Origin: Candidatus Alistipes avicola
Lineage (GTDB): Bacteria > Bacteroidota > Bacteroidia > Bacteroidales > Rikenellaceae
Assembly (NCBI GenBank): GCA_019118565.1
Contig: DWYR01000009.1
Location: 1 to 64,000 of the forward strand
Reading direction: 5' to 3'
Length of the DNA stretch: 64,000 nt
A program made the position numbers and the translations under genes. Positions 1-64,000 of this stretch are shown here, one piece after another. Below the pieces are notes generated by a model that worked only from the letters and a program-made list of their open reading frames with translations, had not been told where the DNA came from and made no database searches. Position 1 is the stretch's first letter; each line of letters starts with the position of its first letter.

Positions 1-1060
1 CCGAGAGGATGTTTTTTGTTTCGGAGAGCATCATGACATTCTGCTCGCTGCACATCTGCTGTACAGTGAGATAGAGGTCGTGCAACAGGGCGAAACTGCG
101 GTAATTCTCCCGCATCAGATCGGCCGTATTCCAGAAGCGGACCTCGCGGTCGTACCGATCGCATATCTCTTTCAGCAGGGGTTGCAGCTGGGCAACGAGC
201 GGCCGTGCCGGAGAATCCTTCGTACACCATCCCTCGGTTGTTTGGCTCATCTTGCGGACAGTAGCTGTCGGAGCCTTGACCTCCCCGTTGGCAACCGTTG
301 TGAAGTAGTTGGCAAAGCTGCGGCTCTTCCCCGAGAAGTCGGCGGGAGATACGCCGGCTGATCGCATGATTCCGATCGCCTTGACTCCCAACTCCTGAAA
401 AGCCTTTTTGCCGGCTTTGGCCTCCCCGGCCGCCTTGCCGACGATCTTGCCCAGTTCGGTTTTCGACCGCTCCATGGCCAGTGTCGAACGGTTGCTCTCC
501 TTGAAGATCTCACCGCCGAGCGACAGGATACCGTCGCGCACGTCCCAGCGCTTGCCCTCCTCGATCCGCTCTTCGACGAAGGCCGTGAGCCATTGTTGCA
601 GCTCCTTGTCGGTACGGATCCGTTCGATGAGTGCATCGGCGCTTTTGGTAAGGATCGAGGAGGTCTCAATCTCGATGTTGTAGTTCAGGTCGAGTCCCAA
701 CTCCTGCAGGAAGGCACGGAGTATGCGTTGGAAAAAGGTGTCGATGGTGAGTACCGTGAATCGCGAGTAGTCGTGCAGAATTCTCGACCGGGCTTCTTTG
801 GCGCGTCCCCGTACGGTCTGCTCATCGAGCGAGAGCTCCTCCATCAGACTCTGCAGATAGTTGCTCGGGGCCCCCGATGCCAGGGCATGAATCTCGCCCA
901 GAATTCGGGATTTCATCTCTTCGGTAGCCTTGTTGGTGAAGGTAACGGCCAGAATATGACGGTAGAGGAGCGGATTCTCCACTACATCGTGTACATATTT
1001 GTAAGCCAGCTGGTAGGTTTTTCCGGAACCGGCGCTGGCGTTCAGAATTTTTGCTCTCAC
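1..1060 (-). CDS. UvrD/RecB-type helicase (AddA-like), C-terminus beyond window
   Basis: This is a superfamily 1 DNA helicase of the AddA/RecB type, expected to unwind DNA ends in recombinational repair. It was read directly from the minus strand because the ORF track lists only shadows here. Walker A (ASAGSGKT, residues 8-15) and motif Ia (TFTNKATEEMK, about residue 39) are visible, followed by TIDTFFQRILR. The frame stays open to base 2, so about 353 N-terminal residues are visible and the rest, including any nuclease domain, lies outside. I prefer the GTG at 1060. A TTG at 1075 is possible, but a -7-like box TACCTTTA (1091-1084) would leave it almost leaderless. It is divergent from the AddB-like nuclease at 1919, which suggests the two subunits of one end-processing enzyme. 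Confidence 0.85.
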   Translation of the reverse strand, partial: MRAKILNASAGSGKTYQLAYKYVHDVVENPLLYRHILAVTFTNKATEEMKSRILGEIHALASGAPSNYLQSLMEELSLDEQTVRGRAKEARSRILHDYSRFTVLTIDTFFQRILRAFLQELGLDLNYNIEIETSSILTKSADALIERIRTDKELQQWLTAFVEERIEEGKRWDVRDGILSLGGEIFKESNRSTLAMERSKTELGKIVGKAAGEAKAGKKAFQELGVKAIGIMRSAGVSPADFSGKSRSFANYFTTVANGEVKAPTATVRKMSQTTEGWCTKDSPARPLVAQLQPLLKEICDRYDREVRFWNTADLMRENYRSFALLHDLYLTVQQMCSEQNVMMLSETKNILS

Positions 1061-1170
1061 GAAAATGCTGTTCAAAATGCGAATAAAGGTAGTGATAAAT
1101 CGGGGAACGTGCGGCGGATTTAAGAAAAATATCGTATCTTAGTTCCTGAAAATTTAAAGATCGGTTAGAA

Positions 1171-1914
1171 ATGATGAAAAAATGGGTCCTCTCTTTGGCC
1201 ATGCTGACATTCGCTTTTTCGGTGTCGGCTCAGAATAATGATGTAATCAACAAGAGCGAGTTGGCTCCGGAGGTTGCTGCGGCCAGTGGCGAGAAGATGG
1301 AGTGGCTGCCGTCGTTTACGGGGGTTTCGGTCGATGGCTTGTTCAAGATCAACTTTGTCAAGGTGCCGACGGATCAGGCTCCCAAGATCGTTTTCAATAC
1401 GAAAGGTATTTACGACACCCAGTTCAAGGCTGAGGTGAACAAGGATAAGATACTGGTTATTTCCGAGCGTATCGGTTACCGGACGAAGTCCGAGACCGAG
1501 GTTACGATCTACTACAATACGCTTGAGAAGATCTACGTTGCCGGAGCGGATGCTTCGTTCAAGAGCCCGATCGATTATCCGATGGCCGAGTGCCGTTTTT
1601 CGGATGGGGCTACCGTGCGTGCCGAGCTCGATGTGAAGGACCTGCAGATGGAGATTACGGGTAAAAGTACCGTTGTGCTTACGGGAACGACGCGTTATTG
1701 GAATCTGAATGTTTCGACCAGCCAGTTGGATGCCTCGCAGGTCGGGTGTATGTCGCTTCGGTTGAACGCATCGAACAAGGCTGATGTGACGATCAAGGCT
1801 CCGGAGCGTCTGGAGGCATCAGTCAGCACGAAGGGTATGATCCATTGCATCGGGCGACCCGAACTTTTGCATACGTCGAACTCTCTGATCGGAGGGGAGA
1901 TCCTGTTCGAATAA
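1171..1914 (+). CDS. GIN-domain (DUF2807-type) secreted protein
   Basis: 247 residues with a clear N-terminal signal peptide (MMKKWVLSLAMLTFAFSVSAQ), with cleavage predicted after SAQ. The rest is a beta-rich, low-complexity repeat pattern typical of head GIN/DUF2807 proteins: FTGVSVDGLFKINF near residue 50, then alternating strands with DGATVRAELDVKDLQMEITG. Such domains form a parallel beta-helix, and the cellular role is unknown. A weak promoter-like TATCTTAG lies at 1135-1142. The second ATG (1174) is an alternative start. The stop is only 4 bp before the AddB-like gene, so the two are probably cotranscribed, but I see no functional link. Confidence 0.75.
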   Translation: MMKKWVLSLAMLTFAFSVSAQNNDVINKSELAPEVAAASGEKMEWLPSFTGVSVDGLFKINFVKVPTDQAPKIVFNTKGIYDTQFKAEVNKDKILVISERIGYRTKSETEVTIYYNTLEKIYVAGADASFKSPIDYPMAECRFSDGATVRAELDVKDLQMEITGKSTVVLTGTTRYWNLNVSTSQLDASQVGCMSLRLNASNKADVTIKAPERLEASVSTKGMIHCIGRPELLHTSNSLIGGEILFE

Positions 1915-1918
1915 GGTC

Positions 1919-4762
1919 ATGCAGGGATTTTTACAGGAGGTCGCAGCCGACCTGTACGAGCGATACGGGGACGATATTTCGTCCCTTTTTGTTCTTTTCC
2001 CCTCGCGTCGTGCGAGGGTCTTCTTCGTTGATGCATTGTCGAAACTCTCCGATCGTCCGTTGTGGGAGCCCCGGTGGACGACCGTGGATGAGTTGATGAG
2101 CGAGATCTCGGGACTGCGCGTAGGGGATCGGGTGCGCCTGATTACCGAACTCTACAAGGTCTATTCGGAGTTCCATCCCGAATCCTTCGATAAGTTCTAT
2201 TTCTGGGGGGAGATGCTCCTGACCGATTTCGATACGATCGACAAGTATCGGATCGATGCCGATATGCTCTTCCGCAACCTATCCGATCTGAAGGAGTTGG
2301 AGAGCGATATCTCTTACCTGACTCCGGTGCAGCTACAGGTCATTACCACGTTCTGGAGCCATTTTCTGGGCGAAGGGAATCTTTCGGACGAGAAACGCCG
2401 CTTCCTGAAGATCTGGCAGTCGCTGGGCCCGGTTTACAAGGCCTACCGCCAGCGGCTCCAATCCTTGGGGCTGGCCTATACGGGTATGGTCCACCGGGCG
2501 GCCGCCGAACGGCTCGATGCCGGCGACTTCTCCTTCTCCGAGCCGAAACGGTTTGTCGTTGCCGGGTTTAATGCCCTGTCCCAATGTGAGAAGAGACTCT
2601 TTAAGTTCCTTGCCGATTCAGCTGACTTTTATTGGGATTACGATACCTATTACAAGGGAAATCCGGAGCAGGAGGCCGGTATGTTCATTCGGGAGAACCT
2701 TTCGATGTTCCCATCCCGCAGCGAACTTTCCCACGATCATTTTCTCTTCCCGAAACGGATCGAGGCGATTTCGACCGTCTCGAATGCGGCGCAGTGTAAA
2801 TACGTGGCTACGCTCCTGCGTGAACTGGCTGCCGAGCAAGGGCCGCTGGGCAAGGAGACCGCCATTGTATTGACGGATGAGAACCTTTTGTTGCCGTTGT
2901 TGCACGCCCTCCCTCCGGAGATCGGTAAGGTGAATGTAACGATGGGTTACCCACTGAAACAGAGCCTCTCCTATTCGTTTGTTGAACGTTTGATCGAATT
3001 GCAGAGCCATGCCCGACTCAAGGAGGGGCGCCCCTTCTTTTATCATGCCGATGTGCTGGGTATCCTGTCCCACCCCTATGTAATCGAGAGTGACCCTTCG
3101 CGTATGGTAGCGATGCAGGAGGAGATCGTGCGGGACAGACGTATTATGGTCGATTCCGCATGGTTGCGGCAACTCCCGGTTTTGGAGGTGCTGTTCCGTT
3201 CGACGGGCGACTGGCACGAGTTGTCGGACTACCTGCTCGATGTGTTGCAAACGGTGGCTCACTACTCACCTGAGGACGAGGATTCGGATCGCCGCCTGGA
3301 GTTCCTGACGGTTATATCCGAGGAGATCGTAAAACTTCGCAATTCGCTTGATATGTGCGATGTGGAGTTGACTACATCCATCTATACTTCACTTCTTCGG
3401 CGCCACCTTCAGACGCTGCGGGTCCCTTATGAGGGAGAGCCGCTCGAAGGGGTGCAGGTGATGGGAATCCTCGAGACACGTAACCTCGATTTCCGCAACG
3501 TGATCCTGCTCTCGATGAACGACGACAACTTCCCGGGCAACCGGATGGCGGGCTCATCGTTCGTTCCCTATAACCTGAAGGCGGCCTACGGTTTGCCGAC
3601 CCCGGAGCACCACGAAGGAGTCTATGCCTACTATTTCTACCGGCTGCTCCAGCGGGCGGAGAACGTGCGGATGCTCTACTGTTCCCATGCCGATGAGAAG
3701 ACGACCGGCGAACAGAGCCGTTATATCTATCAACTTGCCTATGAGACGCCGTTTGAGCTTAAACGGCGCGAAGTGGGTATCGACGTGAATCTTTCGGAGA
3801 CTGAACCGATCGAAGTCCCCAAAACGGGTGCTACGGCCGAGAAACTGGCCCGTTTTACTTGTGAGGAGAATCCTGTTGCACTCTCACCGACCTCGTTCTT
3901 CCGCTATGTGGCCTGCCCGCTGCGTTTCTATTTCCATTCGGTGGCCCGACTGCAACCCGATGACGAGATCTCCGAGGAGGTCGATGCCCCGATGTTCGGA
4001 ACGATCCTCCATGCGGCCATGCAACAACTCTATGAACCGCTCATCGGCCAATCTTCGCAGGGAGATACGCTGCGTGCTCTGAGCCGCTCCGAAAAGGTCG
4101 AACAGGCGGTGGTGGACTCGATCAATGCCAACTACCTGATAGATCCTGAAGCGACGCTGGAGGATTACAGTGGCAACCTGCTGCTTGTCAAGGATATTGT
4201 TACCCGTTACATTCGACAGGGAATCCTTCCGTTCGATGCTGCTCACGACGGCTTTACGGTCGAGGGGCTGGAACAGCCGATCCGGCATGAGTTTGCATTC
4301 GAAAGTGCAGGCAAACCTTGCCGCGTCGTTTTCGGAGGTATGGCCGACCGGATCGACCGTCTTGCGGACGGGACACTGCGGGTTGTGGATTATAAGACGG
4401 GCGAGCCACACTTAGAGTTCCAGGGGGTGGATGCACTTTTCCACGGAGATGCCAAACAGCGACAGTCCAACGTCTTGCAGACGTTAATTTACTCGATGGT
4501 TCTCTATCATACCCGTCGTGCCGATACCGAGCCGACCCTCTATTACGTCCGGGCAATGAACCGGGAGGATTATCGCCCGCAACTGGTCGATCGGGAGCTT
4601 GGGCGAACCGGAGTACGTTATTCGGAGTATCGGGAGGAGTTTGAGGGGTTGTTGCGCGAGACGCTTGCCGAACTCTTCGATCCGTCGGTTCCGTTCCGTC
4701 AGACCGATGATGTGGAGCATACCTGCCGCTACTGCGACTTCAAGGAGATTTGCAGACGATAG
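1919..4762 (+). CDS. AddB-like PD-(D/E)XK nuclease
   Basis: A 947-residue protein resembling the AddB subunit of helicase-nuclease complexes. The C-terminal third carries the RecB-type nuclease signature GGMADRIDR followed by VVDYKTG (about residues 822-828), whose Asp and Lys are active-site residues. A cysteine near residue 665 (YVACPLRFYF) and a C-terminal CRYCDFKEIC match the spaced four-cysteine pattern that holds an Fe-S cluster in AddB. The N-terminal half looks helicase-like but lacks an obvious Walker A lysine, as in AddB. It begins 4 bp after the GIN gene. Its likely partner is the divergent helicase at the left edge of the window. Confidence 0.85.
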   Translation: MQGFLQEVAADLYERYGDDISSLFVLFPSRRARVFFVDALSKLSDRPLWEPRWTTVDELMSEISGLRVGDRVRLITELYKVYSEFHPESFDKFYFWGEMLLTDFDTIDKYRIDADMLFRNLSDLKELESDISYLTPVQLQVITTFWSHFLGEGNLSDEKRRFLKIWQSLGPVYKAYRQRLQSLGLAYTGMVHRAAAERLDAGDFSFSEPKRFVVAGFNALSQCEKRLFKFLADSADFYWDYDTYYKGNPEQEAGMFIRENLSMFPSRSELSHDHFLFPKRIEAISTVSNAAQCKYVATLLRELAAEQGPLGKETAIVLTDENLLLPLLHALPPEIGKVNVTMGYPLKQSLSYSFVERLIELQSHARLKEGRPFFYHADVLGILSHPYVIESDPSRMVAMQEEIVRDRRIMVDSAWLRQLPVLEVLFRSTGDWHELSDYLLDVLQTVAHYSPEDEDSDRRLEFLTVISEEIVKLRNSLDMCDVELTTSIYTSLLRRHLQTLRVPYEGEPLEGVQVMGILETRNLDFRNVILLSMNDDNFPGNRMAGSSFVPYNLKAAYGLPTPEHHEGVYAYYFYRLLQRAENVRMLYCSHADEKTTGEQSRYIYQLAYETPFELKRREVGIDVNLSETEPIEVPKTGATAEKLARFTCEENPVALSPTSFFRYVACPLRFYFHSVARLQPDDEISEEVDAPMFGTILHAAMQQLYEPLIGQSSQGDTLRALSRSEKVEQAVVDSINANYLIDPEATLEDYSGNLLLVKDIVTRYIRQGILPFDAAHDGFTVEGLEQPIRHEFAFESAGKPCRVVFGGMADRIDRLADGTLRVVDYKTGEPHLEFQGVDALFHGDAKQRQSNVLQTLIYSMVLYHTRRADTEPTLYYVRAMNREDYRPQLVDRELGRTGVRYSEYREEFEGLLRETLAELFDPSVPFRQTDDVEHTCRYCDFKEICRR

Positions 4763-4775
4763 TTAAAGCGAATAT

Positions 4776-5318
4776 TTATTTACTGCTTTCTATCTCTTTA
4801 TTCTTCAGATTATTCTGAATTTTATTGAGTAGCTCTTCCGACGAGATGTCAAGATTCGACGGGGAGATGATGTAAGGGGCACCGAATCGGCGTTCCTGCC
4901 AGTTCATCAGGTGTTTGGAAAGGGAGCTCTTTTCCTGTCCGATCCGCTCTTCGGGATGATGGAATTCGATGAGTAGGAATGTCTGCCCGTAGATCTTCTG
5001 GAGCCGCACTCCTGAAATTTCTTCCCATTTGATTCGATACCAGTCTTTTCTGGCCGGAACATAAAGTTCCAGTTCCTTGTCGCCGATACGGACTATCTCC
5101 TGCCGACAACGCAAGTTGCGCAGTGTGGTGCAGAGCAGCAGACAGAATCCGCCTCCGAAGAGGATGATGCCGAGAATGCCGATGAGGCGTCCGGCTACGT
5201 GGGACTCCTCTCTCAGCAGTAGAAAGAGGGAGAGTCCGAACAGGATCAGGGTGGCAATCGTGCCGCCGATCAGTTTGCGGCGGCTGGCATAGATGACGGT
5301 GGTAGGGCGGTTGCTCAT
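4776..5318 (-). CDS. STM3941-like membrane protein
   Basis: 180 residues. Two hydrophobic helices (about residues 17-35 and 43-63) are followed by a soluble beta-rich domain (ELELYVPARKDWYRIKWEEISGV...LLIEF). This two-TM plus PH-like layout matches the STM3941/YcxB-like membrane protein families. No catalytic motif is seen and the function is unknown. It is the last gene of a minus-strand run, 18 bp after the second M23 peptidase, so it may be linked to envelope maintenance only by position. Confidence 0.6.
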   Translation of the reverse strand: MSNRPTTVIYASRRKLIGGTIATLILFGLSLFLLLREESHVAGRLIGILGIILFGGGFCLLLCTTLRNLRCRQEIVRIGDKELELYVPARKDWYRIKWEEISGVRLQKIYGQTFLLIEFHHPEERIGQEKSSLSKHLMNWQERRFGAPYIISPSNLDISSEELLNKIQNNLKNKEIESSK

Positions 5319-5336
5319 GGGGTGCTTTTTTTAGGG

Positions 5337-6284
5337 TTAGTCGAAGGATTGCATGCCGGATTGGGCGATATGCATGAGGCGTTGGTACTGTTCGGGCGAG
5401 AGTTCCATGAAGAAGTAGTGGATCGGATCAACCCGCATACCATTGTGACGCACTTCGTAGTGGAGGTGCGGGGCCAGCGAGAGGCCCGTGTTGCCGCTTA
5501 GTCCGATGATGTCGCCGCGGCGAACTTCCTCTCCTTTCTGTACGTTGATGGCCATCAGGTGGCTGTACGAGGTTTCGTAGCCGTTCCCGTGGTCGATGAC
5601 AATGGTGCGTCCGGCGGTGGATCGCTCGGCGATCTCCTTTACGCGGCCGTCAGCTGTGGCAAATACGCGCGAACCTTCGGGCACCGTATAGTCGACTCCC
5701 TGGTGGGATTGGAGGGTGCGGTAAAAGGGGTGGATGCGCATGCCGTAGGAAGCGGTCAGCAGGGTGAGCTGCTGGTTGATAACCGGTTGAATGGCCGGAA
5801 TATGGTTCTTTCCTTCGCCGACACGGTCTATCTTGGCCTGCAATTCGACATAGGTCTCTTCGAGTTTTGCAAGTTCTTTCTCCATCTGATTCAACCGCTC
5901 GCGGAATTCGATGTTGAGCGCCCGGTCCGATTTGTCGAGGATGGCCTCGAGCGAGGCGAGACGCTTGGCCTCGTATTCCGAGTCGAAGTCGTAGGGGGTT
6001 GATTCGAAGAGCAGGGCGAATACATTGCGATCGCGATCGACGACATTCTGCATGACCGTCTGGAGCGAGTCGTAGCGGGCTTCGAGTTGTTCGTACTCGG
6101 AGCGCATGCGGTCTGTCGAATGGCGCAGTTCGTATTCGACGGGGGTGTCGAAAAAAATCGAGATGACCAGATAGTAAAGCATGGCCGCACCGAACCAGAC
6201 CAGTATCTGGAATGAGATGTGGATTATGCGTTGCTTGATGCTGCGCTGTTTGACATGCTGTATCTGTTTGCCTTGTTTTGTCAT
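5337..6284 (-). CDS. M23 (LytM) peptidase, membrane anchored
   Basis: 315 residues: one N-terminal TM helix (about 20-45), a coiled coil (about 55-160) and a C-terminal LytM domain. The zinc-ligand motifs are intact: HQGVD at 194-198 and HLH at 273-275, within HLHYEVRHNG. The protein should act at the periplasmic face of the inner membrane, cutting peptidoglycan cross-bridges or, like EnvC/NlpD, activating amidases; with complete ligands, catalysis is plausible. It starts 4 bp after the stop of a paralogous M23 gene, and the pair looks like a tandem duplication in one operon. Confidence 0.88.
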   Translation of the reverse strand: MTKQGKQIQHVKQRSIKQRIIHISFQILVWFGAAMLYYLVISIFFDTPVEYELRHSTDRMRSEYEQLEARYDSLQTVMQNVVDRDRNVFALLFESTPYDFDSEYEAKRLASLEAILDKSDRALNIEFRERLNQMEKELAKLEETYVELQAKIDRVGEGKNHIPAIQPVINQQLTLLTASYGMRIHPFYRTLQSHQGVDYTVPEGSRVFATADGRVKEIAERSTAGRTIVIDHGNGYETSYSHLMAINVQKGEEVRRGDIIGLSGNTGLSLAPHLHYEVRHNGMRVDPIHYFFMELSPEQYQRLMHIAQSGMQSFD

Positions 6285-6288
6285 TTCG

Positions 6289-7269
6289 TTACTCTTCGAA
6301 GGTATCGAGGTTCAGTTCTCGCATCTGCTCCATCAGACGCGTGTACTCCTCGTTGGTCATGTTCTTGTTGAAGTAGTTGATCGGATTGACCACCTGCCCC
6401 ATGTGGATCACCTCGTAATGGAGGTGAGCTCCGGTCGATCCGCCGGTCGTGCCGACGCGTCCGATCAACTGACCGCGCACTACGCGTTCGCCCGGCTTGA
6501 CGTAAATTTCACTCAGGTGGGCATATCGGGTCTGATAGCCGTATTCGTGGTCGAGCAGGATCTGTTTTCCGTACCCCCGGTGGGGCTGTCCCATATCGAC
6601 CTGCGAGACCGTTGCGTCGCCTGTTGCATAGACCGCATCGCCGGTTCGGGCAGCCAGGTCGACACCCTTGTGGAGGATCCGACGCTTGTAGATCGGGTGA
6701 TAACGATACCCGAATGGCTCGATACCCTTGCGCAGGGCCGAGCGGTCGATCGGCCAGATGGCCGGGATGGCCATCGACATGTTCTCCTTGTTCTTGGCCA
6801 GAATCTGTAACTGGTCTAACGAGACGGAGGTGCGGTAGAGCTGCCGGCTGAAAGCATCGAGCTGCCGCCATGCCCGCAACATCACCGGAGCATACTCGTC
6901 ATCGGCGAAATCGTCGTACTTGGAACGGGGATAGGGTGAGTAGATGCCTTCGATCGCGAGCGTGTCGGCCGAGAAGAGCGGGCGGTAGACGAAGTTGTCG
7001 CGGTGGTGGATCTCCTCCAGCTTGCGCTGGGCGGCCCGTATCTTGTCCTGCAGCAGGCTGTATTTCAGTTCCATCTCCGTGTTCTCGTTGATGATACGGT
7101 GCATTTTCGGCGTGTAGAAGACACTCGAAAAGACCACATTTACGATTGAAACGGCAATGAAGATGAGCAGAATCTTGCGGATGATGCGGTAGGTGCGCAG
7201 TCGGTACGACACCAGGTCGGCCCGACTGCGCGGCATTTGCCATCCGAATATCCCCTTTTTTCGTCTCAT
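6289..7269 (-). CDS. M23 (LytM) peptidase, membrane anchored
   Basis: 326 residues, first gene of the three-gene minus-strand operon. It has an N-terminal basic stretch and a TM helix (about 27-48), a short coiled coil, then a LytM domain with HKGVDLAA and HLHYEV (about residue 282), so both zinc motifs are intact. It is clearly paralogous to its neighbour, sharing the same architecture and similar C-terminal tails (NPINYF and DPIHYF). Role: peptidoglycan DD-endopeptidase or regulator of wall hydrolysis. A -7 box TAATTTTG (7305-7298) gives a leader of about 20-30 nt. Confidence 0.88.
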   Translation of the reverse strand: MRRKKGIFGWQMPRSRADLVSYRLRTYRIIRKILLIFIAVSIVNVVFSSVFYTPKMHRIINENTEMELKYSLLQDKIRAAQRKLEEIHHRDNFVYRPLFSADTLAIEGIYSPYPRSKYDDFADDEYAPVMLRAWRQLDAFSRQLYRTSVSLDQLQILAKNKENMSMAIPAIWPIDRSALRKGIEPFGYRYHPIYKRRILHKGVDLAARTGDAVYATGDATVSQVDMGQPHRGYGKQILLDHEYGYQTRYAHLSEIYVKPGERVVRGQLIGRVGTTGGSTGAHLHYEVIHMGQVVNPINYFNKNMTNEEYTRLMEQMRELNLDTFEE

Positions 7270-7297
7270 TCTCCTGAAAAACTGTGTCGATATGATG

Positions 7298-7325
7298 CAA
7301 AATTAAGGTAAAATATGTAATTTTG
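7298..7325. promoter_or_regulatory. Back-to-back -7 boxes for M23 operon and alaS
   Basis: Two copies of the Bacteroidetes -7 element TAATTTTG face away from each other. One is on the minus strand (7305-7298) for the M23 operon and one on the plus strand (7318-7325) for alaS. Their inner edges are only 12 bp apart, so each promoter's -33 region must overlap the other unit's -7 region. Confidence 0.6.
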
Positions 7326-7349
7326 CAACCTTATGGTAAACGTCAAAAG

Positions 7350-9986
7350 ATGAAACCGCAGTATATGGAATCCAATAAAATTCGACAGGCTTTCCTCGAT
7401 TTCTTCGCAGGAAAGGATCATGTGATCGTACCGTCGGCACCGATGGTCGTAAAAAATGACCCCACGCTGATGTTCACCAACGCGGGGATGAACCAGTTTA
7501 AGGATATTTTTCTCGGAAATATTCCGCGCCCCTATCCCCGGGCGGCCGATACGCAGAAGTGCCTGCGGGTTTCGGGCAAGCATAACGACCTGGAGGAGGT
7601 CGGACACGATACCTATCACCACACGATGTTCGAGATGCTGGGCAACTGGTCTTTCGGCGACTACTTCAAACGCGAGGCGATCGACTGGGCCTGGGAGCTG
7701 CTGACCGAAGTGTATGGTCTGGATCCCAAGCGGATGTACGCTACCGTTTTCGAGGGAAGCCCCGAAGATGGGGTGCCGTTCGATCAGGAGGCATACGACC
7801 TGTGGGCCAAACACCTACCTGAGGATCACATCCTCCGCGGCAACAAGCACGATAACTTCTGGGAGATGGGTGATGTGGGTCCCTGCGGCCCTTGCAGCGA
7901 GATTCACTACGACCTGCGCGACGAGGCGGAGATTGCCAAGGTCCCCGGCCGTGAGATGGTCAATCAGGGCAGCCCGCTGGTAATCGAGATCTGGAACCTG
8001 GTCTTCATGCAGTTCAACAGCAAGGCGAACGGCTCGCTTGAGTCTCTGGCCGCCAACTGCATCGATACGGGTATGGGATTCGAGCGTCTCTGCATGATCC
8101 TTCAGGGCAAGAAATCGAACTACGATACCGACGTATTCCAGCCGACGATCCAGCGGATCGCCTCGATGTCGGGCAAACGTTACGGTGAGGATGAGAAGGC
8201 CGACATCGCCATGCGTGTGGTGGCCGATCACCTGCGTGCGATTGTCTTCTCGATCGCCGACGGCCAGCTTCCGTCGAATGTGAAGGCCGGTTATGTGATC
8301 CGACGCATCCTGCGCCGTGCCGTTCGCTACGGTTATACCTATCTGGGCTTCAACGAACCCTTCATTTGCCGCCTGGTCCCCGGACTGGTCGAGCAGATGG
8401 GGGGCCAGTTCCCCGAGATCAAGGCGCAGCAGACCCTGATCGAGAAGGTGATCGAGGAGGAGGAGAGTGCCTTCCTGCGCACGCTTGCGACGGGTATCAA
8501 CCTGCTCGACGGTGTGATGGCTCAGGCCCGCAAGGAGGGTGGCAACCGCATCTCCGGCAAGGATGCCTTCCTGCTTTATGATACCTACGGATTCCCGATC
8601 GACCTGACCGAGCTGATTGCCCGCGAGCAGGGAATCGAGGTAGACCTGCCGGCTTTCGAAAAGGAGCTGCAGGCGCAGAAGGAGCGTTCGCGCAACGCCG
8701 CTGCCGTGGATACGGACGACTGGGTGGAGCTGATCCACATCGATCGGAGCGAGTTCGTGGGATACGATACGCTCAGCGCCGACGTAAAGATCGCCCGCTA
8801 CCGCCGGGTATCCTCCAAGGGTAAGACTTCGTATCAGCTGGTGTTCGACCGGACGCCTTTCTATGGCAACTCGGGAGGTCAGATCGGTGATGTCGGTTAT
8901 ATCGAAAATGCCAACGAGCGGATTGCGATCGTGGCGACCGAAAAGGAGAACGGCCTGACCGTACATGTGGCCGCACAGCTGCCCGAAAATCCGGCAGCCG
9001 ATTTTATCGCGGTGGTCGATGAGGAGAAACGCCAGGCGGCGGCCAACAACCATACGGCAACCCACCTGATGCACGCAGCATTGCGTAAGGTGCTGGGAAC
9101 GCACGTCGAGCAGAAGGGTTCGCTCGTAACGCCCGAACACCTGCGTTTCGACTTCTCGCACTTCCAGAAGGTAACCCCCGAGGAGTTGCGTGCCGTCGAG
9201 CGGCTGGTGAACCGGGCTATCCGTGCCAACTATCCGCTCGAGGAGAAACGCGATGCCACTATCGAGGAGGCCAAGAAGGCGGGAGCCATGATGCTCTTCG
9301 GCGAGAAGTATGGCGACCGGGTGCGTATGGTACGTTTCGGTGAGTCGGTCGAGTTGTGCGGCGGTACGCACGTGCGGGCGACCGGAAATATCGGTTTCTT
9401 CAAGATCGTGAACGAGAGTGCCATTTCGGCCGGTGTGCGGCGTATCGAGGCCGTAACGGGCGAGGGTGCCGAGAATATTCTCTATGCGACGGAGGATACG
9501 ATGCGTGATATATCCGAATATTTGAAGAATTCGCAGATCGTCCAGGCCATCAAGAAGGTGGTCGAGAGCAACGAGGCGTTGACCCGCGAGATGGAGGCGA
9601 TCCGTCGCGAGCAGGTAGCCGAGTGGGCCGAGAAGATCATTACCTCGACTCCGGAACGCAACGGAGTGCGCCTGATGGCCGTGCAGACCGACCGTCGTCC
9701 CGACTTCGTGAAGGAGCTTGTCTTTGCGGTACGCAGTCGTGCGAAGAATATCGTATTGGTATTGGGAACCGTGCAGGACGGCAAGCCGTCGCTCACGGTA
9801 GCGCTCGGCGACGATATCGTTGCCATGGGTGCGAATGCCGGAGCCGTTGTCCGTGAGGCGGCCAAGGCGATCAATGGCGGAGGTGGCGGACAGCCCTTCC
9901 TGGCAACGGCCGGCGGAAAGGATCCCGACGGCCTGCAGGCAGCAATCGACAAGGCTGTCGATTTGATCATGGAAAAAGTAAAATAG
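7350..9986 (+). CDS. alaS: alanyl-tRNA synthetase
   Basis: Charges tRNA-Ala with alanine in the cytoplasm. The class II catalytic core ([33 protein letters not shown]) is followed by the editing domain with zinc-type motifs HTATHLMH and CGGTHV, and a C-terminal DHHA1 domain ending in [13 protein letters not shown]. The length of 878 residues is normal. The track's TTG start at 7323 lies inside the -7 box (7318-7325), so I chose the ATG at 7350; an ATG at 7365 is also possible. It is followed 7 bp later by gpmI. Confidence 0.97.
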
Positions 9987-9993
9987 GAAAGTT

Positions 9994-11526
9994 ATGGAAC
10001 ATAAGAAAGTATTGTTGATGATCCTCGATGGATGGGGGATCGGAAACGGACAGAAGGGGGATGTGATCGCCCAGATGCAGCCCCCCTATATTACGGAGAT
10101 GACACGCCGTTATCCCCATGCGCAGCTGCGCACCGACGGTGAGAATGTCGGTCTGCCCGATGGACAGATGGGTAACTCGGAGGTCGGACACCTCAACATC
10201 GGTGCCGGGCGTGTCGTTTATCAGGATCTGGTGAAGATCAACCGCGCCTGCCGCGACGAGTCGATCCGTCAGAATCCGGAGATCGTCAAGGCATTCGAAT
10301 ATGCCAAGAAGAACGGGGTGAATGTCCACCTGATGGGCCTTGTCTCGGACGGAGGTGTACACTCATCGCTTGAGCACCTGCTCAAACTGACCGATATTGC
10401 AGCCAGCTACGGCATTGAGCATACCTACGTACATTGTTTCATGGATGGCCGCGACACCGACCCTTACAGCGGCAAGGGCTTTATTGAGCAACTCGAGCGC
10501 CATATGCGTGAAAAATCGACCGGAATCGTCGCATCGATCATCGGCCGCTACTACGCCATGGACCGCGACAAACGTTGGGAGCGTGTGAAGGAGGCCTACG
10601 ACCTGCTGGTCGAGGGTAAGGGCGAGCACTCGTCCGATATGGTGCTGGCCATGCAGAAATCCTACGACGAGGGGGTAACCGACGAGTTCGTGAAGCCGAT
10701 CGTGCGGATCGACGAGAACGGCAATCCGATCGGCATGATCCGTCCGAATGACATGGTGATCTTCTTCAACTACCGTAATGACCGGGCCAAGGAGCTGACC
10801 ATCGCCCTGACGCAGGAGGATATGCCGGAGCAGGGAATGCACACGATGCCGCTCTATTACTGCACGATGACCCCTTACGATGCCAAGTTCGAGGGGCTGC
10901 ACATCCTGTTCGACAAGGAGAACGTGGCCGATACGATCGGCGAGTACGTCTCGAAACAGGGACTTGCACAGTTGCGTATTGCCGAGACGGAGAAGTATGC
11001 CCACGTAACCTTCTTCCTGAACGGAGGCCGTGAGGAGAAGTTCCCCGGTGAGGAGCGAATTCTGGTTCCGTCGCCCAAGGTGGCAACCTACGACCTGCAG
11101 CCGGAGATGAGCGCCTATGAGGTGGCTGACAAGTTGGTTGCGGCGCTCGATACGCAGAAGTTCGATTTCATCTGCCTCAACTTCGCCAATGGCGATATGG
11201 TTGGCCATACCGGTGTTTACGAGGCAATTCAGAAGGCTGTGACGGCTGTTGATAGCTCGGTGGAGAAGGTGGTCGAGGCGGCCAAACGCAACGGCTACGA
11301 GGTGGTGCAGATTGCCGACCACGGCAATGCCGACAATGCGATCAATCCGGACGGTACGCCCAATACGGCCCATTCGCTCAACCCCGTACCCATCGTGGTG
11401 GTGTCGGATCGTGTGAAAGCGGTGCATAACGGAATTCTGGCCGATGTGGCTCCGACGGTACTCGACCTGATGGGGCTCCGTAAGCCGGAGGCGATGACCG
11501 GCCACTCGCTCGTAGAGTTCAAATAG
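9994..11526 (+). CDS. gpmI: 2,3-bisphosphoglycerate-independent phosphoglycerate mutase
   Basis: Interconverts 3- and 2-phosphoglycerate in glycolysis using Mn ions. All signature motifs are present: LDGWG at the N-terminus, MGNSEVGH with the phosphorylated Ser, [19 protein letters not shown] and TAHSLNPVP, which supply the metal ligands. The 510 residues are typical for the family. The ATG lies 7 bp after alaS, so the genes are probably cotranscribed. A strong hairpin terminator follows. Confidence 0.97.
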
Positions 11527-11575
11527 CGAACGTTTAACCCTGTCAAGGGGCGGATTATTCCGCATTTCGCATAAA

Positions 11576-11618
11576 AGGAGACCCGGAGAATCTTTGGATT
11601 CCCCGGGCCTCCTTTTTT
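11576..11618 (+). terminator. Rho-independent terminator after gpmI
   Basis: GC-rich inverted repeat (AGGAGaCCCGG paired with CCGGGcCTCCT) followed by a T6 run, about 50 bp after the gpmI stop. Confidence 0.85.
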
Positions 11619-11680
11619 CTTGCGCTTGCTGGAAAAGTCGCAAGAACCATTGATAACACTGCTGTGATGAATTCTACCTA

Positions 11681-13171
11681 CTACCAGATGTCCACCGTGC
11701 CGGTCCAGCTGCCGGAGAAGTGTTTGGGTTCCTGTTGCCCGTCGAGGAAGTCGAAGTTGAACGTATAGGTACCGTCCGAGTTCTTGATGATCTCAACCTG
11801 TCCGTCGGTTGCACCTCCGGCCCACTTCACAAGACCGTCCTGGTAATATTGGAAGTATGTTCCGGTTCCGAACGAGCTGATTTCAGTTTGCGTGTAGCTT
11901 CCTACTATTGCGGTTCCCACTTCTTTGGTGTCGCTGATTTCATAGATGCCCGGAACTGGCTCTTCGCTGTCTTCCAGAGAGTTTACGATCTGGATGGTCA
12001 GCTGATCCGACCAGAAGCTCCAGTTGGAGTCGAACTGCTTGAACTGGAATTGCCAGGTCATGGCTCCCTCGACAGTCCATTTGTCGCTGAAGGCTTGTAC
12101 TTGAAGGGTCTTCGAGGTGAACTCCATAACGTGATCTTCCGGCAAATCCCATTCGTGCTTTTCGATTACTTTCGGTGCATCCTCTACTACCAGCGGACCC
12201 GTGTAGCTGCCGGTCAGCGTTTTGCCGTTGCTGGTTATCAGTTCGTAGGTGATCGTATATTCGTCTTCGTTCTTCTGAATATCCACCGTGCCGGATTCTG
12301 CCAAGCCTACCTGGATTGCAGAACTGTCGTTGGCATCGTAATAGTATTTGAGGTTCGAACCTGCCGGGAACGGAGCGTTCAGGAAGTTAACGCACTCACC
12401 CTGAGTGAAGGAGTTGTTCGTAGCATCGCCGCTGACAATCGAGAAGGAGCCGGGAAGAAGCTCTCCATCGTCGTTGAATTCGCCTCGGCCGACAAGAATC
12501 AGTACGCTTGAAGGAGCTACAAGCCATCCGGCATCATCAAGATTTTCGTAGAGGGTGATATTGATGTTCGTGTTTTTGTAGTCAGGGTCATCATCGAGAT
12601 ACCATGACAAAGCAGTGGTCATCTGGGTGTTCATATCCTCGGCCACCCATTCGATGCTCTTGTCGGTGAGCAGGAGATCGCCTTCGTAAATGGTGTGGAA
12701 CGAATTTCCGTCCGTGGTGGTGAGCGTTATTTCGATTGTGTATTTTCCCTCGGAGGTCGATACCTCCATAGTTCCCTCTTTGATATACTTCATGGCCCCC
12801 TTATGGTTTATGTAGCTGAGATCCCCGGTAGGAATCGTGTACTCCGTATATTTGCCGGTCTCGGAGGTCGTCTCGTAGGAGCCTGCTGCAGGAAAATCCT
12901 CGAGCGGGGCATTTACGCGAAGAATGTAATAGGTACCGGTGGGGTCCAGATTGCCCTGATCTGTCAGCGGCTTGTCTCCGATCCGCAGATAATGGGTATA
13001 GACTACTTCATTGGGGAAAAAGGCATCTCCGAAGTATATACCCTCACAATCGGTAGAAACCGTATCCACGTCGTACGTTACGGGAGGGACATTGTCGCTG
13101 TCATCGTTGTTGCAGGATTGCATGGCGATCGTCGCGAACATCGCGATGGTAAGGAATAAGTACTTTTTCAT
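11681..13171 (-). CDS. Lipoprotein with three copies of a beta-rich module
   Basis: A 496-residue predicted lipoprotein with signal peptide MKKYLFLTIAMFATIAMQSC, the lipobox Cys being residue 20. I do not recognise a named domain. I see a repeated unit of about 150 residues, each copy ending in a similar strand pair: YTIEITLTTTDGNSFHTIYEG, YTITYELITSNGKTLTGSYTG and YTFNFDFLDG...FSGSWTG. The same unit occurs twice in the BACON lipoprotein at 22994. It is probably anchored in the outer membrane; surface exposure is an inference. It is divergent from the Crp/Fnr regulator and preceded by a -7 box TAATTTTG (13211-13204). The convergent gpmI terminator lies just downstream. Confidence 0.8.
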   Translation of the reverse strand: MKKYLFLTIAMFATIAMQSCNNDDSDNVPPVTYDVDTVSTDCEGIYFGDAFFPNEVVYTHYLRIGDKPLTDQGNLDPTGTYYILRVNAPLEDFPAAGSYETTSETGKYTEYTIPTGDLSYINHKGAMKYIKEGTMEVSTSEGKYTIEITLTTTDGNSFHTIYEGDLLLTDKSIEWVAEDMNTQMTTALSWYLDDDPDYKNTNINITLYENLDDAGWLVAPSSVLILVGRGEFNDDGELLPGSFSIVSGDATNNSFTQGECVNFLNAPFPAGSNLKYYYDANDSSAIQVGLAESGTVDIQKNEDEYTITYELITSNGKTLTGSYTGPLVVEDAPKVIEKHEWDLPEDHVMEFTSKTLQVQAFSDKWTVEGAMTWQFQFKQFDSNWSFWSDQLTIQIVNSLEDSEEPVPGIYEISDTKEVGTAIVGSYTQTEISSFGTGTYFQYYQDGLVKWAGGATDGQVEIIKNSDGTYTFNFDFLDGQQEPKHFSGSWTGTVDIW

Positions 13172-13203
13172 AATATGAGAGGTTTAGGTTTGTTTTCGTA
13201 TAT

Positions 13204-13211
13204 CAAAATTA
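13204..13211 (-). promoter_or_regulatory. -7 box of the 11681-13171 lipoprotein
   Basis: TAATTTTG on the minus strand, 33 bp before the ATG, matches the Bacteroidetes TAnnTTTG consensus exactly. No clean -33 TTTG is seen at the usual spacing, which would fit activator dependence. Confidence 0.55.
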
Positions 13212-13228
13212 AAGCGATCTTTCGGCAA

Positions 13229-13252
13229 AAACTTTGACATAGGTCAATGTTT
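13229..13252. promoter_or_regulatory. Crp/Fnr-type operator dyad
   Basis: The core TTGAC-N4-GTCAA (13234-13247) is a perfect inverted repeat with the spacing of Fnr-family boxes, and AAAC/GTTT extends it outward. It lies between the lipoprotein and the Crp/Fnr gene. Its right edge overlaps the regulator's putative -33 TTTG (13250-13253), and its left edge is about 18 bp from the lipoprotein's -7 box. This is the expected arrangement for autoregulation plus control of the divergent gene. Confidence 0.6.
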
Positions 13253-13283
13253 GTCGAAATTTTCTGTTTTTTTGGTAATTTTG
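13250..13283 (+). promoter_or_regulatory. Promoter of the Crp/Fnr regulator
   Basis: TTTG at 13250-13253, a 22 bp spacer, then TAATTTTG at 13276-13283. The ATG follows 23 bp later. Confidence 0.6.
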
Positions 13284-13305
13284 TCAGAAGAAAAAGAGAT
13301 ACTAT

Positions 13306-13869
13306 ATGGATGAATTGATAGAGACGATCATGCAGGAGGGGGATTTCCATCCGTCGGAAGAGGTTGTGAGAAAACTGCTCAGTTTGGGAACGGAGACCTA
13401 TTTCCCAGCCAAAAAGCCGGTGATCGAATGTGGTCGGATCAATACGAATATTTATGTCGTAAAGAGTGGCATTCTGCGGGTGGTTTATTATCAGGAGGAG
13501 ACCTACGGTTTTGCCTCTCCGGGTACGATTTTCCTTTCGCCTCACTCCTATTACGTAAATCAACCGGCTGTCATGCAGTTCGAGGCCTGTAAAAAGGGCT
13601 GTACCTGTATCGAGATCCCGAAAGCCCGGTTCAAGGAGTTGCTGGCCGAGTCGCATGAGTGTGCCTGCTGGATGTTCGATCTGGCAATGGGGCAGTTCTA
13701 CACCTCTGAAAAGAAACTGAAGTACATCAAGGGGGATGCCCGTGAGCGTATTATCGCCGTCCTGAAATACCGTCCCGAAATTCTGGAGTATGTGTCGGCT
13801 CGGACCCTCGCTTCGTATATCGGTGTGACGGAGGCCTATTTCTGCCGTATCAAGAAGGAGATTTTATAG
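13306..13869 (+). CDS. Crp/Fnr family transcriptional regulator
   Basis: 187 residues. An N-terminal cyclic-nucleotide-binding-like beta roll (about 25-120, with NTNIYVVKSGILRVVYYQEET) is followed by a dimerisation helix and a C-terminal HTH whose recognition segment is SARTLASYIGVTEAYFCRIKKEIL. The DNA-binding end is short but typical of Bacteroidetes members. Several Cys (CKKGCTC, CACW) are present but are not arranged as the Fnr Fe-S motif. The ligand is unknown. It is divergent from the repeat lipoprotein over a Crp/Fnr-type dyad and is followed by a bidirectional terminator. Confidence 0.85.
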   Translation: MDELIETIMQEGDFHPSEEVVRKLLSLGTETYFPAKKPVIECGRINTNIYVVKSGILRVVYYQEETYGFASPGTIFLSPHSYYVNQPAVMQFEACKKGCTCIEIPKARFKELLAESHECACWMFDLAMGQFYTSEKKLKYIKGDARERIIAVLKYRPEILEYVSARTLASYIGVTEAYFCRIKKEIL

Positions 13870-13894
13870 TGTGCGCCTTATTTAAGTAAGAATA

Positions 13895-13932
13895 ACCCCC
13901 GATCGGAATGTTTCGATCGGGGGTTGCTTTTT
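13895..13932. terminator. Bidirectional terminator between convergent genes
   Basis: Perfect 11 bp stem ACCCCCGATCG / CGATCGGGGGT with an 8-nt loop and T5 shortly after it on the plus strand. It sits between the convergent Crp/Fnr and hydroxyacid dehydrogenase genes. Confidence 0.85.
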
Positions 13933-13937
13933 ATGAT

Positions 13938-14888
13938 CTATTTCTCCTGTGCCGTCAGGAAGTTCTGAATGTTCCGTTCGATGCAGCCGACCAGCAGGTC
14001 GAGCGCCTCGACCGGTGTCCAAGCCGTGTGGGGCGAGAGCAGCAGACGGTCGGGATCGGCAACCTTCAGCAGCGGGTTGTCGGCCGTCATGGGTTCCTGT
14101 GCAAATACATCCAGACCGGCTCCGGCGAGACGGTTCTCGTTGAGGGCATTGGCCAGGGCCTGTTCGTCCACAATACCGCCGCGGGCTACGTTGATAAGGA
14201 TGGCCGAGGGTTTCATCAGGCGAAGTTCCCGGTCGCCGATCAATCCGCGCGTGCGGTCGTTGAGCGGGGCGTGGATCGAAATGATATCAGCCCAGCCGAG
14301 CAGCTCGTCAAGCGGCATGGACGTATAGGGCTCTTCGCGAGTTACACCCGAGGTAGAGGTGTAGCGTACCTGGCACCCGAGTGCCGTGGCGACACTCGCT
14401 ACGCTGTGGCCGATGGCTCCCAAACCGATGATACCCCAGTGTTTGCCGTAGAGCTGGTGGATCGGCCGTCCGAAGTGGAACGGCGAGTCGGAGGTGGCGT
14501 AGGCACCGCTCTTGACATAGCGGTCGAAGTAGAGGCTCTGACGGTAGAGGGTGATCGCAGCGCCGATCGTCGTGTCCGTTACGGCATGGGTCGAGTAGCC
14601 GACGGCGTTCTTGACCTCGACACCCTGTGCTGCGGCTGCCTCCAGATCGACGTTGTTCATACCCGTGGCCGCGATGCAGATCAACTTGAGGCGGGGAAGT
14701 GCCTTGATCGTCTCGGCACGCATGGGAATCTTGTTGATAATCAGAATGTCCGCTTCGAGGCTGCGCTCCACGATCTGCTCCGGAGCGGTCTTTTCGTAGG
14801 CGGTATAGTTGCCGAGCCGTTTGATCGGCTCCAGGTCGACGCAGCCCAGGCTGTGCTGGTCCAGGAAGACGATGTTCATCTTTTGCAT
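13938..14888 (-). CDS. D-2-hydroxyacid dehydrogenase
   Basis: 316 residues. An NAD(P)-dependent oxidoreductase of the D-isomer 2-hydroxyacid dehydrogenase family, converting 2-oxo acids and 2-hydroxy acids. It has the Rossmann motif GLGAIGHSVA (about 147-156) and the catalytic set Arg in NVARGGIVDE, Glu in FAQEPM and His in LSPHTAW. The closest habit is glycerate (hydroxypyruvate) dehydrogenase, but substrate cannot be assigned. It is the last gene of the TatD-TcdA operon, 24 bp after tcdA. Confidence 0.88.
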   Translation of the reverse strand: MQKMNIVFLDQHSLGCVDLEPIKRLGNYTAYEKTAPEQIVERSLEADILIINKIPMRAETIKALPRLKLICIAATGMNNVDLEAAAAQGVEVKNAVGYSTHAVTDTTIGAAITLYRQSLYFDRYVKSGAYATSDSPFHFGRPIHQLYGKHWGIIGLGAIGHSVASVATALGCQVRYTSTSGVTREEPYTSMPLDELLGWADIISIHAPLNDRTRGLIGDRELRLMKPSAILINVARGGIVDEQALANALNENRLAGAGLDVFAQEPMTADNPLLKVADPDRLLLSPHTAWTPVEALDLLVGCIERNIQNFLTAQEK

Positions 14889-14912
14889 GACTTTTATTTT
14901 TTAGGTTGTTCG

Positions 14913-15656
14913 TTATTCTCTCTTTGTGTCAGGAGACAGCTCCCCGAGCAGGCCGCGGATTACCACCGAGGCGCATCCGATGCCGAACAGGGCCGGCATA
15001 TAGGAGATTGTCCCCACGTTCGATTTCTTGTTCTGCTCCTCGCAGAGAATCATCGCCCCCTCACGGATCGGTTCGGCCGAGAAAACGGCCCGGAATCCCG
15101 ACCGAATCCCCGCCTTGTGCAGCCGTTTGCGCAACATGTGGGCCAGCGGGCAGTGGTGGGTTTGCGATATATCCTCGATCTCGAGTCGGGTAGGGTCGGT
15201 CTTCGCACCGGCTCCCATCGAACTGACCAGCGGAAATCCCCGGTCGAGCGCCCCCTGGATCAGGGCCAGTTTCGGCGACAGGGTGTCGATGGCATCGACT
15301 ACGTAGTCGAACCGGGCGCTGTCGAGCAGGCGGTCGGTCTCCTCGTCCTTGATGTAGCGCTCGACCACGTGCAGGCGGACATCGGGTGAAATATCGCGCA
15401 GACGTTCGGCCAGCACCTCGGCTTTCGGCCGTCCGACGGTCGAGTGCAGGGCAATCAGCTGACGGTTGATGTTGGTCGTATTGACCGTGTCCGCATCGGC
15501 AAGGGTCAGTTCGCCGACCCCGGCGCGGGTGATCATCTCCGCAGCATAGGCTCCCACGCCGCCCAGTCCTACGACCAGGACGTGCGCCGAGCGCAGTTTT
15601 GCCAGTTTTTCGCTGCCGAGCAGCAGCTCCGTTCTTTCGAGCCAGTCGTTTGTCAT
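14913..15656 (-). CDS. tcdA: tRNA threonylcarbamoyladenosine dehydratase
   Basis: 247 residues of the E1-like/ThiF superfamily. TcdA uses ATP to cyclise t6A at tRNA position 37 to ct6A. Visible are the nucleotide motif VVGLGGVGAYAAEMI, DADTVNTTNINRQ and YVVDAIDTLSPKLAL, all typical of TcdA. The track's long ORF (14913-16280) is this gene plus upstream read-through. I place the start at 15656, where ATG overlaps the TGA of the TatD gene by four bases (ATGA), implying translational coupling. Confidence 0.9.
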   Translation of the reverse strand: MTNDWLERTELLLGSEKLAKLRSAHVLVVGLGGVGAYAAEMITRAGVGELTLADADTVNTTNINRQLIALHSTVGRPKAEVLAERLRDISPDVRLHVVERYIKDEETDRLLDSARFDYVVDAIDTLSPKLALIQGALDRGFPLVSSMGAGAKTDPTRLEIEDISQTHHCPLAHMLRKRLHKAGIRSGFRAVFSAEPIREGAMILCEEQNKKSNVGTISYMPALFGIGCASVVIRGLLGELSPDTKRE

Positions 15657-16240
15657 CGTTTGAAAATAGCTTCGTAGTTGTGATATATCTGGTCGCGTAG
15701 CCTCTCCACCGTTACACCCCGGATTTCGGCGATCTGACGGTAGATCTGTTCGATTGTCAGCGGACTTTCGTCCGTTTCGGCCAGCAGTCGTTCCTCGGGG
15801 ATTGCCCGCAGGGCCTCGACGGTTCGGGGTGACGAGAAGGTCCGCTCGCCAAAAGAGAGGTAGTAACCCTTCTCTATGGCACGGGCAGCCTGCTGCGGCG
15901 AACCGATGAACCCGTGGAAAATAACGGCCGGGAGCCGGTGGTGTGCGAGTTCCTCCATGACCGGTTCGAAAGCCTTGACACAGTGCAGTATGACCGGCTT
16001 CGAAAACTCTTCGGCCAGCGTCAGCTGCTCGCGGAAGAGCCGCCGTTGTGCCTCGCGGTCGGTCGTGCAGGCGTAGTCCAGCCCGATCTCTCCGACCATA
16101 TCCGCTCCGGCGATCGACGGACGGATTGCATCGAGTGGCTGCGAGGCGGCATCCCACGGGTGGATGCCCGAAAACGTAGGCTCGATGGCAGTACCGGTCG
16201 GACGGTGGGTATGGATATTGACCAGGGGGGTATTCATCAT
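15653..16240 (-). CDS. TatD family metal-dependent hydrolase
   Basis: About 195 residues. It has the TatD amidohydrolase motifs: NIHTHRP near the N-terminus, VGEIGLDY, ILHCVKA, FHGF and ETDESPLT near the C-terminus, which together make the metal site. It is shorter than E. coli TatD (about 260), as common for Bacteroidales relatives. These proteins act as 3'-5' DNases or D-amino-acyl hydrolases. The -7 box TACTTTTG (16265-16258) puts the transcription start near 16251, so the track's ATG at 16249 is too close and I prefer the ATG pair at 16240/16237. Confidence 0.82.
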   Translation of the reverse strand: MMNTPLVNIHTHRPTGTAIEPTFSGIHPWDAASQPLDAIRPSIAGADMVGEIGLDYACTTDREAQRRLFREQLTLAEEFSKPVILHCVKAFEPVMEELAHHRLPAVIFHGFIGSPQQAARAIEKGYYLSFGERTFSSPRTVEALRAIPEERLLAETDESPLTIEQIYRQIAEIRGVTVERLRDQIYHNYEAIFKR

Positions 16241-16257
16241 CTGCGGCATTGAATATA

Positions 16258-16265
16258 CAAAAGTA
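16258..16265 (-). promoter_or_regulatory. -7 box of the TatD-TcdA operon
   Basis: TACTTTTG on the minus strand, an exact TAnnTTTG match, 18 bp before the preferred ATG. Confidence 0.55.
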
Positions 16266-16631
16266 TAAAATCCCCGTCAAAATCGAACATCCGGTCGGAT
16301 ATTCGCCGCCTCAGGTCGCTTGAAAGGGTGGCGGGCTGTGTGAAAACAGGACCAGAAGAGGGGCCCGGAGATAATGGGTGAAAATGGCCCTGCACGTGAA
16401 AAAAGAGGCTCCCGGACGTTAAAAATCATCGGTTGGGATGCGTTTCGTGTTGAAAAATATCGTATATTCGCACGCGCTTTATATTATATAAGTCGAGGGA
16501 ACAGAGGTTCGATCTTCCTTTTTTGAGAAAGGGTCGTTCGTTTTCGACGGTTGGTCGACCTTTTCCCCCCCAAAGGAGGATATACATACGAAATACACAA
16601 AACATACAATCATCAACATTAATTAATAACC
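16266..16631 (+). other. Intergenic region and nqr leader
   Basis: No convincing gene. A near-consensus -7 box TATATTCG (16463-16470) could start the nqr transcript, giving a leader of about 155 nt with one small self-complementary stretch (GGTCGACC, about 16553-16560). The rest has no clear signal. Confidence 0.4.
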
Positions 16632-17987
16632 ATGTCGAAAATCATTACATTACGCAAAGGTCTCGACATCAACCTTCAGGGAAAGGCTGCGCAGAAATTG
16701 GTCCAGGCACCGATGGCTGCCGAGTATGCCGTTTCGCCTCTCGACTTCGAGGGCGTAACCCCCAAGTTGCTGGTTAAAGCCGGTGATCAGGTCAAGGCGG
16801 GAACGCCGCTCTTCTTCGACAAGAAGAACGAGCGGGTGGTTTTCACCTCGCCTGTGAGCGGTGTTGTTTCGGCGATCAACCGCGGTGAGAAGCGTCGTAT
16901 TCTCAACGTGACGATCCAGCCGGACGCAAACCAGACTTACGAGGAGTTCGGTAAACTGAACGTGCAGTCGGCTTCCCGCGAGGAGATCATCGATCTTTTG
17001 CTCAAGGCGGGTCTCTGGCCCATGATTATTCAACGTCCCTACGGCATTATCGCCGATCCGACCAAGATGCCGAAGGCGATCTTCATCTCGACGTTCGATT
17101 CCGCACCGCTGGCTCCGGACTACAACTTCGTGCTGGAGAACCAGAAGGAGAATCTGCAGCGGGGTGTGGAGGTGATGCGTCGCCTGACCTCCGGAAAGGT
17201 TCACCTGGGCGTTCGCGCAACGGCCGAGGGCTTCATGGCCTCTCTGAAGGATGCCGAAATCGACCGCTTCGCCGGCAAGCACCCTGTGGGTAACGTCGGC
17301 GTACAGATCCACCACGTCGATCCGATCAACAAGGACGAGATCGTCTGGACGGTAAACATCCAGGATCTGGCCATCATCGGCCGCTTCTTCCAGGAGGGTC
17401 GTGTGGATATGTCGAAGATCGTAGCCGTAGCCGGTGCCGAGGTCAAGGAGCCGCACTACTGCCAGATCATCGGTGGCGCTTCGGTCGCTTCGATTCTTGG
17501 CAATAACATCAAGCCCCAGGCTGAAGGCAATTCGGTCCGCATCATTTCGGGCAACGTATTGACCGGCCGCAAGACCTCCTCGGACGGATTCATCGGTTTC
17601 TATGTCAATATGCTGACGGTGATCCCCGAGGGTAACCACTATGAGCTGCTGGGTTGGGCAATGCCCCGTTTCAGCAAGTTCTCGGTTTCGAGAGCTTACT
17701 TCTCGTGGCTCTGCCCGAAGAAGAGCTACAACCTGGATACCAACCTCAACGGCGGTGAGCGTCCGTTCGTGGTAACCGGCCTGTACGACAAGTACCTGCC
17801 GATGGATATCTATCCGATGTACCTTCTGAAGGCCATCCTGGCCAAGGATATCGACAAGATGGAAAATCTGGGTATCTACGAGGTGATCGAGGAGGACTTC
17901 GCACTGTGCGAGTTCGTCGATCCTTCGAAGGTCGAGATGCAGCAGATCATTCGCGATGGTATTAACTATATGATTAAGGAGGCATAA
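16632..17987 (+). CDS. nqrA: Na+-translocating NADH:quinone reductase subunit A
   Basis: 451 residues. The peripheral cytoplasmic subunit of Na+-NQR, which couples NADH oxidation and quinone reduction to sodium export. It shows the family N-terminus KGLDINLQGKA and the conserved stretches VKAGTPLFFDKKN (lipoyl-like fold) and QIIGGASVASILG. It is the first gene of a complete nqrABCDEF operon, with nqrB beginning 2 bp after its stop. Confidence 0.97.
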   Translation: MSKIITLRKGLDINLQGKAAQKLVQAPMAAEYAVSPLDFEGVTPKLLVKAGDQVKAGTPLFFDKKNERVVFTSPVSGVVSAINRGEKRRILNVTIQPDANQTYEEFGKLNVQSASREEIIDLLLKAGLWPMIIQRPYGIIADPTKMPKAIFISTFDSAPLAPDYNFVLENQKENLQRGVEVMRRLTSGKVHLGVRATAEGFMASLKDAEIDRFAGKHPVGNVGVQIHHVDPINKDEIVWTVNIQDLAIIGRFFQEGRVDMSKIVAVAGAEVKEPHYCQIIGGASVASILGNNIKPQAEGNSVRIISGNVLTGRKTSSDGFIGFYVNMLTVIPEGNHYELLGWAMPRFSKFSVSRAYFSWLCPKKSYNLDTNLNGGERPFVVTGLYDKYLPMDIYPMYLLKAILAKDIDKMENLGIYEVIEEDFALCEFVDPSKVEMQQIIRDGINYMIKEA

Positions 17988-17989
17988 CG

Positions 17990-19096
17990 ATGGGCGGATT
18001 AAGAAAGATTGTAGACAAGATGAAACCGACCTTCTCGAAGGGCGGTAAACTTTCGTTCCTCGAATCGACATTCGATGCGTTCGAAACGTTCCTGTTCGTG
18101 CCGAACACGACGACCAGCAAAGGTGCGCATATTCGCGACTGCAACGATATGAAACGTACGATGATCGTGGTGGTAGCGGCTCTCCTGCCGGCCCTCTTCT
18201 TCGGTATGTACAACACCGGATACCAGGTCGGACTGACCGGATGGGCAGCTTTCTGGCTGGGATTCTGTGAAGTATTCCCGATGATCGTCGTATCGTATGT
18301 AGTCGGTCTGGGTATCGAGTTCATCGCTGCGCAGATTCGCGGACACGAGGTCAACGAGGGATTCCTCGTAACGGGTCTGTTGATCCCGATGGTTATGCCG
18401 GTCGGCACACCGCTGTGGATGATTGCGCTCGGTACCGCTTTCGCCGTAATCTTCGGCAAGGAGGTATTCGGCGGTACGGGTATGAACATCTTCAACCCGG
18501 CCCTGTTGGCCCGTGCATTCGTATTCTTCGCCTATACGCCCTACATCTCCGGTGAGACCGTATGGTATGCCAGCGATGCCGTTTCGGGTGCTACGGCCCT
18601 CGAGCAGTTGGCTACGAACGGCGCGATGAGCTACTCGTCGCTTGATGCCTTCCTCGGTTTCATCCCCGGTTGCGTGGGTGAGACTTCGACGCTGGCCATC
18701 CTGGTCGGCGCCCTCATTCTGCTCGTTACCGGTGTCGCTTCCTGGCGTACGATGATCTCGGTATTCGTCGGCGGTCTGGCGATGGGTTATCTCTTCCAGG
18801 CTCTCGGCGTAACGGGTTATCCCGCTTGGCAGCACCTGATCGTCGGCGGTTTCGCATTCGGTGCCGTCTTCATGGCTACCGACCCCGTTACCTCGGCTCA
18901 GACCAACAAGGGTAAGTACATCGTCGGATTCCTTACCGGTGCACTGGCCGTGATGATCCGCGTAGTCAATCCGGCATACCCCGAAGGTATGATGCTCGCG
19001 ATCCTCTTCATGAACGCCCTGGCTCCGCTGGTGGACTACTTCGTGGTAGAGGCCAATATCTCGCGCCGCAAGAAACGTGTTAAATTAGCAAAATAG
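17990..19096 (+). CDS. nqrB: Na+-translocating NADH:quinone reductase subunit B
   Basis: 368 residues, a multi-span membrane protein. The covalent FMN attachment motif SGAT is present near residue 199-202 (AVSGATALEQL), with the flavin on the Thr. Several TM helices are obvious (MIVVVAALLPALFFGMY and others). It is shorter than Vibrio NqrB (about 415) but within the Bacteroidetes range. NqrB contains the sodium channel and riboflavin site of the pump. Confidence 0.96.
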   Translation: MGGLRKIVDKMKPTFSKGGKLSFLESTFDAFETFLFVPNTTTSKGAHIRDCNDMKRTMIVVVAALLPALFFGMYNTGYQVGLTGWAAFWLGFCEVFPMIVVSYVVGLGIEFIAAQIRGHEVNEGFLVTGLLIPMVMPVGTPLWMIALGTAFAVIFGKEVFGGTGMNIFNPALLARAFVFFAYTPYISGETVWYASDAVSGATALEQLATNGAMSYSSLDAFLGFIPGCVGETSTLAILVGALILLVTGVASWRTMISVFVGGLAMGYLFQALGVTGYPAWQHLIVGGFAFGAVFMATDPVTSAQTNKGKYIVGFLTGALAVMIRVVNPAYPEGMMLAILFMNALAPLVDYFVVEANISRRKKRVKLAK

Positions 19097-19103
19097 GGAA
19101 AAT

Positions 19104-20030
19104 ATGGCCATGAAAAAATTTGTATGTAGCGTATGCGGATATACCCACGAGGGAGATGCCGCACCCGATGTATGCCCTATTTGTGACGCACCCGCTTCCG
19201 CATTCACGGAGGTGAAATCCGAGAAGAAGGGGTGGATTCACAATCCGAACAGCAATACCTATATTATTATCTATTCGGTTGTGATGGTTGTGATCGTTGC
19301 GGCGCTGCTTGCCGTAACCTCTCTCTCGTTGCAGGATCGTCAGGCCGAGAACGAGTTGCAGGAGAAGAAGAGCAACATTCTCCAGTCGCTCGGATACAGC
19401 CCTGTGGAGAATCCGGCCGAATTCGACCAGATGTTGGCGGATTTCGACAACCAGGTGAAATCTTATGTAGTTGATGCGAATGGCGCGAAGACGGAGACTC
19501 CGGTCAAGGATGTGCTCAAGATGCTTGCCACCAACCAGGATATTCGCGATAATTACGACGCAAAGAATTTGGCACTCTTCCAGGCTGAGGACGGCCGTGT
19601 CGTGATTCCGTTGGTCGGTATGGGCCTTTGGGGTGACATCTGGGGATATATCGCCCTCGACAAGGATATGAATACCGTTACGGGTATCGTAATGGCCCAC
19701 AAGGGTGAGACTCCCGGTCTGGGCGCCGAGATCGCAACGCCTAAATATCAGGCAAAATTCGTCGGCAAGAAGTTGTTCAAGGATGGCGAGTTCGTTTCGG
19801 TTACCCTGCGCAAGGGTGGTGCGAAGGATCTCGAGCATGAGGTGGACGCTATCTCCGGCGGTACGAAGACTTCGGATGGTGTAACCAACATGCTTCGTGA
19901 TTGCCTGTCGGCTTATCTGCCTTACTTCACCAGCCAGCGTCAGGCTGTCGCACAACCGGCTCTTGTCGTTGAGGAGGTGGTGAGTGAGGATATGTCTAAC
20001 CAGCAAAATGTAGAGGAGAGCCATGAGTAA
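19104..20030 (+). CDS. nqrC: NqrC with N-terminal rubredoxin-like domain
   Basis: 308 residues. The C-terminal part is normal NqrC: a TM helix (about 52-75), a periplasmic FMN domain and the flavin attachment motif SGGT near residue 250 (Thr carries FMN by phosphodiester). Unusually, the first 40 residues form a rubredoxin-like iron knuckle, C8-x2-C11-G-Y with EGDAAP and C24-P-x-C27, as in rubrerythrin C-termini. This domain should lie on the cytoplasmic side. The frame is continuous with no strong internal start, though a GTG near 19213 could yield a short form. The 3' end overlaps nqrD by 8 bp. Confidence 0.93.
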
Positions 20031-20676
20031 GGAAAAAGAGCCGATCTTCTCGGCGAAGAATTTTAAATATCTGACGAGCCCGTTCTCTCAGAACAACCCT
20101 GTCATCGTACAGATCCTCGGTATCTGCTCGGCACTTGCCGTTACCGTGCAGCTCAAGCCGGCGATCGTGATGGCACTGTCGGTTGCCGTCGTAACGGGTT
20201 TCTCGAACCTGGTGATGTCACTGCTGCGTAAGGGTGTCCCCTCGCGTATCCGTATCATCGTCCAGCTGGTGGTGATCGCCGCACTGGTAATCCTCGTGGA
20301 CCAGTTCCTGAAGGCTTACGTGTACGACGTATCGAAACAGCTCTCCGTTTATGTGGGTCTGATTATTACCAACTGTATCGTCATGGGCCGCGTGGAGGCT
20401 TTCGCATTGGGTAACAAACCCTGGCCGGCTTTCCTGGACGGTATCGGAAACGGTTTGGGTTATGGTTGCATCCTGGTGATCGTGGCATTCTTCCGCGAGT
20501 TGCTGGGTTCGGGTACGCTTTACGGCTACCAGATCATTCCCGAAAGCTGGTATGCGGCCAACGGCGGTTTCTACTCCAACAACGGCCTGATGCTCTTCCC
20601 GCCGATGGCGTTGATCATCGTGGGTTGCATCATCTGGGCTCACCGTTCGCACAACAAGGATTTACAGGAAAAATAG
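20023..20676 (+). CDS. nqrD: Na+-translocating NADH:quinone reductase subunit D
   Basis: 217 residues, six hydrophobic helices, RnfA/NqrD-E family. It contains the conserved [16 protein letters not shown] segment with the Cys that, with NqrE, helps hold the membrane Fe-S centre. It overlaps nqrC by 8 bp, indicating coupled translation. Confidence 0.96.
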
Positions 20677-20690
20677 GAGGGTAGTAGTAT

Positions 20691-21299
20691 ATGGAATCAT
20701 TGAATATTTTTATCCGGTCGATCTTTATCGACAACATGGTATTCGCCTTCTTCTTCGGTATGTGCTCCTACATTGCCGTGTCGAAGAGCGTAAAAACAGC
20801 CCTCGGTCTTGGTCTTGCCGTTACGTTCGTGATGGTGATGACCGTGCCTCTGAACTACTTGCTGTATCAATACGTCCTCAAAGCCGATGCGCTGATTGAA
20901 GGTGTCGATCTGAGCTTCCTGACCTTCATCGTCTTCATTGCGACGATCGCCGCATTCGTGCAGCTCGTCGAGATGGCTGTCGAGAAGTTCTCCCCGACGC
21001 TCTACAACCAGTTGGGTATCTTCCTGCCGCTGATCGCCGTGAACTGCGCCATCATGGGTGGTTCGCTCTTCATGCAGCAGAAGGTTGATGCGATGGAACT
21101 CACCTCGCTCTGGCAGTCGATCGTTTACGGTCTGGGCTCCGGTCTGGGTTGGTGGCTGGCAATCGTCATGATGGCCGCTATCCGCGAGCGTACGACCTAC
21201 TCGCACATTCCCAAGGCTTTGAAAGGTCCCGGTATTGCGTTTATCATCACGGGACTGATGGGTATCGCATTTATGATCTTCTCCGGTATTCAGTTGTAA
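20691..21299 (+). CDS. nqrE: Na+-translocating NADH:quinone reductase subunit E
   Basis: 202 residues, integral membrane, paralogous to NqrD. It has the conserved FFGMCSYIAVSK and IAVNCAIMGGSLF segments with the two cysteines proposed to ligate the intramembrane Fe-S centre. It lies 14 bp after nqrD. Confidence 0.96.
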   Translation: MESLNIFIRSIFIDNMVFAFFFGMCSYIAVSKSVKTALGLGLAVTFVMVMTVPLNYLLYQYVLKADALIEGVDLSFLTFIVFIATIAAFVQLVEMAVEKFSPTLYNQLGIFLPLIAVNCAIMGGSLFMQQKVDAMELTSLWQSIVYGLGSGLGWWLAIVMMAAIRERTTYSHIPKALKGPGIAFIITGLMGIAFMIFSGIQL

Positions 21300-21320
21300 T
21301 CCTTTAAAAAGAGATAAAAG

Positions 21321-22583
21321 ATGACTTTGACAATTATTATCGCGATCGTCGCCTTCTTGGTGATTACTCTCGTGCTGGTAGGCTTGCTTCTCTTTGCGAA
21401 GGCAAAATTGACCACATCGGGTGATGTGACGATTGACATTAACGACGGCGAGAAGAAATTTGTCACCGAGAGCGGTTCGACGCTTTTGGTGACGCTTGCC
21501 AACAATCAGGTATTCCTCCCATCGGCTTGCGGTGGCGGCGGTGCTTGCGGTATGTGCAAGTGCCAGGTGTTGGAGGGCGGCGGTGATCTGCTGCCGACCG
21601 AGACCGGCTTCATCAACCGTAAGATGGCTAAGGAGCATTGGCGTCTGGGTTGCCAGGTGAAAGTGAAGGAGAACATGAAGATTCATCTCCCCGAATCGGT
21701 GCTCGGCGTGAAGAAGTGGGAGTGCGAGGTGGTTTCCAACCGCAACATTTCTACTTTCCTCAAGGAGTTCGTTGTAAAACTTCCCGAAGGCGAAAACCTC
21801 AAGTTCCGCAGTGGCGGTTACATTCAGATCGATATTCCGAAGTACGACGAGATCAAATTCTCGGATATGGATATCGATGAGCGTTTCCGTGCCGACTGGG
21901 ACAAGATGAAGATGTGGGATCTGGTGGCCAAGAATCCGGAGCCTACGTTCCGTGCCTACTCAATGGCCAACCACCCGGCCGAGGGTAACATCATCATGTT
22001 GAACATCCGTATCGCCACGCCTCCGTTCGATCGTGCGACCGGCTCGTTCATGAAGGTGAACCCGGGTATCTGCTCCTCTTATATCTTCTCGCGCAAACCG
22101 GGCGACAAGGTGACCATTTCGGGTCCTTACGGCGAGTTCTTCCTGCCGGACAACCTGCCCGATACGCAGGAGTTGATCTTCGTCGGCGGTGGTGCCGGTA
22201 TGGCTCCGATGCGTAGCCACATCATGCACCTGTTCAAGACCGAGAAGACGAAGCGTCCCGTATCGTTCTGGTATGGTGCCCGTGCCCTGAAAGAGGCTCC
22301 CTATTTGAATGAGTTTCATGAGATCGAGAAGGAGTTTCCGAACTTCAAGTTCAATCTGGCACTCGACCGTCCCGATCCCGAAGCTGATGCCGCCGGTGTG
22401 AAATATACGCCTGGATTCGTCCACAATGTGCTGTATGAGAACTATCTGAAGCACCATCAGGCTCCCGAGGATTGTATTTTCCTCATGTGCGGACCTCCGA
22501 TGATGATCTCTTCGGTAGTGAAGATGCTTGACAGCCTGGGCGTTCCGCCGGAGAATATTCTCTACGACAACTTCGGTTCGTAG
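21321..22583 (+). CDS. nqrF: Na+-translocating NADH:quinone reductase subunit F
   Basis: 420 residues, the NADH entry point of the pump. In order: an N-terminal TM helix, a 2Fe-2S ferredoxin domain with ACGGGGACGMCKC and a fourth Cys in RLGCQV, an FAD domain with RAYSMAN, and an NAD domain with FVGGGAGMAPMRS and MCGPPMM. All cofactor motifs are intact. It is the last gene of the operon and is followed by a strong terminator. Confidence 0.97.
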   Translation: MTLTIIIAIVAFLVITLVLVGLLLFAKAKLTTSGDVTIDINDGEKKFVTESGSTLLVTLANNQVFLPSACGGGGACGMCKCQVLEGGGDLLPTETGFINRKMAKEHWRLGCQVKVKENMKIHLPESVLGVKKWECEVVSNRNISTFLKEFVVKLPEGENLKFRSGGYIQIDIPKYDEIKFSDMDIDERFRADWDKMKMWDLVAKNPEPTFRAYSMANHPAEGNIIMLNIRIATPPFDRATGSFMKVNPGICSSYIFSRKPGDKVTISGPYGEFFLPDNLPDTQELIFVGGGAGMAPMRSHIMHLFKTEKTKRPVSFWYGARALKEAPYLNEFHEIEKEFPNFKFNLALDRPDPEADAAGVKYTPGFVHNVLYENYLKHHQAPEDCIFLMCGPPMMISSVVKMLDSLGVPPENILYDNFGS

Positions 22584-22599
22584 TCGAGATGCTGATCCA

Positions 22600-22642
22600 A
22601 AAGAAGAGTTGTACCTTTAAAAGTGCAGCTCTTCTTTTTTTT
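22600..22642 (+). terminator. Rho-independent terminator of the nqr operon
   Basis: 14 bp stem AAGAAGAGTTGTAC / GTGCAGCTCTTCTT (two G-U pairs) followed by a T-run. Confidence 0.85.
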
Positions 22643-22683
22643 GTGCGGCGAAATGTATTTGCAGGAGATGAGTACTGGCCGTC

Positions 22684-22693
22684 GGGGGGGGGG
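22684..22693 (+). repeat. G10 homopolymer in intergenic region
   Basis: Ten consecutive G in the 307-bp gap between the nqr terminator and the BACON lipoprotein, about 100 bp upstream of its -33 element. Long G tracts are slippage-prone. Nothing else coding is seen in the gap; the ORF at 22589-22939 has no family features. Confidence 0.7.
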
Positions 22694-22792
22694 AGAATAT
22701 TCGGACAAGATCCGAACAGGCTCTCTTTTTTTTGCGGGTCGAACTTTATTGGAGAAATAGCCGCTCTATCCGGTTTTTTGTGGGGCAAATCG

Positions 22793-22824
22793 TTTGTAGA
22801 TGTCATAAATTTTTCCTATCTTTA
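22793..22824 (+). promoter_or_regulatory. Promoter of BACON lipoprotein
   Basis: TTTG (22793-22796), a 20 bp spacer, then TATCTTTA (22817-22824), 7 of 8 to the -7 consensus. It leaves a leader of about 120 nt. Confidence 0.6.
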
Positions 22825-22965
22825 TAACAAAGATATACGGGCCTATATAATATCAACCCAAACCAATTTATACAAGTCTTCGACTTGTGTGTTTCTAAAT
22901 ATTTTATTCGACCGACAGGTCGCTTTTATTCACCGTTAAAATTAAGGCCTATGAAAAGTTTAAGA

Positions 22966-22972
22966 TTTTTTT
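22966..22972 (+). repeat. T7 tract that breaks the lipoprotein signal-peptide frame
   Basis: The ATG at 22951 starts MKSLRFF, then seven T. With six T the frame would continue IAISFVAMLFTGC, a perfect lipoprotein signal peptide joined to the downstream ORF. With seven it runs to a stop at 23023-23025. Either slippage-controlled expression or a base-calling error. Confidence 0.75.
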
Positions 22973-22993
22973 ATTGCTATCTCCTTTGTCGCC

Positions 22994-24325
22994 ATGCTGT
23001 TTACAGGCTGCGAGAAAGACTCTGAAACAGAGATCCCTCCTGTCCCTGAACTGTCGATTACGACCGAAGCTCCAGTTGCCATAACCGCCGAAGGCGGAGA
23101 GTACAGGGTTAAGTATCGGATTCTGAATGCGTGCGAAGATGGGCAAATATCCGCTGATGCCGGCGCGGCAGATTGGATCTTCGGTTTCAACTGCGACACG
23201 GAGGGTGTGATCTCTTTTGTCGCAGCAGAGAACGATACCTCGTCAGAAAGACCCGCAACCATCACCGTTACCTATACTTATAACGGGACGGAGACGGTTA
23301 CTGCATCCATCAACGCCGTTCAAAGTGCGCAAAGCGTTGCCTACGATTTTGAGATGGAGGTGACGGACTTCTCCGGCTTCTATTACGGAAGCGACAACGG
23401 CGTTAACGGAGAGCTCAATTACTTCCTCAACCTTTCCGATGTCGGATATACGGATGAAGGGTACTCCAAACCCAATGGAAAATACTACCAACTCGATGTA
23501 TTCTCCGATCAGGAGCCCACAGACATGGAGGCCATAACACTTCCGGAAGGTACTTATACGCTTGGAGAAGCGGGCAAAACGGACGTGGGAACGTTTACAC
23601 CCGATTACTCGAACTTCTATGTTACCGACAATGACGGACTTACCTCCCAGAAGATTAAGTTTACCGAAGGTACCATTGTCGTTGTCAAAGAGGGCTCTCA
23701 GTTCAAATATGATGTGAAGTTGGTTGATGAGAATGGAGATACCCACCATCTCACCTACGAGGGAGATGCCATTATCGATAGCGGTTTGGCGGAGATGAGC
23801 AGTCCTACGACCCTGACGGGAGATTTCGAGGTCCCGTTTGCTGCCGAGACGGAGTGTTTCGCCATGAATTTCGGGGATGTAACCGGATTGGGGAACAACT
23901 CCTGGTTGATCGATATCTACCCCTCCTCCATGACGGGCGAAGAGGTGATGTTCCAATGCTTCTCCGACATCTCGGATCAGGTTCCAGTCGGTAAATACGT
24001 TGTGTCGGAGGATATGACAAGCGGGACATTCCATCCCGGTCTTACGGATGGTTTCAACCTCTACTCTTCATGGTATCTCTATGCCGTGGACGGCTATCTG
24101 GGAGAACAATATGCCGCATTGATCGACGGTTCGTTCGAAATTATCGATAATGGGGATGGAACCCATACGATCACATTCGATACTTATGACGCTGCCGGCA
24201 ACAACATTACCGGCTCCTGGACCGGCGAGATCTACATCGATACGAGCAGCGTCATGAGCACTATGGCTGTTCGGACGGCAAAAGTGCTCCCCGTTCGGAA
24301 TATGCGTGCTCATAACATGCGATAA
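22994..24325 (+). CDS. BACON-domain lipoprotein (signal peptide frameshifted)
   Basis: 443 residues in the open frame. The true N-terminus is very likely the ATG at 22951, out of frame by one T. From the internal ATG the protein would start MLFTGC and lack a usable signal. After the lipobox Cys comes a BACON-like Ig domain (about 15-105, ITAEGGEYRVKYRI ... TVTYTYNGTETV). Two copies follow of the module seen in the 11681 lipoprotein, ending HLTYEG and ITGSWTGEIYID. BACON domains are common in carbohydrate- or mucin-related surface lipoproteins, but no ligand can be assigned. It has its own promoter and terminator. Confidence 0.75.
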   Translation: MLFTGCEKDSETEIPPVPELSITTEAPVAITAEGGEYRVKYRILNACEDGQISADAGAADWIFGFNCDTEGVISFVAAENDTSSERPATITVTYTYNGTETVTASINAVQSAQSVAYDFEMEVTDFSGFYYGSDNGVNGELNYFLNLSDVGYTDEGYSKPNGKYYQLDVFSDQEPTDMEAITLPEGTYTLGEAGKTDVGTFTPDYSNFYVTDNDGLTSQKIKFTEGTIVVVKEGSQFKYDVKLVDENGDTHHLTYEGDAIIDSGLAEMSSPTTLTGDFEVPFAAETECFAMNFGDVTGLGNNSWLIDIYPSSMTGEEVMFQCFSDISDQVPVGKYVVSEDMTSGTFHPGLTDGFNLYSSWYLYAVDGYLGEQYAALIDGSFEIIDNGDGTHTITFDTYDAAGNNITGSWTGEIYIDTSSVMSTMAVRTAKVLPVRNMRAHNMR

Positions 24326-24396
24326 TATCGATCGAAGCGGAGTCGTCTTCGGAACGATTGTCTTACACGGCTCGCAGAGCCAAACAGGAAGTGATG

Positions 24397-24430
24397 AAGA
24401 GGCAGGATCGTGCAGGTCCTGCCTCTTTTT
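24397..24430 (+). terminator. Terminator after BACON lipoprotein
   Basis: Stem GAGGCAGGA / TCCTGCCTC with a 9-nt loop and T5. Confidence 0.85.
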
Positions 24431-24452
24431 ATATGGACTGGAGATCAGTCTC

Positions 24453-25739
24453 TTATTTTGCCCTCTTTTCGGTCGATTTGAATTCGATCGGCAGCATGAA
24501 TGTAACGGATACGTTTTCCCCTTCTTTTATACCGGGTGTCCAGCGTGGTGAGGTGCTGAGAATACGAGTCACCTCTTGGCTGAAGGCTTGATCCGGAGAG
24601 CGAAGAATCTCTATATCCGTGAGTGTGCCGTCGGAACGGATCACAAACTGCGCCAGAACCATCCCTTCCACATTTATATCGGGATATTTCAGTCTGCTGC
24701 CTACCCAGTTGGTGAAAACGTCGAGACCTCCGTTTCCGAATTTTGGCATCACATCTACTTCGTTGCCTTTGAAAGGAGCTTCGTCAGGGGTGGGTGCTTC
24801 GATTTGGGGCGTATTATCAACTTGAGAGAAGATCATGTCGGATTTCTCTTTTTGTTGAGGAGCCTCTTCAGCGGCTTTGGCCGTGAATCCGAAAGCGACC
24901 AGCAACGTAAGGGTTACTGGTACAGTAGCTGCAAGACGGAGCAGGGCGTATCTGCTCTTTCTCTCTGTTGTCATCATTTTCAGTCGTTTTTTTATTAATG
25001 AATTGCGCAGTCCGTTGGCTATGTCCGGACTATAACCAAACAGCTGCTTGAAAAGAATCTCCATATAGGCTGCGGGCCGATAGCCTTGGACGATTACGTC
25101 GTGGTCGGCCTCGAACTCCTGCACGGCTTCCACGTCTCGGGCGGCAATCCAGAGAAACGGATTCCACCAGTAGAAGATCTTTAAGCCCTCGATGAGGATA
25201 CGTTCGTATGAGTGATGGTGCCGGATGTGGCTCTCTTCGTGCATGAGGATGGCGGGTAGAAGTTCACTTGGGGTGTCACGATTTATGTATATGGTATGCA
25301 GGAACGAGAAGGGGGGCAGGGGCTTTGAGTGCCGTATTAGTTTGATGTCGCCTATTTGCTCGATCCCGGAGGAGCGTCTCAGGCGGATTATTCCCCATAT
25401 CTGATGCAGGAGGTTGATCAGGAGGAGTAGTGCGCCTGCGGTATAAAAGCCGTAGAGAAGTGTCAGAGAGGAGCCGGTGGAATTCATAGTTGCGGGGAGT
25501 GGATGGAATAATGTAGTGGGTGTGTCGATAACACTATTGTCTGACGGTATAGTATATATAGGAGTGCTCCAGATGGGAATCTGCAGCATGGGGATAACGA
25601 TCGACGCAAGTGTTGATCCGATCAGATAGAGTCGTTCGGCCGAATAACTTACATGGTGGCGTATGAGTAGCCGGTAGAGCCCCCATAGAATGCCATTGCA
25701 TACGAGCATTTCGATGGCGTGTTGCAGGGTCTCTTTCAT
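24453..25739 (-). CDS. BlaR1-like M56 peptidase with C-terminal TonB domain
   Basis: 428 residues. Several N-terminal TM helices surround an M56 zinc peptidase domain with HEESH (about residue 168) and a downstream Glu in EFEADHD. After another TM segment (about 270-290) comes a periplasmic linker and a TonB C-terminal-like domain (LKYPDINVEGMVLAQFVIRSDGTLTDIEI). M56 proteins cleave the partner BlaI-type repressor on sensing a signal. The TonB-like end could serve as sensor or protein contact. It overlaps the BlaI gene by 4 bp. Confidence 0.88.
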   Translation of the reverse strand: MKETLQHAIEMLVCNGILWGLYRLLIRHHVSYSAERLYLIGSTLASIVIPMLQIPIWSTPIYTIPSDNSVIDTPTTLFHPLPATMNSTGSSLTLLYGFYTAGALLLLINLLHQIWGIIRLRRSSGIEQIGDIKLIRHSKPLPPFSFLHTIYINRDTPSELLPAILMHEESHIRHHHSYERILIEGLKIFYWWNPFLWIAARDVEAVQEFEADHDVIVQGYRPAAYMEILFKQLFGYSPDIANGLRNSLIKKRLKMMTTERKSRYALLRLAATVPVTLTLLVAFGFTAKAAEEAPQQKEKSDMIFSQVDNTPQIEAPTPDEAPFKGNEVDVMPKFGNGGLDVFTNWVGSRLKYPDINVEGMVLAQFVIRSDGTLTDIEILRSPDQAFSQEVTRILSTSPRWTPGIKEGENVSVTFMLPIEFKSTEKRAK

Positions 25740-26131
25740 TGCTCCGGGTTGTTTTTCGTTTGTCGTATGATTTCGAGGATCTCGTCGGTATCCTGCAGAG
25801 AGAGTTTTTCGCGACGCGTGAAGAAAGAGACCATCTGGGGTAGGGACCCTTCAAAATAGGACTCTAAAACCGATGATACAATTGTATGGGCATACTCCTC
25901 TTTTGAAATGAGCGGATAGTATTCGTAACTTTTGCCCTTAACGTCGTATCCGACGTATCCTTTTCTTTCAAGAATCTTGATAAAAGTGGCTACGGTTGTG
26001 TATTTGGGTTTGGGCTCCTGTATGACAGACAGAAGGTCGTTGACGGAGCCTTTCTCCAGTTGCCACAAGTACTGCATGATCTCTTCCTCGCCACGTGTCA
26101 GGCTTTCCAGGGGGTGTTCTTTTGTCTTCAT
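25736..26131 (-). CDS. BlaI/MecI/CopY family repressor
   Basis: 131 residues. A winged helix (LTRGEEEIMQYLWQ, then TTVATFIKILERKGYVG) and a C-terminal dimerisation helix, as in BlaI and MecI. It should repress this operon until cleaved by the M56 partner encoded immediately downstream (ATGA overlap). Dyad sequences just upstream of the ATG are the probable operators. The regulon need not involve beta-lactams, since no lactamase is present here. Confidence 0.9.
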   Translation of the reverse strand: MKTKEHPLESLTRGEEEIMQYLWQLEKGSVNDLLSVIQEPKPKYTTVATFIKILERKGYVGYDVKGKSYEYYPLISKEEYAHTIVSSVLESYFEGSLPQMVSFFTRREKLSLQDTDEILEIIRQTKNNPEQ

Positions 26132-26149
26132 GTCTATCGTTTTTTTATC

Positions 26150-26207
26150 TACTATAAAATTAGTACTAAATTTTTAGATAGACAAATATTTTCAACTAAA
26201 TTTTTAG
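26150..26207. promoter_or_regulatory. Tandem dyads, likely BlaI-type operators
   Basis: Three inverted repeats lie just upstream of the repressor gene: TACTA-N6-TAGTA (26150-26165), CTAAATTTTTAG (26166-26177) and a second identical CTAAATTTTTAG (26196-26207). The two identical copies are exactly 30 bp apart, about three helical turns, placing dimers on the same face. They flank a -7-like box on the minus strand (AATATTTG). The rest of the 325-bp gap to the next gene is AT-rich without genes. Confidence 0.6.
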
Positions 26208-26385
26208 ATTCTGTGTCTGTATGCTTGATTGATAGTGCTTTGTTTCGTGTGTCTTCCGATAAATTCATCGGTTTGTTTGTTCGGCATAAATTTTTCGGGG
26301 GAGGAAGGTTCTCGGTTAAATTACGAGAAGAGGGAGGGTTTCCCCGTGAAAATACAGGATGATTTAAAAATAATAATTCATTTTT

Positions 26386-26416
26386 TTTGAAAATATAAAT
26401 GAAACCATTACCTTTA
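26386..26416 (+). promoter_or_regulatory. Promoter of small lipoprotein
   Basis: TTTG (26386-26389), a 19 bp spacer, TACCTTTA (26409-26416). The ATG follows 40 bp later. Confidence 0.6.
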
Positions 26417-26456
26417 TAAACGAAAACTCAATCAAACAACTTAAAATTAAAACAGT

Positions 26457-27155
26457 ATGAAGAAGATTTTTTACTTTGCTACTCTCGCTTTTTTAGCTAT
26501 GGGTATGGTCGCTTGCGACAAGGATAACGACGAACCCAATCCCGATCCCAATCCCGGTCCCAATCCTGGTGGTGGCGACGGTGTTGAACTCGTAACGGGA
26601 GATTATGAGGTTTCAATGTATACCGATGCCGAGGGTACGGCGAGTGAGGATCTCATGTTGAAAGTCTCGGGTCAAAATGGTGCTTATACTCTTGAAAATC
26701 TTTTTAATATCGGAGGTATTTCTCTGATATGTACTTACTCTGCTACGGACGGTACGTTAACGACCGATGGTAGTTTTGAAGTGAGTGGTCAGACCTCTCA
26801 GGTATTCGGCTATTATTGGGGCTTGGAGAATTCTCAGACCGGTGAGGTTTCTCAGGCTTTTGCAATTTTGAGCTTTATCGACCCGCAGGCTAGTGCGGTA
26901 GCGGATCCTATGATCATCTATACCAATAAGGAAACGGGCGAACTCGCTGAATTCGGCTCCAATCTGATGCTCCTTTTGGCTCCTGCAAGCCTGCAGAACA
27001 ATCAGCTGGTTGTTGACGAGGACAACGCACAGATTGCCGGAGTCATCGTTACCGGTATGCCTCTTTCGAGAGTGTCTGCAACCACTTCGCTCAGCAGCGT
27101 GCTGCGTGCGCCTATGACGATTGCTCCGGTTGCTCCGGTAAAGGTAAATCGTTAA
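26457..27155 (+). CDS. Small lipoprotein of unknown function
   Basis: 232 residues. Signal peptide and lipobox MKKIFYFATLAFLAMGMVAC, then a low-complexity linker rich in Asn-Pro (NPDPNPGPNPGGG) that suggests display away from the membrane. The beta-rich body has no domain I recognise. The C-terminus is Ala/Val/Pro-rich. It has its own promoter and terminator. It is not visibly related to the two module-bearing lipoproteins. Confidence 0.75.
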   Translation: MKKIFYFATLAFLAMGMVACDKDNDEPNPDPNPGPNPGGGDGVELVTGDYEVSMYTDAEGTASEDLMLKVSGQNGAYTLENLFNIGGISLICTYSATDGTLTTDGSFEVSGQTSQVFGYYWGLENSQTGEVSQAFAILSFIDPQASAVADPMIIYTNKETGELAEFGSNLMLLLAPASLQNNQLVVDEDNAQIAGVIVTGMPLSRVSATTSLSSVLRAPMTIAPVAPVKVNR

Positions 27156-27183
27156 GATTTGAGGTTTTGAACCTTAATTCAGG

Positions 27184-27214
27184 GGTCTCTTCTTTCAAGA
27201 AGAGACCTTTTTTT
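27184..27214 (+). terminator. Terminator after small lipoprotein
   Basis: Perfect 10 bp stem GGTCTCTTCT / AGAAGAGACC with a 4-nt loop and T7. Confidence 0.9.
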
Positions 27215-27391
27215 GTGTCTGTCATCTTGGTCGGGGGGCCGATGTGGAGTTCATGGATGGATGAACGTTTTTATATCTCGGACAAGACCGGCGGTGCATG
27301 GCCAAAGACTTCATTCCCATTCGTTTTTGCACTCGCCTTTCTCGGTCTTCTCGGAAAATGAGACGTGCCCTCGGACAAATTCGCGAACAAG

Positions 27392-27424
27392 TTTGCATTT
27401 GCCGCTCGGCTTTTGGTATCTTTG
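27392..27424 (+). promoter_or_regulatory. Promoter of HAD-M14 unit
   Basis: TTTG (27392-27395), a 21 bp spacer, perfect TATCTTTG (27417-27424). The rest of the gap 27215-27494 holds only chance ORFs. Confidence 0.65.
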
Positions 27425-27494
27425 TCGTTGAATAGACTGCGAACGGGTATTCGTATGTAGAAGTTGCTGTTCGTAAGTTAGGAAACGATACCGT

Positions 27495-28082
27495 ATGGAA
27501 AATATCATATTCGATTTGGGAGGGGTGGTTTTCGCCCGAGATCCTCGAAAATGTCCGGTCGAACTTGTCGACTTTTTTTCGTTTGTTCGCTTTTCGACGA
27601 TGCCTGTTTTCTGGGAGGAGTACGATCGTGGTGTACTTTCGGTCGAGGAGGTGACGCGTATTTTGGGGCAATTGAAAGGGCGTGAAGAGCCCGAGGTCAA
27701 GAAATTGATCGATGAGTCAATCATTCGGCAGGAGGAGATTCCATCGACGCGGGATTTGATTCGGGCCTTGAAGGATCATGGGTATCGTTTGTATGTCCTC
27801 TCCAACATGTCGAAAGAGTATATCGCGTTCCTTCGCAAGAAACCGGTCTACCGTCTCTTCGACGGGGAGATCGTCTCCTGTGAACACGGGACGGTGAAAC
27901 CCGAACCGGAGATTTATCGGATATTGCTGGATCGCTACCGGCTCAATCCTGCTCGGTCGCTTTTTATCGATGATCGTCCGGCTAATTTGGAGACGGCCCG
28001 TACATTCGGCATTCAGACGTTTCTGTTCGATCATCGCGATCCTGTGCATAGTTGCGAGCAATTGCGTAAAATGTTGCTGTAA
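27495..28082 (+). CDS. HAD family hydrolase (subclass IA)
   Basis: 195 residues of a YihX-like HAD phosphatase. Motif I is FDLGGVV, so the first nucleophilic Asp is present but the usual second Asp is Gly, as in several YihX-type members. Motif II Ser is in VLSNMS, motif III Lys in VKPEPEIY and motif IV is FIDDRPAN. The likely substrate is a small phosphorylated metabolite, not identifiable. The downstream M14 gene begins 27 bp later, probably in the same transcript. Confidence 0.85.
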   Translation: MENIIFDLGGVVFARDPRKCPVELVDFFSFVRFSTMPVFWEEYDRGVLSVEEVTRILGQLKGREEPEVKKLIDESIIRQEEIPSTRDLIRALKDHGYRLYVLSNMSKEYIAFLRKKPVYRLFDGEIVSCEHGTVKPEPEIYRILLDRYRLNPARSLFIDDRPANLETARTFGIQTFLFDHRDPVHSCEQLRKMLL

Positions 28083-28109
28083 TTGGAAGAATAATAAAAA
28101 AAAGAAAAT

Positions 28110-29663
28110 TTGAAACGGTTTTTTTTTCTGTGGATGTTGCTTTTGACCTGGAACGAAATATCTGCCCAGGTCGTTGTTACGGCGGATTTCGATTCCGGGA
28201 GTGTGGGTAAGATCTCTTGTATCGACTCTATGTGGCTGTATTACGCCCCGACGGATTCGGTCGGAATCTGTACGATTCAACTCCGTTCGCGCATCGATCC
28301 GAAAAATCCGGTCGATCCGAAGGTGTGGCCCAGCAGCCGTTGGTTTCATTTCCGTTTGACAGGGGTGCGGAATAAGGTTGTCTTCCTGCATATTCCGAAC
28401 ACGGAGATGGTACGTCCGTTCTTCTCCTATGATGGGATTCGATATGAGCGTTTCGATGCAAAGGAGAACCTCATGCCGCAGACAATACAGGCATTTTTTA
28501 CACGGGATACGGTGTATGTTGCCTATTTTGTTCCCTATACGCACGCCCGTCATTTAGAGAGACTGGATGCGTGGAGCCGATCGCCGTTTGTCGTTCGGGA
28601 TACCATCGGGTGTAGTGGGGGTGGATTGCCCGTTGAGATGATAACCGTAACTGATCCGGCTGTTCCCGACAGTGTGAAGAAGCGGATTTGGATGCATGCC
28701 CGGGTCCATACGAGTGAGGCTCCGGCTTCGTGGCATTTGGAGGCGTTGGTAGATGAGCTCACGGGAGAGAGTCCTTTGGCTCGGGAGATGCGTCGCCGGG
28801 CTGTTTTCTTTATCGTGCCGGAGACCAATCCGGATGGGGTGATCGGGGGCTATTCCCGTTCGACGCCGGAGGGAGTGAATCTGGAGATCGATTGGAATCG
28901 CCCCGATTCGCTCACCACACCGGAGGTGCTGGCCCTCAAACGGACGGTCGGGCGGCTTGCTGCGGATGCTCCGTTTGACGTAGCGCTCAATCTCCATGCG
29001 CAGAGTGCCCCGTTTGTTACCTATTGGATCCACTCGCCCGAATCCTCGTCCGAGGCGCTCTATCGTCGCAAGATGTTGCTGTCGGCACTTACCATAAATC
29101 ACACGCCGTATTACCGTCCTGTAGATCAGCGCTTTTCGAAGCTCGATCCGAAGTATCCAGAGGGGTGGTTCTGGGAGAGGTTCGGAGAGCGAACCCTGGC
29201 GATAACCTTCGAGACCCCTTATACCTATTACAACAATGATCCGGAAGGCCGGTGGGTCTCGCCGGAGAGCCTGGCCGAATTGGCTCGCTCATCGCTGCTC
29301 GCATTGAGCGATTTGCTCGACTTGGGCGGCTCTGAACGACTGTTTGCCGATACGGAACAGGCAAAACGGCGCGGGGAGTGGTCCGAACGACGGGATGATC
29401 GCCTCTTCTGGGGCGATTCATATCTGGTTGCGGAGCGACGGAATGCCAAACTTATCTTCTTTTTTGAACGGGTGCCGAAAGGAACGTATGAGATATTCCG
29501 GTGGATTCCGGGGACGGTCGCAAAAAAATTCCTCCGCCAGGAGAATCGTTGGGAGCCTCTCGGTGAGGTAACCCAGCGGCGGGACGGGCGACTGGTCTGG
29601 CGATACCGGGCCAGGACGCAGGGTGAGGTGCTCGATGCCATATTGTTGGTGCGCAAATCGTAG
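28110..29663 (+). CDS. Secreted M14 zinc carboxypeptidase
   Basis: 517 residues with a signal peptide (MKRFFFLWMLLLTWNEISAQ). An N-terminal beta domain (about 20-160) precedes the M14 fold. The zinc motif is HTSE (ARVHTSEAPAS), followed by the ETNPDGVIGGYSRS loop, VNLEIDWNRP, the third ligand in NLHAQS and the catalytic Glu in TFETPYTYY. The arrangement resembles the cytosolic carboxypeptidase/AGBL type more than the digestive one. The only start giving the signal peptide is TTG at 28110, immediately followed by a T9 tract (codons 3-5); the next ATG (28134) would cut the signal short. Confidence 0.83.
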   Translation: MKRFFFLWMLLLTWNEISAQVVVTADFDSGSVGKISCIDSMWLYYAPTDSVGICTIQLRSRIDPKNPVDPKVWPSSRWFHFRLTGVRNKVVFLHIPNTEMVRPFFSYDGIRYERFDAKENLMPQTIQAFFTRDTVYVAYFVPYTHARHLERLDAWSRSPFVVRDTIGCSGGGLPVEMITVTDPAVPDSVKKRIWMHARVHTSEAPASWHLEALVDELTGESPLAREMRRRAVFFIVPETNPDGVIGGYSRSTPEGVNLEIDWNRPDSLTTPEVLALKRTVGRLAADAPFDVALNLHAQSAPFVTYWIHSPESSSEALYRRKMLLSALTINHTPYYRPVDQRFSKLDPKYPEGWFWERFGERTLAITFETPYTYYNNDPEGRWVSPESLAELARSSLLALSDLLDLGGSERLFADTEQAKRRGEWSERRDDRLFWGDSYLVAERRNAKLIFFFERVPKGTYEIFRWIPGTVAKKFLRQENRWEPLGEVTQRRDGRLVWRYRARTQGEVLDAILLVRKS

Positions 29664-29672
29664 TGAATGGAT

Positions 29673-29704
29673 GGGAAAACCGATGAAAGGTTTTCCCGTT
29701 TTTT
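29673..29704 (+). terminator. Terminator after M14 gene
   Basis: 9 bp stem GGGAAAACC / GGTTTTCCC followed by GTTTTTT. Confidence 0.85.
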
Positions 29705-29806
29705 ATTCGTTGGAACAGGGCGGGGTGAGAGGTCTGGAATAAGGAACGAGGATGGATCGAAAGATTAGTTTGCACGAAAATGTGTTTTTTTGAAAAAAAA
29801 TATATT

Positions 29807-29814
29807 ACCTTTGC
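29807..29814 (+). promoter_or_regulatory. -7 box of the B12-riboswitch operon
   Basis: TACCTTTG, an exact consensus match, just before the first riboswitch. No TTTG lies at the ideal -33 distance. No second perfect promoter is seen before the second riboswitch, so both riboswitches should sit in one leader. Confidence 0.6.
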
Positions 29815-29815
29815 C

Positions 29816-30008
29816 GAGCATTGGTTCCGAATCCGGATTTTATCCGATGGGATTAAAAGGGAATGCCGTGAAAACCGGCGACAGTTCCCGCTGCTGTGAG
29901 TTCCAGCCCCTTGTGAGGGCATAACGATTCCAATACTCTTTTGCCACTGGGTAATACTGGGAAGGCGTTGGAATCGGGACGAGTCAGAAAACCTGCCTGT
30001 GCCTATGT
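29816..30008 (+). ncRNA. Cobalamin riboswitch, first of a tandem pair
   Basis: Conserved cobalamin aptamer elements appear in order: GATTAAAAGGGAA, GCCGTGAAAACCGGCGACAG, CCCGCTGCTGTGAG, CCACTGGG, GGGAAGGCG and the B12-box-like GAGTCAGAAAACCTGCC near 29980. Downstream, GGGAGATA (about 30022) can pair with TATCTCCC (about 30076) before CTTTATTTT, a possible terminator-type expression platform. Aptamer edges are approximate. Confidence 0.88.
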
Positions 30009-30158
30009 ATCATTAGCCTTCGGGAGATAGGGCGACGGATTCACGGATCTTATTCCGTTTTCCTCTATTTGTATCTCCCCTTTATTTTGTAGTTTAATTT
30101 GTTCGGACAGACGGTCCGTACGAAGATATTTATTTTGGTTCTTTCCATATTTCAATTG

Positions 30159-30337
30159 CATCCGTTGCAGTTTCCCCTTTGCAGGGAATTAAAAGGGAAC
30201 CGTGTGTGAATCACGGGCTGTCCGCGCAACTGTAAGCACCCCGAAAAGTCGTCTTGACAAATCCACTGTTCTGTCCGCAGGATGGGAAGGAGAGGACGAC
30301 CGGTGCAAGCCAGGAGACCTGCTGTGATGGATTGACG
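30159..30337 (+). ncRNA. Cobalamin riboswitch, second of a tandem pair
   Basis: A second full set of elements: GGAATTAAAAGGGAACC, GTGTGAATCACGGGCTGTCC, CGCAACTGTAAGC, CCACTG, GGATGGGAAGG and the canonical B12 box GCAAGCCAGGAGACCTGC. The core is the classic form, differing from the first copy, so the two were probably not made by recent local duplication. It starts about 150 nt after the first. Confidence 0.92.
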
Positions 30338-30614
30338 AAAAGCTTTCGCCGGTAAAAGCAGGGGTCAAATCATTCGTTGCGACCGTAAGGTCGTCGGATC
30401 GAGTTCTTTTTGCCGTTTCATACCGTGGAAGTGCTGTGAAATGTGGCAAGGGCAATACCGTAAGAACAGTCTGTCTATGTGTAAACAACGATGTTTGATC
30501 CTGTGTGGATACCGGTTACGAATTCGTGCGCGATCGATCCGCTCTCCCTCCGGAGCTGTTCGACGGTAAGAATGCAATTGAAATATAATTATTAATCAAA
30601 GAACCAAAAGCAAA
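30338..30614 (+). other. Long leader between riboswitch 2 and first gene
   Basis: 277 nt without a recognisable gene. It contains a small hairpin CGACC-GTAA-GGTCG (30380-30393) and an unrecognised 42-codon ORF (30441-30569). The last 40 bases before the ATG are A-rich, as usual for Bacteroidetes initiation regions. The riboswitch therefore does not obviously mask the start codon directly. Confidence 0.5.
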
Positions 30615-32417
30615 ATGAGAACAAAACAACTTCTTTTATTGGCCGGGATGGCATTTCTGACAGTATCGTGTGCGAAGGAGTCGCGAAATGATATGGAGAT
30701 CGGCAATACGTTGCACGTGAATCTGAACGTCGTTTCCGACATTCCGGTCCGTGCGGCCGCTACCGAGGCAGAGAATCTCGTTTCAACGTTCGATCTCTTT
30801 CTGTTCGATGCCGAGTCCGGTCTGCTTGAATATGCACAGCAGGGGATGATGGCTTCTTCTCCTTCGAGCGGAGGAGCCGTCGGCGAGTTGAATGTCGGTC
30901 AAGTCTCCCTGACGGTTGCCGATCGTAAGAACAAGAATCTGTTGGCTGTGGCCAATGGGGATACACGTTCGGTCGTGTTGCCGGAGGTCGTTGTCGGTCA
31001 GACTACGTATGCACAGATGCTCGAAGCGGTGGCAATGCTCTCATCGACTACCGAGTCGCCCTCTTCGCCTTATGTGATGAGCGGCTATGCGAGTGGAGTG
31101 AATGCCAATGACAATCCGACCGTGAATCTGTCGTTGCGTCGTCGCGTTTCGAGGATTGACGTGGTGAATCTTTCGGCGGATAATGGACTGGTTGTCTCTG
31201 CCATGCAACTAAAACAGGTTGTCAATCAGAGCTATCTGTTCGCCGAGGGGCATCCGTCCGAGGGGGTAACGTATGTGGATTACGATCCGGTGGCCGTGAT
31301 CGGCAATTCGACGACATCGTTCTATGTATTCCCGCAGCCGGCTGCAACCAACAGGATGACATTGACGGTTACCGGTACGTTGAACGGGATGGATTTCACC
31401 CAAACCTTGGAGGTGAAACCGATGCAGGAGGGCGTTGCGATAGACATGGAGTCCAATACAGCCTATACGGTGAAACTACAGGCTCAGGCGCAGGAGATTA
31501 AAATGGAGTGCGCCTTGCAGACGGTCGAGGAGTGGAAGGACGGGGCCGATATTGCCGGCGTTATTACGGTCGATCCTGCCGTACCGTCGGATTTGATCCC
31601 TTTCAACGGATTGCTCTGGATGGATCGCAACCTGGGTGCAACGACGGCCGATCTGGAGGATTGGGACAATGCTATCGGTGATTTCTATCAGTGGGGACGC
31701 AATACGGCTTTCTCGGCTACCGGGCAGATCGAGACGATCTCCGGCCCGTTGACGGCCGAGGCGGCTGCATCGGATGAGAATATCTCCAAATTCATCACCT
31801 TGATGAAAGGGGACTGGCTGGATGGTTCCGATGACTCGCGTTGGCAAAGCGCCGCTTCGCAGCCCTGCCCGGAGGGATACCGGATGCCTACGGTGGCGGA
31901 TTTCATGGGAATCTTCACGCCGGCCGGCGTATTGGTCAATACCTATACGGGACCTGTGTCGAAATCGGAGACGTTGGCCGATGGAACTTTCTCGGCTCAG
32001 TATTGGGGCGATCGCAGCCGCACCATGTATGGAATCAAGAAGATGGGGACGGCCGATGCCTACTACATGAAGTGGGAGTACTTGAAGACGAATGGCGGGA
32101 ACGGCTATGTGAAGATCAGCCGCTGGACAGCCGATGCTGCGGCGACCTTTACCGGAAAAGACTTGAATGCGATCCAGGAGGAGTTCGTCGCTTTGGGGGA
32201 GCCTGCCGAGACGATAACCTTTGCCGCAGCCGGAAATATTACGGGCAGCAGCGGAACCTACAGCAACAGTTCACAGGGAGGTTATTACTGGACCTCGTCG
32301 CTCAACGGTTCGACCGGAGCGCATCGTGCCGAGTTTACATCGGGCAAGATGATTGCCGGGGATACGTACAACAGTCGTATCAGTGGTCATTCTGTCCGGT
32401 GTATTAAGGAGCAATAA
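30615..32417 (+). CDS. Fimbrillin-like/FISUMP lipoprotein under B12 riboswitch
   Basis: 600 residues. Lipoprotein signal MRTKQLLLLAGMAFLTVSC. The N-terminal region (about 30-300: LHVNLNVVSDIPVRA, FDLFLFDAESG, NLLAVANGD) resembles the FimA/Mfa1-type major fimbrial subunit domain. The C-terminal half (about 320-600: WMDRNLGATTADL, FYQWGRN, PCPEGYRMPTVADF, GYYWTSS, HSVRCIKE) is a Fibrobacter succinogenes major-paralogue (FISUMP) domain. The fusion suggests a surface or fimbria-tip protein. It lies behind two cobalamin riboswitches and 35 bp before a second lipoprotein gene, so B12 should repress both. No transport gene accompanies them in the window. Confidence 0.8.
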   Translation: MRTKQLLLLAGMAFLTVSCAKESRNDMEIGNTLHVNLNVVSDIPVRAAATEAENLVSTFDLFLFDAESGLLEYAQQGMMASSPSSGGAVGELNVGQVSLTVADRKNKNLLAVANGDTRSVVLPEVVVGQTTYAQMLEAVAMLSSTTESPSSPYVMSGYASGVNANDNPTVNLSLRRRVSRIDVVNLSADNGLVVSAMQLKQVVNQSYLFAEGHPSEGVTYVDYDPVAVIGNSTTSFYVFPQPAATNRMTLTVTGTLNGMDFTQTLEVKPMQEGVAIDMESNTAYTVKLQAQAQEIKMECALQTVEEWKDGADIAGVITVDPAVPSDLIPFNGLLWMDRNLGATTADLEDWDNAIGDFYQWGRNTAFSATGQIETISGPLTAEAAASDENISKFITLMKGDWLDGSDDSRWQSAASQPCPEGYRMPTVADFMGIFTPAGVLVNTYTGPVSKSETLADGTFSAQYWGDRSRTMYGIKKMGTADAYYMKWEYLKTNGGNGYVKISRWTADAAATFTGKDLNAIQEEFVALGEPAETITFAAAGNITGSSGTYSNSSQGGYYWTSSLNGSTGAHRAEFTSGKMIAGDTYNSRISGHSVRCIKEQ

Positions 32418-32452
32418 ACCTTAACTAAATAAAAACTTTAAACATTACACAG

Positions 32453-33460
32453 ATGAAAAAAATTGCATTTTTACTGCTGCTGCCTCTGATGTGGCTGGCG
32501 GGTTGTTCGAGTGATGACAAAGCCGAAACGACGGTTGCCGTAACGGGAGTTACGATCGATCAGCCGACCTTGACGCTTACGGTAGGTCAGAGCAAAACTC
32601 TGGTAGCCACGGTAGCTCCTGAAGATGCCACTACGAAGGATGTGGTTTGGACGACGAGCAAGGCCGAGGTAGCATCGGTAGGCGAGAAGACGGGTGTCGT
32701 GACAGCAGTAGCAGCCGGTACGGCTACGATTACGGTAACGACTGTCGAGGGAGCTAAGACAGCCACTTGTACGGTGACGGTTGTCGAGCCCGAACCGGAG
32801 AAGGTGGTTGCAAGTTTCGAGGGTAAATTGAGCGCAGCGAACAGCCAGTTTATGGCAGTCGACAAGGTGCCGGAACAGAGTGTTCAGTATGATGCTACGT
32901 TCACGGATAACGATAACCTGCTGACCTTCACGCATACTTATGCGGATTGGGGAACTGGTTACACCTTCTCGCGTTTTACCTTTACGAACATGACGGATAA
33001 TTCTGAGGCTAACAGTATCGCCGCTATCACCCAGGCTGCGAAAGAGGGTACGATCTACCTCTCCGTTAATTCGAGTGATTTCACTCCGGCTTCGTTTACG
33101 GTGAATGATCCTGCTGCTTATTCGTTGAACGGTGCCTGGGTTACCAACTGTACGTATGCTTACAATGGCATGACTGTCGGTGATTCTTATTCTACTGCCT
33201 TTAAGGCCGGCAGCTGGTTCAAATTGACGGCGAAAGGTTACGATGCCGAGGAGCAGGAGATCGGCTCGGTTGATATCTATCTGGCAAACTACCAGAGCGA
33301 TGACGACAAACCGGTCAACGAGTGGATCTGGTTCGATATGACGCCTATTGCCGATGCCATAAAGGTGGTCTTCTCGCTGGAGTCAACCGATACGGGCAAG
33401 TGGGGTATGAATACGCCGGCCTACTTCTGTATGGACGGCGTTACGCTTCAGAAACGTTAG
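32453..33460 (+). CDS. Big_2 + DUF4465 lipoprotein under B12 riboswitch
   Basis: 335 residues. Lipobox in MKKIAFLLLLPLMWLAGC. A bacterial Ig-like Big_2 domain follows (about 30-110, VTIDQPTLTLTVGQSKTLVA ... GTATITVTT), then a C-terminal DUF4465-like domain (about 120-335, with WVTNCTYAYNGMTVGD, KLTAKGYDA, VDIYLANYQSD, WGMNTPAYFCMDGV). Both parts should lie outside the cell as beta domains. Bacteroides B12 loci encode surface cobalamin-binding lipoproteins (BtuG, BtuH), so B12 capture is a reasonable hypothesis here; the match is by context, not by any binding motif I can name. It is followed by a terminator. Confidence 0.8.
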   Translation: MKKIAFLLLLPLMWLAGCSSDDKAETTVAVTGVTIDQPTLTLTVGQSKTLVATVAPEDATTKDVVWTTSKAEVASVGEKTGVVTAVAAGTATITVTTVEGAKTATCTVTVVEPEPEKVVASFEGKLSAANSQFMAVDKVPEQSVQYDATFTDNDNLLTFTHTYADWGTGYTFSRFTFTNMTDNSEANSIAAITQAAKEGTIYLSVNSSDFTPASFTVNDPAAYSLNGAWVTNCTYAYNGMTVGDSYSTAFKAGSWFKLTAKGYDAEEQEIGSVDIYLANYQSDDDKPVNEWIWFDMTPIADAIKVVFSLESTDTGKWGMNTPAYFCMDGVTLQKR

Positions 33461-33499
33461 AATCGACAAAAACAATTAACCAAGTGATTGGTTTTTGAG

Positions 33500-33536
33500 G
33501 TCAGACTGTGGATTTCCCACAGTCTGACTTTTCTTT
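33500..33536 (+). terminator. Terminator of the B12-riboswitch operon
   Basis: 12 bp stem GTCAGACTGTGG / CCACAGTCTGAC with a 5-nt loop and TTTTCTTTT. The following 200 bp to the tRNA terminator show nothing coding. Confidence 0.9.
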
Positions 33537-33735
33537 TGGAATAAAGGATTCGAGTAAGATTGTTTTCGGTTCAATCCATGTGGGATAATTCTGTCGTATG
33601 GCTTCGATGTGCTGATTCTTCGGTCCAAAGATTTATTGTACGGGATAGGACTCCTTGAAGTATTAATCTGCGATATTAGGGAAGAGAGTATCTCCATTTC
33701 GAAGATACACTCTTTTGTTATAAAGGTAAAAAAAT

Positions 33736-33761
33736 AAAGAGTTGCAAATTTGCAACTCTTT
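33736..33761. terminator. Bidirectional terminator downstream of tRNA-Met
   Basis: A 26-bp perfect palindrome containing GAGTTGCAAATTTGCAACTC, with T-runs on both strands. It ends the minus-strand tRNA transcript. Confidence 0.8.
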
Positions 33762-33766
33762 TTGTG

Positions 33767-33840
33767 TAGCGAGTCTGAGACTTGAACTCAGGACCTCATG
33801 ATTATGAATCATGCGCTCTGACCAGCTGAGCTAACTCGCC
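33767..33840 (-). tRNA. tRNA-Met (CAT anticodon)
   Basis: A cloverleaf read on the minus strand: acceptor GGCGAGT / ACTCGCT (terminal G-U), D arm GCTCAGCTGGTCAGAGC, anticodon stem CATGA/TCATG with loop TTCATAA (CAT), and T arm CTGAG-TTCAAGT-CTCAG. CCA is not encoded. It lacks the initiator mismatch at 1-72, so it is elongator tRNA-Met, or tRNA-Ile2 if the C34 is lysidine-modified. Confidence 0.92.
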
Positions 33841-33866
33841 ATTTTCCTTAACTCGGAAATCGAGTG

Positions 33867-33897
33867 CAAATATACGCAAAAAAACACGTATGCCAAA
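33867..33897 (-). promoter_or_regulatory. tRNA-Met promoter
   Basis: On the minus strand TTTG (33897-33894), a 19 bp spacer and TATATTTG (33874-33867), an ideal Bacteroidetes promoter. Confidence 0.75.
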
Positions 33898-34085
33898 TTT
33901 TTCGGGAGGAAAATACTGAAAAAAATAGTTTGGAATAATCATGGTATTGATTTTGACACATTCATAAAAATCGGACATATCTTTCGGTCGAGCCGACTGA
34001 ATCCATTGAATCGGGAGGTGTCGGGACGGTTTTGCGAAGATGTTGCCGAGGCGGCAGCAGTGAGTGTACTTCAATAAAGAACGAT

Positions 34086-34859
34086 ATGCAACAGCAATTT
34101 TCCAAGCAATCTTCCGGGAATCCCATGTCCGAACCGACTCCGTTGTCGGCAAGGACTCCTGTAGAGCCGGAGCGGCCTGTTCGTAGAGGGATGCGCCACC
34201 CTCTGCTTCGAGTTCTGAATATTCTCTCTCTGTTGGCAGGGTTGGCTCTGTTGGTTGCAGTCTCTTGGGAGATTCTGTTGGGGAACCCGCGTCATTATTC
34301 CTATGGCTATCTTTTACTGCAGGGCGGTGTCTGCATCGTTTTCCTGATCGATTTTTTTGCACAAATGTGGGTCTGTCCGCACAAATGGCGGTTCTTCACC
34401 CGCAACCTCTATTTTTTTCTGCTTTCGATCCCCTACATGAACATTGTGTATTGGTTGCGGATCGAGATGACCCATGAGGCGGCGATGCTGATGAGTATCG
34501 TGCCGCTGTTGCGGGCCATGCTGGGATTGTATGTCCTTTTCCGCTGGATTATCAACAACCAGGTGACCCGTCTGTTCACGACTTATGTCCTTTCGATTAT
34601 CGTCTTTACCTATTTCGCCGCATTGATGTTTTATGATTACGAGTATCTGATAAACCCTCAAGTGCAATCTTTCGGCGATGCGATCTTTTGGGCCTGTATG
34701 AACCTTACGACTGTCGGGTCTGATATTTTTGCCGTAACCACAATCGGAAAAGTATTGACGGTGGTCCTGCCGACCCTCGGGATGTTGATGTTCCCGATCT
34801 TTACGGTATACGTGACGCAACTCTACACGCGAAATAAAAAGTCCGACCCCCGAAGGTAA
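34086..34859 (+). CDS. Ion channel protein with atypical filter TVGSD
   Basis: 257 residues from the ATG at 34086; the track start is an unlikely TTG, and an ATG at 34125 is an alternative. A basic N-terminus is followed by voltage-sensor-like TM helices, then a two-TM pore domain (TTYVLSIIVFTYFAALMFY; FGDAIFWACMNLTTVGSD; KVLTVVLPTLGMLMFPIFTVYV). The selectivity filter is TVGSD where potassium channels have TVGYG or TVGFG, so ion preference is uncertain. A promoter-like TTTG-N22-TATCTTTC lies at 33952-33985. Confidence 0.78.
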   Translation: MQQQFSKQSSGNPMSEPTPLSARTPVEPERPVRRGMRHPLLRVLNILSLLAGLALLVAVSWEILLGNPRHYSYGYLLLQGGVCIVFLIDFFAQMWVCPHKWRFFTRNLYFFLLSIPYMNIVYWLRIEMTHEAAMLMSIVPLLRAMLGLYVLFRWIINNQVTRLFTTYVLSIIVFTYFAALMFYDYEYLINPQVQSFGDAIFWACMNLTTVGSDIFAVTTIGKVLTVVLPTLGMLMFPIFTVYVTQLYTRNKKSDPRR

Positions 34860-34890
34860 GCCGGACTCATGGTTGGCGGGGTGGTCCCTG

Positions 34891-35394
34891 TTAACTCTTC
34901 TTCTGCTGTTCCCGCAGAAGGTCGCGGATTTCAGTCAACAACTCCTCTTCTTTGCTTATTTTAGGCGTAACAGGAGCGGGCTCCTGCGCCTTCTTCGTCT
35001 TGAGTTTGTTCATCAACTTGACCATCAGGAATACACAGAACGCCAGAATGACGAAATCGACACATTGTTGGATGAAAGCTCCGTAGTTCCACCAAATCGG
35101 TTCGGATGCGGTCTCGGCTGCTTGTACGGCCGTATCGGCACTTCCGGCGATCGTTTGGACACCCTGTGCGACCGTGTCGGTTACTGTTTTCGAGGCATCG
35201 CGGATTTTGCTGATATCCAATCGGAGGGATGTAAAGTCGGTATTGCCGAGAAGCGCCCCGATCGGAGGCATGAGAATATCGTTTACCAGCGAAGAGACGA
35301 TTTTACCGAAGGCCCCGCCGATGATTACGCCGACGGCCATATCCATGACGTTGCCCCGCATGGCAAATTCCCGGAATTCTTTAAAGAAAGCCAT
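34891..35394 (-). CDS. mscL: Large-conductance mechanosensitive channel
   Basis: 167 residues. Opens under membrane tension to release solutes on osmotic downshock. The first helix [37 protein letters not shown] is highly conserved, and TM2 is [20 protein letters not shown]. The periplasmic loop is longer than the E. coli one (Ala/Thr-rich, about residues 50-100), which explains the extra 30 residues. The C-terminal charged helix ends [15 protein letters not shown]. Confidence 0.95.
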
Positions 35395-35463
35395 AGTGAT
35401 AGTTCTGTTTTAGGGTTTGTATTTTGTGCGGATGATACAAAAAAAGTGCCCTCTCGAAAAAAT

Positions 35464-35500
35464 GAACCGGAATCCTCAGCGAATTCCGGTTCGTTTTTTT
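35464..35500. terminator. Bidirectional terminator after oadA
   Basis: 10 bp stem GAACCGGAAT / ATTCCGGTTC with T-runs on both strands. It serves the minus-strand oadA transcript. Confidence 0.85.
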
Positions 35501-35511
35501 GGAAGAGGGTC

Positions 35512-37371
35512 TTATTCCACTTCCATCAGGATGGTGTCTGTGGCGACATTGTCTCCTTCCTGTACGAAGATCTGTTTTACTTTGCCAGCGACATCGGATG
35601 TAATCGAGTTTTCCATCTTCATCGCTTCGAGGACGGCAACTTCCTGTCCGTTTTTCACCGAGTCACCGACTTTTACCCGTAGGGCGATTACACGCCCCGG
35701 CAGCGGTACGGTCACTTTGTGTCCGGTAATGGCTTTCACATCGGCCTTGGCTGCTTTTTCCTCGGCTTTCTCCTGCGAGGCTGTCTGGGCGCCGCTGGCT
35801 GCGAATGCCTTTTTCTTCTGATCGGTCAGGAAGGTTTTTGCCACGAGCGGGAAGAGTTCGAGCAACAGTACCTCTTTCTCATTGGCTGCCAGTTTCACAC
35901 CGCCTGCTTCCGGCAGTTCGGGATTCGGCTGCATCTGATACTTCGACGTGTCGTAGGGAGTCTCTTCACGGACACCTGCGATCTTCAATCGGAATTCGGG
36001 ATCGATCTTCACAGGTGTTTCTCCGTATTCGCCTTTTACAAGGGCGACGAATTGCGAGCTCTTGTTGGTGTAGAAGGGTCGTCCGGCTTTTTCGTCCATT
36101 GCGCACTGTACGGCCTGAGCACCGACGATCTGCGAGGTAGGAGTTACCAGAGGCGGCAGACCGGCCGCCAGACGTACCGTCGGGATCAACTCCATGGCGC
36201 GGGGCAGGATCTCTTCGGCTTTGAGCTGTTGCAACTGTGCCACCATGTTGGTGTACATGCCGCCGGGAATTTCGGCATTCTTGACCAGTTCGTTGGGTGC
36301 CGGGAATCCGAAATATGCTTCGATCTTGTGGCAAGCATCGATCAGGGTTGCTTCGTCTTCGTTCTGAGCAGCCTGGATCGCGCGGTCGAATTCGGCTTCG
36401 ATCTCTTTCGGCAGTTCGTCTGTCAGCGGGTTGAAGGGTTTGGGCTCGGGCTTGTCCTTGCCGAATACCGATACGTTCAACTCGTGACGAATCTCCTTGA
36501 GCTGGGTGTTTATCTTGGCAACGGCCTCCATGTTTACGCCGATGTCGATGCCCAACTTCTTGCAGAATACATAGACCAGTTCGATGGCTGGAGCGGCGGG
36601 CCCTCCTGCGAAATACCAGCAGTTGGTGTCGACCACATCGACACCGGCCACGATAGCAGCCAGTACGGATGCCAGGCCGTATCCCGGTGTACAGTGGGTA
36701 TGGAAGTCAACGGGGATGTTCAGGTTCTTCTTGAAGAGTTTGACCAGACCGCTGACCCGGTGGGGCGGGATCAGACCCGACATATCCTTGATCGTGATCA
36801 TGTCGGCACCGAGGGCCTCCATCTGTTTGGCTTTTCCGAGGAAGTATTCGTCGGTAAATACCGGTTTCGGTTTCTTCTTGCCCATCAGTTTGGCGAAGAA
36901 TCCCGGTTCGGGGTATTTCGGATCGACCGTATAACATACGGCGCAGTCAGCCATACCACCGTACTGTTTGACGTATTTGATCGTCGACTTGATGTTGTTT
37001 ACGTCGTTCAGGGCATCGAAGATACGCATGATATTCAAGCCGCTTTCGATGGCGTTCCGACAGAATCCGTCGATGATCTTGTCCGTATAGGGCGAATATC
37101 CGAAAAGGTTTCGACCGCGGGAGAGGGCTGTCAGTTTCGAAGCGTCGCCCACGGCTTTGTGGATTGTTTCGAGACGGGTCCAGGGGTTCTCGTTCAGATA
37201 GCGCATGATCGAATCGGGAACGGCTCCGCCCCACACCTCCATGGCATAGAAGTGTGCGTCTTTATAGAAAGGAAGACAACGGTCTACCTGGGCTTGACTC
37301 ATTCGTGTCGCGAAAGACGACTGCTGGCCGTCTCGCAACGTTAGGTCTCTGATTTTTAAAGACTTTGCCAT
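35512..37371 (-). CDS. oadA: Oxaloacetate decarboxylase alpha / carboxyltransferase with biotin domain
   Basis: 619 residues. The N-terminal carboxyltransferase TIM barrel (LTLRDGQQSSFATRM at about 10-24; metal-binding HTHCTPGYG), the conserved carboxylase domain and a C-terminal biotinyl domain with the acceptor Lys in LEAMKMENS form the classic OadA/PycB layout. It transfers carboxylate from oxaloacetate to biotin. The membrane beta and gamma subunits are not adjacent, so it may instead serve as a pyruvate carboxylase B-like subunit or pair with subunits elsewhere. The strong upstream promoter has a palindrome over its start site. Confidence 0.9.
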   Translation of the reverse strand: MAKSLKIRDLTLRDGQQSSFATRMSQAQVDRCLPFYKDAHFYAMEVWGGAVPDSIMRYLNENPWTRLETIHKAVGDASKLTALSRGRNLFGYSPYTDKIIDGFCRNAIESGLNIMRIFDALNDVNNIKSTIKYVKQYGGMADCAVCYTVDPKYPEPGFFAKLMGKKKPKPVFTDEYFLGKAKQMEALGADMITIKDMSGLIPPHRVSGLVKLFKKNLNIPVDFHTHCTPGYGLASVLAAIVAGVDVVDTNCWYFAGGPAAPAIELVYVFCKKLGIDIGVNMEAVAKINTQLKEIRHELNVSVFGKDKPEPKPFNPLTDELPKEIEAEFDRAIQAAQNEDEATLIDACHKIEAYFGFPAPNELVKNAEIPGGMYTNMVAQLQQLKAEEILPRAMELIPTVRLAAGLPPLVTPTSQIVGAQAVQCAMDEKAGRPFYTNKSSQFVALVKGEYGETPVKIDPEFRLKIAGVREETPYDTSKYQMQPNPELPEAGGVKLAANEKEVLLLELFPLVAKTFLTDQKKKAFAASGAQTASQEKAEEKAAKADVKAITGHKVTVPLPGRVIALRVKVGDSVKNGQEVAVLEAMKMENSITSDVAGKVKQIFVQEGDNVATDTILMEVE

Positions 37372-37413
37372 TGTATTGATGTTTTTAAAGGTGATACATC
37401 CGTTTTGTTTCTT

Positions 37414-37442
37414 CGATTCCTCTTTCGGAAGAGGAGGAATCG
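37414..37442 (-). other. Stable hairpin in oadA leader
   Basis: CGATTCCTC pairs with GAGGAATCG, and an inner CCTCTT-TCGG-AAGAGG stem extends it, inside the 5' untranslated region about 40-70 nt before the ATG. It could stabilise the mRNA or affect translation. Confidence 0.5.
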
Positions 37443-37443
37443 A

Positions 37444-37461
37444 TTGTTATTCGAATAACAA
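37444..37461. promoter_or_regulatory. 18-bp perfect palindrome over oadA start site
   Basis: TTGTTATTCGAATAACAA lies directly downstream of, and overlaps, the -7 box of oadA, covering the predicted transcription start. This is the classic position for a repressor operator. Confidence 0.6.
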
Positions 37462-37489
37462 ATATAGTAAAATAACTTCATTGACCAAA
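37459..37489 (-). promoter_or_regulatory. oadA promoter
   Basis: On the minus strand TTTG (37489-37486), a 19 bp spacer and TATATTTG (37466-37459). The leader is about 80 nt. Confidence 0.75.
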
Positions 37490-37664
37490 TTTTTTCTCAA
37501 AAATTTTTAATAAATAAAAAGTTCTTCTATATGAGGTGAAAAACGATACCATGCTTGGTACTGTAGGGGAGGGACCGTCCCTCTTCGGGGGGCTCTCCCA
37601 TTCTGGGAGAATCATCTCTTCGGGACAAGTTGACATTCGATTCGTATTTCTTCGGGCTTTTTCA

Positions 37665-37672
37665 TACCTTTG
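37665..37672 (+). promoter_or_regulatory. -7 box of symporter gene
   Basis: TACCTTTG, exact consensus, 24 bp before the ATG at 37697. It overlaps the track's TTG start, ruling that start out. The 37490-37664 gap otherwise holds two small hairpins (GGGACCGTCCC; CTCCCATTCTGGGAG). Confidence 0.6.
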
Positions 37673-37696
37673 TTATCTGGAATCGTTTTATCGAAG

Positions 37697-39181
37697 ATGA
37701 CACCTGTTTCCATATTGCTTACGGTTTTGGGCTATGTCGCAGTCCTTTTCGTCGTGGCGGGATTTGCCGGGCGCAAAGTGACGAATCGTGGCTTTTTTAC
37801 CGGGAACCGCGAAAATCCCTGGTATGTGGCTGCATTGGCAATGGTCGGAGCGGCAATGTCCGGCGTGACGTTCGTCTCCGTTCCCGGTGCCGTGGCAGCC
37901 GATTCTTTCTCCTATATGCAGATGGTGGCCGGATTCGCCGTCGGACAGTTCGTGATTGCATTTGTCCTGATCCCGCTCTTCTATCGTCTGAAGGTGGTGT
38001 CGCTCTACCAATATCTGGATACGCGCTTCGGGCTTACGGCTCATCGCACCGGTGCCTGGTTCTTTTTCATCTCCAAGATCCTGGGGGCTGCCCTGCGGGT
38101 TTACGTCGTTTGCGTGGCATTTCAGGTGCTGGTTTTCGATCCGCTCGGCATCTCGTTTATTATTAACATTCTATGTATGATGGCTCTGGTTTGGCTTTAT
38201 ACGTGGCGGGGCGGGGTCAAGTCGGTTGTCTGGACCGATATCCTGCATTCGCTGTGTCTGGTGAGTGCCATCGTGCTGAGCATTGTCTTCATCCTGCAAA
38301 GCCTCGGGTGGTCCTTCGCGGATGCGGTCGGAACGATCCGTGAATCTTCGATGTCGCGAATCCTCTTTTTCGACGATCCGGGGTCGTCGCGTTACTTCTG
38401 GAAGATGTTTTTCGGCGGGGTCTTCGTGCTGGTTGCCATGACCGGACTGGATCAGGATATGATGCAGCGCAACCTGAGCTGTCGTTCGCCGCGCGATGCC
38501 AAAATCAATATCGTCATCACGGCCTTCAGTCAGTCGGTCGTGATTCTGTTGCTGCTCGTTCTGGGGGCTTTGCTTTACTTGTATGCAGACCGGACCGGCC
38601 TTGCCTTACCTCCGGTCGGAGATCAGGTATTCGGGGTGGTTGCCGTAAATGGTGGCCTGCCGTTGATCGTTGGTATCATGTTCGTTATCGGTCTTATGTC
38701 GAGCACCTATTCATCCGCAGGAGCTGCCTTGACCGCCTTGACAACCTCCTTTACGATCGATATTCTGCGGGGCGACAAGCGATGGCCGGACCGGAAACTG
38801 ACCCGTGTCCGGAAAGGGGTACACCTGGCCATGGCCCTCGTGATGGCACTTGTCATCCTGCTGTTCGGACGTTTCGGTAATGACAGCGTGATCAATCTGG
38901 TTTTCAAGGTGGCCAGCTATACGTACGGACCTATTCTTGGAATGTTCGCTTTCGGTATTCTGACCCGTTGGCAGATCCGCGACCGTTGGTTGCCGTTGGT
39001 GGCGGTGATGGCTCCGATTCTTTCCGCTTTGCTGCAAAGCATCGCTGCCGATAAATGGGGGTATCAGATTGGTTTCGAATTGATTGTATATAACGCTTTG
39101 CTGACAATGGTCGGAATGGCATTCTTGGTGGTGCGAAATCCGAAGAGTCGGGAACATGATATAAAGTCAAAGATTAGTTGA
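37697..39181 (+). CDS. Sodium:solute symporter (SSS family)
   Basis: 494 residues with about 13 hydrophobic helices. The SSS-family pattern is visible: an N-terminal GRKVTNRGFFTGNRENPWYVAAL segment, AMSGVTFVSVPGAV in TM1-2, MTGLDQDMMQRNLSCR, and FVIGLMSSTYSSAGAALTALTTSF near TM8, which contributes sodium ligands. It imports a small substrate with sodium, possibly driven by the sodium gradient from Nqr. The substrate cannot be assigned. Confidence 0.88.
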   Translation: MTPVSILLTVLGYVAVLFVVAGFAGRKVTNRGFFTGNRENPWYVAALAMVGAAMSGVTFVSVPGAVAADSFSYMQMVAGFAVGQFVIAFVLIPLFYRLKVVSLYQYLDTRFGLTAHRTGAWFFFISKILGAALRVYVVCVAFQVLVFDPLGISFIINILCMMALVWLYTWRGGVKSVVWTDILHSLCLVSAIVLSIVFILQSLGWSFADAVGTIRESSMSRILFFDDPGSSRYFWKMFFGGVFVLVAMTGLDQDMMQRNLSCRSPRDAKINIVITAFSQSVVILLLLVLGALLYLYADRTGLALPPVGDQVFGVVAVNGGLPLIVGIMFVIGLMSSTYSSAGAALTALTTSFTIDILRGDKRWPDRKLTRVRKGVHLAMALVMALVILLFGRFGNDSVINLVFKVASYTYGPILGMFAFGILTRWQIRDRWLPLVAVMAPILSALLQSIAADKWGYQIGFELIVYNALLTMVGMAFLVVRNPKSREHDIKSKIS

Positions 39182-39292
39182 ATGGAATAACTGTTTTGTA
39201 GTTAGAAGAATGCGACGGTTGTATCTTTGGATCCGTATTTGATTTGTACTTTCTGCCTTTGCGGAAAAAGTCCGGCATACCGTAAATTTTTC

Positions 39293-39300
39293 TACCTTTG
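39293..39300 (+). promoter_or_regulatory. -7 box of the small membrane protein gene
   Basis: TACCTTTG, exact consensus, 18 bp before the ATG at 39319. The track start (39298) lies inside it. Confidence 0.55.
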
Positions 39301-39318
39301 ATTTTGAAAATCTTTTTT

Positions 39319-39519
39319 ATGGATAAAGAGAATGGGAAGAGTCCCGGCTTTACGTTCTGTATCTGTATTGGTACGTGTTTGGGTATGGCTTTGGGGGCTG
39401 CGATGGACAAACTCGCGGTGGGTATGGCGCTGGGTTATATGTTTGGTGTCATGTACTATCTTTTCTTCGCGAAATCCGATAAGGAAGAGAGCAATAACGA
39501 TACTCAGTTAAAAGAATAA
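39319..39519 (+). CDS. Small membrane protein of unknown function
   Basis: 66 residues from the ATG at 39319. Two Gly-rich TM helices (FTFCICIGTCLGMALGAAM and AVGMALGYMFGVMYYLFF) are followed by a charged tail (KSDKEESNNDTQ). The glycine pattern resembles glycine-zipper membrane proteins. No family assigned. It is followed 6 bp later by the YqeY gene, so cotranscription is likely. Confidence 0.7.
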   Translation: MDKENGKSPGFTFCICIGTCLGMALGAAMDKLAVGMALGYMFGVMYYLFFAKSDKEESNNDTQLKE

Positions 39520-39525
39520 TTTGTC

Positions 39526-39975
39526 ATGTCTTTAGAACAACAAATCTCAAAAGGTATCATGGAGGCGATGAAGGCCAAGGATACCGTGCGTCTGATGACG
39601 CTTCGTAATGTAAAGAAGGTTATTTTGGAGGCGAAGAGTGCTTCGGCCGGAATTGCAGAGTTGTCCGATGAGGAGGTGATCAAGATTATCGGCAAGCTGG
39701 CCAAACAGGGGACCGATTCGGCGAATATCTATACGCAGCAGAACCGTCCGGACCTGGCTGCCGAAGAGTCTGCACAGGTTGCCGTCCTACAGGAATATCT
39801 GCCCAAGCAGATGACGCCGGAAGAGCTGACAGCCGCCGTGCGGGAGATCATCACCGAAGTGGGAGCTACCTCCATGAAGGAGATGGGCAAGGTGATGGGC
39901 GTTGCCTCGAAACGCCTGGCCGGCCGTGCCGACGGTAAGGAGATTTCGGCAAAGGTCAAAGAGCTGCTGTCATAA
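39526..39975 (+). CDS. GatB/YqeY domain protein
   Basis: 149 residues, almost entirely the GatB/YqeY helical domain (RLMTLRNVKKVILEAKSA ... LQEYLPKQMTPEEL ... EMGKVMGVASKRLAGRADGKEIS). In GatB this domain contacts tRNA; free-standing YqeY-type proteins have no well-established role. It overlaps no neighbour, and the BASS-like gene follows at 39995. Confidence 0.9.
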   Translation: MSLEQQISKGIMEAMKAKDTVRLMTLRNVKKVILEAKSASAGIAELSDEEVIKIIGKLAKQGTDSANIYTQQNRPDLAAEESAQVAVLQEYLPKQMTPEELTAAVREIITEVGATSMKEMGKVMGVASKRLAGRADGKEISAKVKELLS

Positions 39976-39994
39976 TCGGGGAATACGCGAGGGT

Positions 39995-40906
39995 ATGGGC
40001 CTGCTGCACGCGCTGCATCGCAACGTAAAGACCATTGCGATGCCTTTGGCGATGGCTGTCGGGGCTGTGTTGTACCGTCCGTTGGCCACCCTTGAGGCGG
40101 GGGCGCACGGCATGATAACGCCGACGTTTATCTTTATCATGCTTTTCGTCACCTTTTGTCGGGTCGAACCCCGTCAAATGCGTTTCAGCAGACTGCATCT
40201 CTGGCTGCTCGTCTGTCAGTTTGTCGGATGTGCCGTGGTCTATCTGTCGCTGCGCTGGATCGATCCTGTGCTGGCTCAGGGCGGATTGATCTGCGTGTTG
40301 GCACCCGTTGCGATGGCGGCCGTCGTGATCGGGGGAATGTTGGGGGCCAACGTCACTACGATGGCCTCGTTCAACCTGATCAGCAACCTGGCCGTCGCCG
40401 TTGTCGCTCCGGTGATTCTTGCCTGGGTCGGAGCTGCTCACTGCACCTTCGGAGGAATCCTCTCCCGGGTGGGAACCTTGCTGGTACTGCCGTTTGTGGC
40501 GGCGCAACTGTGCCGCTGGCTCTTACCCCGAGTTGCGCAATGGGTTGCCGGGTATGGGCAGATTTCGTTTTACGTCTGGCTTCTGTCGCTCGTCTTTGTT
40601 ATCGGACGTACCACAACCTTCATCCTTGACCTGGAGAGTGCCGATCCCTTAAGCGAAGTCGTTTTTGCCCTGGTTGCTTTGGTAATTTGCCTGGCTCAAT
40701 TCCGGGTAGGACGGGCCCTGGGGGCGCGTTACGGTGATCCGGCAGCCGGAGGTCAGTCGTTCGGCCAAAAAAATACGATTCTGGCCGTCTGGATGGCCCA
40801 GTCGTTTCTCGATCCGATCTCTTCGATCGCTCCGACCGCTTATATTATCTGGCAAAATCTTGTGAATAGTTACCAGCTTTGGCGGCATGACCGGATCAGA
40901 GGGTAG
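39995..40906 (+). CDS. BASS-like (bile acid:sodium symporter type) membrane transporter
   Basis: 303 residues from the ATG at 39995, 19 bp after the YqeY stop; the track start lies inside that gene. About nine TM helices. Conserved-looking segments are APVAMAAVVIGGMLGANVTTMASFNLISN and QKNTILAVWMAQSFLDPISSIAPTAYIIWQN, the latter resembling the substrate-binding crossover of SBF/BASS transporters. The substrate is unknown, and bile acids are not implied. Confidence 0.7.
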   Translation: MGLLHALHRNVKTIAMPLAMAVGAVLYRPLATLEAGAHGMITPTFIFIMLFVTFCRVEPRQMRFSRLHLWLLVCQFVGCAVVYLSLRWIDPVLAQGGLICVLAPVAMAAVVIGGMLGANVTTMASFNLISNLAVAVVAPVILAWVGAAHCTFGGILSRVGTLLVLPFVAAQLCRWLLPRVAQWVAGYGQISFYVWLLSLVFVIGRTTTFILDLESADPLSEVVFALVALVICLAQFRVGRALGARYGDPAAGGQSFGQKNTILAVWMAQSFLDPISSIAPTAYIIWQNLVNSYQLWRHDRIRG

Positions 40907-40953
40907 TGCGTAAGGTGCTCGTTGGTGACTTTACTGTCGGGGATGCCTTGCTT

Positions 40954-41006
40954 GGGAATATGAAGGAGGCCTCATTTTTCAAAATGGGACCTCCTCCATT
41001 ATTCCC
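40954..41006. terminator. Long hairpin between convergent genes
   Basis: Nested inverted repeats GGGAATA/TATTCCC and GGAGG/CCTCC with an inner CATTTT/AAAATG. There is no clean T-run, so it is only a probable shared terminator for the convergent transporter and MFS genes. Confidence 0.55.
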
Positions 41007-41018
41007 AGAACGAATGGA

Positions 41019-42224
41019 TTAGCGCAATTTGTTGCGGATAAAACTTTGACGGGCGTATAGAAAATAGAAGAGTACGCCGACGGCATTGATTGCGAAGGCG
41101 AGCCAGAAGGCAGCCGAATAGCATCCGAGGTGTTCGGCTACGCTACCACCTCCGATAATGCCGAGTCCTATGCCGAGGTCCCAGGAGGTAAGAATGGTTG
41201 AGTTGGCCGTTCCTCTGCGTTCGTGGGGTGCCAAATTGATGAACATCGTCTGGATGGCTGGATACATATGGCCGTTGCCCAGCCCGATCATCAGTGCGGC
41301 GGCGTAGTATCCATACAGGTTCGGAACGGCCGTAAAGACGAAGTAACCGCAGAGCGACATCAACATTCCGATTGATGCGTTGTGTACGATCTTCCCTTCG
41401 CGCAGCGACTTATTGCCGACCAGCCGTGAAAGAATCAGACCGATGGCCAGCAACATGAAGAAGGTGCCCGACCCGGAAGTGATGTGCAGTACTTCCTGGC
41501 TGTATATGGCGATGTAGGTCGAGATGATACCGAACGAGAAGGCAAAAGCGGCGATGCAGATTCCTTCGCTCCAGCCCTTTACCAGGATGAATCGGTCGAG
41601 CGACAGTTTGTTGCTGTGTTCGATGGGTTGTCGTTCGCGGCATTTGATCGTGGAGTCGATGATCAGACCGCCCAGGGCAATGACGAGCGACATGGTGAAC
41701 AGCAGGTTGAAGTTGTGGATCGTATGGTAGATGTAAAGACCCATCGAGGGGCCGATTGCCATGGCGATGTTGTTGCTCAGACCGTAGTAGCCGATGCCTT
41801 CCGAACGGCGTTCGGGATAGAGAACATCGACGGCCATCGTGCTGTTCGCTACGGTTGCTGCGCCGAACGGAGCTCCGTGCAGGGTACGGATGACGGCAAA
41901 GAGCAGCAGGGATCCGGTGATATAGTATCCTGCGAAGAAGAGGGCAAAGCAGAAGTAGCAGATCAGCAACACCTTCTTACGCGGGAACGTGTCGACGACG
42001 AACCCGCTGAACGGTCTCACGCAGAGAGCCGTGAGGGTGTATCCGCTCAGAACGAGACCAATCATCGCCTTGTCTGCCGAGAAGGTGTCGCGCAGGTAAA
42101 GCGGCAAAAGCGGAGCCAGCAGATAAAAGGCGAAGAAAAGCATGAAGTTGGCGATCCATACTTTCAGATAGTTGCTGTTCCATAAAGCTGGTTGGCCGGT
42201 TTTTGTATCGTTTTCGGAGTCCAT
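41019..42224 (-). CDS. MFS transporter
   Basis: 401 residues, 12 TM helices. MFS signature DTFPRKKVLLICYF in the loop 2-3 position and GLGNGHMYPAIQTMF in the C-half. Layout typical of drug/sugar-efflux type MFS proteins, but the substrate is not predictable. It is the last gene of a HAD-DUF486-MFS operon, 31 bp after the DUF486 gene. Confidence 0.88.
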   Translation of the reverse strand: MDSENDTKTGQPALWNSNYLKVWIANFMLFFAFYLLAPLLPLYLRDTFSADKAMIGLVLSGYTLTALCVRPFSGFVVDTFPRKKVLLICYFCFALFFAGYYITGSLLLFAVIRTLHGAPFGAATVANSTMAVDVLYPERRSEGIGYYGLSNNIAMAIGPSMGLYIYHTIHNFNLLFTMSLVIALGGLIIDSTIKCRERQPIEHSNKLSLDRFILVKGWSEGICIAAFAFSFGIISTYIAIYSQEVLHITSGSGTFFMLLAIGLILSRLVGNKSLREGKIVHNASIGMLMSLCGYFVFTAVPNLYGYYAAALMIGLGNGHMYPAIQTMFINLAPHERRGTANSTILTSWDLGIGLGIIGGGSVAEHLGCYSAAFWLAFAINAVGVLFYFLYARQSFIRNKLR

Positions 42225-42255
42225 GTCGGTTATTATTGTGTGCAGACGATGTTTT

Positions 42256-42621
42256 TTACTTCTTGAAGATGAAATATACGGCCAGAATCAGACAGACAAA
42301 TCCGGCCAGATGGTTCCATCGCAACGTATCCGATTTCATGAAGACAACGGCGAAAACGGTGAATACCAGCAGGGAGATCACTTCCTGGATGACTTTGAGT
42401 TCCCAGATCGAAAATGGACCGGCGTATTGGTTGCTGCCGATACGGTTGGCCGGGATCTGGAAACAGTATTCGAAGAGGGCGATACCCCAACTGAGCAGGA
42501 TGATTGAAACGAGTCCGAGACGTTGAATCCTGGATTTGAAGGCTATCTGCCCGTACCAGGCCAGTGTCATAAAGGCGTTCGAGCAGATCAGCAGAAGAAT
42601 GGTTGTAATAGCACGGGTCAT
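42256..42621 (-). CDS. DMT family small membrane protein (DUF486)
   Basis: 121 residues with four TM helices. The conserved DUF486 segments FMTLAWYGQIAF, SWGIALFEYCFQIPANRIG and FSIWELKVIQEVISLLVF are visible. Single four-helix units of the drug/metabolite transporter superfamily work as dimers. Its start overlaps the HAD gene stop by 4 bp. Confidence 0.88.
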   Translation of the reverse strand: MTRAITTILLLICSNAFMTLAWYGQIAFKSRIQRLGLVSIILLSWGIALFEYCFQIPANRIGSNQYAGPFSIWELKVIQEVISLLVFTVFAVVFMKSDTLRWNHLAGFVCLILAVYFIFKK

Positions 42622-43277
42622 GATAAAAGATCGTTCAAGTTCGTGATGCAGGAGAAATCGTCGATAATGAGGTCCGCTTCGGTTTCTGTTTCGAGTACGG
42701 TACGCGGCAGCGTTGTCGTGAGGGCGACGATGCGGCCGATGCCGGCGCGTCGGGCGGCCGTGATGCCGGCCTTGGCATCTTCAAACACGAGACAGTCGCT
42801 CGGAGGCAGCTTCAAGCCTGCGGCCGAAAGCAGGTAGATCTCCGGGTCGGGTTTGCAGCGGGTAACCCGGTCTCCGCTCACGATGCAGTCGAAATAGGGG
42901 GCGATCCGGCACTTCTCCAGCACGAAGTCCACGTTTTCGCGTCCGCCGGAGGAGCCGACGGCACAGGGGATATGTCGGCGGTGGAGCTCTTCGAGCAGGG
43001 CGACAAGTCCTTTGACGGGGCGTATTTCCGGGGCATATATTTCGCGGTAGATGCGCTCTTTCTCGGCACCGAGTGTTTGCAGACCCTCTTTGCGGATGAT
43101 CTCCTCGGGCAGGATCAGACGCATGATATCGTCATTGCCCATGCCGAAAGCCGAATGCAGCTTCTCTTCCCAATTTTTGACACCGTGTCGCTGGCAGAAA
43201 AATTCGAATGCTTTTATATGGGCTTTGCTGTTGTCAACCAACACACCGTCCATATCGAACAGGATTCCTCGGATCAT
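42618..43277 (-). CDS. HAD-IA hydrolase, beta-phosphoglucomutase-like
   Basis: 219 residues. Motif I FDMDGVLVDN has both Asp, cap domain about 16-85, motif II VGSSGG, motif III KPDPEIYLL and motif IV FEDAKAGITAA. This is the beta-phosphoglucomutase-like group, acting on sugar phosphates or as a phosphatase. The start is set at 43277 because the track's ATG (43298) lies in the -7 box (43303-43296). It is the first gene of a three-gene operon. Confidence 0.88.
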   Translation of the reverse strand: MIRGILFDMDGVLVDNSKAHIKAFEFFCQRHGVKNWEEKLHSAFGMGNDDIMRLILPEEIIRKEGLQTLGAEKERIYREIYAPEIRPVKGLVALLEELHRRHIPCAVGSSGGRENVDFVLEKCRIAPYFDCIVSGDRVTRCKPDPEIYLLSAAGLKLPPSDCLVFEDAKAGITAARRAGIGRIVALTTTLPRTVLETETEADLIIDDFSCITNLNDLLS

Positions 43278-43295
43278 TGTCTCGGATTTTGTTCG

Positions 43296-43303
43296 CAAAA
43301 ATA
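43296..43303 (-). promoter_or_regulatory. -7 box of HAD-DUF486-MFS operon
   Basis: TATTTTTG on the minus strand, exact consensus. Confidence 0.55.
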
Positions 43304-43348
43304 ACCATATTTTTCAGGAGTTGTCACTGTAAAACGGGGAAAGGAAGA

Positions 43349-43373
43349 AAATCTCCTTTGGGAAAGGAGATTT
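43349..43373 (-). terminator. Terminator of the DUF5686 gene
   Basis: 11 bp stem AAATCTCCTTT / AAAGGAGATTT with a 3-nt loop, followed on the minus strand by a T-rich stretch. Confidence 0.65.
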
Positions 43374-43427
43374 CGTCGACCTTCGTTTCGTTGGAGAACG
43401 GGATGTGGAGAGGTCCGACCGTACGGG

Positions 43428-45920
43428 TCAGAACTTGAGATTCAGGCTGCAGTTAATCGTAAAATATGGAATTGAGAGTCCCGGTGCGGGATCGCGATGC
43501 GTAAGCCGCCAGATAAAATCGACACGCAGCAGCCGGAAGATATTTTCGATGCCGAATCCGGTTTCGAGATAGGGTTTCTTGACCGACGACATCCCTCGGG
43601 GAAAGAGTAGCATGGCCTCCGTGTCGGGACGGCTGCCGTCATTGCGGGCGGTGAGCGTTCCATAGACCCCCTTGAATATGAGTACCTCCCGCCAGTTCAG
43701 CTTCTTGAGCAGCGGCAGTTTGCCGAACAGGAATCCGTTGAAATGGTGTTCGTAGAAGAACGCCACCCATGCATCGGATGCGAACTCATAGAAGTTCATG
43801 CAGGAGAAGGCATCGTAGTCGTAAAAATAGGTTCCGTTGCCTTCGTGCAGTTTCAAGAGCGGGTAGGGGACTTTGCCGAAGATCTTTCCCCCCTCGACCA
43901 TCAGCTGCGAGTAGCCGATCGGCGGAAGGTTGAGACGGTATTGCAGTTGCCCCTCGAGTCGCAGATATTCGTAGCTGGAGGGGAGCATTCCCTTGAGACC
44001 GCCCGCAATTTCGAAAGAGAGAATCGGGTATTTCGATCCCATGTACTGCACGTCGAATGGCATTCGGAGGATCGTTTCGTTCTTCGAAAGACGCATCCCA
44101 AGACGGAGAGAGGCATCGTTGATCCCATCGACACGAGTTCCGTCCGGTCGTACCATCGGAACGTAGCGGTTGCCCGAGATGTGTCGGGCCTGGAGATGGA
44201 TCGTACTGCTGATTCCATGCCGCCATTCGTGCTGGTAGTCGAGGTTCCCCTCCTGAATCATCGAGAGACGGGAGGCACTTCCCCGGGCAAAGACCGAACT
44301 GAGGATATTTTTCTCGGCCAATGCACTGGTGGCCGAGCCGAGCTGGAGTGCATCGTAACGGTAGTTGAGTGTCAGTTTGCGGGTGAGCTGGCGGCGGAAC
44401 ATGAATTCGAGTCCGACACCACCCTTGAACTGTTCGTCACGGAAGCCGTATGCCGCATATCCCGACAGTCGAACCAATCGGCTGAACTCCTTGGTCGTAC
44501 GGGCTCCCAATTGAAGTCTTACTCCCTCCAGCCGGTTGTAGCTAACCACTTTGGAATAGGGCCCTATTCCGACATATTCGGTGTTGTAGTATCCGCCGAT
44601 AATCGTATTGAGAACCGTGTAGATGTTTTTGTACAGGGGAACATCCTGGATCGAGTCCACCATGTTGTAGATGCCCCGTTCTTTGGCCGAAAGGGCGTAG
44701 GGACGCAGTGTATCCCATTCGATCCGTCGGGCTGCGATCGCTTCGTCCGAGACGACGACATCGGCATCCATGCGCAGAACCTCGCGGGGGATCGGCTCGT
44801 CGAACCGGACATTCGAGTAAAAGACCTCGCGGCTGCCCAGGAACGAGATCATTTTCGAGGAGTCCGATTTGGTCAGGGTGAAGTCGGCGGTCAGTTTCTC
44901 CCGCTCGGGGAACCAGATCGAGTCGGTGGCGAGCCGGTTGTCCGCTTCGATGTCGAGGTGGCGGATCCAGTTTACATTGACCCCTTTGGCCATCTTGACG
45001 CGGGCCGACCGCAGGGCATATGAGGCCGAGTCGATGTTGATCTCGCCGTCGAGCACCGGGGTGGAAACATTCCGCGGATGAAACCGGATTTTATAGGTCT
45101 TGCGCCCCTCGATCGTCAGACTGTCTACCAGGAAATAGTTGTAAAAAGTTCGACCCGAATTGGAGAGCGGGCTTGCGAATTTGACTCCGAACAGGTCGAT
45201 GTAGTTCTCGTAAAGGTTGACGTTCGCATGCAGATGTCCCGTAAACTGAGCCAGAACCGTATTGTCCTCGACACCGGAAATTTGGCTGGCCCGGATTACT
45301 TCTCGGGCTACTTTCGGATCCTTGCTGTGGTAATAGTCGGCCGAGGCTTCGGAAATCATGACCGGGAGATAGGGTTGTCCGGTCATCGACGAAGTGTCGA
45401 GGTGCTCAAAGATGAATCCGAAGTTCTTTTGCATCCGTTTGCTCCTGAATTCGGTCATATTGGCCAGATCCAGCTCCATCTTCGTGTAGGTGCGTGTGAT
45501 GTAACGGACATATTCGGCTGGGTTGTTGCGCTTCTTGGCCCGGATAATCCCTTCCAGAATCGGGTGTGCCGGGTTCTCTCCGGGGGTAACGACGATCTCG
45601 TCGATGCCGAATTGGACCGGGGACAATCGAAAGTCCACTTGGTTGAACGCTCCTCGGTGAATTGTTCGAACCTGGGACTCGTATCCGATCATGAGGGCCT
45701 GAACGCGACTCGACGTATCACGTATCTCGAGCGAGTAGAAGCCTTCGTCGTCGGTCGAAATCCCGGTTGTCGTCCCTGGAAACAGTACACTCGCGAAGGG
45801 CAGGGGATCTCCTGTCGCGGCATCGGTGACCGTACCGCGGACACGGGTCGATTGTGCGGCGGCCGTATCGCACAGAAACGTCCCGATAAGAGAGAGTAAA
45901 ATGATAAGCGTTGACTTCAC
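43428..45920 (-). CDS. DUF5686 outer-membrane protein with carboxypeptidase-regulatory-like domain
   Basis: 830 residues. Signal peptide ending DTAAAQ, then a CarboxypepD_reg-like beta-sandwich (about 27-105, VRGTVTDAATGDPLPFASVLFPGT). A long DUF5686 region follows, ending in a predicted outer-membrane beta-barrel whose final strand closes in SIPYFTINCSLNLKF, with the aromatic last residue typical of barrel proteins. These proteins are widespread in Bacteroidetes; the function is unknown. A -7-like box TATACTTG (45957-45950) precedes it. Confidence 0.85.
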   Translation of the reverse strand: MKSTLIILLSLIGTFLCDTAAAQSTRVRGTVTDAATGDPLPFASVLFPGTTTGISTDDEGFYSLEIRDTSSRVQALMIGYESQVRTIHRGAFNQVDFRLSPVQFGIDEIVVTPGENPAHPILEGIIRAKKRNNPAEYVRYITRTYTKMELDLANMTEFRSKRMQKNFGFIFEHLDTSSMTGQPYLPVMISEASADYYHSKDPKVAREVIRASQISGVEDNTVLAQFTGHLHANVNLYENYIDLFGVKFASPLSNSGRTFYNYFLVDSLTIEGRKTYKIRFHPRNVSTPVLDGEINIDSASYALRSARVKMAKGVNVNWIRHLDIEADNRLATDSIWFPEREKLTADFTLTKSDSSKMISFLGSREVFYSNVRFDEPIPREVLRMDADVVVSDEAIAARRIEWDTLRPYALSAKERGIYNMVDSIQDVPLYKNIYTVLNTIIGGYYNTEYVGIGPYSKVVSYNRLEGVRLQLGARTTKEFSRLVRLSGYAAYGFRDEQFKGGVGLEFMFRRQLTRKLTLNYRYDALQLGSATSALAEKNILSSVFARGSASRLSMIQEGNLDYQHEWRHGISSTIHLQARHISGNRYVPMVRPDGTRVDGINDASLRLGMRLSKNETILRMPFDVQYMGSKYPILSFEIAGGLKGMLPSSYEYLRLEGQLQYRLNLPPIGYSQLMVEGGKIFGKVPYPLLKLHEGNGTYFYDYDAFSCMNFYEFASDAWVAFFYEHHFNGFLFGKLPLLKKLNWREVLIFKGVYGTLTARNDGSRPDTEAMLLFPRGMSSVKKPYLETGFGIENIFRLLRVDFIWRLTHRDPAPGLSIPYFTINCSLNLKF

Positions 45921-46011
45921 GAGTTGTCGGTTGAAGAGTTTGCCGGCTTCAAGTATAGAAAAAATCGGTCAGACAAACAATAAAAAGGAGCGTTTCTCCC
46001 TAAAAAAACCC

Positions 46012-46019
46012 TATCTTTG
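46012..46019 (+). promoter_or_regulatory. -7 box of ybaK
   Basis: TATCTTTG, exact consensus. It overlaps the track's TTG start (46017), supporting the ATG at 46086. Confidence 0.55.
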
Positions 46020-46085
46020 GGGGTAAACAGAGACCGGTTGGAAGATTATGCTCGTTTTCCGACATTCGGTATTTTTCAAAAATGC

Positions 46086-46604
46086 ATGCAACACCGTTTG
46101 AACAAAATAGAGAAGACCAATGCCGCACGCCTGCTTGACCGGGCGAAGATTGCTTATGAACTGATCCCTTATGTGGTGGATGAGACCCATCTCGGGGCGA
46201 CCCATGTGGCCGAGCAGTTGGGTGAGGAGATCGCCTGCGTATTCAAGACGCTGGTGCTGAAGGGGGATCGGACCGGGTATTTCGTCTGTGTGGTCCCGGG
46301 CAACCATGAGGTCGATCTGAAACGTACGGCCCGTGTATCGGGAAACAAGAAGGTCGACCTGATCCCGATGCGTGACTTGTTGGCAGTAACGGGTTATATT
46401 CGGGGCGGATGTTCGCCGATCGGGATGAAAAAGAGTTTCCCGACCTATTTCCACGAATCGGTTACCTCCTGTCCGTTTATCTATATCAGTGCCGGCGTGC
46501 GGGGCTTGCAGATCAAGGTCTCTCCGGAGGAGCTGATTCGCTACCTGCGGGCCGAAGTGGCCGATCTGAGCGATCCTGCGGAGGAGAGTTCTGAAGAGAA
46601 GTAG
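46086..46604 (+). CDS. ybaK: Cys-tRNA(Pro) deacylase YbaK/EbsC
   Basis: 172 residues from the ATG at 46086. Hydrolyses mischarged Cys-tRNA(Pro) in trans, correcting errors by prolyl-tRNA synthetase. It shows FKTLVLKGD, CVVPGNHEVDLK, the invariant Lys region SGNKKVDLIPM, and GYIRGGCSPIGMKK, the YbaK signature. A TTG at 46098 is an alternative start. It ends before a terminator shared with the rml operon. Confidence 0.92.
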   Translation: MQHRLNKIEKTNAARLLDRAKIAYELIPYVVDETHLGATHVAEQLGEEIACVFKTLVLKGDRTGYFVCVVPGNHEVDLKRTARVSGNKKVDLIPMRDLLAVTGYIRGGCSPIGMKKSFPTYFHESVTSCPFIYISAGVRGLQIKVSPEELIRYLRAEVADLSDPAEESSEEK

Positions 46605-46614
46605 TCAAATTAAA

Positions 46615-46644
46615 AACATCCAGCGTTTCAGAGCGCTGGATGTT
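46615..46644. terminator. Bidirectional terminator between ybaK and rml operon
   Basis: 11 bp stem AACATCCAGCG / CGCTGGATGTT. On the minus strand it is followed by T5, ending the rml transcript. Confidence 0.85.
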
Positions 46645-46670
46645 TCAGTTAATGTATCGCTTGATCCGAA

Positions 46671-47729
46671 TTACCGGTTCTTGTACATCGAGTCGTAATA
46701 TTTTTCGTATTCGCCCGATGTGATCTGATCCATCCACTCCTGGTTCTCCAGATACCAGCGGACGGTCTTTTCGATTCCCTCTTCGAATTGCAGCGAGGGC
46801 TCCCAGCCCAACTCCCTTTTCAGCTTGCTGGCATCGATCGCATAGCGCAGGTCGTGTCCGGCACGGTCGGTTACGAAGGTGATCAGCTTGTCGCTCGTCC
46901 CCTCGGGATTTCCCAGCAGGCGGTCCACCGTCTTGACGATCACGCGGATCAGGTCGATGTTTTTCCACTCGTTGAACCCGCCGATGTTATAGGTCTCGGC
47001 GATCTTTCCCCGATGGAAAATCAGGTCGATGGCCCGGGCGTGGTCCTCGACGTAGAGCCAGTCGCGCACGTTCTCGCCGGTACCATAGACGGGCAGCGGA
47101 CGGCTGTGGCGGATGTTGTTGATAAAGAGCGGGATCAGCTTTTCGGGAAATTGATAGGGCCCGTAGTTGTTCGAGCAGTTGGTGACGATTGTCGGCATCC
47201 CGTACGTATCATGGTAGGCGCGCACGAAGTGGTCGGACGAGGCCTTGGCCGCTGAATAGGGCGAGTGGGGATTGTAACGGGTCTCCTCGGTAAAGAGCGA
47301 TCCGTCGAACTCCAGGGCGCCGTATACCTCGTCGGTCGAGATGTGGTAGAAGCGTTTTCCCTCCCACGCTTCGTTCCAGTACTCCTTGGCGGCTTGCAGC
47401 AGCGTGAGGGTTCCCATGACGTTGGTGCGGGCGAAGGTGAAGGGGTCCTTGATCGAACGGTCCACATGGCTTTCGGCTGCCAGGTGGATCACTCCGTCGA
47501 TTTCGTAGCGGCGGAATACCTCGCGGATGGTCTCCAGATCGCAGATGTCGGCCCGCACGAAGGTGTAGTTCGGCGCATGCTCGATGTCGCGCAGGTTGGC
47601 CAGATTGCCCGCGTAGGTCAGTTTGTCGAGGTTGATGATCCGGTATTCCGGATATTTGTTGACGAAAAGCCGCACGACGTGCGACCCGATGAATCCGGCA
47701 CCGCCGGTGATCAGGATGTTGCGTTTCAT
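46671..47729 (-). CDS. rfbB: dTDP-glucose 4,6-dehydratase
   Basis: 352 residues, extended SDR. Second step of dTDP-L-rhamnose synthesis. NAD motif GGAGFIGSHVVR at the N-terminus, HLAAESHVDRSI, catalytic STDEVYG (Thr-Asp-Glu) and YSAAKAS (Tyr-x3-Lys). Last gene of rmlACDB; it overlaps rfbD by 4 bp. Confidence 0.97.
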   Translation of the reverse strand: MKRNILITGGAGFIGSHVVRLFVNKYPEYRIINLDKLTYAGNLANLRDIEHAPNYTFVRADICDLETIREVFRRYEIDGVIHLAAESHVDRSIKDPFTFARTNVMGTLTLLQAAKEYWNEAWEGKRFYHISTDEVYGALEFDGSLFTEETRYNPHSPYSAAKASSDHFVRAYHDTYGMPTIVTNCSNNYGPYQFPEKLIPLFINNIRHSRPLPVYGTGENVRDWLYVEDHARAIDLIFHRGKIAETYNIGGFNEWKNIDLIRVIVKTVDRLLGNPEGTSDKLITFVTDRAGHDLRYAIDASKLKRELGWEPSLQFEEGIEKTVRWYLENQEWMDQITSGEYEKYYDSMYKNR

Positions 47730-48598
47730 TGGTTCAGTTCGTTATAGGCCTCCAGGCACCGTTTGAGTGAGTCGTGCCAGTGAGGAATCGTGATTCCGAA
47801 TCTTTCTTTGATCTTGCTTTTGTCCAGTACCGAGAAATTGGGGCGGCGTACTTTCGACGGGAACTCCGACGAGTGACAGGGCGACAGCCGGCAGGCCGTA
47901 TGGCCCGAAAGGGCGGCGATTGCATGGGCGAAGTCGTACCACGAGCAGACCCCCTCGTTCGTGAAGTGGTAGATTCCCTCCTCTCCTGCATAGTCGACGG
48001 ATTCGATACGTTCGTAGATGACACGTGCCAGATCGGCCGCACAGGTGGGGGTTCCTACCTGGTCGAATACCACCTGTAGCTCCGGTTTCTGCTCGGTCAG
48101 TTGCAGCATGGTCTTCATGAAGTTCCTGCCGTAGGGGGAGTAGAGCCATGCGGTACGCAGAATGAGGTATTTGCACCCGGACTCCACGATGGCACGTTCA
48201 CCCTTCAGCTTGGTCACTCCGTATACACCCAGCGGGGTGGTGGGATCCTCTTCCCGGAATGGAACGTTCCCGGTGCCTCCGAAAACATAGTCGGTAGAGA
48301 TGTGGAACAGGGTGGCATCCTGAGCCTTGGCCGCCCGGGCCAGATTCGCCACGGCCAGATGGTTGATCCGGTCGGCCGTTACGGGATCCTCTTCAGCCCG
48401 ATCGACGTTGGTATAGGCGGCGCAGTTTACGATTGCATGGATCTTTTCACGCTCGACGAATTGCATTACCGACTCTGCATCCGTGATGTCCAGTTCGGCT
48501 ACATCCGTGAACAGGTAGCGATGTCGGGAGTGGGCTCCCAATGTGCGCATTTCACGGCCGAGCTGTCCGTCGGCTCCCGTTACCAGTACGTTAAGCAT
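47726..48598 (-). CDS. rfbD: dTDP-4-dehydrorhamnose reductase
   Basis: 290 residues from the ATG at 48598 (track start extended upstream). Final step, NAD(P)H reduction to dTDP-L-rhamnose. VTGADGQLGREM cofactor motif, FHISTDYVFGG and the catalytic YGVTKLKGE (Tyr-x3-Lys). It overlaps rfbC by 8 bp and rfbB by 4 bp, so the operon is tightly coupled. Confidence 0.96.
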   Translation of the reverse strand: MLNVLVTGADGQLGREMRTLGAHSRHRYLFTDVAELDITDAESVMQFVEREKIHAIVNCAAYTNVDRAEEDPVTADRINHLAVANLARAAKAQDATLFHISTDYVFGGTGNVPFREEDPTTPLGVYGVTKLKGERAIVESGCKYLILRTAWLYSPYGRNFMKTMLQLTEQKPELQVVFDQVGTPTCAADLARVIYERIESVDYAGEEGIYHFTNEGVCSWYDFAHAIAALSGHTACRLSPCHSSEFPSKVRRPNFSVLDKSKIKERFGITIPHWHDSLKRCLEAYNELNQ

Positions 48599-49163
48599 AG
48601 TAGTCCGTTTGATAGTCGAATAGTTCAACTGCATCTTTAAGACGCGGGTGATTACTGTCTTTTGCAGAGAGGATTATCTCCTCTTTTGAGAGTTGCCAGT
48701 CGATTCCCAGGTCGGGATCGTCCCAGGCGATCGCCCCTTCGGTCTCGGGGGCATAGAAGTTGTCGCACTTGTATTGGAAAACCGCCTCGTCGCTCAGTAC
48801 CGAGAATCCGTGGGCGAATCCCCTCGGTACGAAGAGCTGGCGGTGGTTCTCCTCGGTCAGCTCCACAGCCACGTGGCATCCGAAGGTAGGCGAGCCACGC
48901 CGGATATCGACTGCGACATCCAGCACACGTCCCCGTACGACACGCACCAGTTTCGATTGGGCTGCAGCCCCTTTCTGAAAATGGAGCCCCCGGACAACCC
49001 CCCGGCACGATTTGGACTCATTGTCCTGTACGAAGCGGATGGGGCGCACCTGCTGGTCGAATTGTTGCTGAGAGTAACTTTCGAAGAAGTAACCCCGGTC
49101 GTCTCCGAAAATACGAGGCTCGATAATGACAACTCCCTCTATCTCTGTTGGAATAACTTTCAT
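48591..49163 (-). CDS. rfbC: dTDP-4-dehydrorhamnose 3,5-epimerase
   Basis: 190 residues, cupin-type jelly roll. Catalytic His in VVRGLHFQKG and Tyr in VFQYKCDNFYAP, with FVPRGFAHGFSVL typical of RmlC. Third enzyme of the pathway. It shares one base with the rfbA stop. Confidence 0.96.
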   Translation of the reverse strand: MKVIPTEIEGVVIIEPRIFGDDRGYFFESYSQQQFDQQVRPIRFVQDNESKSCRGVVRGLHFQKGAAAQSKLVRVVRGRVLDVAVDIRRGSPTFGCHVAVELTEENHRQLFVPRGFAHGFSVLSDEAVFQYKCDNFYAPETEGAIAWDDPDLGIDWQLSKEEIILSAKDSNHPRLKDAVELFDYQTDYYA

Positions 49164-50056
49164 TACTTGTGTTCGCGCTTTAATTCATCGATCACTTTCA
49201 AAAGATATTGACCGTATTGGTTCTTGATCATCGGCTGTGCGAGTGCTCGCATCTTCTCCTCATCGATCCACCCTTTGCGGTAGGCGATACCCTCCAGGCA
49301 GGCGATCTTGAGTCCCTGCCGTTTCTCGATCACCTCGACGAAGATCGAGGCATCCGAGAGAGAGTCGTGCGTCCCCGTGTCGAGCCATGCGAAACCGCGG
49401 CCGAGTGTCAGCACCTTCAACTCCTTGTCTTCGAGGAATGCCTGATTGACGGAGGTGATCTCCAACTCGCCGCGTGCCGAAGGCTTGATCTGTTTGGCAA
49501 CCTCGACTACCTTGTTCGGGTAGAAGTAGAGGCCGACTACGGCGTAGTTCGATTTCGGATGCAGGGGCTTCTCCTCGATCGAGAGGCAGTTCCCGTGCTC
49601 ATCCATTTCAGCTACGCCATACCGTTCGGGGTCGTCGACCCAATATCCGAAGACGGTCGCCTTCTGATCCTCTTCAGCGGCCCGTACCGCCTCCCGGAGC
49701 ATATTCGAGAAGCCCGATCCGTGGAAGATGTTGTCTCCCAATACGAGGCATACGGCATCATCCCCGATGAACTTCTCTCCGATCAGGAACGATTGGGCCA
49801 GACCGTCGGGGGAGGGTTGCTCGGCGTATTCGAACCGTACGCCGAAGTCCGATCCGTCGCCGAGCAGCCGCTTGAAGGCGGGCAGGTCGGCCGGTGTGGA
49901 GATGATCAGGATCTCCCGGATGCCGGCCAGCATCAGGACCGAGATGGGGTAGTAAACCATCGGTTTGTCGTAAATGGGCAACAACTGTTTGCTGACCCCC
50001 TTGGTGATGGGGTACAAACGGGTGCCGGAGCCTCCGGCCAGTACAATTCCTTTCAT
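49163..50056 (-). CDS. rfbA: Glucose-1-phosphate thymidylyltransferase
   Basis: 297 residues from the ATG at 50056; the track extends upstream. First step, making dTDP-glucose. Nucleotide motif [20 protein letters not shown], then [12 protein letters not shown] and the GLYFYPN region. First gene of rmlACDB. The -7 box at 50188-50181 leaves a leader of about 115 nt. dTDP-rhamnose feeds surface polysaccharide synthesis. Confidence 0.97.
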
Positions 50057-50180
50057 GTCGGTTTTCGTTTCAAATACACACCGCACCGTCTGTTTGTCGT
50101 GCATTCACTGCGTGCGGCAGGATGCGAAGTGATGAATCCTCGTCGCGGCGGGTTTCAACATCTTCGGGGCTATTATCTTG

Positions 50181-50188
50181 CAAAGATA
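50181..50188 (-). promoter_or_regulatory. -7 box of rml operon
   Basis: TATCTTTG on the minus strand, exact consensus, with a TTG about 21 bp upstream. Confidence 0.6.
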
Positions 50189-50304
50189 AGAAAATTATTC
50201 TGCCAAAGTCAATTTGTCTTGCATGATTACATGGTGCTTTATTCGGGATTTGTTGTAATACGATATTCTTTTTTAGGAAGCACGATCCGTTTCGTTTTTT
50301 TTCG

Positions 50305-50312
50305 TACTTTTG
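50305..50312 (+). promoter_or_regulatory. -7 box of fsa
   Basis: TACTTTTG, exact consensus, 29 bp before the ATG. Confidence 0.55.
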
Positions 50313-50341
50313 GGCAGCAAAAATCTAATTTCTCAACCATC

Positions 50342-50998
50342 ATGAAATTCTTTATCGATACAGCCAATCTGGCACAGATTCGCGAGGCCAACGAGATGGG
50401 CGTTCTCGATGGCGTAACCACCAATCCTTCGCTGATGGCCAAGGAGAACATCCGGGGTGAGGAGGCTTGCCGCCGCCACTACCTTGAGATCTGCTCCATC
50501 GTGGACGGTCCGGTAAGTGCCGAGGTCATCGCAACCGATTTCGAGGGTATGGTGCGCGAAGGCGAGGAACTGGCCGCCCTGCACCCGAATATCGTGGTCA
50601 AACTCCCTTGTACGGCCGACGGTATCCGTGCCGTCAAATATTTCTCGAAAAAGGGTATTCGCACGAACTGTACGTTGGTCTTCTCCGTGGGTCAGGCTCT
50701 GCTGGCTGCCAAAGCTGGAGCAACATATGTGTCACCGTTCGTAGGCCGTCTGGACGATATCAGCGAGGATGGCGTAGGTCTGGTTGCCCATATCGTTCAG
50801 ATGTACCGCTATTATGAATTCCCGACCTTCGTATTGGCTGCTTCGATTCGTCATACGCAGCATATCATCCAGTGTCTCGATGCCGGTGCCGATGTGGCTA
50901 CCTGTCCGCTGGCTGCGATCAAGGGTCTGTTGAAACACCCGCTTACCGACAGCGGTCTGGCACAGTTCCTGGCCGACCACGCCAAAGTAAACGCATAA
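50342..50998 (+). CDS. fsa: Fructose-6-phosphate aldolase / small transaldolase
   Basis: 218 residues. TIM-barrel aldolase of the FSA/TalC type: [27 protein letters not shown] and the Schiff-base Lys in NIVVKLPCT (about residue 85), then [14 protein letters not shown]. It cleaves fructose-6-phosphate or acts as a transaldolase; the short length fits both. The track merges it with a long upstream shadow ORF (49208), and the true ATG is 50342, after the -7 box. Confidence 0.94.
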
Positions 50999-51018
50999 GA
51001 AATATGCTGACCAGAAAA

Positions 51019-51057
51019 AACGGAGCTCCCCTTTCAAAGGTGGGCTCCGTTGCTTTT
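51019..51057 (+). terminator. Terminator after fsa
   Basis: Stem ACGGAGCtCCC / TGGGCTCCGT followed by TGCTTTT. Confidence 0.75.
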
Positions 51058-51074
51058 GGATGTGGATATTCGGC

Positions 51075-51569
51075 TCAAATATCGAGTCCCATGATATAGT
51101 CGTTCATGTAGTACCCCTGTCCGATCGGGAAGTCTCCTTCGTCAACTTTCGACATGCCCATCCGCTGGTAGAATGCCAGTGCTTTCGTATTGTGGCGGTT
51201 TACGTTCAGCAGCATCCGGCAGGGGGAGGGGTGGAGCTCCTTGATATGTTCGATCGCTTTGCGGAAGAGTCGGAAACCCAGGTGGCTGCCCTGAAATTCG
51301 GGCAGGATATAGATCTTTTGCAGGTGAAAGGTGTAGCCGTCCGGCTCCGTTGAAATGGAGAGGTAGCCGCAGGGGGTCTCCTCTTGGTAGATAATGAAGT
51401 AGGTGTGCCCGTCGGCCATCTGCTGACGAAGGCTCTCGCAGGAGTACATCCAGTCGAGCATATAGGCCATCTGTTCGGGAGAAAGGATCTCTCGGTAGGT
51501 GTGGGCGAAGGCAATGTTGCCCAGCCGGTGAAGCAGCTCGATGTCGTTGGGTGTTGCTTGGCGTATCAT
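51075..51569 (-). CDS. GNAT family N-acetyltransferase
   Basis: 164 residues. Acetyl-CoA-dependent acetyltransferase fold: QKIYILPEFQGSHLGFRLFRKA gives the pyrophosphate-binding loop (Q/R-x2-G-x-G/A-like, here with QGSHLG), and NVNRHNTKALAFYQRMGM is the usual C-terminal part. Substrate unknown. It lies 12 bp after tag, probably cotranscribed. Confidence 0.88.
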   Translation of the reverse strand: MIRQATPNDIELLHRLGNIAFAHTYREILSPEQMAYMLDWMYSCESLRQQMADGHTYFIIYQEETPCGYLSISTEPDGYTFHLQKIYILPEFQGSHLGFRLFRKAIEHIKELHPSPCRMLLNVNRHNTKALAFYQRMGMSKVDEGDFPIGQGYYMNDYIMGLDI

Positions 51570-51581
51570 GAACAGGTGTTT

Positions 51582-52169
51582 TTATTGGTTGTTGGTTTTG
51601 GGGAAGCATCGACACCCCGTCAGATGGTCATTCACGAATCCCGTTGCTTGCAGAAATGCGTAGCAGATCGTTGTACCGAAGAATTTGAACCCGCGCCGCT
51701 TCATGTCGCGGCTTATGGCATCGGACTCGGCCGATGATACGGGAACCTCTTCGAGTTTCTCCCAATGGTTGAGAACAGGGCATCGGGAGGGAAAAAACGA
51801 ACGGAGGTATTGATGGAAACTTCCGAACTCGGACTGGATGTCCAGAAACAATCTCGCGTTGTTGCGTGTTGCTTCGATCTTTAACCGGTTGCGCACGATA
51901 CCGCTGTCGTCGGTTCGGAGCCGTTCCAACTCCTCGTCACTCATGGAGACCACCTCCTGTGGGTCGAACTCATGGAAAGCCCGGCGGTAATTCTCCCGTT
52001 TGCGCAGGATTGTGAGCCAACTCAATCCGGCCTGGGCGCTCTCCAATACCAGAAACTCGAACAGGGTGCGGTCGTCTGTTACCGGCTCGCCCCACTCCCG
52101 GTCATGGTATTCGATATAGAGCGGATCGGTCCCGCACCAGCCGCATCGGCCGTCGATTAGATCTTGCAT
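51582..52169 (-). CDS. tag: DNA-3-methyladenine glycosylase I
   Basis: 195 residues from the ATG at 52169. Excises 3-methyladenine from DNA. CGWCGTDPLYIEYHDREWG at the N-terminus and the C-terminal HLTGC supply the Zn-binding Cys/His set of Tag; QAGLSWLTILRKRENYR and KFFGTTICYAFLQATG are diagnostic. The -7 box at 52250-52243 excludes the longer track start. Confidence 0.94.
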   Translation of the reverse strand: MQDLIDGRCGWCGTDPLYIEYHDREWGEPVTDDRTLFEFLVLESAQAGLSWLTILRKRENYRRAFHEFDPQEVVSMSDEELERLRTDDSGIVRNRLKIEATRNNARLFLDIQSEFGSFHQYLRSFFPSRCPVLNHWEKLEEVPVSSAESDAISRDMKRRGFKFFGTTICYAFLQATGFVNDHLTGCRCFPKTNNQ

Positions 52170-52242
52170 GGTGATAGTCCGTTTTGTTGGGTGAGTTGGG
52201 GTGGCCGCTCCGGAATACAAGGGTCGCACACCTCCGATACTG

Positions 52243-52250
52243 CAAAGGTA
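52243..52250 (-). promoter_or_regulatory. -7 box of tag-GNAT unit
   Basis: TACCTTTG on the minus strand, exact consensus. Confidence 0.55.
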
Positions 52251-52365
52251 TGGAATATCCGTGAAAAACGTTGGAGGTTAGTCTGGATGGAACCGGAAAA
52301 ATTAATCGGTCATAGGGAAGAAGCAGGGTAGAATGAGATTTTTATCGGCAGTTTTGACGGGAAAA

Positions 52366-52398
52366 TTTGGATACACAGGAAATAAATCCCACCTTTGT
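52366..52398 (+). promoter_or_regulatory. Putative promoter upstream of MATE leader
   Basis: TTTG (52366-52369), a 21 bp spacer, CACCTTTG (52391-52398), one mismatch to TAnnTTTG. Confidence 0.5.
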
Positions 52399-52399
52399 G

Positions 52400-52506
52400 C
52401 CCGTATTAGAAAACCTGCGCGCGTTTTGTAATCCTCATCGGAGGGCTGAGATAGGAGCCGGATAAGATGACTGGGTAAAACCAATCAGCTTATCCGGCTT
52501 TTTGAT
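52400..52506 (+). ncRNA. Structured leader with terminator before MATE gene (attenuator candidate)
   Basis: A promoter-proximal RNA ending in a strong intrinsic terminator (GCCGGATAAG / CTTATCCGGC, with an inner TGA-C-TGG / CCA-A-TCA extension, then T5), 33 bp before the MATE start codon. Upstream folds: ATTAgAAAAC / GTTTTgTAAT, and GCCC with GGGC. GGCT-gagatagg-AGCC would consume the first bases of the terminator stem and could act as antiterminator. Not a riboswitch class I recognise. It could also be a small RNA. Confidence 0.5.
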
Positions 52507-52539
52507 TGAAAACACATATATTATAAAAACATCCATATT

Positions 52540-53907
52540 ATGAAAAGAGATGCGATCGATTTAAGTACATTGAATGTTTTTACACTGTTCCGCAAGTATT
52601 TTATCCCGACGCTGTTGGGCATGCTCAGCATTTCGGCCGTGACGGCAATCGATGGAATCTTCGTCGGACATGGAGTCGGCAGCGACGGTATTGCCGCCAT
52701 CAATATCCTTGTCCCGCTGTGGATGCTATTCACGGGAGTCGGCCTGATGGTCGGGGCCGGGTGTTCGGTTGTTACGTCTATTCAGTTGTCGCGCGGAAAG
52801 GAGAAGGTCGCTCGGCTGAACGTGACACAGGCGTTGGTTTTCGTGACCATTGTAGCCCTCATCCCTTCGATCCTGATCATGATCTGTCCCGAAGGCACGG
52901 CCCGTCTCCTCGGTTCCTCCGAACATCTGCTCCCGCTGGTCGTTGAGTATCTGTTGTGGATTGTCCCTTCGTGGGTGTTTCAGATGTGGGTCTCCGTTTC
53001 TCTCTTTATCATCCGCCTGGACGGAGCGCCGAAACTCGCCATGTCATGCAGTGTCGTTACGGCCATAATCAATGCTGTACTGGACTGGCTCTTTATCTTT
53101 CCCTTCGGATGGGGCCTTATGGGGGCCGCTTTCGCAACGTCGATCAGTATCGTAACCGGAAGCCTGATCGCGATCGTTTATCTGCTCTTTTATGCACGAC
53201 GCCTGCGTTTGCAGTGGATCAAATGGAGTCTCAAGAGTTTGCAGCTGTCGCTTCGGAATGTCAACTACCAGTGTCGGATCGGCTCTTCCGCCCTGCTGGG
53301 TGAGGCAACGCTGGCTGTCCTGATGTTTGTCGGCAATCAGGTTTTTATGAAATACTTGGGAGATGACGGAGTCGGGGCGTTCGGAATAGCCTGCTATTAT
53401 GCTCCGTTTGTCTTTATGGTCGGGAATGCCATTGCGCAGTCGGCCCAACCGATCATCAGCTATAATTTCGGACTTGGATACAGGGAGCGTGTCTCCGCTA
53501 CCGTGCGGATCGCCATGATGACGGCGGTCGTTTGCGGTCTGATCGTAACACTCGCTTTTACGATCTATCCTGCGGAGCTGGTCGGTCTCTTCGTTGATCT
53601 CGAAGGGGAAGCCGCCCGTATCGCCGTGGCCGGATTTCCCTATTTCTCGATGGGATTCGTCTTCTTTGTCGTGAACATTGCAGCCATCGGATACTTCCAG
53701 AGCATCGAACAGGTAAAACCGGCAACCTGCTTTGCCTTGTTGCGTGGCTGTGTTTTCCTGGTGCCGAGTTTCCTCCTGTTGCCTCTGCTGTTGGGTGTGA
53801 AAGGAATTTGGCTGGCTCTCTTCCTCTCGGAAATGGCGACCACGATCACTATTGTCATTTATAATATGAGACGTATGAGGGAAGTGCGTCCGCTCGGAAA
53901 GGCCTGA
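52540..53907 (+). CDS. MATE family efflux transporter
   Basis: 455 residues, 12 TM helices. Two MatE halves with the characteristic IPTLLGMLSISAVTAIDGIFVGHGVG N-terminus and ISYNFGLGYRERV mid-region. MATE proteins export cationic drugs, dyes or metabolites using sodium or proton gradients; here the Nqr sodium gradient could serve. The leader with a terminator upstream suggests ligand- or stress-regulated expression. Confidence 0.9.
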   Translation: MKRDAIDLSTLNVFTLFRKYFIPTLLGMLSISAVTAIDGIFVGHGVGSDGIAAINILVPLWMLFTGVGLMVGAGCSVVTSIQLSRGKEKVARLNVTQALVFVTIVALIPSILIMICPEGTARLLGSSEHLLPLVVEYLLWIVPSWVFQMWVSVSLFIIRLDGAPKLAMSCSVVTAIINAVLDWLFIFPFGWGLMGAAFATSISIVTGSLIAIVYLLFYARRLRLQWIKWSLKSLQLSLRNVNYQCRIGSSALLGEATLAVLMFVGNQVFMKYLGDDGVGAFGIACYYAPFVFMVGNAIAQSAQPIISYNFGLGYRERVSATVRIAMMTAVVCGLIVTLAFTIYPAELVGLFVDLEGEAARIAVAGFPYFSMGFVFFVVNIAAIGYFQSIEQVKPATCFALLRGCVFLVPSFLLLPLLLGVKGIWLALFLSEMATTITIVIYNMRRMREVRPLGKA

Positions 53908-53935
53908 ATGTAAAGGATGGATTAATCAACGGGGT

Positions 53936-53969
53936 GGTGTTGTCCAGATTGGGATGACACCATTTTTTT
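53936..53969 (+). terminator. Terminator after MATE gene
   Basis: Stem GGTGTtGTCC / GGATgACACC, followed by AT7. Confidence 0.75.
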
Positions 53970-53974
53970 GCAAG

Positions 53975-54014
53975 AAAAAAGAGAAACCGATCATCTGTCG
54001 ATGACCGGTTTCTC
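53975..54014 (-). terminator. Terminator after tRNA-Lys
   Basis: 14 bp stem GAGAAACCGGTCAT / ATGATCGGTTTCTC on the minus strand (one G-U), then T6. Confidence 0.85.
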
Positions 54015-54020
54015 TTCAGG

Positions 54021-54093
54021 TGATCCCGCTGGGGCTCGAACCCAGGACCCCAACATTAAAAGTGTTGTGCTCTACCGACTGAGCTACGGAATC
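54021..54093 (-). tRNA. tRNA-Lys (TTT anticodon)
   Basis: 73-nt cloverleaf: acceptor GATTCCG / CGGGATC, D arm GCTCAGTCGGTAGAGC, anticodon stem CAACA/TGTTG with loop CTTTTAA (TTT), T arm CTGGG-TTCGAGC-CCCAG. CCA is not fully encoded. Confidence 0.95.
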
Positions 54094-54129
54094 CTCCATT
54101 TCCAATCCGGTATTCCCGTTTTGGTGGTG

Positions 54130-54160
54130 CAAATGTATAGAATATTTTTGTTTTACCAAA
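54130..54160 (-). promoter_or_regulatory. tRNA-Lys promoter
   Basis: Minus strand: TTTG (54160-54157), a 19 bp spacer, TACATTTG (54137-54130). Confidence 0.75.
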
Positions 54161-54221
54161 ATAAAAAAATATTTTTGTGCAAGAAAATTACCGAATATCT
54201 TTTCTTAAATAAGATTCCAAT

Positions 54222-55412
54222 ATGTGTAAAGCTCTGATTATCGGCGCAGGAGGCGTCGGAACCGTAGTGACGCAGAAAATGGCGGCCAACCCCGTCTTTT
54301 CGGACTTGATGCTGGCCAGCCGTACGAAGGCCAAATGTGATGCCATCGCCGCGGCGATAGGTGGTGACCGGGTGAAAACGGCTCAGGTCGATGCGGACGA
54401 TGTAAACGATCTGGTGCGGTTGTTCCGCGAGTTCAAACCCGATATCGTGGTGAACGTGGCGCTGCCTTACCAGGATCTGACCATCATGGATGCCTGCCTG
54501 GAGTGCGGGGTGAACTACCTCGATACGGCGAACTATGAACCCAAGGACGAGGCACACTTCGAATATTCCTGGCAGTGGGCTTATCAGGACCGCTTCAAGG
54601 AGAAGGGACTGACGGCAATCTTGGGCTGCGGTTTCGACCCGGGTGTAACGGCGATCTTTACGGCTTATGCCGCTAAGCACCATTTCGATGAGATCCACTA
54701 TCTGGATATCGTTGACTGCAATGCCGGTAATCACGGTATGGCTTTCGCTACGAACTTCAACCCCGAGATCAATATCCGCGAGGTGACGCAGAAAGGCCGT
54801 TATTACGAGAACGGCAAATGGGTCGTTACGGAGCCTCATGAGATTCACAAGGCGCTGACCTATCCTGAGATCGGTGAGCGCGAGTCCTATGTAATCTACC
54901 ACGAGGAGCTGGAGTCGCTCGTGAAGAACTATCCGACGATTCGCCGTGCCCGTTTCTGGATGACCTTCGGACAGGAGTATCTGACTCACCTGCGCGTTAT
55001 TCAGAACATCGGTATGGCCCGTATCGATCCGATCATGTATAACGGTGTGGAGATCGTTCCGATCCAGTTCCTGAAGGCCGTGCTGCCCGATCCCAAGTCG
55101 CTGGGTGCGAACTATCACGGTATGACCTCGATCGGCTGCCGTATCAAGGGTATCAAGGATGGCAAGGAGCGTACATACTACATCTATAACAACTGCGACC
55201 ACGAGAAGGCATACAAGGAGACCGGTACGCAGGCCGTAAGCTTTACGACGGGTGTTCCTGCCGCTCTGGGTGCTGCGATGTGGGCCAAAGGTTTGTGGCG
55301 CGGTGCCGGTGTGTTCAACGTTGAGGAGTTCGATCCCGATCCCTTCCTGGCCGAGCTTGGTCCGCAGGGACTGCCCTGGGTCGAGAAGTTCGACGTTGAT
55401 CTCGAAGTCTGA
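54222..55412 (+). CDS. Carboxynorspermidine synthase (saccharopine dehydrogenase family)
   Basis: 396 residues. N-terminal Rossmann motif IIGAGGVGTVVTQKM, then the saccharopine-dehydrogenase-like body (ALPYQDLTIMDACLECGVNYLDTANYE; GCGFDPGVTAIF). This family member condenses a diamine with aspartate semialdehyde to a carboxy-polyamine, NADPH-dependent. The assignment rests on family plus the nearby nspC decarboxylase, the next step of the carboxyspermidine route, with fabI on the other strand between them. Whether putrescine or diaminopropane is used cannot be read from sequence. A promoter-like TTTG-N18-TATCTTTT lies at 54174-54203. Confidence 0.85.
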   Translation: MCKALIIGAGGVGTVVTQKMAANPVFSDLMLASRTKAKCDAIAAAIGGDRVKTAQVDADDVNDLVRLFREFKPDIVVNVALPYQDLTIMDACLECGVNYLDTANYEPKDEAHFEYSWQWAYQDRFKEKGLTAILGCGFDPGVTAIFTAYAAKHHFDEIHYLDIVDCNAGNHGMAFATNFNPEINIREVTQKGRYYENGKWVVTEPHEIHKALTYPEIGERESYVIYHEELESLVKNYPTIRRARFWMTFGQEYLTHLRVIQNIGMARIDPIMYNGVEIVPIQFLKAVLPDPKSLGANYHGMTSIGCRIKGIKDGKERTYYIYNNCDHEKAYKETGTQAVSFTTGVPAALGAAMWAKGLWRGAGVFNVEEFDPDPFLAELGPQGLPWVEKFDVDLEV

Positions 55413-55422
55413 TCGATATGAA

Positions 55423-55458
55423 AAGAGCGGGTTGCGAAAGCGATCCGCTTCTTTTTTA
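55423..55458 (+). terminator. Terminator after carboxynorspermidine synthase gene
   Basis: Stem AGAGCGG / CCGCTTCT followed by T6. Confidence 0.6.
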
Positions 55459-55460
55459 TA

Positions 55461-55498
55461 AAAATACCGGACAAGTTCACAACTTGCCCGGTATTTTG
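55461..55498 (-). terminator. Terminator after fabI
   Basis: Long near-perfect inverted repeat AAAATACCGG(a)CAAGTT / AACTTG(c)CCGGTATTTT, with a T-run on the minus strand. Confidence 0.8.
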
Positions 55499-55521
55499 TT
55501 CTCTGTATAGTAAAAGAGCCT

Positions 55522-56391
55522 TTATTCCTTGCCTTCGCCGAAGGGATATTGGTGCTCTTTCACGTCGTTGAAGGCCATTCCCTTTTCGTAGGTGCTCATG
55601 GCGCGCCGGCTCATGCCCATGCTCGAGAAACCGCCGTCGTGGTAGAGGTTCTGCATGGTCACCTTGCGCGTGTAGTCCGAGAAGAGCATCAGCACATAGT
55701 CGGCACACTCTTCGGCGTTGGCATTGCCCAGCGGGGACATGCGGTTGGCGAAGTCCATCAGGTCGCTCATGCCCATTACGCCGTTGCCGGCCGTGGTCGG
55801 GGTGGGTGACTGCGAAACGGTATTGATGCGGATGTGCTTCTCGCGGCCGTAGATGTAGCCGAAGCTGCGGGCGATCGACTCGAGCAGCGCCTTCGCATCG
55901 GCCATGTCGTTGTAACCGTAGAGGGTGCGGTGCGCGGCGATGTAGCTCAGCGCTACGATCGATCCCCACTCGTTCAGGGCATCCTTCTTGCGGGCTACCT
56001 GAATGACCTTGTGGAACGAGATGGCCGAGATATCGAGCGTGCGGGCCAGGTAGTCGTAATCCAGATCGTCGTAGGTGCGTCCCTTGCGCACGTTGAGCGA
56101 CATGCCGATCGAGTGGAGGATGAAGTCGAACTTGCCGCCGAAATGCTCCATTGTCTTGTCGATCAGATTCTCCAGATCTTCGACCGAGGTGGCGTCGGCC
56201 GGAACGACGATCGTGTGGCACTTTTCGGCCAGCTGGTTGATCTCGCCCATGCGGATCGAGACGGGGGTGTTCGTCAGCACGATCTCAGCCCCCTCGGCCA
56301 CGGCCCGCTCGGCCACTTTCCATGCGATCGAGTGCTCGTTGAGCGCTCCGAATATCAAACCCTTCTTGCCTTTCAATAAATTACAAGCCAT
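55522..56391 (-). CDS. fabI: Enoyl-[acyl-carrier-protein] reductase (NADH)
   Basis: 289 residues, SDR. Last reduction of each fatty-acid elongation cycle. GLIFGALNEHSIAWKVAE gives the FabI cofactor loop, HSIGMS the substrate-side strand, and Y-N-D-M-A-D-A-K the FabI Tyr-x6-Lys catalytic pair. The tail (YEKGMAFNDVKEHQYPFG) is longer than E. coli FabI. Expression starts from a -7 box about 185 bp upstream, giving an unusually long leader. Confidence 0.95.
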   Translation of the reverse strand: MACNLLKGKKGLIFGALNEHSIAWKVAERAVAEGAEIVLTNTPVSIRMGEINQLAEKCHTIVVPADATSVEDLENLIDKTMEHFGGKFDFILHSIGMSLNVRKGRTYDDLDYDYLARTLDISAISFHKVIQVARKKDALNEWGSIVALSYIAAHRTLYGYNDMADAKALLESIARSFGYIYGREKHIRINTVSQSPTPTTAGNGVMGMSDLMDFANRMSPLGNANAEECADYVLMLFSDYTRKVTMQNLYHDGGFSSMGMSRRAMSTYEKGMAFNDVKEHQYPFGEGKE

Positions 56392-56431
56392 AGTTTTCTT
56401 CTTTTTAGGGGAGCGGAACTCCCGATGGCCG

Positions 56432-56459
56432 CTCGATTCGAGACAGCGCTCGATTCGAG
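56432..56459. repeat. Tandem 11-bp palindromes in fabI leader
   Basis: Two copies of CTCGATTCGAG (56432-56442 and 56449-56459), 17 bp apart, each self-complementary, between the fabI -7 box and its ATG. The repeat unit is about 17 bp (GCTCGATTCGAGAYAGC). Confidence 0.75.
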
Positions 56460-56576
56460 ATAGCCGTGGGCGCGCATGGCAATGCGACAGCTCCGCCCGG
56501 TGTTAATCTTTTTTCGGTTGGGAAAGAGGCGCCGGGAGCGCTCCTTTCCGGGGTTTCGGATGATACCCTCCGGGGG

Positions 56577-56584
56577 CAAAGATA
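56577..56584 (-). promoter_or_regulatory. -7 box of fabI
   Basis: TATCTTTG on the minus strand, exact consensus, about 185 bp before the fabI ATG. The gap 56392-56780 is otherwise non-coding. Confidence 0.55.
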
Positions 56585-56749
56585 CGAAAATAAATCGGGT
56601 TGGTGCTCCACCTTCGATTCCGGATAAAAACGAGGGGGCGAGAAGAGGGGCTATCTGTCCTCCCGCCAACTCTTTCGGGCGACGTCTGCCATCCGCATCG
56701 GATGCAAGAGTTTCTCTTGAAAAGAGGCGGATATTTCCCATATTTTGTT

Positions 56750-56757
56750 TATTTTTG
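56750..56757 (+). promoter_or_regulatory. -7 box of nspC operon
   Basis: TATTTTTG, exact consensus, 23 bp before the ATG at 56781. It excludes the track start at 56745. Confidence 0.55.
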
Positions 56758-56780
56758 CACTGCTTTTTATTCGGAAAACC

Positions 56781-57911
56781 ATGATCGATTTTCAAAAGAT
56801 ACCCTCTCCGTGTTACGTTCTGGACGAGGAGCTGCTCGAAAACAACCTGCGGGTGATCGACCGCGTCCGCCGGGAGAGCGGCGCCGAGATCATCGTGGCC
56901 CTGAAGGCCTGCGCTATGTGGAGCATCTTCCCCGAACTGGCCCGCCATTCGGATGGTGCGACGGCTTCGTCGGCCGCCGAGGCACGTCTGGTATTCGAGG
57001 AGTACGGGGCTCCGGCCCATACCTATGCCCCCGTCTATACGGATCGCAACATCGAGGAGATTCTGCGCTGCAGCGACCACATCACCTTTAACTCCCTCGC
57101 TCAGTTCGAGCGGTTCGGCCCGATGGCCCTGCTGCGGGGAATCTCGTGCGGCCTGCGGATCAATCCCGAATATTCGCCCGTGGAGACCGACCTTTACAAT
57201 CCGGCCATCCCGGGGTCGCGGCTGGGTATCGTCGCCGATCAGCTCAAGGAGTTGCCGGCCGGTATCGACGGCCTGCACTTTCATGTGTTGTGCGAATCGC
57301 GTCCGCAGCATCTGCGTCTTGCGCTTGAAGCGGTCGAAAAACGTTTCGGCCGGTTCCTCGACCGGATCAAGTGGCTCAATATGGGCGGCGGCCATCTGAT
57401 GACCCACAAGGATTACGATTGCGATGAGCTGATCGCTATCCTGCGCGACTTCAAACAGCGTCATCCCTCCCTGCGCTTGATTCTCGAGCCGGGCAGTGCC
57501 TTTACCTGGCGGACGGGCTATCTGGTTTCGACGGTCGAGGATATTGTCGAGAACGGGGGTGTGCATACGGCGATGCTCGACGTTTCGTTCGCCTGCCATA
57601 TGCCCGACTGTCTGGAGATGCCCTATAAACCGGCTATTCTGGGTGCGCACGATCCGCAACCAGGTGAGACAAACTGGCGCATGGGCGGTAACAGCTGCCT
57701 TGCCGGCGACTATTATGGCGACTGGGCTTTCGATCGCGAACCGAAGGTAGGCGATCGGATCGTTTTCGAGGATATGATTCACTACACGATGGTCAAGACG
57801 ACGATGTTCAACGGAGTGGCGCATCCCTCGATTGCAATTGCCCGCAAGAGTGGAAAAGTAGATATTATCAAAGAGTTCGGCTACGAGGATTTCAAATCGC
57901 GTATGTCGTAA
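56781..57911 (+). CDS. nspC: Carboxynorspermidine decarboxylase
   Basis: 376 residues, PLP-dependent alanine-racemase-fold decarboxylase. SPCYVLDEELLENNLRVI and the PLP Lys in VALKACAMWS at the N-terminus, HFHVLCES and MGGGHLMTHKDYD mid-protein, and GNSCLAGDYYGDW near the C-terminus with the catalytic Cys. It decarboxylates carboxy(nor)spermidine, completing the pathway begun by the gene at 54222. The next gene starts 24 bp later. Confidence 0.93.
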   Translation: MIDFQKIPSPCYVLDEELLENNLRVIDRVRRESGAEIIVALKACAMWSIFPELARHSDGATASSAAEARLVFEEYGAPAHTYAPVYTDRNIEEILRCSDHITFNSLAQFERFGPMALLRGISCGLRINPEYSPVETDLYNPAIPGSRLGIVADQLKELPAGIDGLHFHVLCESRPQHLRLALEAVEKRFGRFLDRIKWLNMGGGHLMTHKDYDCDELIAILRDFKQRHPSLRLILEPGSAFTWRTGYLVSTVEDIVENGGVHTAMLDVSFACHMPDCLEMPYKPAILGAHDPQPGETNWRMGGNSCLAGDYYGDWAFDREPKVGDRIVFEDMIHYTMVKTTMFNGVAHPSIAIARKSGKVDIIKEFGYEDFKSRMS

Positions 57912-57935
57912 CCTTAACCCTATACTGCAATTTCA

Positions 57936-59228
57936 ATGAAAGATTTTACACCTACCGCCTATACGTTGGTTTCGGTCGCTACTGGCCGCGAATTCGACGA
58001 TGAGGGCTGGCTCCTGGATGACAAACAGAGCGAAAAACCGACGTTGATCCGTACCCGGTATGCTTGCAAACAGCTCGATGTGAAACCGGAAGAGTATGGT
58101 ATTTACCGATTTGCAGACTGGCTGCCCATACGCCGTATGTTGCATGGGTCGAGTGCCCCGGTAACCTACAAGAGCCAGGGGCTGGCTTCGCATCTCGGAC
58201 TGGAGAATCTCTACATTACGTTCAATGGATATTTCCCGGCTATCGGGGCGAACATGACGACCTGTTCGTTCAAGGAGACGGAGGCATACAGTGTCTGCGC
58301 CCGGGTGAATGAGGAGGAGAGACGTATCCTGGTCGTTGCTTCGGCCGGAAATACGGCGCGTGCTTTCGCCAAGGTATGTTCCGAGAACCATATTCCGCTG
58401 CTGCTTTCGGTCCCGGCCGACAATCTGGATGCGCTGTGGTTCGAAGAGCCGCTTGATCCGTGTGTGAAACTGATCTGTGCCGAGAAGGGTGGCGACTATT
58501 TCGATGCCATTCATTTGAGCAACCTGGCTCTTCGCAGCGACCGTTTTTATCCCGAAGGCGGAGCCAAAAACGTCGCTCGTCGCGACGGTATGGGAACAAC
58601 CGTCCTTTCGGCCGCAACGACCATTGGCCGTATTCCGGACTACTATTTCCAGGCGGTCGGCAGCGGTACCGGAGCCATTGCTGCGTGGGAGGCCAATATG
58701 CGTCTGATCGAGGATGGCCGCTACGGGTCGAATTTGATGAAACTGATGGTTTCGCAGAATGCTCCCTTTGTGCCGATGCACGATGCGTGGCGGGTGGATT
58801 CGCGAGAGATGCTTCCGTACGACGAGGACAAGGCTCGCCGTGACGTGGAGATTATCGATGCGAAGGTGCTTTCGAACCGCAAGCCCCCCTATGGTTTGGC
58901 CGGCGGACTGTATGACGCGCTCAAGGCAACCGGAGGTGAGATGCTCGTAGCGACGAATGCGCAGGGCAGCAAGGCGCGTCGTTTGTTCCTCGATCTGGAG
59001 GGGGTGGATCTGCATCCGGCAGCCGGAATTGCAGTCGCATCGCTTATCAAGGCAGTCGGTGAGGGGAAAATTGACAAGGATGCCGTGGTGATGCTCAACA
59101 TTACGGGTGGTGGAGAGCAGCTCTTCAAGAAGGACAAGACGCTGTGGTATCTGAAACCGGATCACATTTTCCCGCTCAATCCGAATCCGGAAGAGGTTAT
59201 TCGGAAAGTAGAGTCGATGTTCGCTTAA
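57936..59228 (+). CDS. Cysteate synthase-like PLP enzyme (threonine synthase superfamily)
   Basis: 430 residues. A PLP fold-type II enzyme. The probable PLP Lys is in MTTCSFKETEAY, with SAGNTARAFA as the phosphate/substrate loop, GGAKNVARRDGMGTTV and AVGSGTGAIAAWEA. It lacks the DGGLYMP-type N-terminus of ordinary Bacteroidetes threonine synthase. It fits my recollection of cysteate synthases, which make L-cysteate from phosphoserine and sulfite for sulfonolipid (capnine/sulfobacin) headgroups, a hallmark of Alistipes. Threonine synthase is the alternative. It is cotranscribed with nspC and followed by a strong terminator. Confidence 0.72.
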   Translation: MKDFTPTAYTLVSVATGREFDDEGWLLDDKQSEKPTLIRTRYACKQLDVKPEEYGIYRFADWLPIRRMLHGSSAPVTYKSQGLASHLGLENLYITFNGYFPAIGANMTTCSFKETEAYSVCARVNEEERRILVVASAGNTARAFAKVCSENHIPLLLSVPADNLDALWFEEPLDPCVKLICAEKGGDYFDAIHLSNLALRSDRFYPEGGAKNVARRDGMGTTVLSAATTIGRIPDYYFQAVGSGTGAIAAWEANMRLIEDGRYGSNLMKLMVSQNAPFVPMHDAWRVDSREMLPYDEDKARRDVEIIDAKVLSNRKPPYGLAGGLYDALKATGGEMLVATNAQGSKARRLFLDLEGVDLHPAAGIAVASLIKAVGEGKIDKDAVVMLNITGGGEQLFKKDKTLWYLKPDHIFPLNPNPEEVIRKVESMFA

Positions 59229-59247
59229 CAGCGGGGCCGAAACATAG

Positions 59248-59292
59248 CAAGAGGCGGTCGTACGGAATAGTACGATCGCCTCTTGTCTTTTG
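59248..59292 (+). terminator. Terminator after the nspC-cysteate synthase unit
   Basis: 16 bp stem CAAGAGGCGGTCGTAC / GTACGATCGCCTCTTG (one G-U) followed by TCTTTT. Confidence 0.9.
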
Positions 59293-59484
59293 TCCTTGTT
59301 GTGATTTGATAAATGTGTCGGTTGTTGGGGAGTATTGCGTCTGAAATAGTATCGTTCCATATTTGAAAAACGTATCAATAAATAGGCTGTCCCACCGTGG
59401 GGTAAACGGAATTTGTTGGATGTTTTAGGAGATTGGCTTTCTTTTTGTAGAAGAGATTTCAAATATTTTTCAAAAAAATATCAT

Positions 59485-59742
59485 ATGGATGAGAGATTAA
59501 AACAGGATAAGGCCCGCCTGAAGGAGGACTTGTCAGAGACGGCGCGTCACATCAAGGAAAATTTGGCGGATCGTGCCGATGAGGTAAAAAACAACCTGAA
59601 CGATGCGGTCGATCAAATAAAGCAGACGGCTGCTGAAAAGGCAGCCCTGTTGAAAGAGCAGGCTAAAGAACAGGCCGGAAAGGCACTCGACAAGACTCGC
59701 GAGTTGGTTGATAAGGCTTCTGAGCAGGTGAAAAAGTGGTAG
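59485..59742 (+). CDS. Small amphipathic-helix (LEA/YtxH-like) protein
   Basis: 85 residues from the ATG at 59485; the track start at 59413 adds a non-matching N-terminus. Almost wholly heptad-like helix rich in Lys, Glu and Ala (LKEDLSETARHIKENLADRADEV, AKEQAGKALDKTRELV), like LEA-type or YtxH-like stress proteins. No TM or signal. Function unknown; it may bind membranes or protect proteins. A terminator follows. Confidence 0.65.
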   Translation: MDERLKQDKARLKEDLSETARHIKENLADRADEVKNNLNDAVDQIKQTAAEKAALLKEQAKEQAGKALDKTRELVDKASEQVKKW

Positions 59743-59787
59743 AGAGCCATTAATAGGATCGATTTTGTCGATTGGACTGATTCCAAA

Positions 59788-59821
59788 ACATCCGGATCTA
59801 TGATAGATCCGGATGTTTTTG
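59788..59821 (+). terminator. Terminator after small helix protein
   Basis: 12 bp stem ACATCCGGATCT / AGATCCGGATGT with a 5-nt loop and T5. Confidence 0.85.
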
Positions 59822-59913
59822 TTTGTCTACCTGGCCGGATTTTCAGTCGGAGCCGTTTCCCGGACTATATTTACCTCTTGCGAGGCAATGTCGCCTCTTT
59901 TAAAATCAATATT

Positions 59914-60561
59914 ATGGTAATAGGTTATTTGCGAGTCAGTACGGGGAAACAACACCCGGCCAATCAACAGGATGAAATCAAGCGTTTTGCATCAAGTCAG
60001 AACTGGACGATTGACGCGTGGGTTACGGAGATCGTCAGTGGAAAGAAAAGTGAACGAGACCGTAAGCTGGGGGCTTTACTGCGGCGGATGAAGCGTGGGG
60101 ATACGCTTGTCGTGACGGAAATATCGCGATTGAGCCGTACCCTTACGGATGTAATGGCGATTATGGGAAAATGCTTGAAGAAGGGGATTAACCTCTATAC
60201 GACCAAAGAGGGGTATACGTTCGACAATTCGATCAACAGCAAGGTGCTGTGCTTTGCATTCGGATTGGTTGCCGAGATCGAACGAAATCTGATCTCGATG
60301 CGCACGAAAGAGGCCCTGGCATTGCGTAAGGCCGAGGGGATGGTGTTGGGACGCCGAAAAGGAAGCTATACCAAATATAACATATTGGTGGATAATCGGC
60401 ATGTTGTTATTCAGATGTTGAATCAGAACAAGTCGATCAATGATATTTGCAAATATTTTTCCCTTTCGCGGGATACGTTCGATAAGTTTCGGAAGAGTTA
60501 TCCGTCTATTCAGCAGGCTGTTGCAAAGAAAGAAATGCGAAGAATGAACGGAAGACAATGA
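59914..60561 (+). CDS. Mpi-family serine site-specific recombinase (DNA invertase)
   Basis: 215 residues from the ATG at 59914; the track start is upstream read-through. N-terminal resolvase/invertase domain with the nucleophilic Ser in GYLRVSTGKQ and the catalytic Arg pair in EISRLSRTL, then a long E helix (FGLVAEIERNLISMRTKEALALRKAEG) and a C-terminal HTH. This matches the Bacteroides Mpi-type invertases that flip promoters of surface loci. Downstream lies a fimbrial operon behind a reverse-facing promoter, its likely target. A -7-like TATATTTA (59866-59873) and a hairpin with T4 (59882-59901) precede it. Confidence 0.9.
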   Translation: MVIGYLRVSTGKQHPANQQDEIKRFASSQNWTIDAWVTEIVSGKKSERDRKLGALLRRMKRGDTLVVTEISRLSRTLTDVMAIMGKCLKKGINLYTTKEGYTFDNSINSKVLCFAFGLVAEIERNLISMRTKEALALRKAEGMVLGRRKGSYTKYNILVDNRHVVIQMLNQNKSINDICKYFSLSRDTFDKFRKSYPSIQQAVAKKEMRRMNGRQ

Positions 60562-60584
60562 AATGGAAGCGCATTTTTCTCTCG

Positions 60585-60625
60585 AAAAACAGAGCCCCGC
60601 CCATCCGGGATGGGCTCCCTGTTTT
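60585..60625 (+). terminator. Terminator after invertase gene
   Basis: Inverted repeat AAAACAGaGCCC / GGGCtcCCTGTTTT around a GC-rich loop. Confidence 0.7.
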
Positions 60626-60795
60626 AAAGTTGGTTTATTCCTTCAAATATATACAATATTTATATATAATCCAAATTATAGTGTGACTTTATTCCTCTAC
60701 CATTGTCCAGACGCATCAGAAGCGCATTTTTACCATATCATCCTCTTTTTTATATCCTACTTTAATCATACAACCTATTAAAACCAACGTCATAA
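60622..60795. promoter_or_regulatory. Candidate invertible promoter, OFF orientation
   Basis: On the minus strand TTTG (60675-60672), a 20 bp spacer and TATATTTG (60651-60644) form a full-consensus promoter that reads back toward the invertase gene, with no gene to drive. Flanking it are TTTTAAAGTTGGTTT (60622-60636) and AAACCAACGTCATAA (60781-60795), inverted with 12 of 15 matches including an 8-bp perfect core. Inverting 60637-60780 would put the promoter at about 60766 facing the fimbrial operon. I find no good forward promoter for that operon as sequenced. Confidence 0.55.
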
Positions 60796-60802
60796 TCCGA
60801 TA

Positions 60803-60847
60803 GGATAGAGTATAACAACCTGTAAAATAGCAGGTTGGCTCTATTCC
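60803..60847 (+). other. Extended hairpin in leader of fimbrial operon
   Basis: CAACCTG / CAGGTTG (60816-60822, 60831-60837) nested within GGATAGAG / CTCTATTCC, ending 2 bp before the ATG at 60850. It could limit translation or be part of a recombination or regulatory site. Confidence 0.55.
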
Positions 60848-60849
60848 GG

Positions 60850-62229
60850 ATGTTTGTTGTCAAAATGAGAGAGTGTTATAAAATATTGCTATATGCAATT
60901 TTATTGACAGGAATCACTCCCTTGTGGGGGCAGGAGTCGGCCGACTCTTTGTCTGTCTATTTCCGGTATGGATGTGCCGTGGTGGAGCCATCCCTGCGGG
61001 AGAATTGCCGGACGATCGAGACTATCGAAAATCTTTTGAGAGAATCCGAAGCAGACTCCTCTCGGCGTTGTGTGGAAATGCGATTGGAAGGAGGGGCTTC
61101 TCCCGATGGAACGACAGCGGCCAATATGCGGTTGAGCCGGAAGCGAGTTTTTTCGATGCTGGACTATCTTCGAGGAAGGATCTCTGTCCCCGATTCGTTG
61201 ATCTCGGTTCGGGCCGTGGGGGTCGATTGGAACGGGTTGGTGTTGTCGGTGGAAAAAGATACACTTTGTCCGGCTCGGGCAGAGGTGCTGGATATTCTTT
61301 ATCATACGCCCGAATGGATATACGATGCTCGGAATCGAATTGTGGATGGGCGCAAGAGACGCTTGATGCAACTCCATGGAGGAGTCCCTTACAACTATTT
61401 GCGGGAAAAGTTTTTCCCCGATCTGCGCAAAGTCAGCATTGTGTTGCGTTATGAGCCCGCTGTGACGGACCTGCAGGAGGAGTATCCCGGTTTTCTGGCC
61501 GTTTCGAGCGATGCTTCGGAGACCGCTGAGCCGGAACGGGTAGAATCTTGCGTTCGATTGCCGGAAGTGTCGTCCGAATCTCCGTCGGTATCGACGGTTG
61601 ACGCCGGGACGGTCCCCTTGTGCGAGACCTCTCCGGTCGAGTCTCCTACTTCGAGCGATTCGGTTGTTACGGAGAGGAACGTTTTGCTTGAGTCGACGGG
61701 GAGAGCGATCCCTCCGTTGCATCGGATGGCTATTAAAACGAATCTATTGTATGATGCTTTGCTGATGCCCTCCTTGGAGGTGGAGTATCGGATTGATGAC
61801 CGTTGGTCCGTGGCTGTGGAGGGAAGCGTCGCCTGGTGGTCTAAGAATCGGACCCATAAATATTACCAGATTGCGACGATTGTCCCCGAAGGCCGCTATT
61901 GGTTCGGTGTCAAAAAGCCCTGGCACGGCCACTATGTCGGAGTATTTGTCGGCGGCAGTTGGTACGATTTGGAAAACGGTGCACGAGGTTACAAGGGGGA
62001 GTTCTTCATGACAGGCATCAGTTACGGATATATGTTCCCGGTCGGACGTTCGCTCTCGTTGGAGGCCGGTCTTGGCGTGGGCTTTCTTCGCACCTCTTAC
62101 GAGGAATACTTGCCCATAGACGGACATTACGTCTATCAGCAGACCAGCCGTACCAATTGGTTCGGACCGGTGAGACTGAAATTAGCCCTCGTATGGTGTC
62201 TTTGGAATCAAAACAAAGCAGGAAAGTGA
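60850..62229 (+). CDS. OmpA-like/DUF3575 outer-membrane protein of fimbrial operon
   Basis: 459 residues from the ATG at 60850; the ATG at 60865 is equally possible. Signal peptide ending TPLWGQ. An OmpA-C-like segment (about 65-100, EGGASPDGTTAANMRLSRKR), a Ser/Glu/Pro-rich linker (about 210-290), then a C-terminal DUF3575 beta-barrel (IKTNLLYDALLMPSLEVEYRID ... LALVWCLW). DUF3575 and DUF5119 genes usually accompany Bacteroidetes fimbrillins and may anchor or assemble fimbriae. It overlaps the next gene (TGATG). Confidence 0.85.
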   Translation: MFVVKMRECYKILLYAILLTGITPLWGQESADSLSVYFRYGCAVVEPSLRENCRTIETIENLLRESEADSSRRCVEMRLEGGASPDGTTAANMRLSRKRVFSMLDYLRGRISVPDSLISVRAVGVDWNGLVLSVEKDTLCPARAEVLDILYHTPEWIYDARNRIVDGRKRRLMQLHGGVPYNYLREKFFPDLRKVSIVLRYEPAVTDLQEEYPGFLAVSSDASETAEPERVESCVRLPEVSSESPSVSTVDAGTVPLCETSPVESPTSSDSVVTERNVLLESTGRAIPPLHRMAIKTNLLYDALLMPSLEVEYRIDDRWSVAVEGSVAWWSKNRTHKYYQIATIVPEGRYWFGVKKPWHGHYVGVFVGGSWYDLENGARGYKGEFFMTGISYGYMFPVGRSLSLEAGLGVGFLRTSYEEYLPIDGHYVYQQTSRTNWFGPVRLKLALVWCLWNQNKAGK

Positions 62230-63245
62230 TGGGTCGCAAAGGAATCGTATTCATATTCCTGCTATGCGGGAGTATTTTATTGACCGGCTGTCGTAAGGAT
62301 CTTTGTTACGACCACGATGGGCACGGTCTCAAAGTAAGTGCTTTTTTGATCCCCGATTGGGAGCAGGAGTGGGAGCGAGATTATGGGATGGAGTGGCAAT
62401 CGAATTGGCCTGAAAAACACGAAATAGAGTATGATTTGCTTCGTCCGTCGATCGCTTCGGGCATTGCGGCGTTCGTCTACCATGGGGACGGGTCGTATTC
62501 GGAACGCCATTTGGAGTCCGACGGCGGAGAGCTCCCAATGGTGACTGCCGGAGAGAAATCCATTCTGCTTTGTAATGACGATACCCATTATATCGTTTTC
62601 GGGAATTTGGATGCATCGGCCGAAGCGACCGCTACGACGCGTTCCCGTAGTCGTTCGACGTATAATGCGGAGCATGCAGAGGAACGAACCGTCAATGCCC
62701 CCGATATCCTTTACGGAGCGTGGATCGACCGCTTTTCATCGGTTCCGTCGTCAAAGCCGATTCCGCTTCCCGTGACAATGCATCCGTTGGTATACACTTA
62801 TTTGATTCGGTATGAATTTTCCGAGGGGTTCGAACATGTTTCGCTGGCCCGCGGGGCGCTCTCGGGAATGGCCCGTTCGGTATATCTTCAGACCGGGCGA
62901 ACGGGGGAAGAGCCGGCAACGATTCTTTTCGATTGCGAGTTGAAGGATTTTGGGGCGGAGGTGCGCCTAACGTCATTCGGGGTTCCCGATTTCCCGGGGG
63001 ATCATTACCTGTTAAACCAGACACCCCATCAGCATGGGCTTAATCTGGAGGTTATGCTCAAGAATGGGAAGATGAAACGTTTTGAATTCGATGTGTCGGA
63101 TCAGTTGGTATCACAACCGCGCGGAGGAGTCATTACGGTTGACAATCTGGTCGTAACGGACGAGGAAGCGGGCGGTGATGCCGGGTTCGACGTGACTGTG
63201 GAAGGCTGGGGTGAATACGAAGATATAGAGTTGCCTTTGGATTGA
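62229..63245 (+). CDS. DUF5119 lipoprotein of fimbrial operon
   Basis: 338 residues from the ATG at 62229, sharing one base with the upstream TGA. Lipobox in GSILLTGC. The body resembles DUF5119/Mfa2-type fimbrial anchor proteins (LCYDHDGHGLKVSAFLIPDW near the Cys, HGLNLEVMLKNGKMKRFEFDVSDQL toward the end). Role: probable anchor or regulator of fimbrial length, from family context. It is followed 46 bp later by the fimbrillin gene. Confidence 0.83.
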   Translation: MGRKGIVFIFLLCGSILLTGCRKDLCYDHDGHGLKVSAFLIPDWEQEWERDYGMEWQSNWPEKHEIEYDLLRPSIASGIAAFVYHGDGSYSERHLESDGGELPMVTAGEKSILLCNDDTHYIVFGNLDASAEATATTRSRSRSTYNAEHAEERTVNAPDILYGAWIDRFSSVPSSKPIPLPVTMHPLVYTYLIRYEFSEGFEHVSLARGALSGMARSVYLQTGRTGEEPATILFDCELKDFGAEVRLTSFGVPDFPGDHYLLNQTPHQHGLNLEVMLKNGKMKRFEFDVSDQLVSQPRGGVITVDNLVVTDEEAGGDAGFDVTVEGWGEYEDIELPLD

Positions 63246-63291
63246 AAGACCTCCAATATAATTATTTATTAACTTAATAACCAAAATAAAA

Positions 63292-64000
63292 ATGGGAAAA
63301 AATTTATTTGTACTGGCTGTATTCGTCGCGATGCTGACCGGATGCAGCAAAACGGAAACGGTTGAACAGGCTCAGGGTGGAGCTATCGGTTTTACGAAAG
63401 CCTACATCGGGAATGCAGTCGATTCGCGAGCTATCAGCGTAATCGATCAGTCGAATATCAGCGAATTCATCGTTTACGGCGGTTACAATGACATGGAGCA
63501 TGTTTTCAACGGGGTAACGGTGAGTGGAACGGCCGGCGCGGACGATTGGACTTATGACGTGACCCGCTATTGGGTCCCCGGCAAGGATTACAAATTCGCC
63601 GCCTATGCTCCGAGCACTGTGACCGGCAACGGGACGGTTGAAACGGATTTCGCAAACGGAGCTTTGAATTTCAAGGGGTATACGTCGGATCCGACCCATC
63701 AGAACGACCTGATTTATGCAACGGCAACGCAGAAAACGAATGATCCCTTGGTAATTTCGCCCGACAAGATCCAGTTCCGCTTCGGGCATCTGCTTTCGAT
63801 GGTGAAGTTTACTTTCAACAGCGGCTTTGGCAACGATATTAAGGTGACGGTTAGCAACCTGAATGTTTCCGGCATGATCGCCGACGGCGATTATACGGGT
63901 AGTACGCAGGCTTGGACTCCGGGTTCGAATACCGTATCCGAGGGGGCAGCCTTCACGGAGTTGGCATCGACCGAGGCGATTAACCGTACCAGTGGAAATC
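63292..64000 (+). CDS. Fimbrillin family lipoprotein, C-terminus beyond window
   Basis: Read directly; not in the track because it runs off the edge. 236 residues are visible. Lipobox in FVAMLTGC, then fimbrillin features: GGAIGFTKAYIGNAVDSRA, ISEFIVYGGY, RYWVPGKDYKFAAYAP, IQFRFGHLLSMVKFTF. It is the probable structural subunit (shaft or tip) of the surface fimbria made by this operon, exported as a lipoprotein precursor. Confidence 0.88.
   Translation, partial: MGKNLFVLAVFVAMLTGCSKTETVEQAQGGAIGFTKAYIGNAVDSRAISVIDQSNISEFIVYGGYNDMEHVFNGVTVSGTAGADDWTYDVTRYWVPGKDYKFAAYAPSTVTGNGTVETDFANGALNFKGYTSDPTHQNDLIYATATQKTNDPLVISPDKIQFRFGHLLSMVKFTFNSGFGNDIKVTVSNLNVSGMIADGDYTGSTQAWTPGSNTVSEGAAFTELASTEAINRTSGN

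Follow-up and report, generated by a model that had tools for sequence, protein, structure and literature searches.

Two complete cobalamin aptamers of different origin lie one behind the other ahead of a two-gene operon for B12 capture, and we interpret them as independent riboswitches on one mRNA, the first ending in a terminator and the second in a helix that hides the start codon. We assign this whole account a probability of about 0.5. The window, that is, the whole 64-kb stretch of DNA analysed, was searched with the Rfam model RF00174 (gathering score 31.5 bits), which revealed two full-length aptamers on the + strand, each matching model positions 1-189 and each having its own core and its own B12 box.

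29805-30014, + strand: cobalamin aptamer 1; RF00174 83.3 bits, E = 4.9e-19; groups with congeneric riboswitches
30151-30340, + strand: cobalamin aptamer 2, of the CGCGCAACTG subtype; RF00174 110 bits, E = 1.1e-26; clade support 100/98

The initial annotation had described two complete aptamers with separate B12 boxes, spaced by about 150 nt between 29816 and 30337, and had named an RF00174 search in which a single match would count against it. Two significant matches were obtained; 137 nt separate them (152 nt from one P1 to the other), and the outer coordinates were correct to about 11 nt. The + strand between the aptamers contains no ORF of at least 80 aa. Because both aptamers match the full-length model of the same Rfam family, the simplest reading is that the pair would sense one ligand twice, rather than provide the two-input control that the initial annotation had raised. 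RF00174 matches number six in the genome (1.81 Mb, 25 contigs). Besides the tandem pair, two lead genes that we take, from their sequences, to be cob(I)alamin adenosyltransferase-like and anaerobic ribonucleotide reductase-like, and the remaining two lead predicted surface lipoproteins.

A tree of 62 rows grouped aptamer 1 with riboswitches from its own genus and placed aptamer 2, with the core CTGTCCGCGCAACTGTAA, inside the CGCGCAACTG clade (support 100/98), whose members come from Bacteroidales, Sphingobacteriaceae, Weeksellaceae and other Bacteroidota. With these separate placements we reject a simple duplication, in agreement with the earlier remark that the two are of different sequence types and not a recent duplication. 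The aptamer 2 subtype and the first gene are absent from the sampled congeners, and none of 180 congeneric genomes gave a DNA match spanning the tandem. A two-aptamer pattern of the same geometry (roughly 137-197 nt between B12-box and core motifs) was found only in the source genome among 101 relatives. Plausibly, a riboswitch-gene unit of foreign origin was placed downstream of a native riboswitch. In the complete list of RF00174 matches from 61 genomes, there is one other possible doublet, interrupted by masked bases (locus L106, G051:C5:252145-255300). It consists of a full aptamer at 252395-252583, a masked N run, and a partial match at 252670-252752 of 27 bits, below the cut-off.

Promoters of Bacteroidota carry a -7 box with the consensus TAnnTTTG. 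One such box is present in the leader.

29806-29813, + strand: -7 box TACCTTTG, a perfect TAnnTTTG at offset +1 of the RF00174 start; the sole Bacteroidota-type promoter of the leader

For comparison of the box, 83 RF00174 matches, almost all from Bacteroidales relatives, were aligned on a common coordinate. At offsets -6 to +3 of the model start, the box is perfect in 75/83 and has at most one mismatch in 80/83, where the chance rate of a box with at most one mismatch is about 8% by our own estimate. Aptamer 2 is one of the three exceptions, having no -7 box at the usual offsets, and TAnnTTT[G/A] is absent from either strand of 30100-30640. A scan for sigma70-type promoters gave one match, at 30560-30589, which is no more than expected by chance. 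The lack of a clear promoter between the aptamers, also noted in the initial annotation, was thus borne out for the Bacteroidota -7 box, by consensus only. Since only aptamer 1 has such a box, a perfect one, and 30100-30640 is free of TAnnTTT[G/A], a single leader running through both aptamers is the simplest reading and is likely on sequence grounds, and we infer a transcription start at P1 of aptamer 1 or slightly within it. Leaders of the CGCGCAACTG subtype consist of a -7 box, 6-12 nt, GTTCTT(T) and then P1, a 5' segment missing in other cobalamin riboswitches. In the tandem leader GTTCTTT is kept at 30138-30144 and the promoter expected 6-12 nt upstream is gone, which provides a second argument for a single leader. 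Among the relatives, a cobalamin riboswitch (L070, G023:C51:57677-57854) has no -7 box at the usual place, and its close relative L072 carries TAACTTTG as -7 box.

Two hairpins follow aptamer 1.

30016-30033, + strand: P13-like downstream hairpin GCCTTCGGGAGATAGGGC, homologous in position and sequence in most riboswitches compared (by eye)
30022-30089, + strand: terminator-like hairpin GGGAGATA/TATCTCCC with CTTTATTTTG, platform 1, from folding

The hairpin after P1 reads GCYTTCGGG..GAAAAGC or CCTGCGG..GGG in related leaders and GCCTTCGGGAGATAGGGC here, and its 3' half doubles as the 5' arm of the terminator. The terminator hairpin comprises 58 nt (30022-30079, about -22.9 kcal/mol) and is followed by CTTTATTTTG, an imperfect, interrupted T-tract. 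The initial annotation had noted a possible terminator platform after the first aptamer; its GGGAGATA/TATCTCCC stem and T-rich stretch were both recovered here. Holding aptamer 1 in its Rfam fold raises the predicted stem probability to 0.98-1.0, from 0.78 for the free RNA. This shift is in the direction expected for an OFF terminator, folding programs being weak evidence on switching.

The leader segment before aptamer 2 is complementary to the segment before the first start codon, at AUG 30615, in two adjoining blocks.

30133-30144, + strand: 5' arm of helix B, TTTTGGTTCTTT, perfect 12-bp complement of 30598-30609; holds GTTCTTT (30138-30144)
30147-30161, + strand: 5' arm of helix A, ATATTTCAATTGCAT, directly 5' of aptamer 2 P1, perfect 15-bp complement of 30572-30586
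30342-30359, + strand: conserved hairpin GCTTTCGCCGGTAAAAGC downstream of aptamer 2; subtype relatives have GCTTTCGCG..AAAAGC at this position
30572-30586, + strand: 3' arm of helix A, complement of 30147-30161
30598-30609, + strand: 3' arm of helix B, ending 5 nt before the start codon

The second platform, which the initial annotation had left as unclear, is probably this long-range helix of 12 + 15 bp, in which the start codon would be buried. The helix A 15-mer has just two sites in the 1.81-Mb genome, mutually inverted, and no other perfect inverted repeat with distant arms reaches 13 nt within the window. Helix B is nested around it and has an imperfect extension (30126-30144 with 30598-30616, 84% over 19 nt) through the AU of AUG 30615. 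Out of 20,000 shuffles with the bases of the 3' region, one reached 15 bp and about 21 reached at least 12 bp. Blocks of 12 and 15 bp jointly in register are far rarer than either, though the regions were picked once the complementarity was known. The long-range helix is part of the leader's minimum-energy folds, and including the 5' arms lowers the mean unpaired probability of 30598-30620 to 0.21, from 0.60 in their absence. As Shine-Dalgarno signals are generally missing and hardly used in Bacteroidota (PMC3155529), pairing that masks the A-rich bases upstream of the AUG would be a sensible way to block translation.

Formation of the helix would, we infer, depend on ligand, but equilibrium folding does not support this dependence, giving the long helix the same probability with and without native aptamer 2 enforced. 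In partial transcripts, availability of the arms is slightly higher with the native fold at most lengths and inconsistent at 30500. Stacking of P1 on helix A, or the order of co-transcriptional folding, could supply the ligand dependence. Pairing of the 15-mer was found only at the tandem locus, with shorter cases among relatives (e.g. 11 bp in L127), and there was no relative with the tandem locus for a covariation comparison of the helix. Long-range pairing between the 5' segment and the start codon was also considered as a conserved feature of the subtype and rejected, as it is not general in the 65 relatives tested. Inspection by eye for L5-L13 kissing-loop complementarity gave nothing convincing.

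The first ATG lies 275 nt after aptamer 2, and the two genes of the operon are 35 nt apart.

30615-32417, + strand: first gene, encoding a predicted lipoprotein of 600 aa; Pfam match to PF08842 above its cut-off and to PF09603 slightly below
32453-33460, + strand: second gene, 335-aa predicted lipoprotein, Big_2 + DUF4465; PF14717, E = 3.7e-43

A comparison of the second gene product with PDB entries gave 4jqr (E = 6e-68), followed by 9fct and 9qpm (about 1e-42). BtuJ1 and BtuJ2 of B. thetaiotaomicron are high-affinity cobalamin-binding lipoproteins with the DUF4465 fold (PMC12751083), B12 binding has been reported for divergent members of the DUF4465 family, and the conserved (G)TPAYF loop of DUF4465 bears a B12-binding tyrosine (PMC13398666). 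The TPAYF loop is kept in the second gene product (NTPAYF), which appears to be BtuJ-like, with a predicted B12-binding domain. The first gene product is made up of an Mfa2-like fimbrillin N-terminal part and a divergent Fib_succ_major C-terminal part. It has no full-length orthologue in the genomes searched; its best relative, in G555, matches at 41% over the C-terminal domain, and the stretch examined there contains no cobalamin core. A divergent Fib_succ_major-type C-terminal domain (LWMDRNLGAT..YQWGR..PCPEGYRMP) is shared by three riboswitch-led lipoproteins, located at L112:842-2587 (on contig C17 of the source genome), at L117:2181-3938 (G156) and at 31605-32414 of the window, and is a candidate for a further B12-capture module. 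As a riboswitch-specific family, Fib_succ_major was rejected, being common in the order. Other riboswitch-led lipoproteins of the genus (L114 in G002, L094 in G004, L116 in G106 and L085 in G023) have variable N-terminal modules (fimbrillin-like, DUF4988) and a C-terminal DUF4465 or DUF5074. The genus thus seems to possess a modular repertoire of riboswitch-led lipoproteins for B12 capture. Two tRNA genes were detected with Rfam, at 33767-33840 (- strand), just downstream of the operon, and at 54021-54093 (- strand).

In the proposed mechanism, one mRNA from the promoter before aptamer 1 would carry both riboswitches ahead of the two-gene operon, and ligand binding would switch each element OFF. 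With enough cobamide, aptamer 1 would fold and favour the hairpin at 30022-30079, ending transcription near 30090. Transcripts that escape would carry aptamer 2, with P1 stacked on the 12 + 15 bp long-range helix, which would hide AUG 30615 and so block translation too. When cobamide is scarce, both blocks would be lifted and both surface lipoproteins made. Plentiful B12 would thus keep the surface proteins for B12 capture tightly repressed. The second step could act on mRNA that has already been made, an advantage that has been proposed for tandems with two mechanisms (PMC9481103). With the start-codon helix as second platform, the pair would be a two-mechanism device and not only a means to a steeper dose response.

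A merely steeper dose response is what would be expected if the pair were pseudo-cooperative, with both riboswitches terminating transcription and the second doing so through CGACC-GTAA-GGTCG and the TTCTTTTT run near 30400. Of all tandem types, same-class doublets in which every riboswitch has its own terminator are best known (PMC9481103), and a hairpin with a T-run (-12.7 kcal/mol) is indeed found 29-61 nt after aptamer 2. However, this hairpin is weak, its T-run does not adjoin the stem, and the terminator scan listed nothing after aptamer 2. Nor would two terminators account for the complementary blocks of 12 + 15 bp at the start codon, and we consider this arrangement unlikely. Two separate transcripts, with aptamer 2 under its own weak promoter and the pair merely adjacent, are a distinctly less probable alternative. 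The candidate promoter is TTATTTTG (30130-30137, offset -21), one mismatch from TAnnTTTG, and relatives of the subtype likewise start upstream of P1, as in L120 with TATATTTG at -24. The mismatch, however, breaks the conserved A at position 2, and TTATTTTG would end 0 nt before GTTCTT, where the box of the relatives ends 6-12 nt before it, such that a start from TTATTTTG would fall inside or after the conserved element. The absence of any TAnnTTT[G/A] match speaks against an own promoter as well.

The 15 + 12 bp inverted repeat could also be a feature of the DNA rather than of an RNA switch, bordering an invertible (phase-variable) or once-mobile segment that contains aptamer 2. Invertible promoters are known from Bacteroidales, where fimbrillin-like surface proteins are a usual target. 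The repeat is perfect and genome-unique, its arms are 410 nt apart, it precedes the gene of a fimbrillin-like surface protein, and the missing subtype and first gene in sampled congeners look as if the segment had been inserted. However, the segment contains no -7 box on either strand, such that inversion would move no promoter. The gap between the blocks measures 2 nt at the left border and 11 nt at the right one, which does not resemble a pair of recombinase sites; the normal leader of the aptamer 2 subtype has sequence homologous to both left arms; and no recombinase match was found among the adjacent ORFs scanned. This explanation is very unlikely. Scarcely probable, too, is that one riboswitch is dead, more likely aptamer 1, in a transient state after a foreign riboswitch-gene unit was inserted behind the native one. 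The tandem is found in one genome only, and aptamer 1 has the lower score (83 vs 110 bits) and more non-standard pairs (14/50 vs 7/51). Nevertheless, its score is far over the cut-off and within the range of intact congeneric riboswitches, and its core, B12 box, perfect promoter and strong terminator are all kept. The locus is known from one genome, possibly a MAG, for which an assembly error is conceivable; against this, both aptamers and both genes lie jointly inside one 257-kb contig.

The preferred reading of two unlike riboswitches on one mRNA can be compared with known tandems. Pseudo-cooperative doublets of AdoCbl riboswitches, 26 of which were found in a survey (PMC9481103), likewise have two complete cobalamin aptamers per leader with a presumed platform each. 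Here, in contrast, the aptamers come from different subclades, the platforms look unlike (a terminator and a candidate start-codon helix), the host belongs to Bacteroidota and the target is a B12-capture operon. The bi-mechanism SAM-II/SAM-V tandem (PMC9481103) places a terminator first and then controls translation of the same gene with the same ligand, as proposed here; the present pair differs in its cobalamin ligand and in having a long-range helix as candidate second platform instead of a short anti-RBS. The btu operons of Bacteroides thetaiotaomicron similarly place cobalamin riboswitches over surface B12-binding lipoproteins, including those with DUF4465 (BtuJ), and in operon 1 a further riboswitch precedes btuB1 (PMC12751083). 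That second riboswitch belongs to an internal operon promoter, whereas the second aptamer here lies 137 nt behind the first in one leader. Same-class AdoCbl doublets and two-mechanism SAM pairs are thus already known. The combination seen here is unusual, joining two cobalamin subclades, a terminator and a candidate start-codon helix with an intervening boxA-like element. If the account is true, it represents a cobalamin counterpart of the SAM-II/SAM-V pair, built from two unrelated lineages and not by duplication. It would also suggest a translational route for riboswitches where Shine-Dalgarno signals are hardly used, based on pairing of an arm of the leader to A-rich sequence upstream of the AUG.

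The GTTCTTT of the CGCGCAACTG subtype can be read as boxA-like. The gammaproteobacterial boxA consensus is GYTCTTTAANA, and the leaders of rRNA and suhB, which contain boxA as the site for NusB/NusE, likewise have a GTTCTTT core near the 5' end of the transcript (PMC5725501); in the tandem the candidate element precedes a riboswitch aptamer. Some leaders of the subtype match this gammaproteobacterial consensus exactly (L143 and L150). The open-access literature yielded no paper that links boxA in substance with cobalamin riboswitches. Possibly, the phylum-wide subtype begins with a boxA that couples loading of Nus factors to ligand sensing; here the unit would have lost its promoter and become fused downstream of a native riboswitch of the terminator type, with its boxA recruited into the helix that hides the start codon, giving three layers of control. 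We regard this extension as tentative and its truth as doubtful. The boxA observation may nonetheless deserve more attention than the tandem itself, as the motif at the 5' end of the subtype offers a testable link between Nus factors and riboswitches.

The boxA-like subtype loci are L127, L128, L131-L134, L141-L258 and 30138-30144 of the window, and the GTTCTT motif spans several classes of Bacteroidota. GTTCTT was detected in the 70 nt before the aptamer in 48/79 members of the subtype and in 2/81 riboswitches of other types. In the same 118 records, TAnnTTTG was followed by GTTCTT within 5-13 nt at 35/81 boxes near a subtype core and at 4/977 boxes elsewhere. Counts of this kind are inflated because the sequences are related to each other. 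A similar element, GTTCTTTGAAA, occurs about 120 nt before the 16S rRNA in 12/60 Bacteroidales genomes, with 0 for the reversed-pattern control; the tandem leader carries GTTCTTTCCA and shares with this rRNA-leader element the 7-nt core only.
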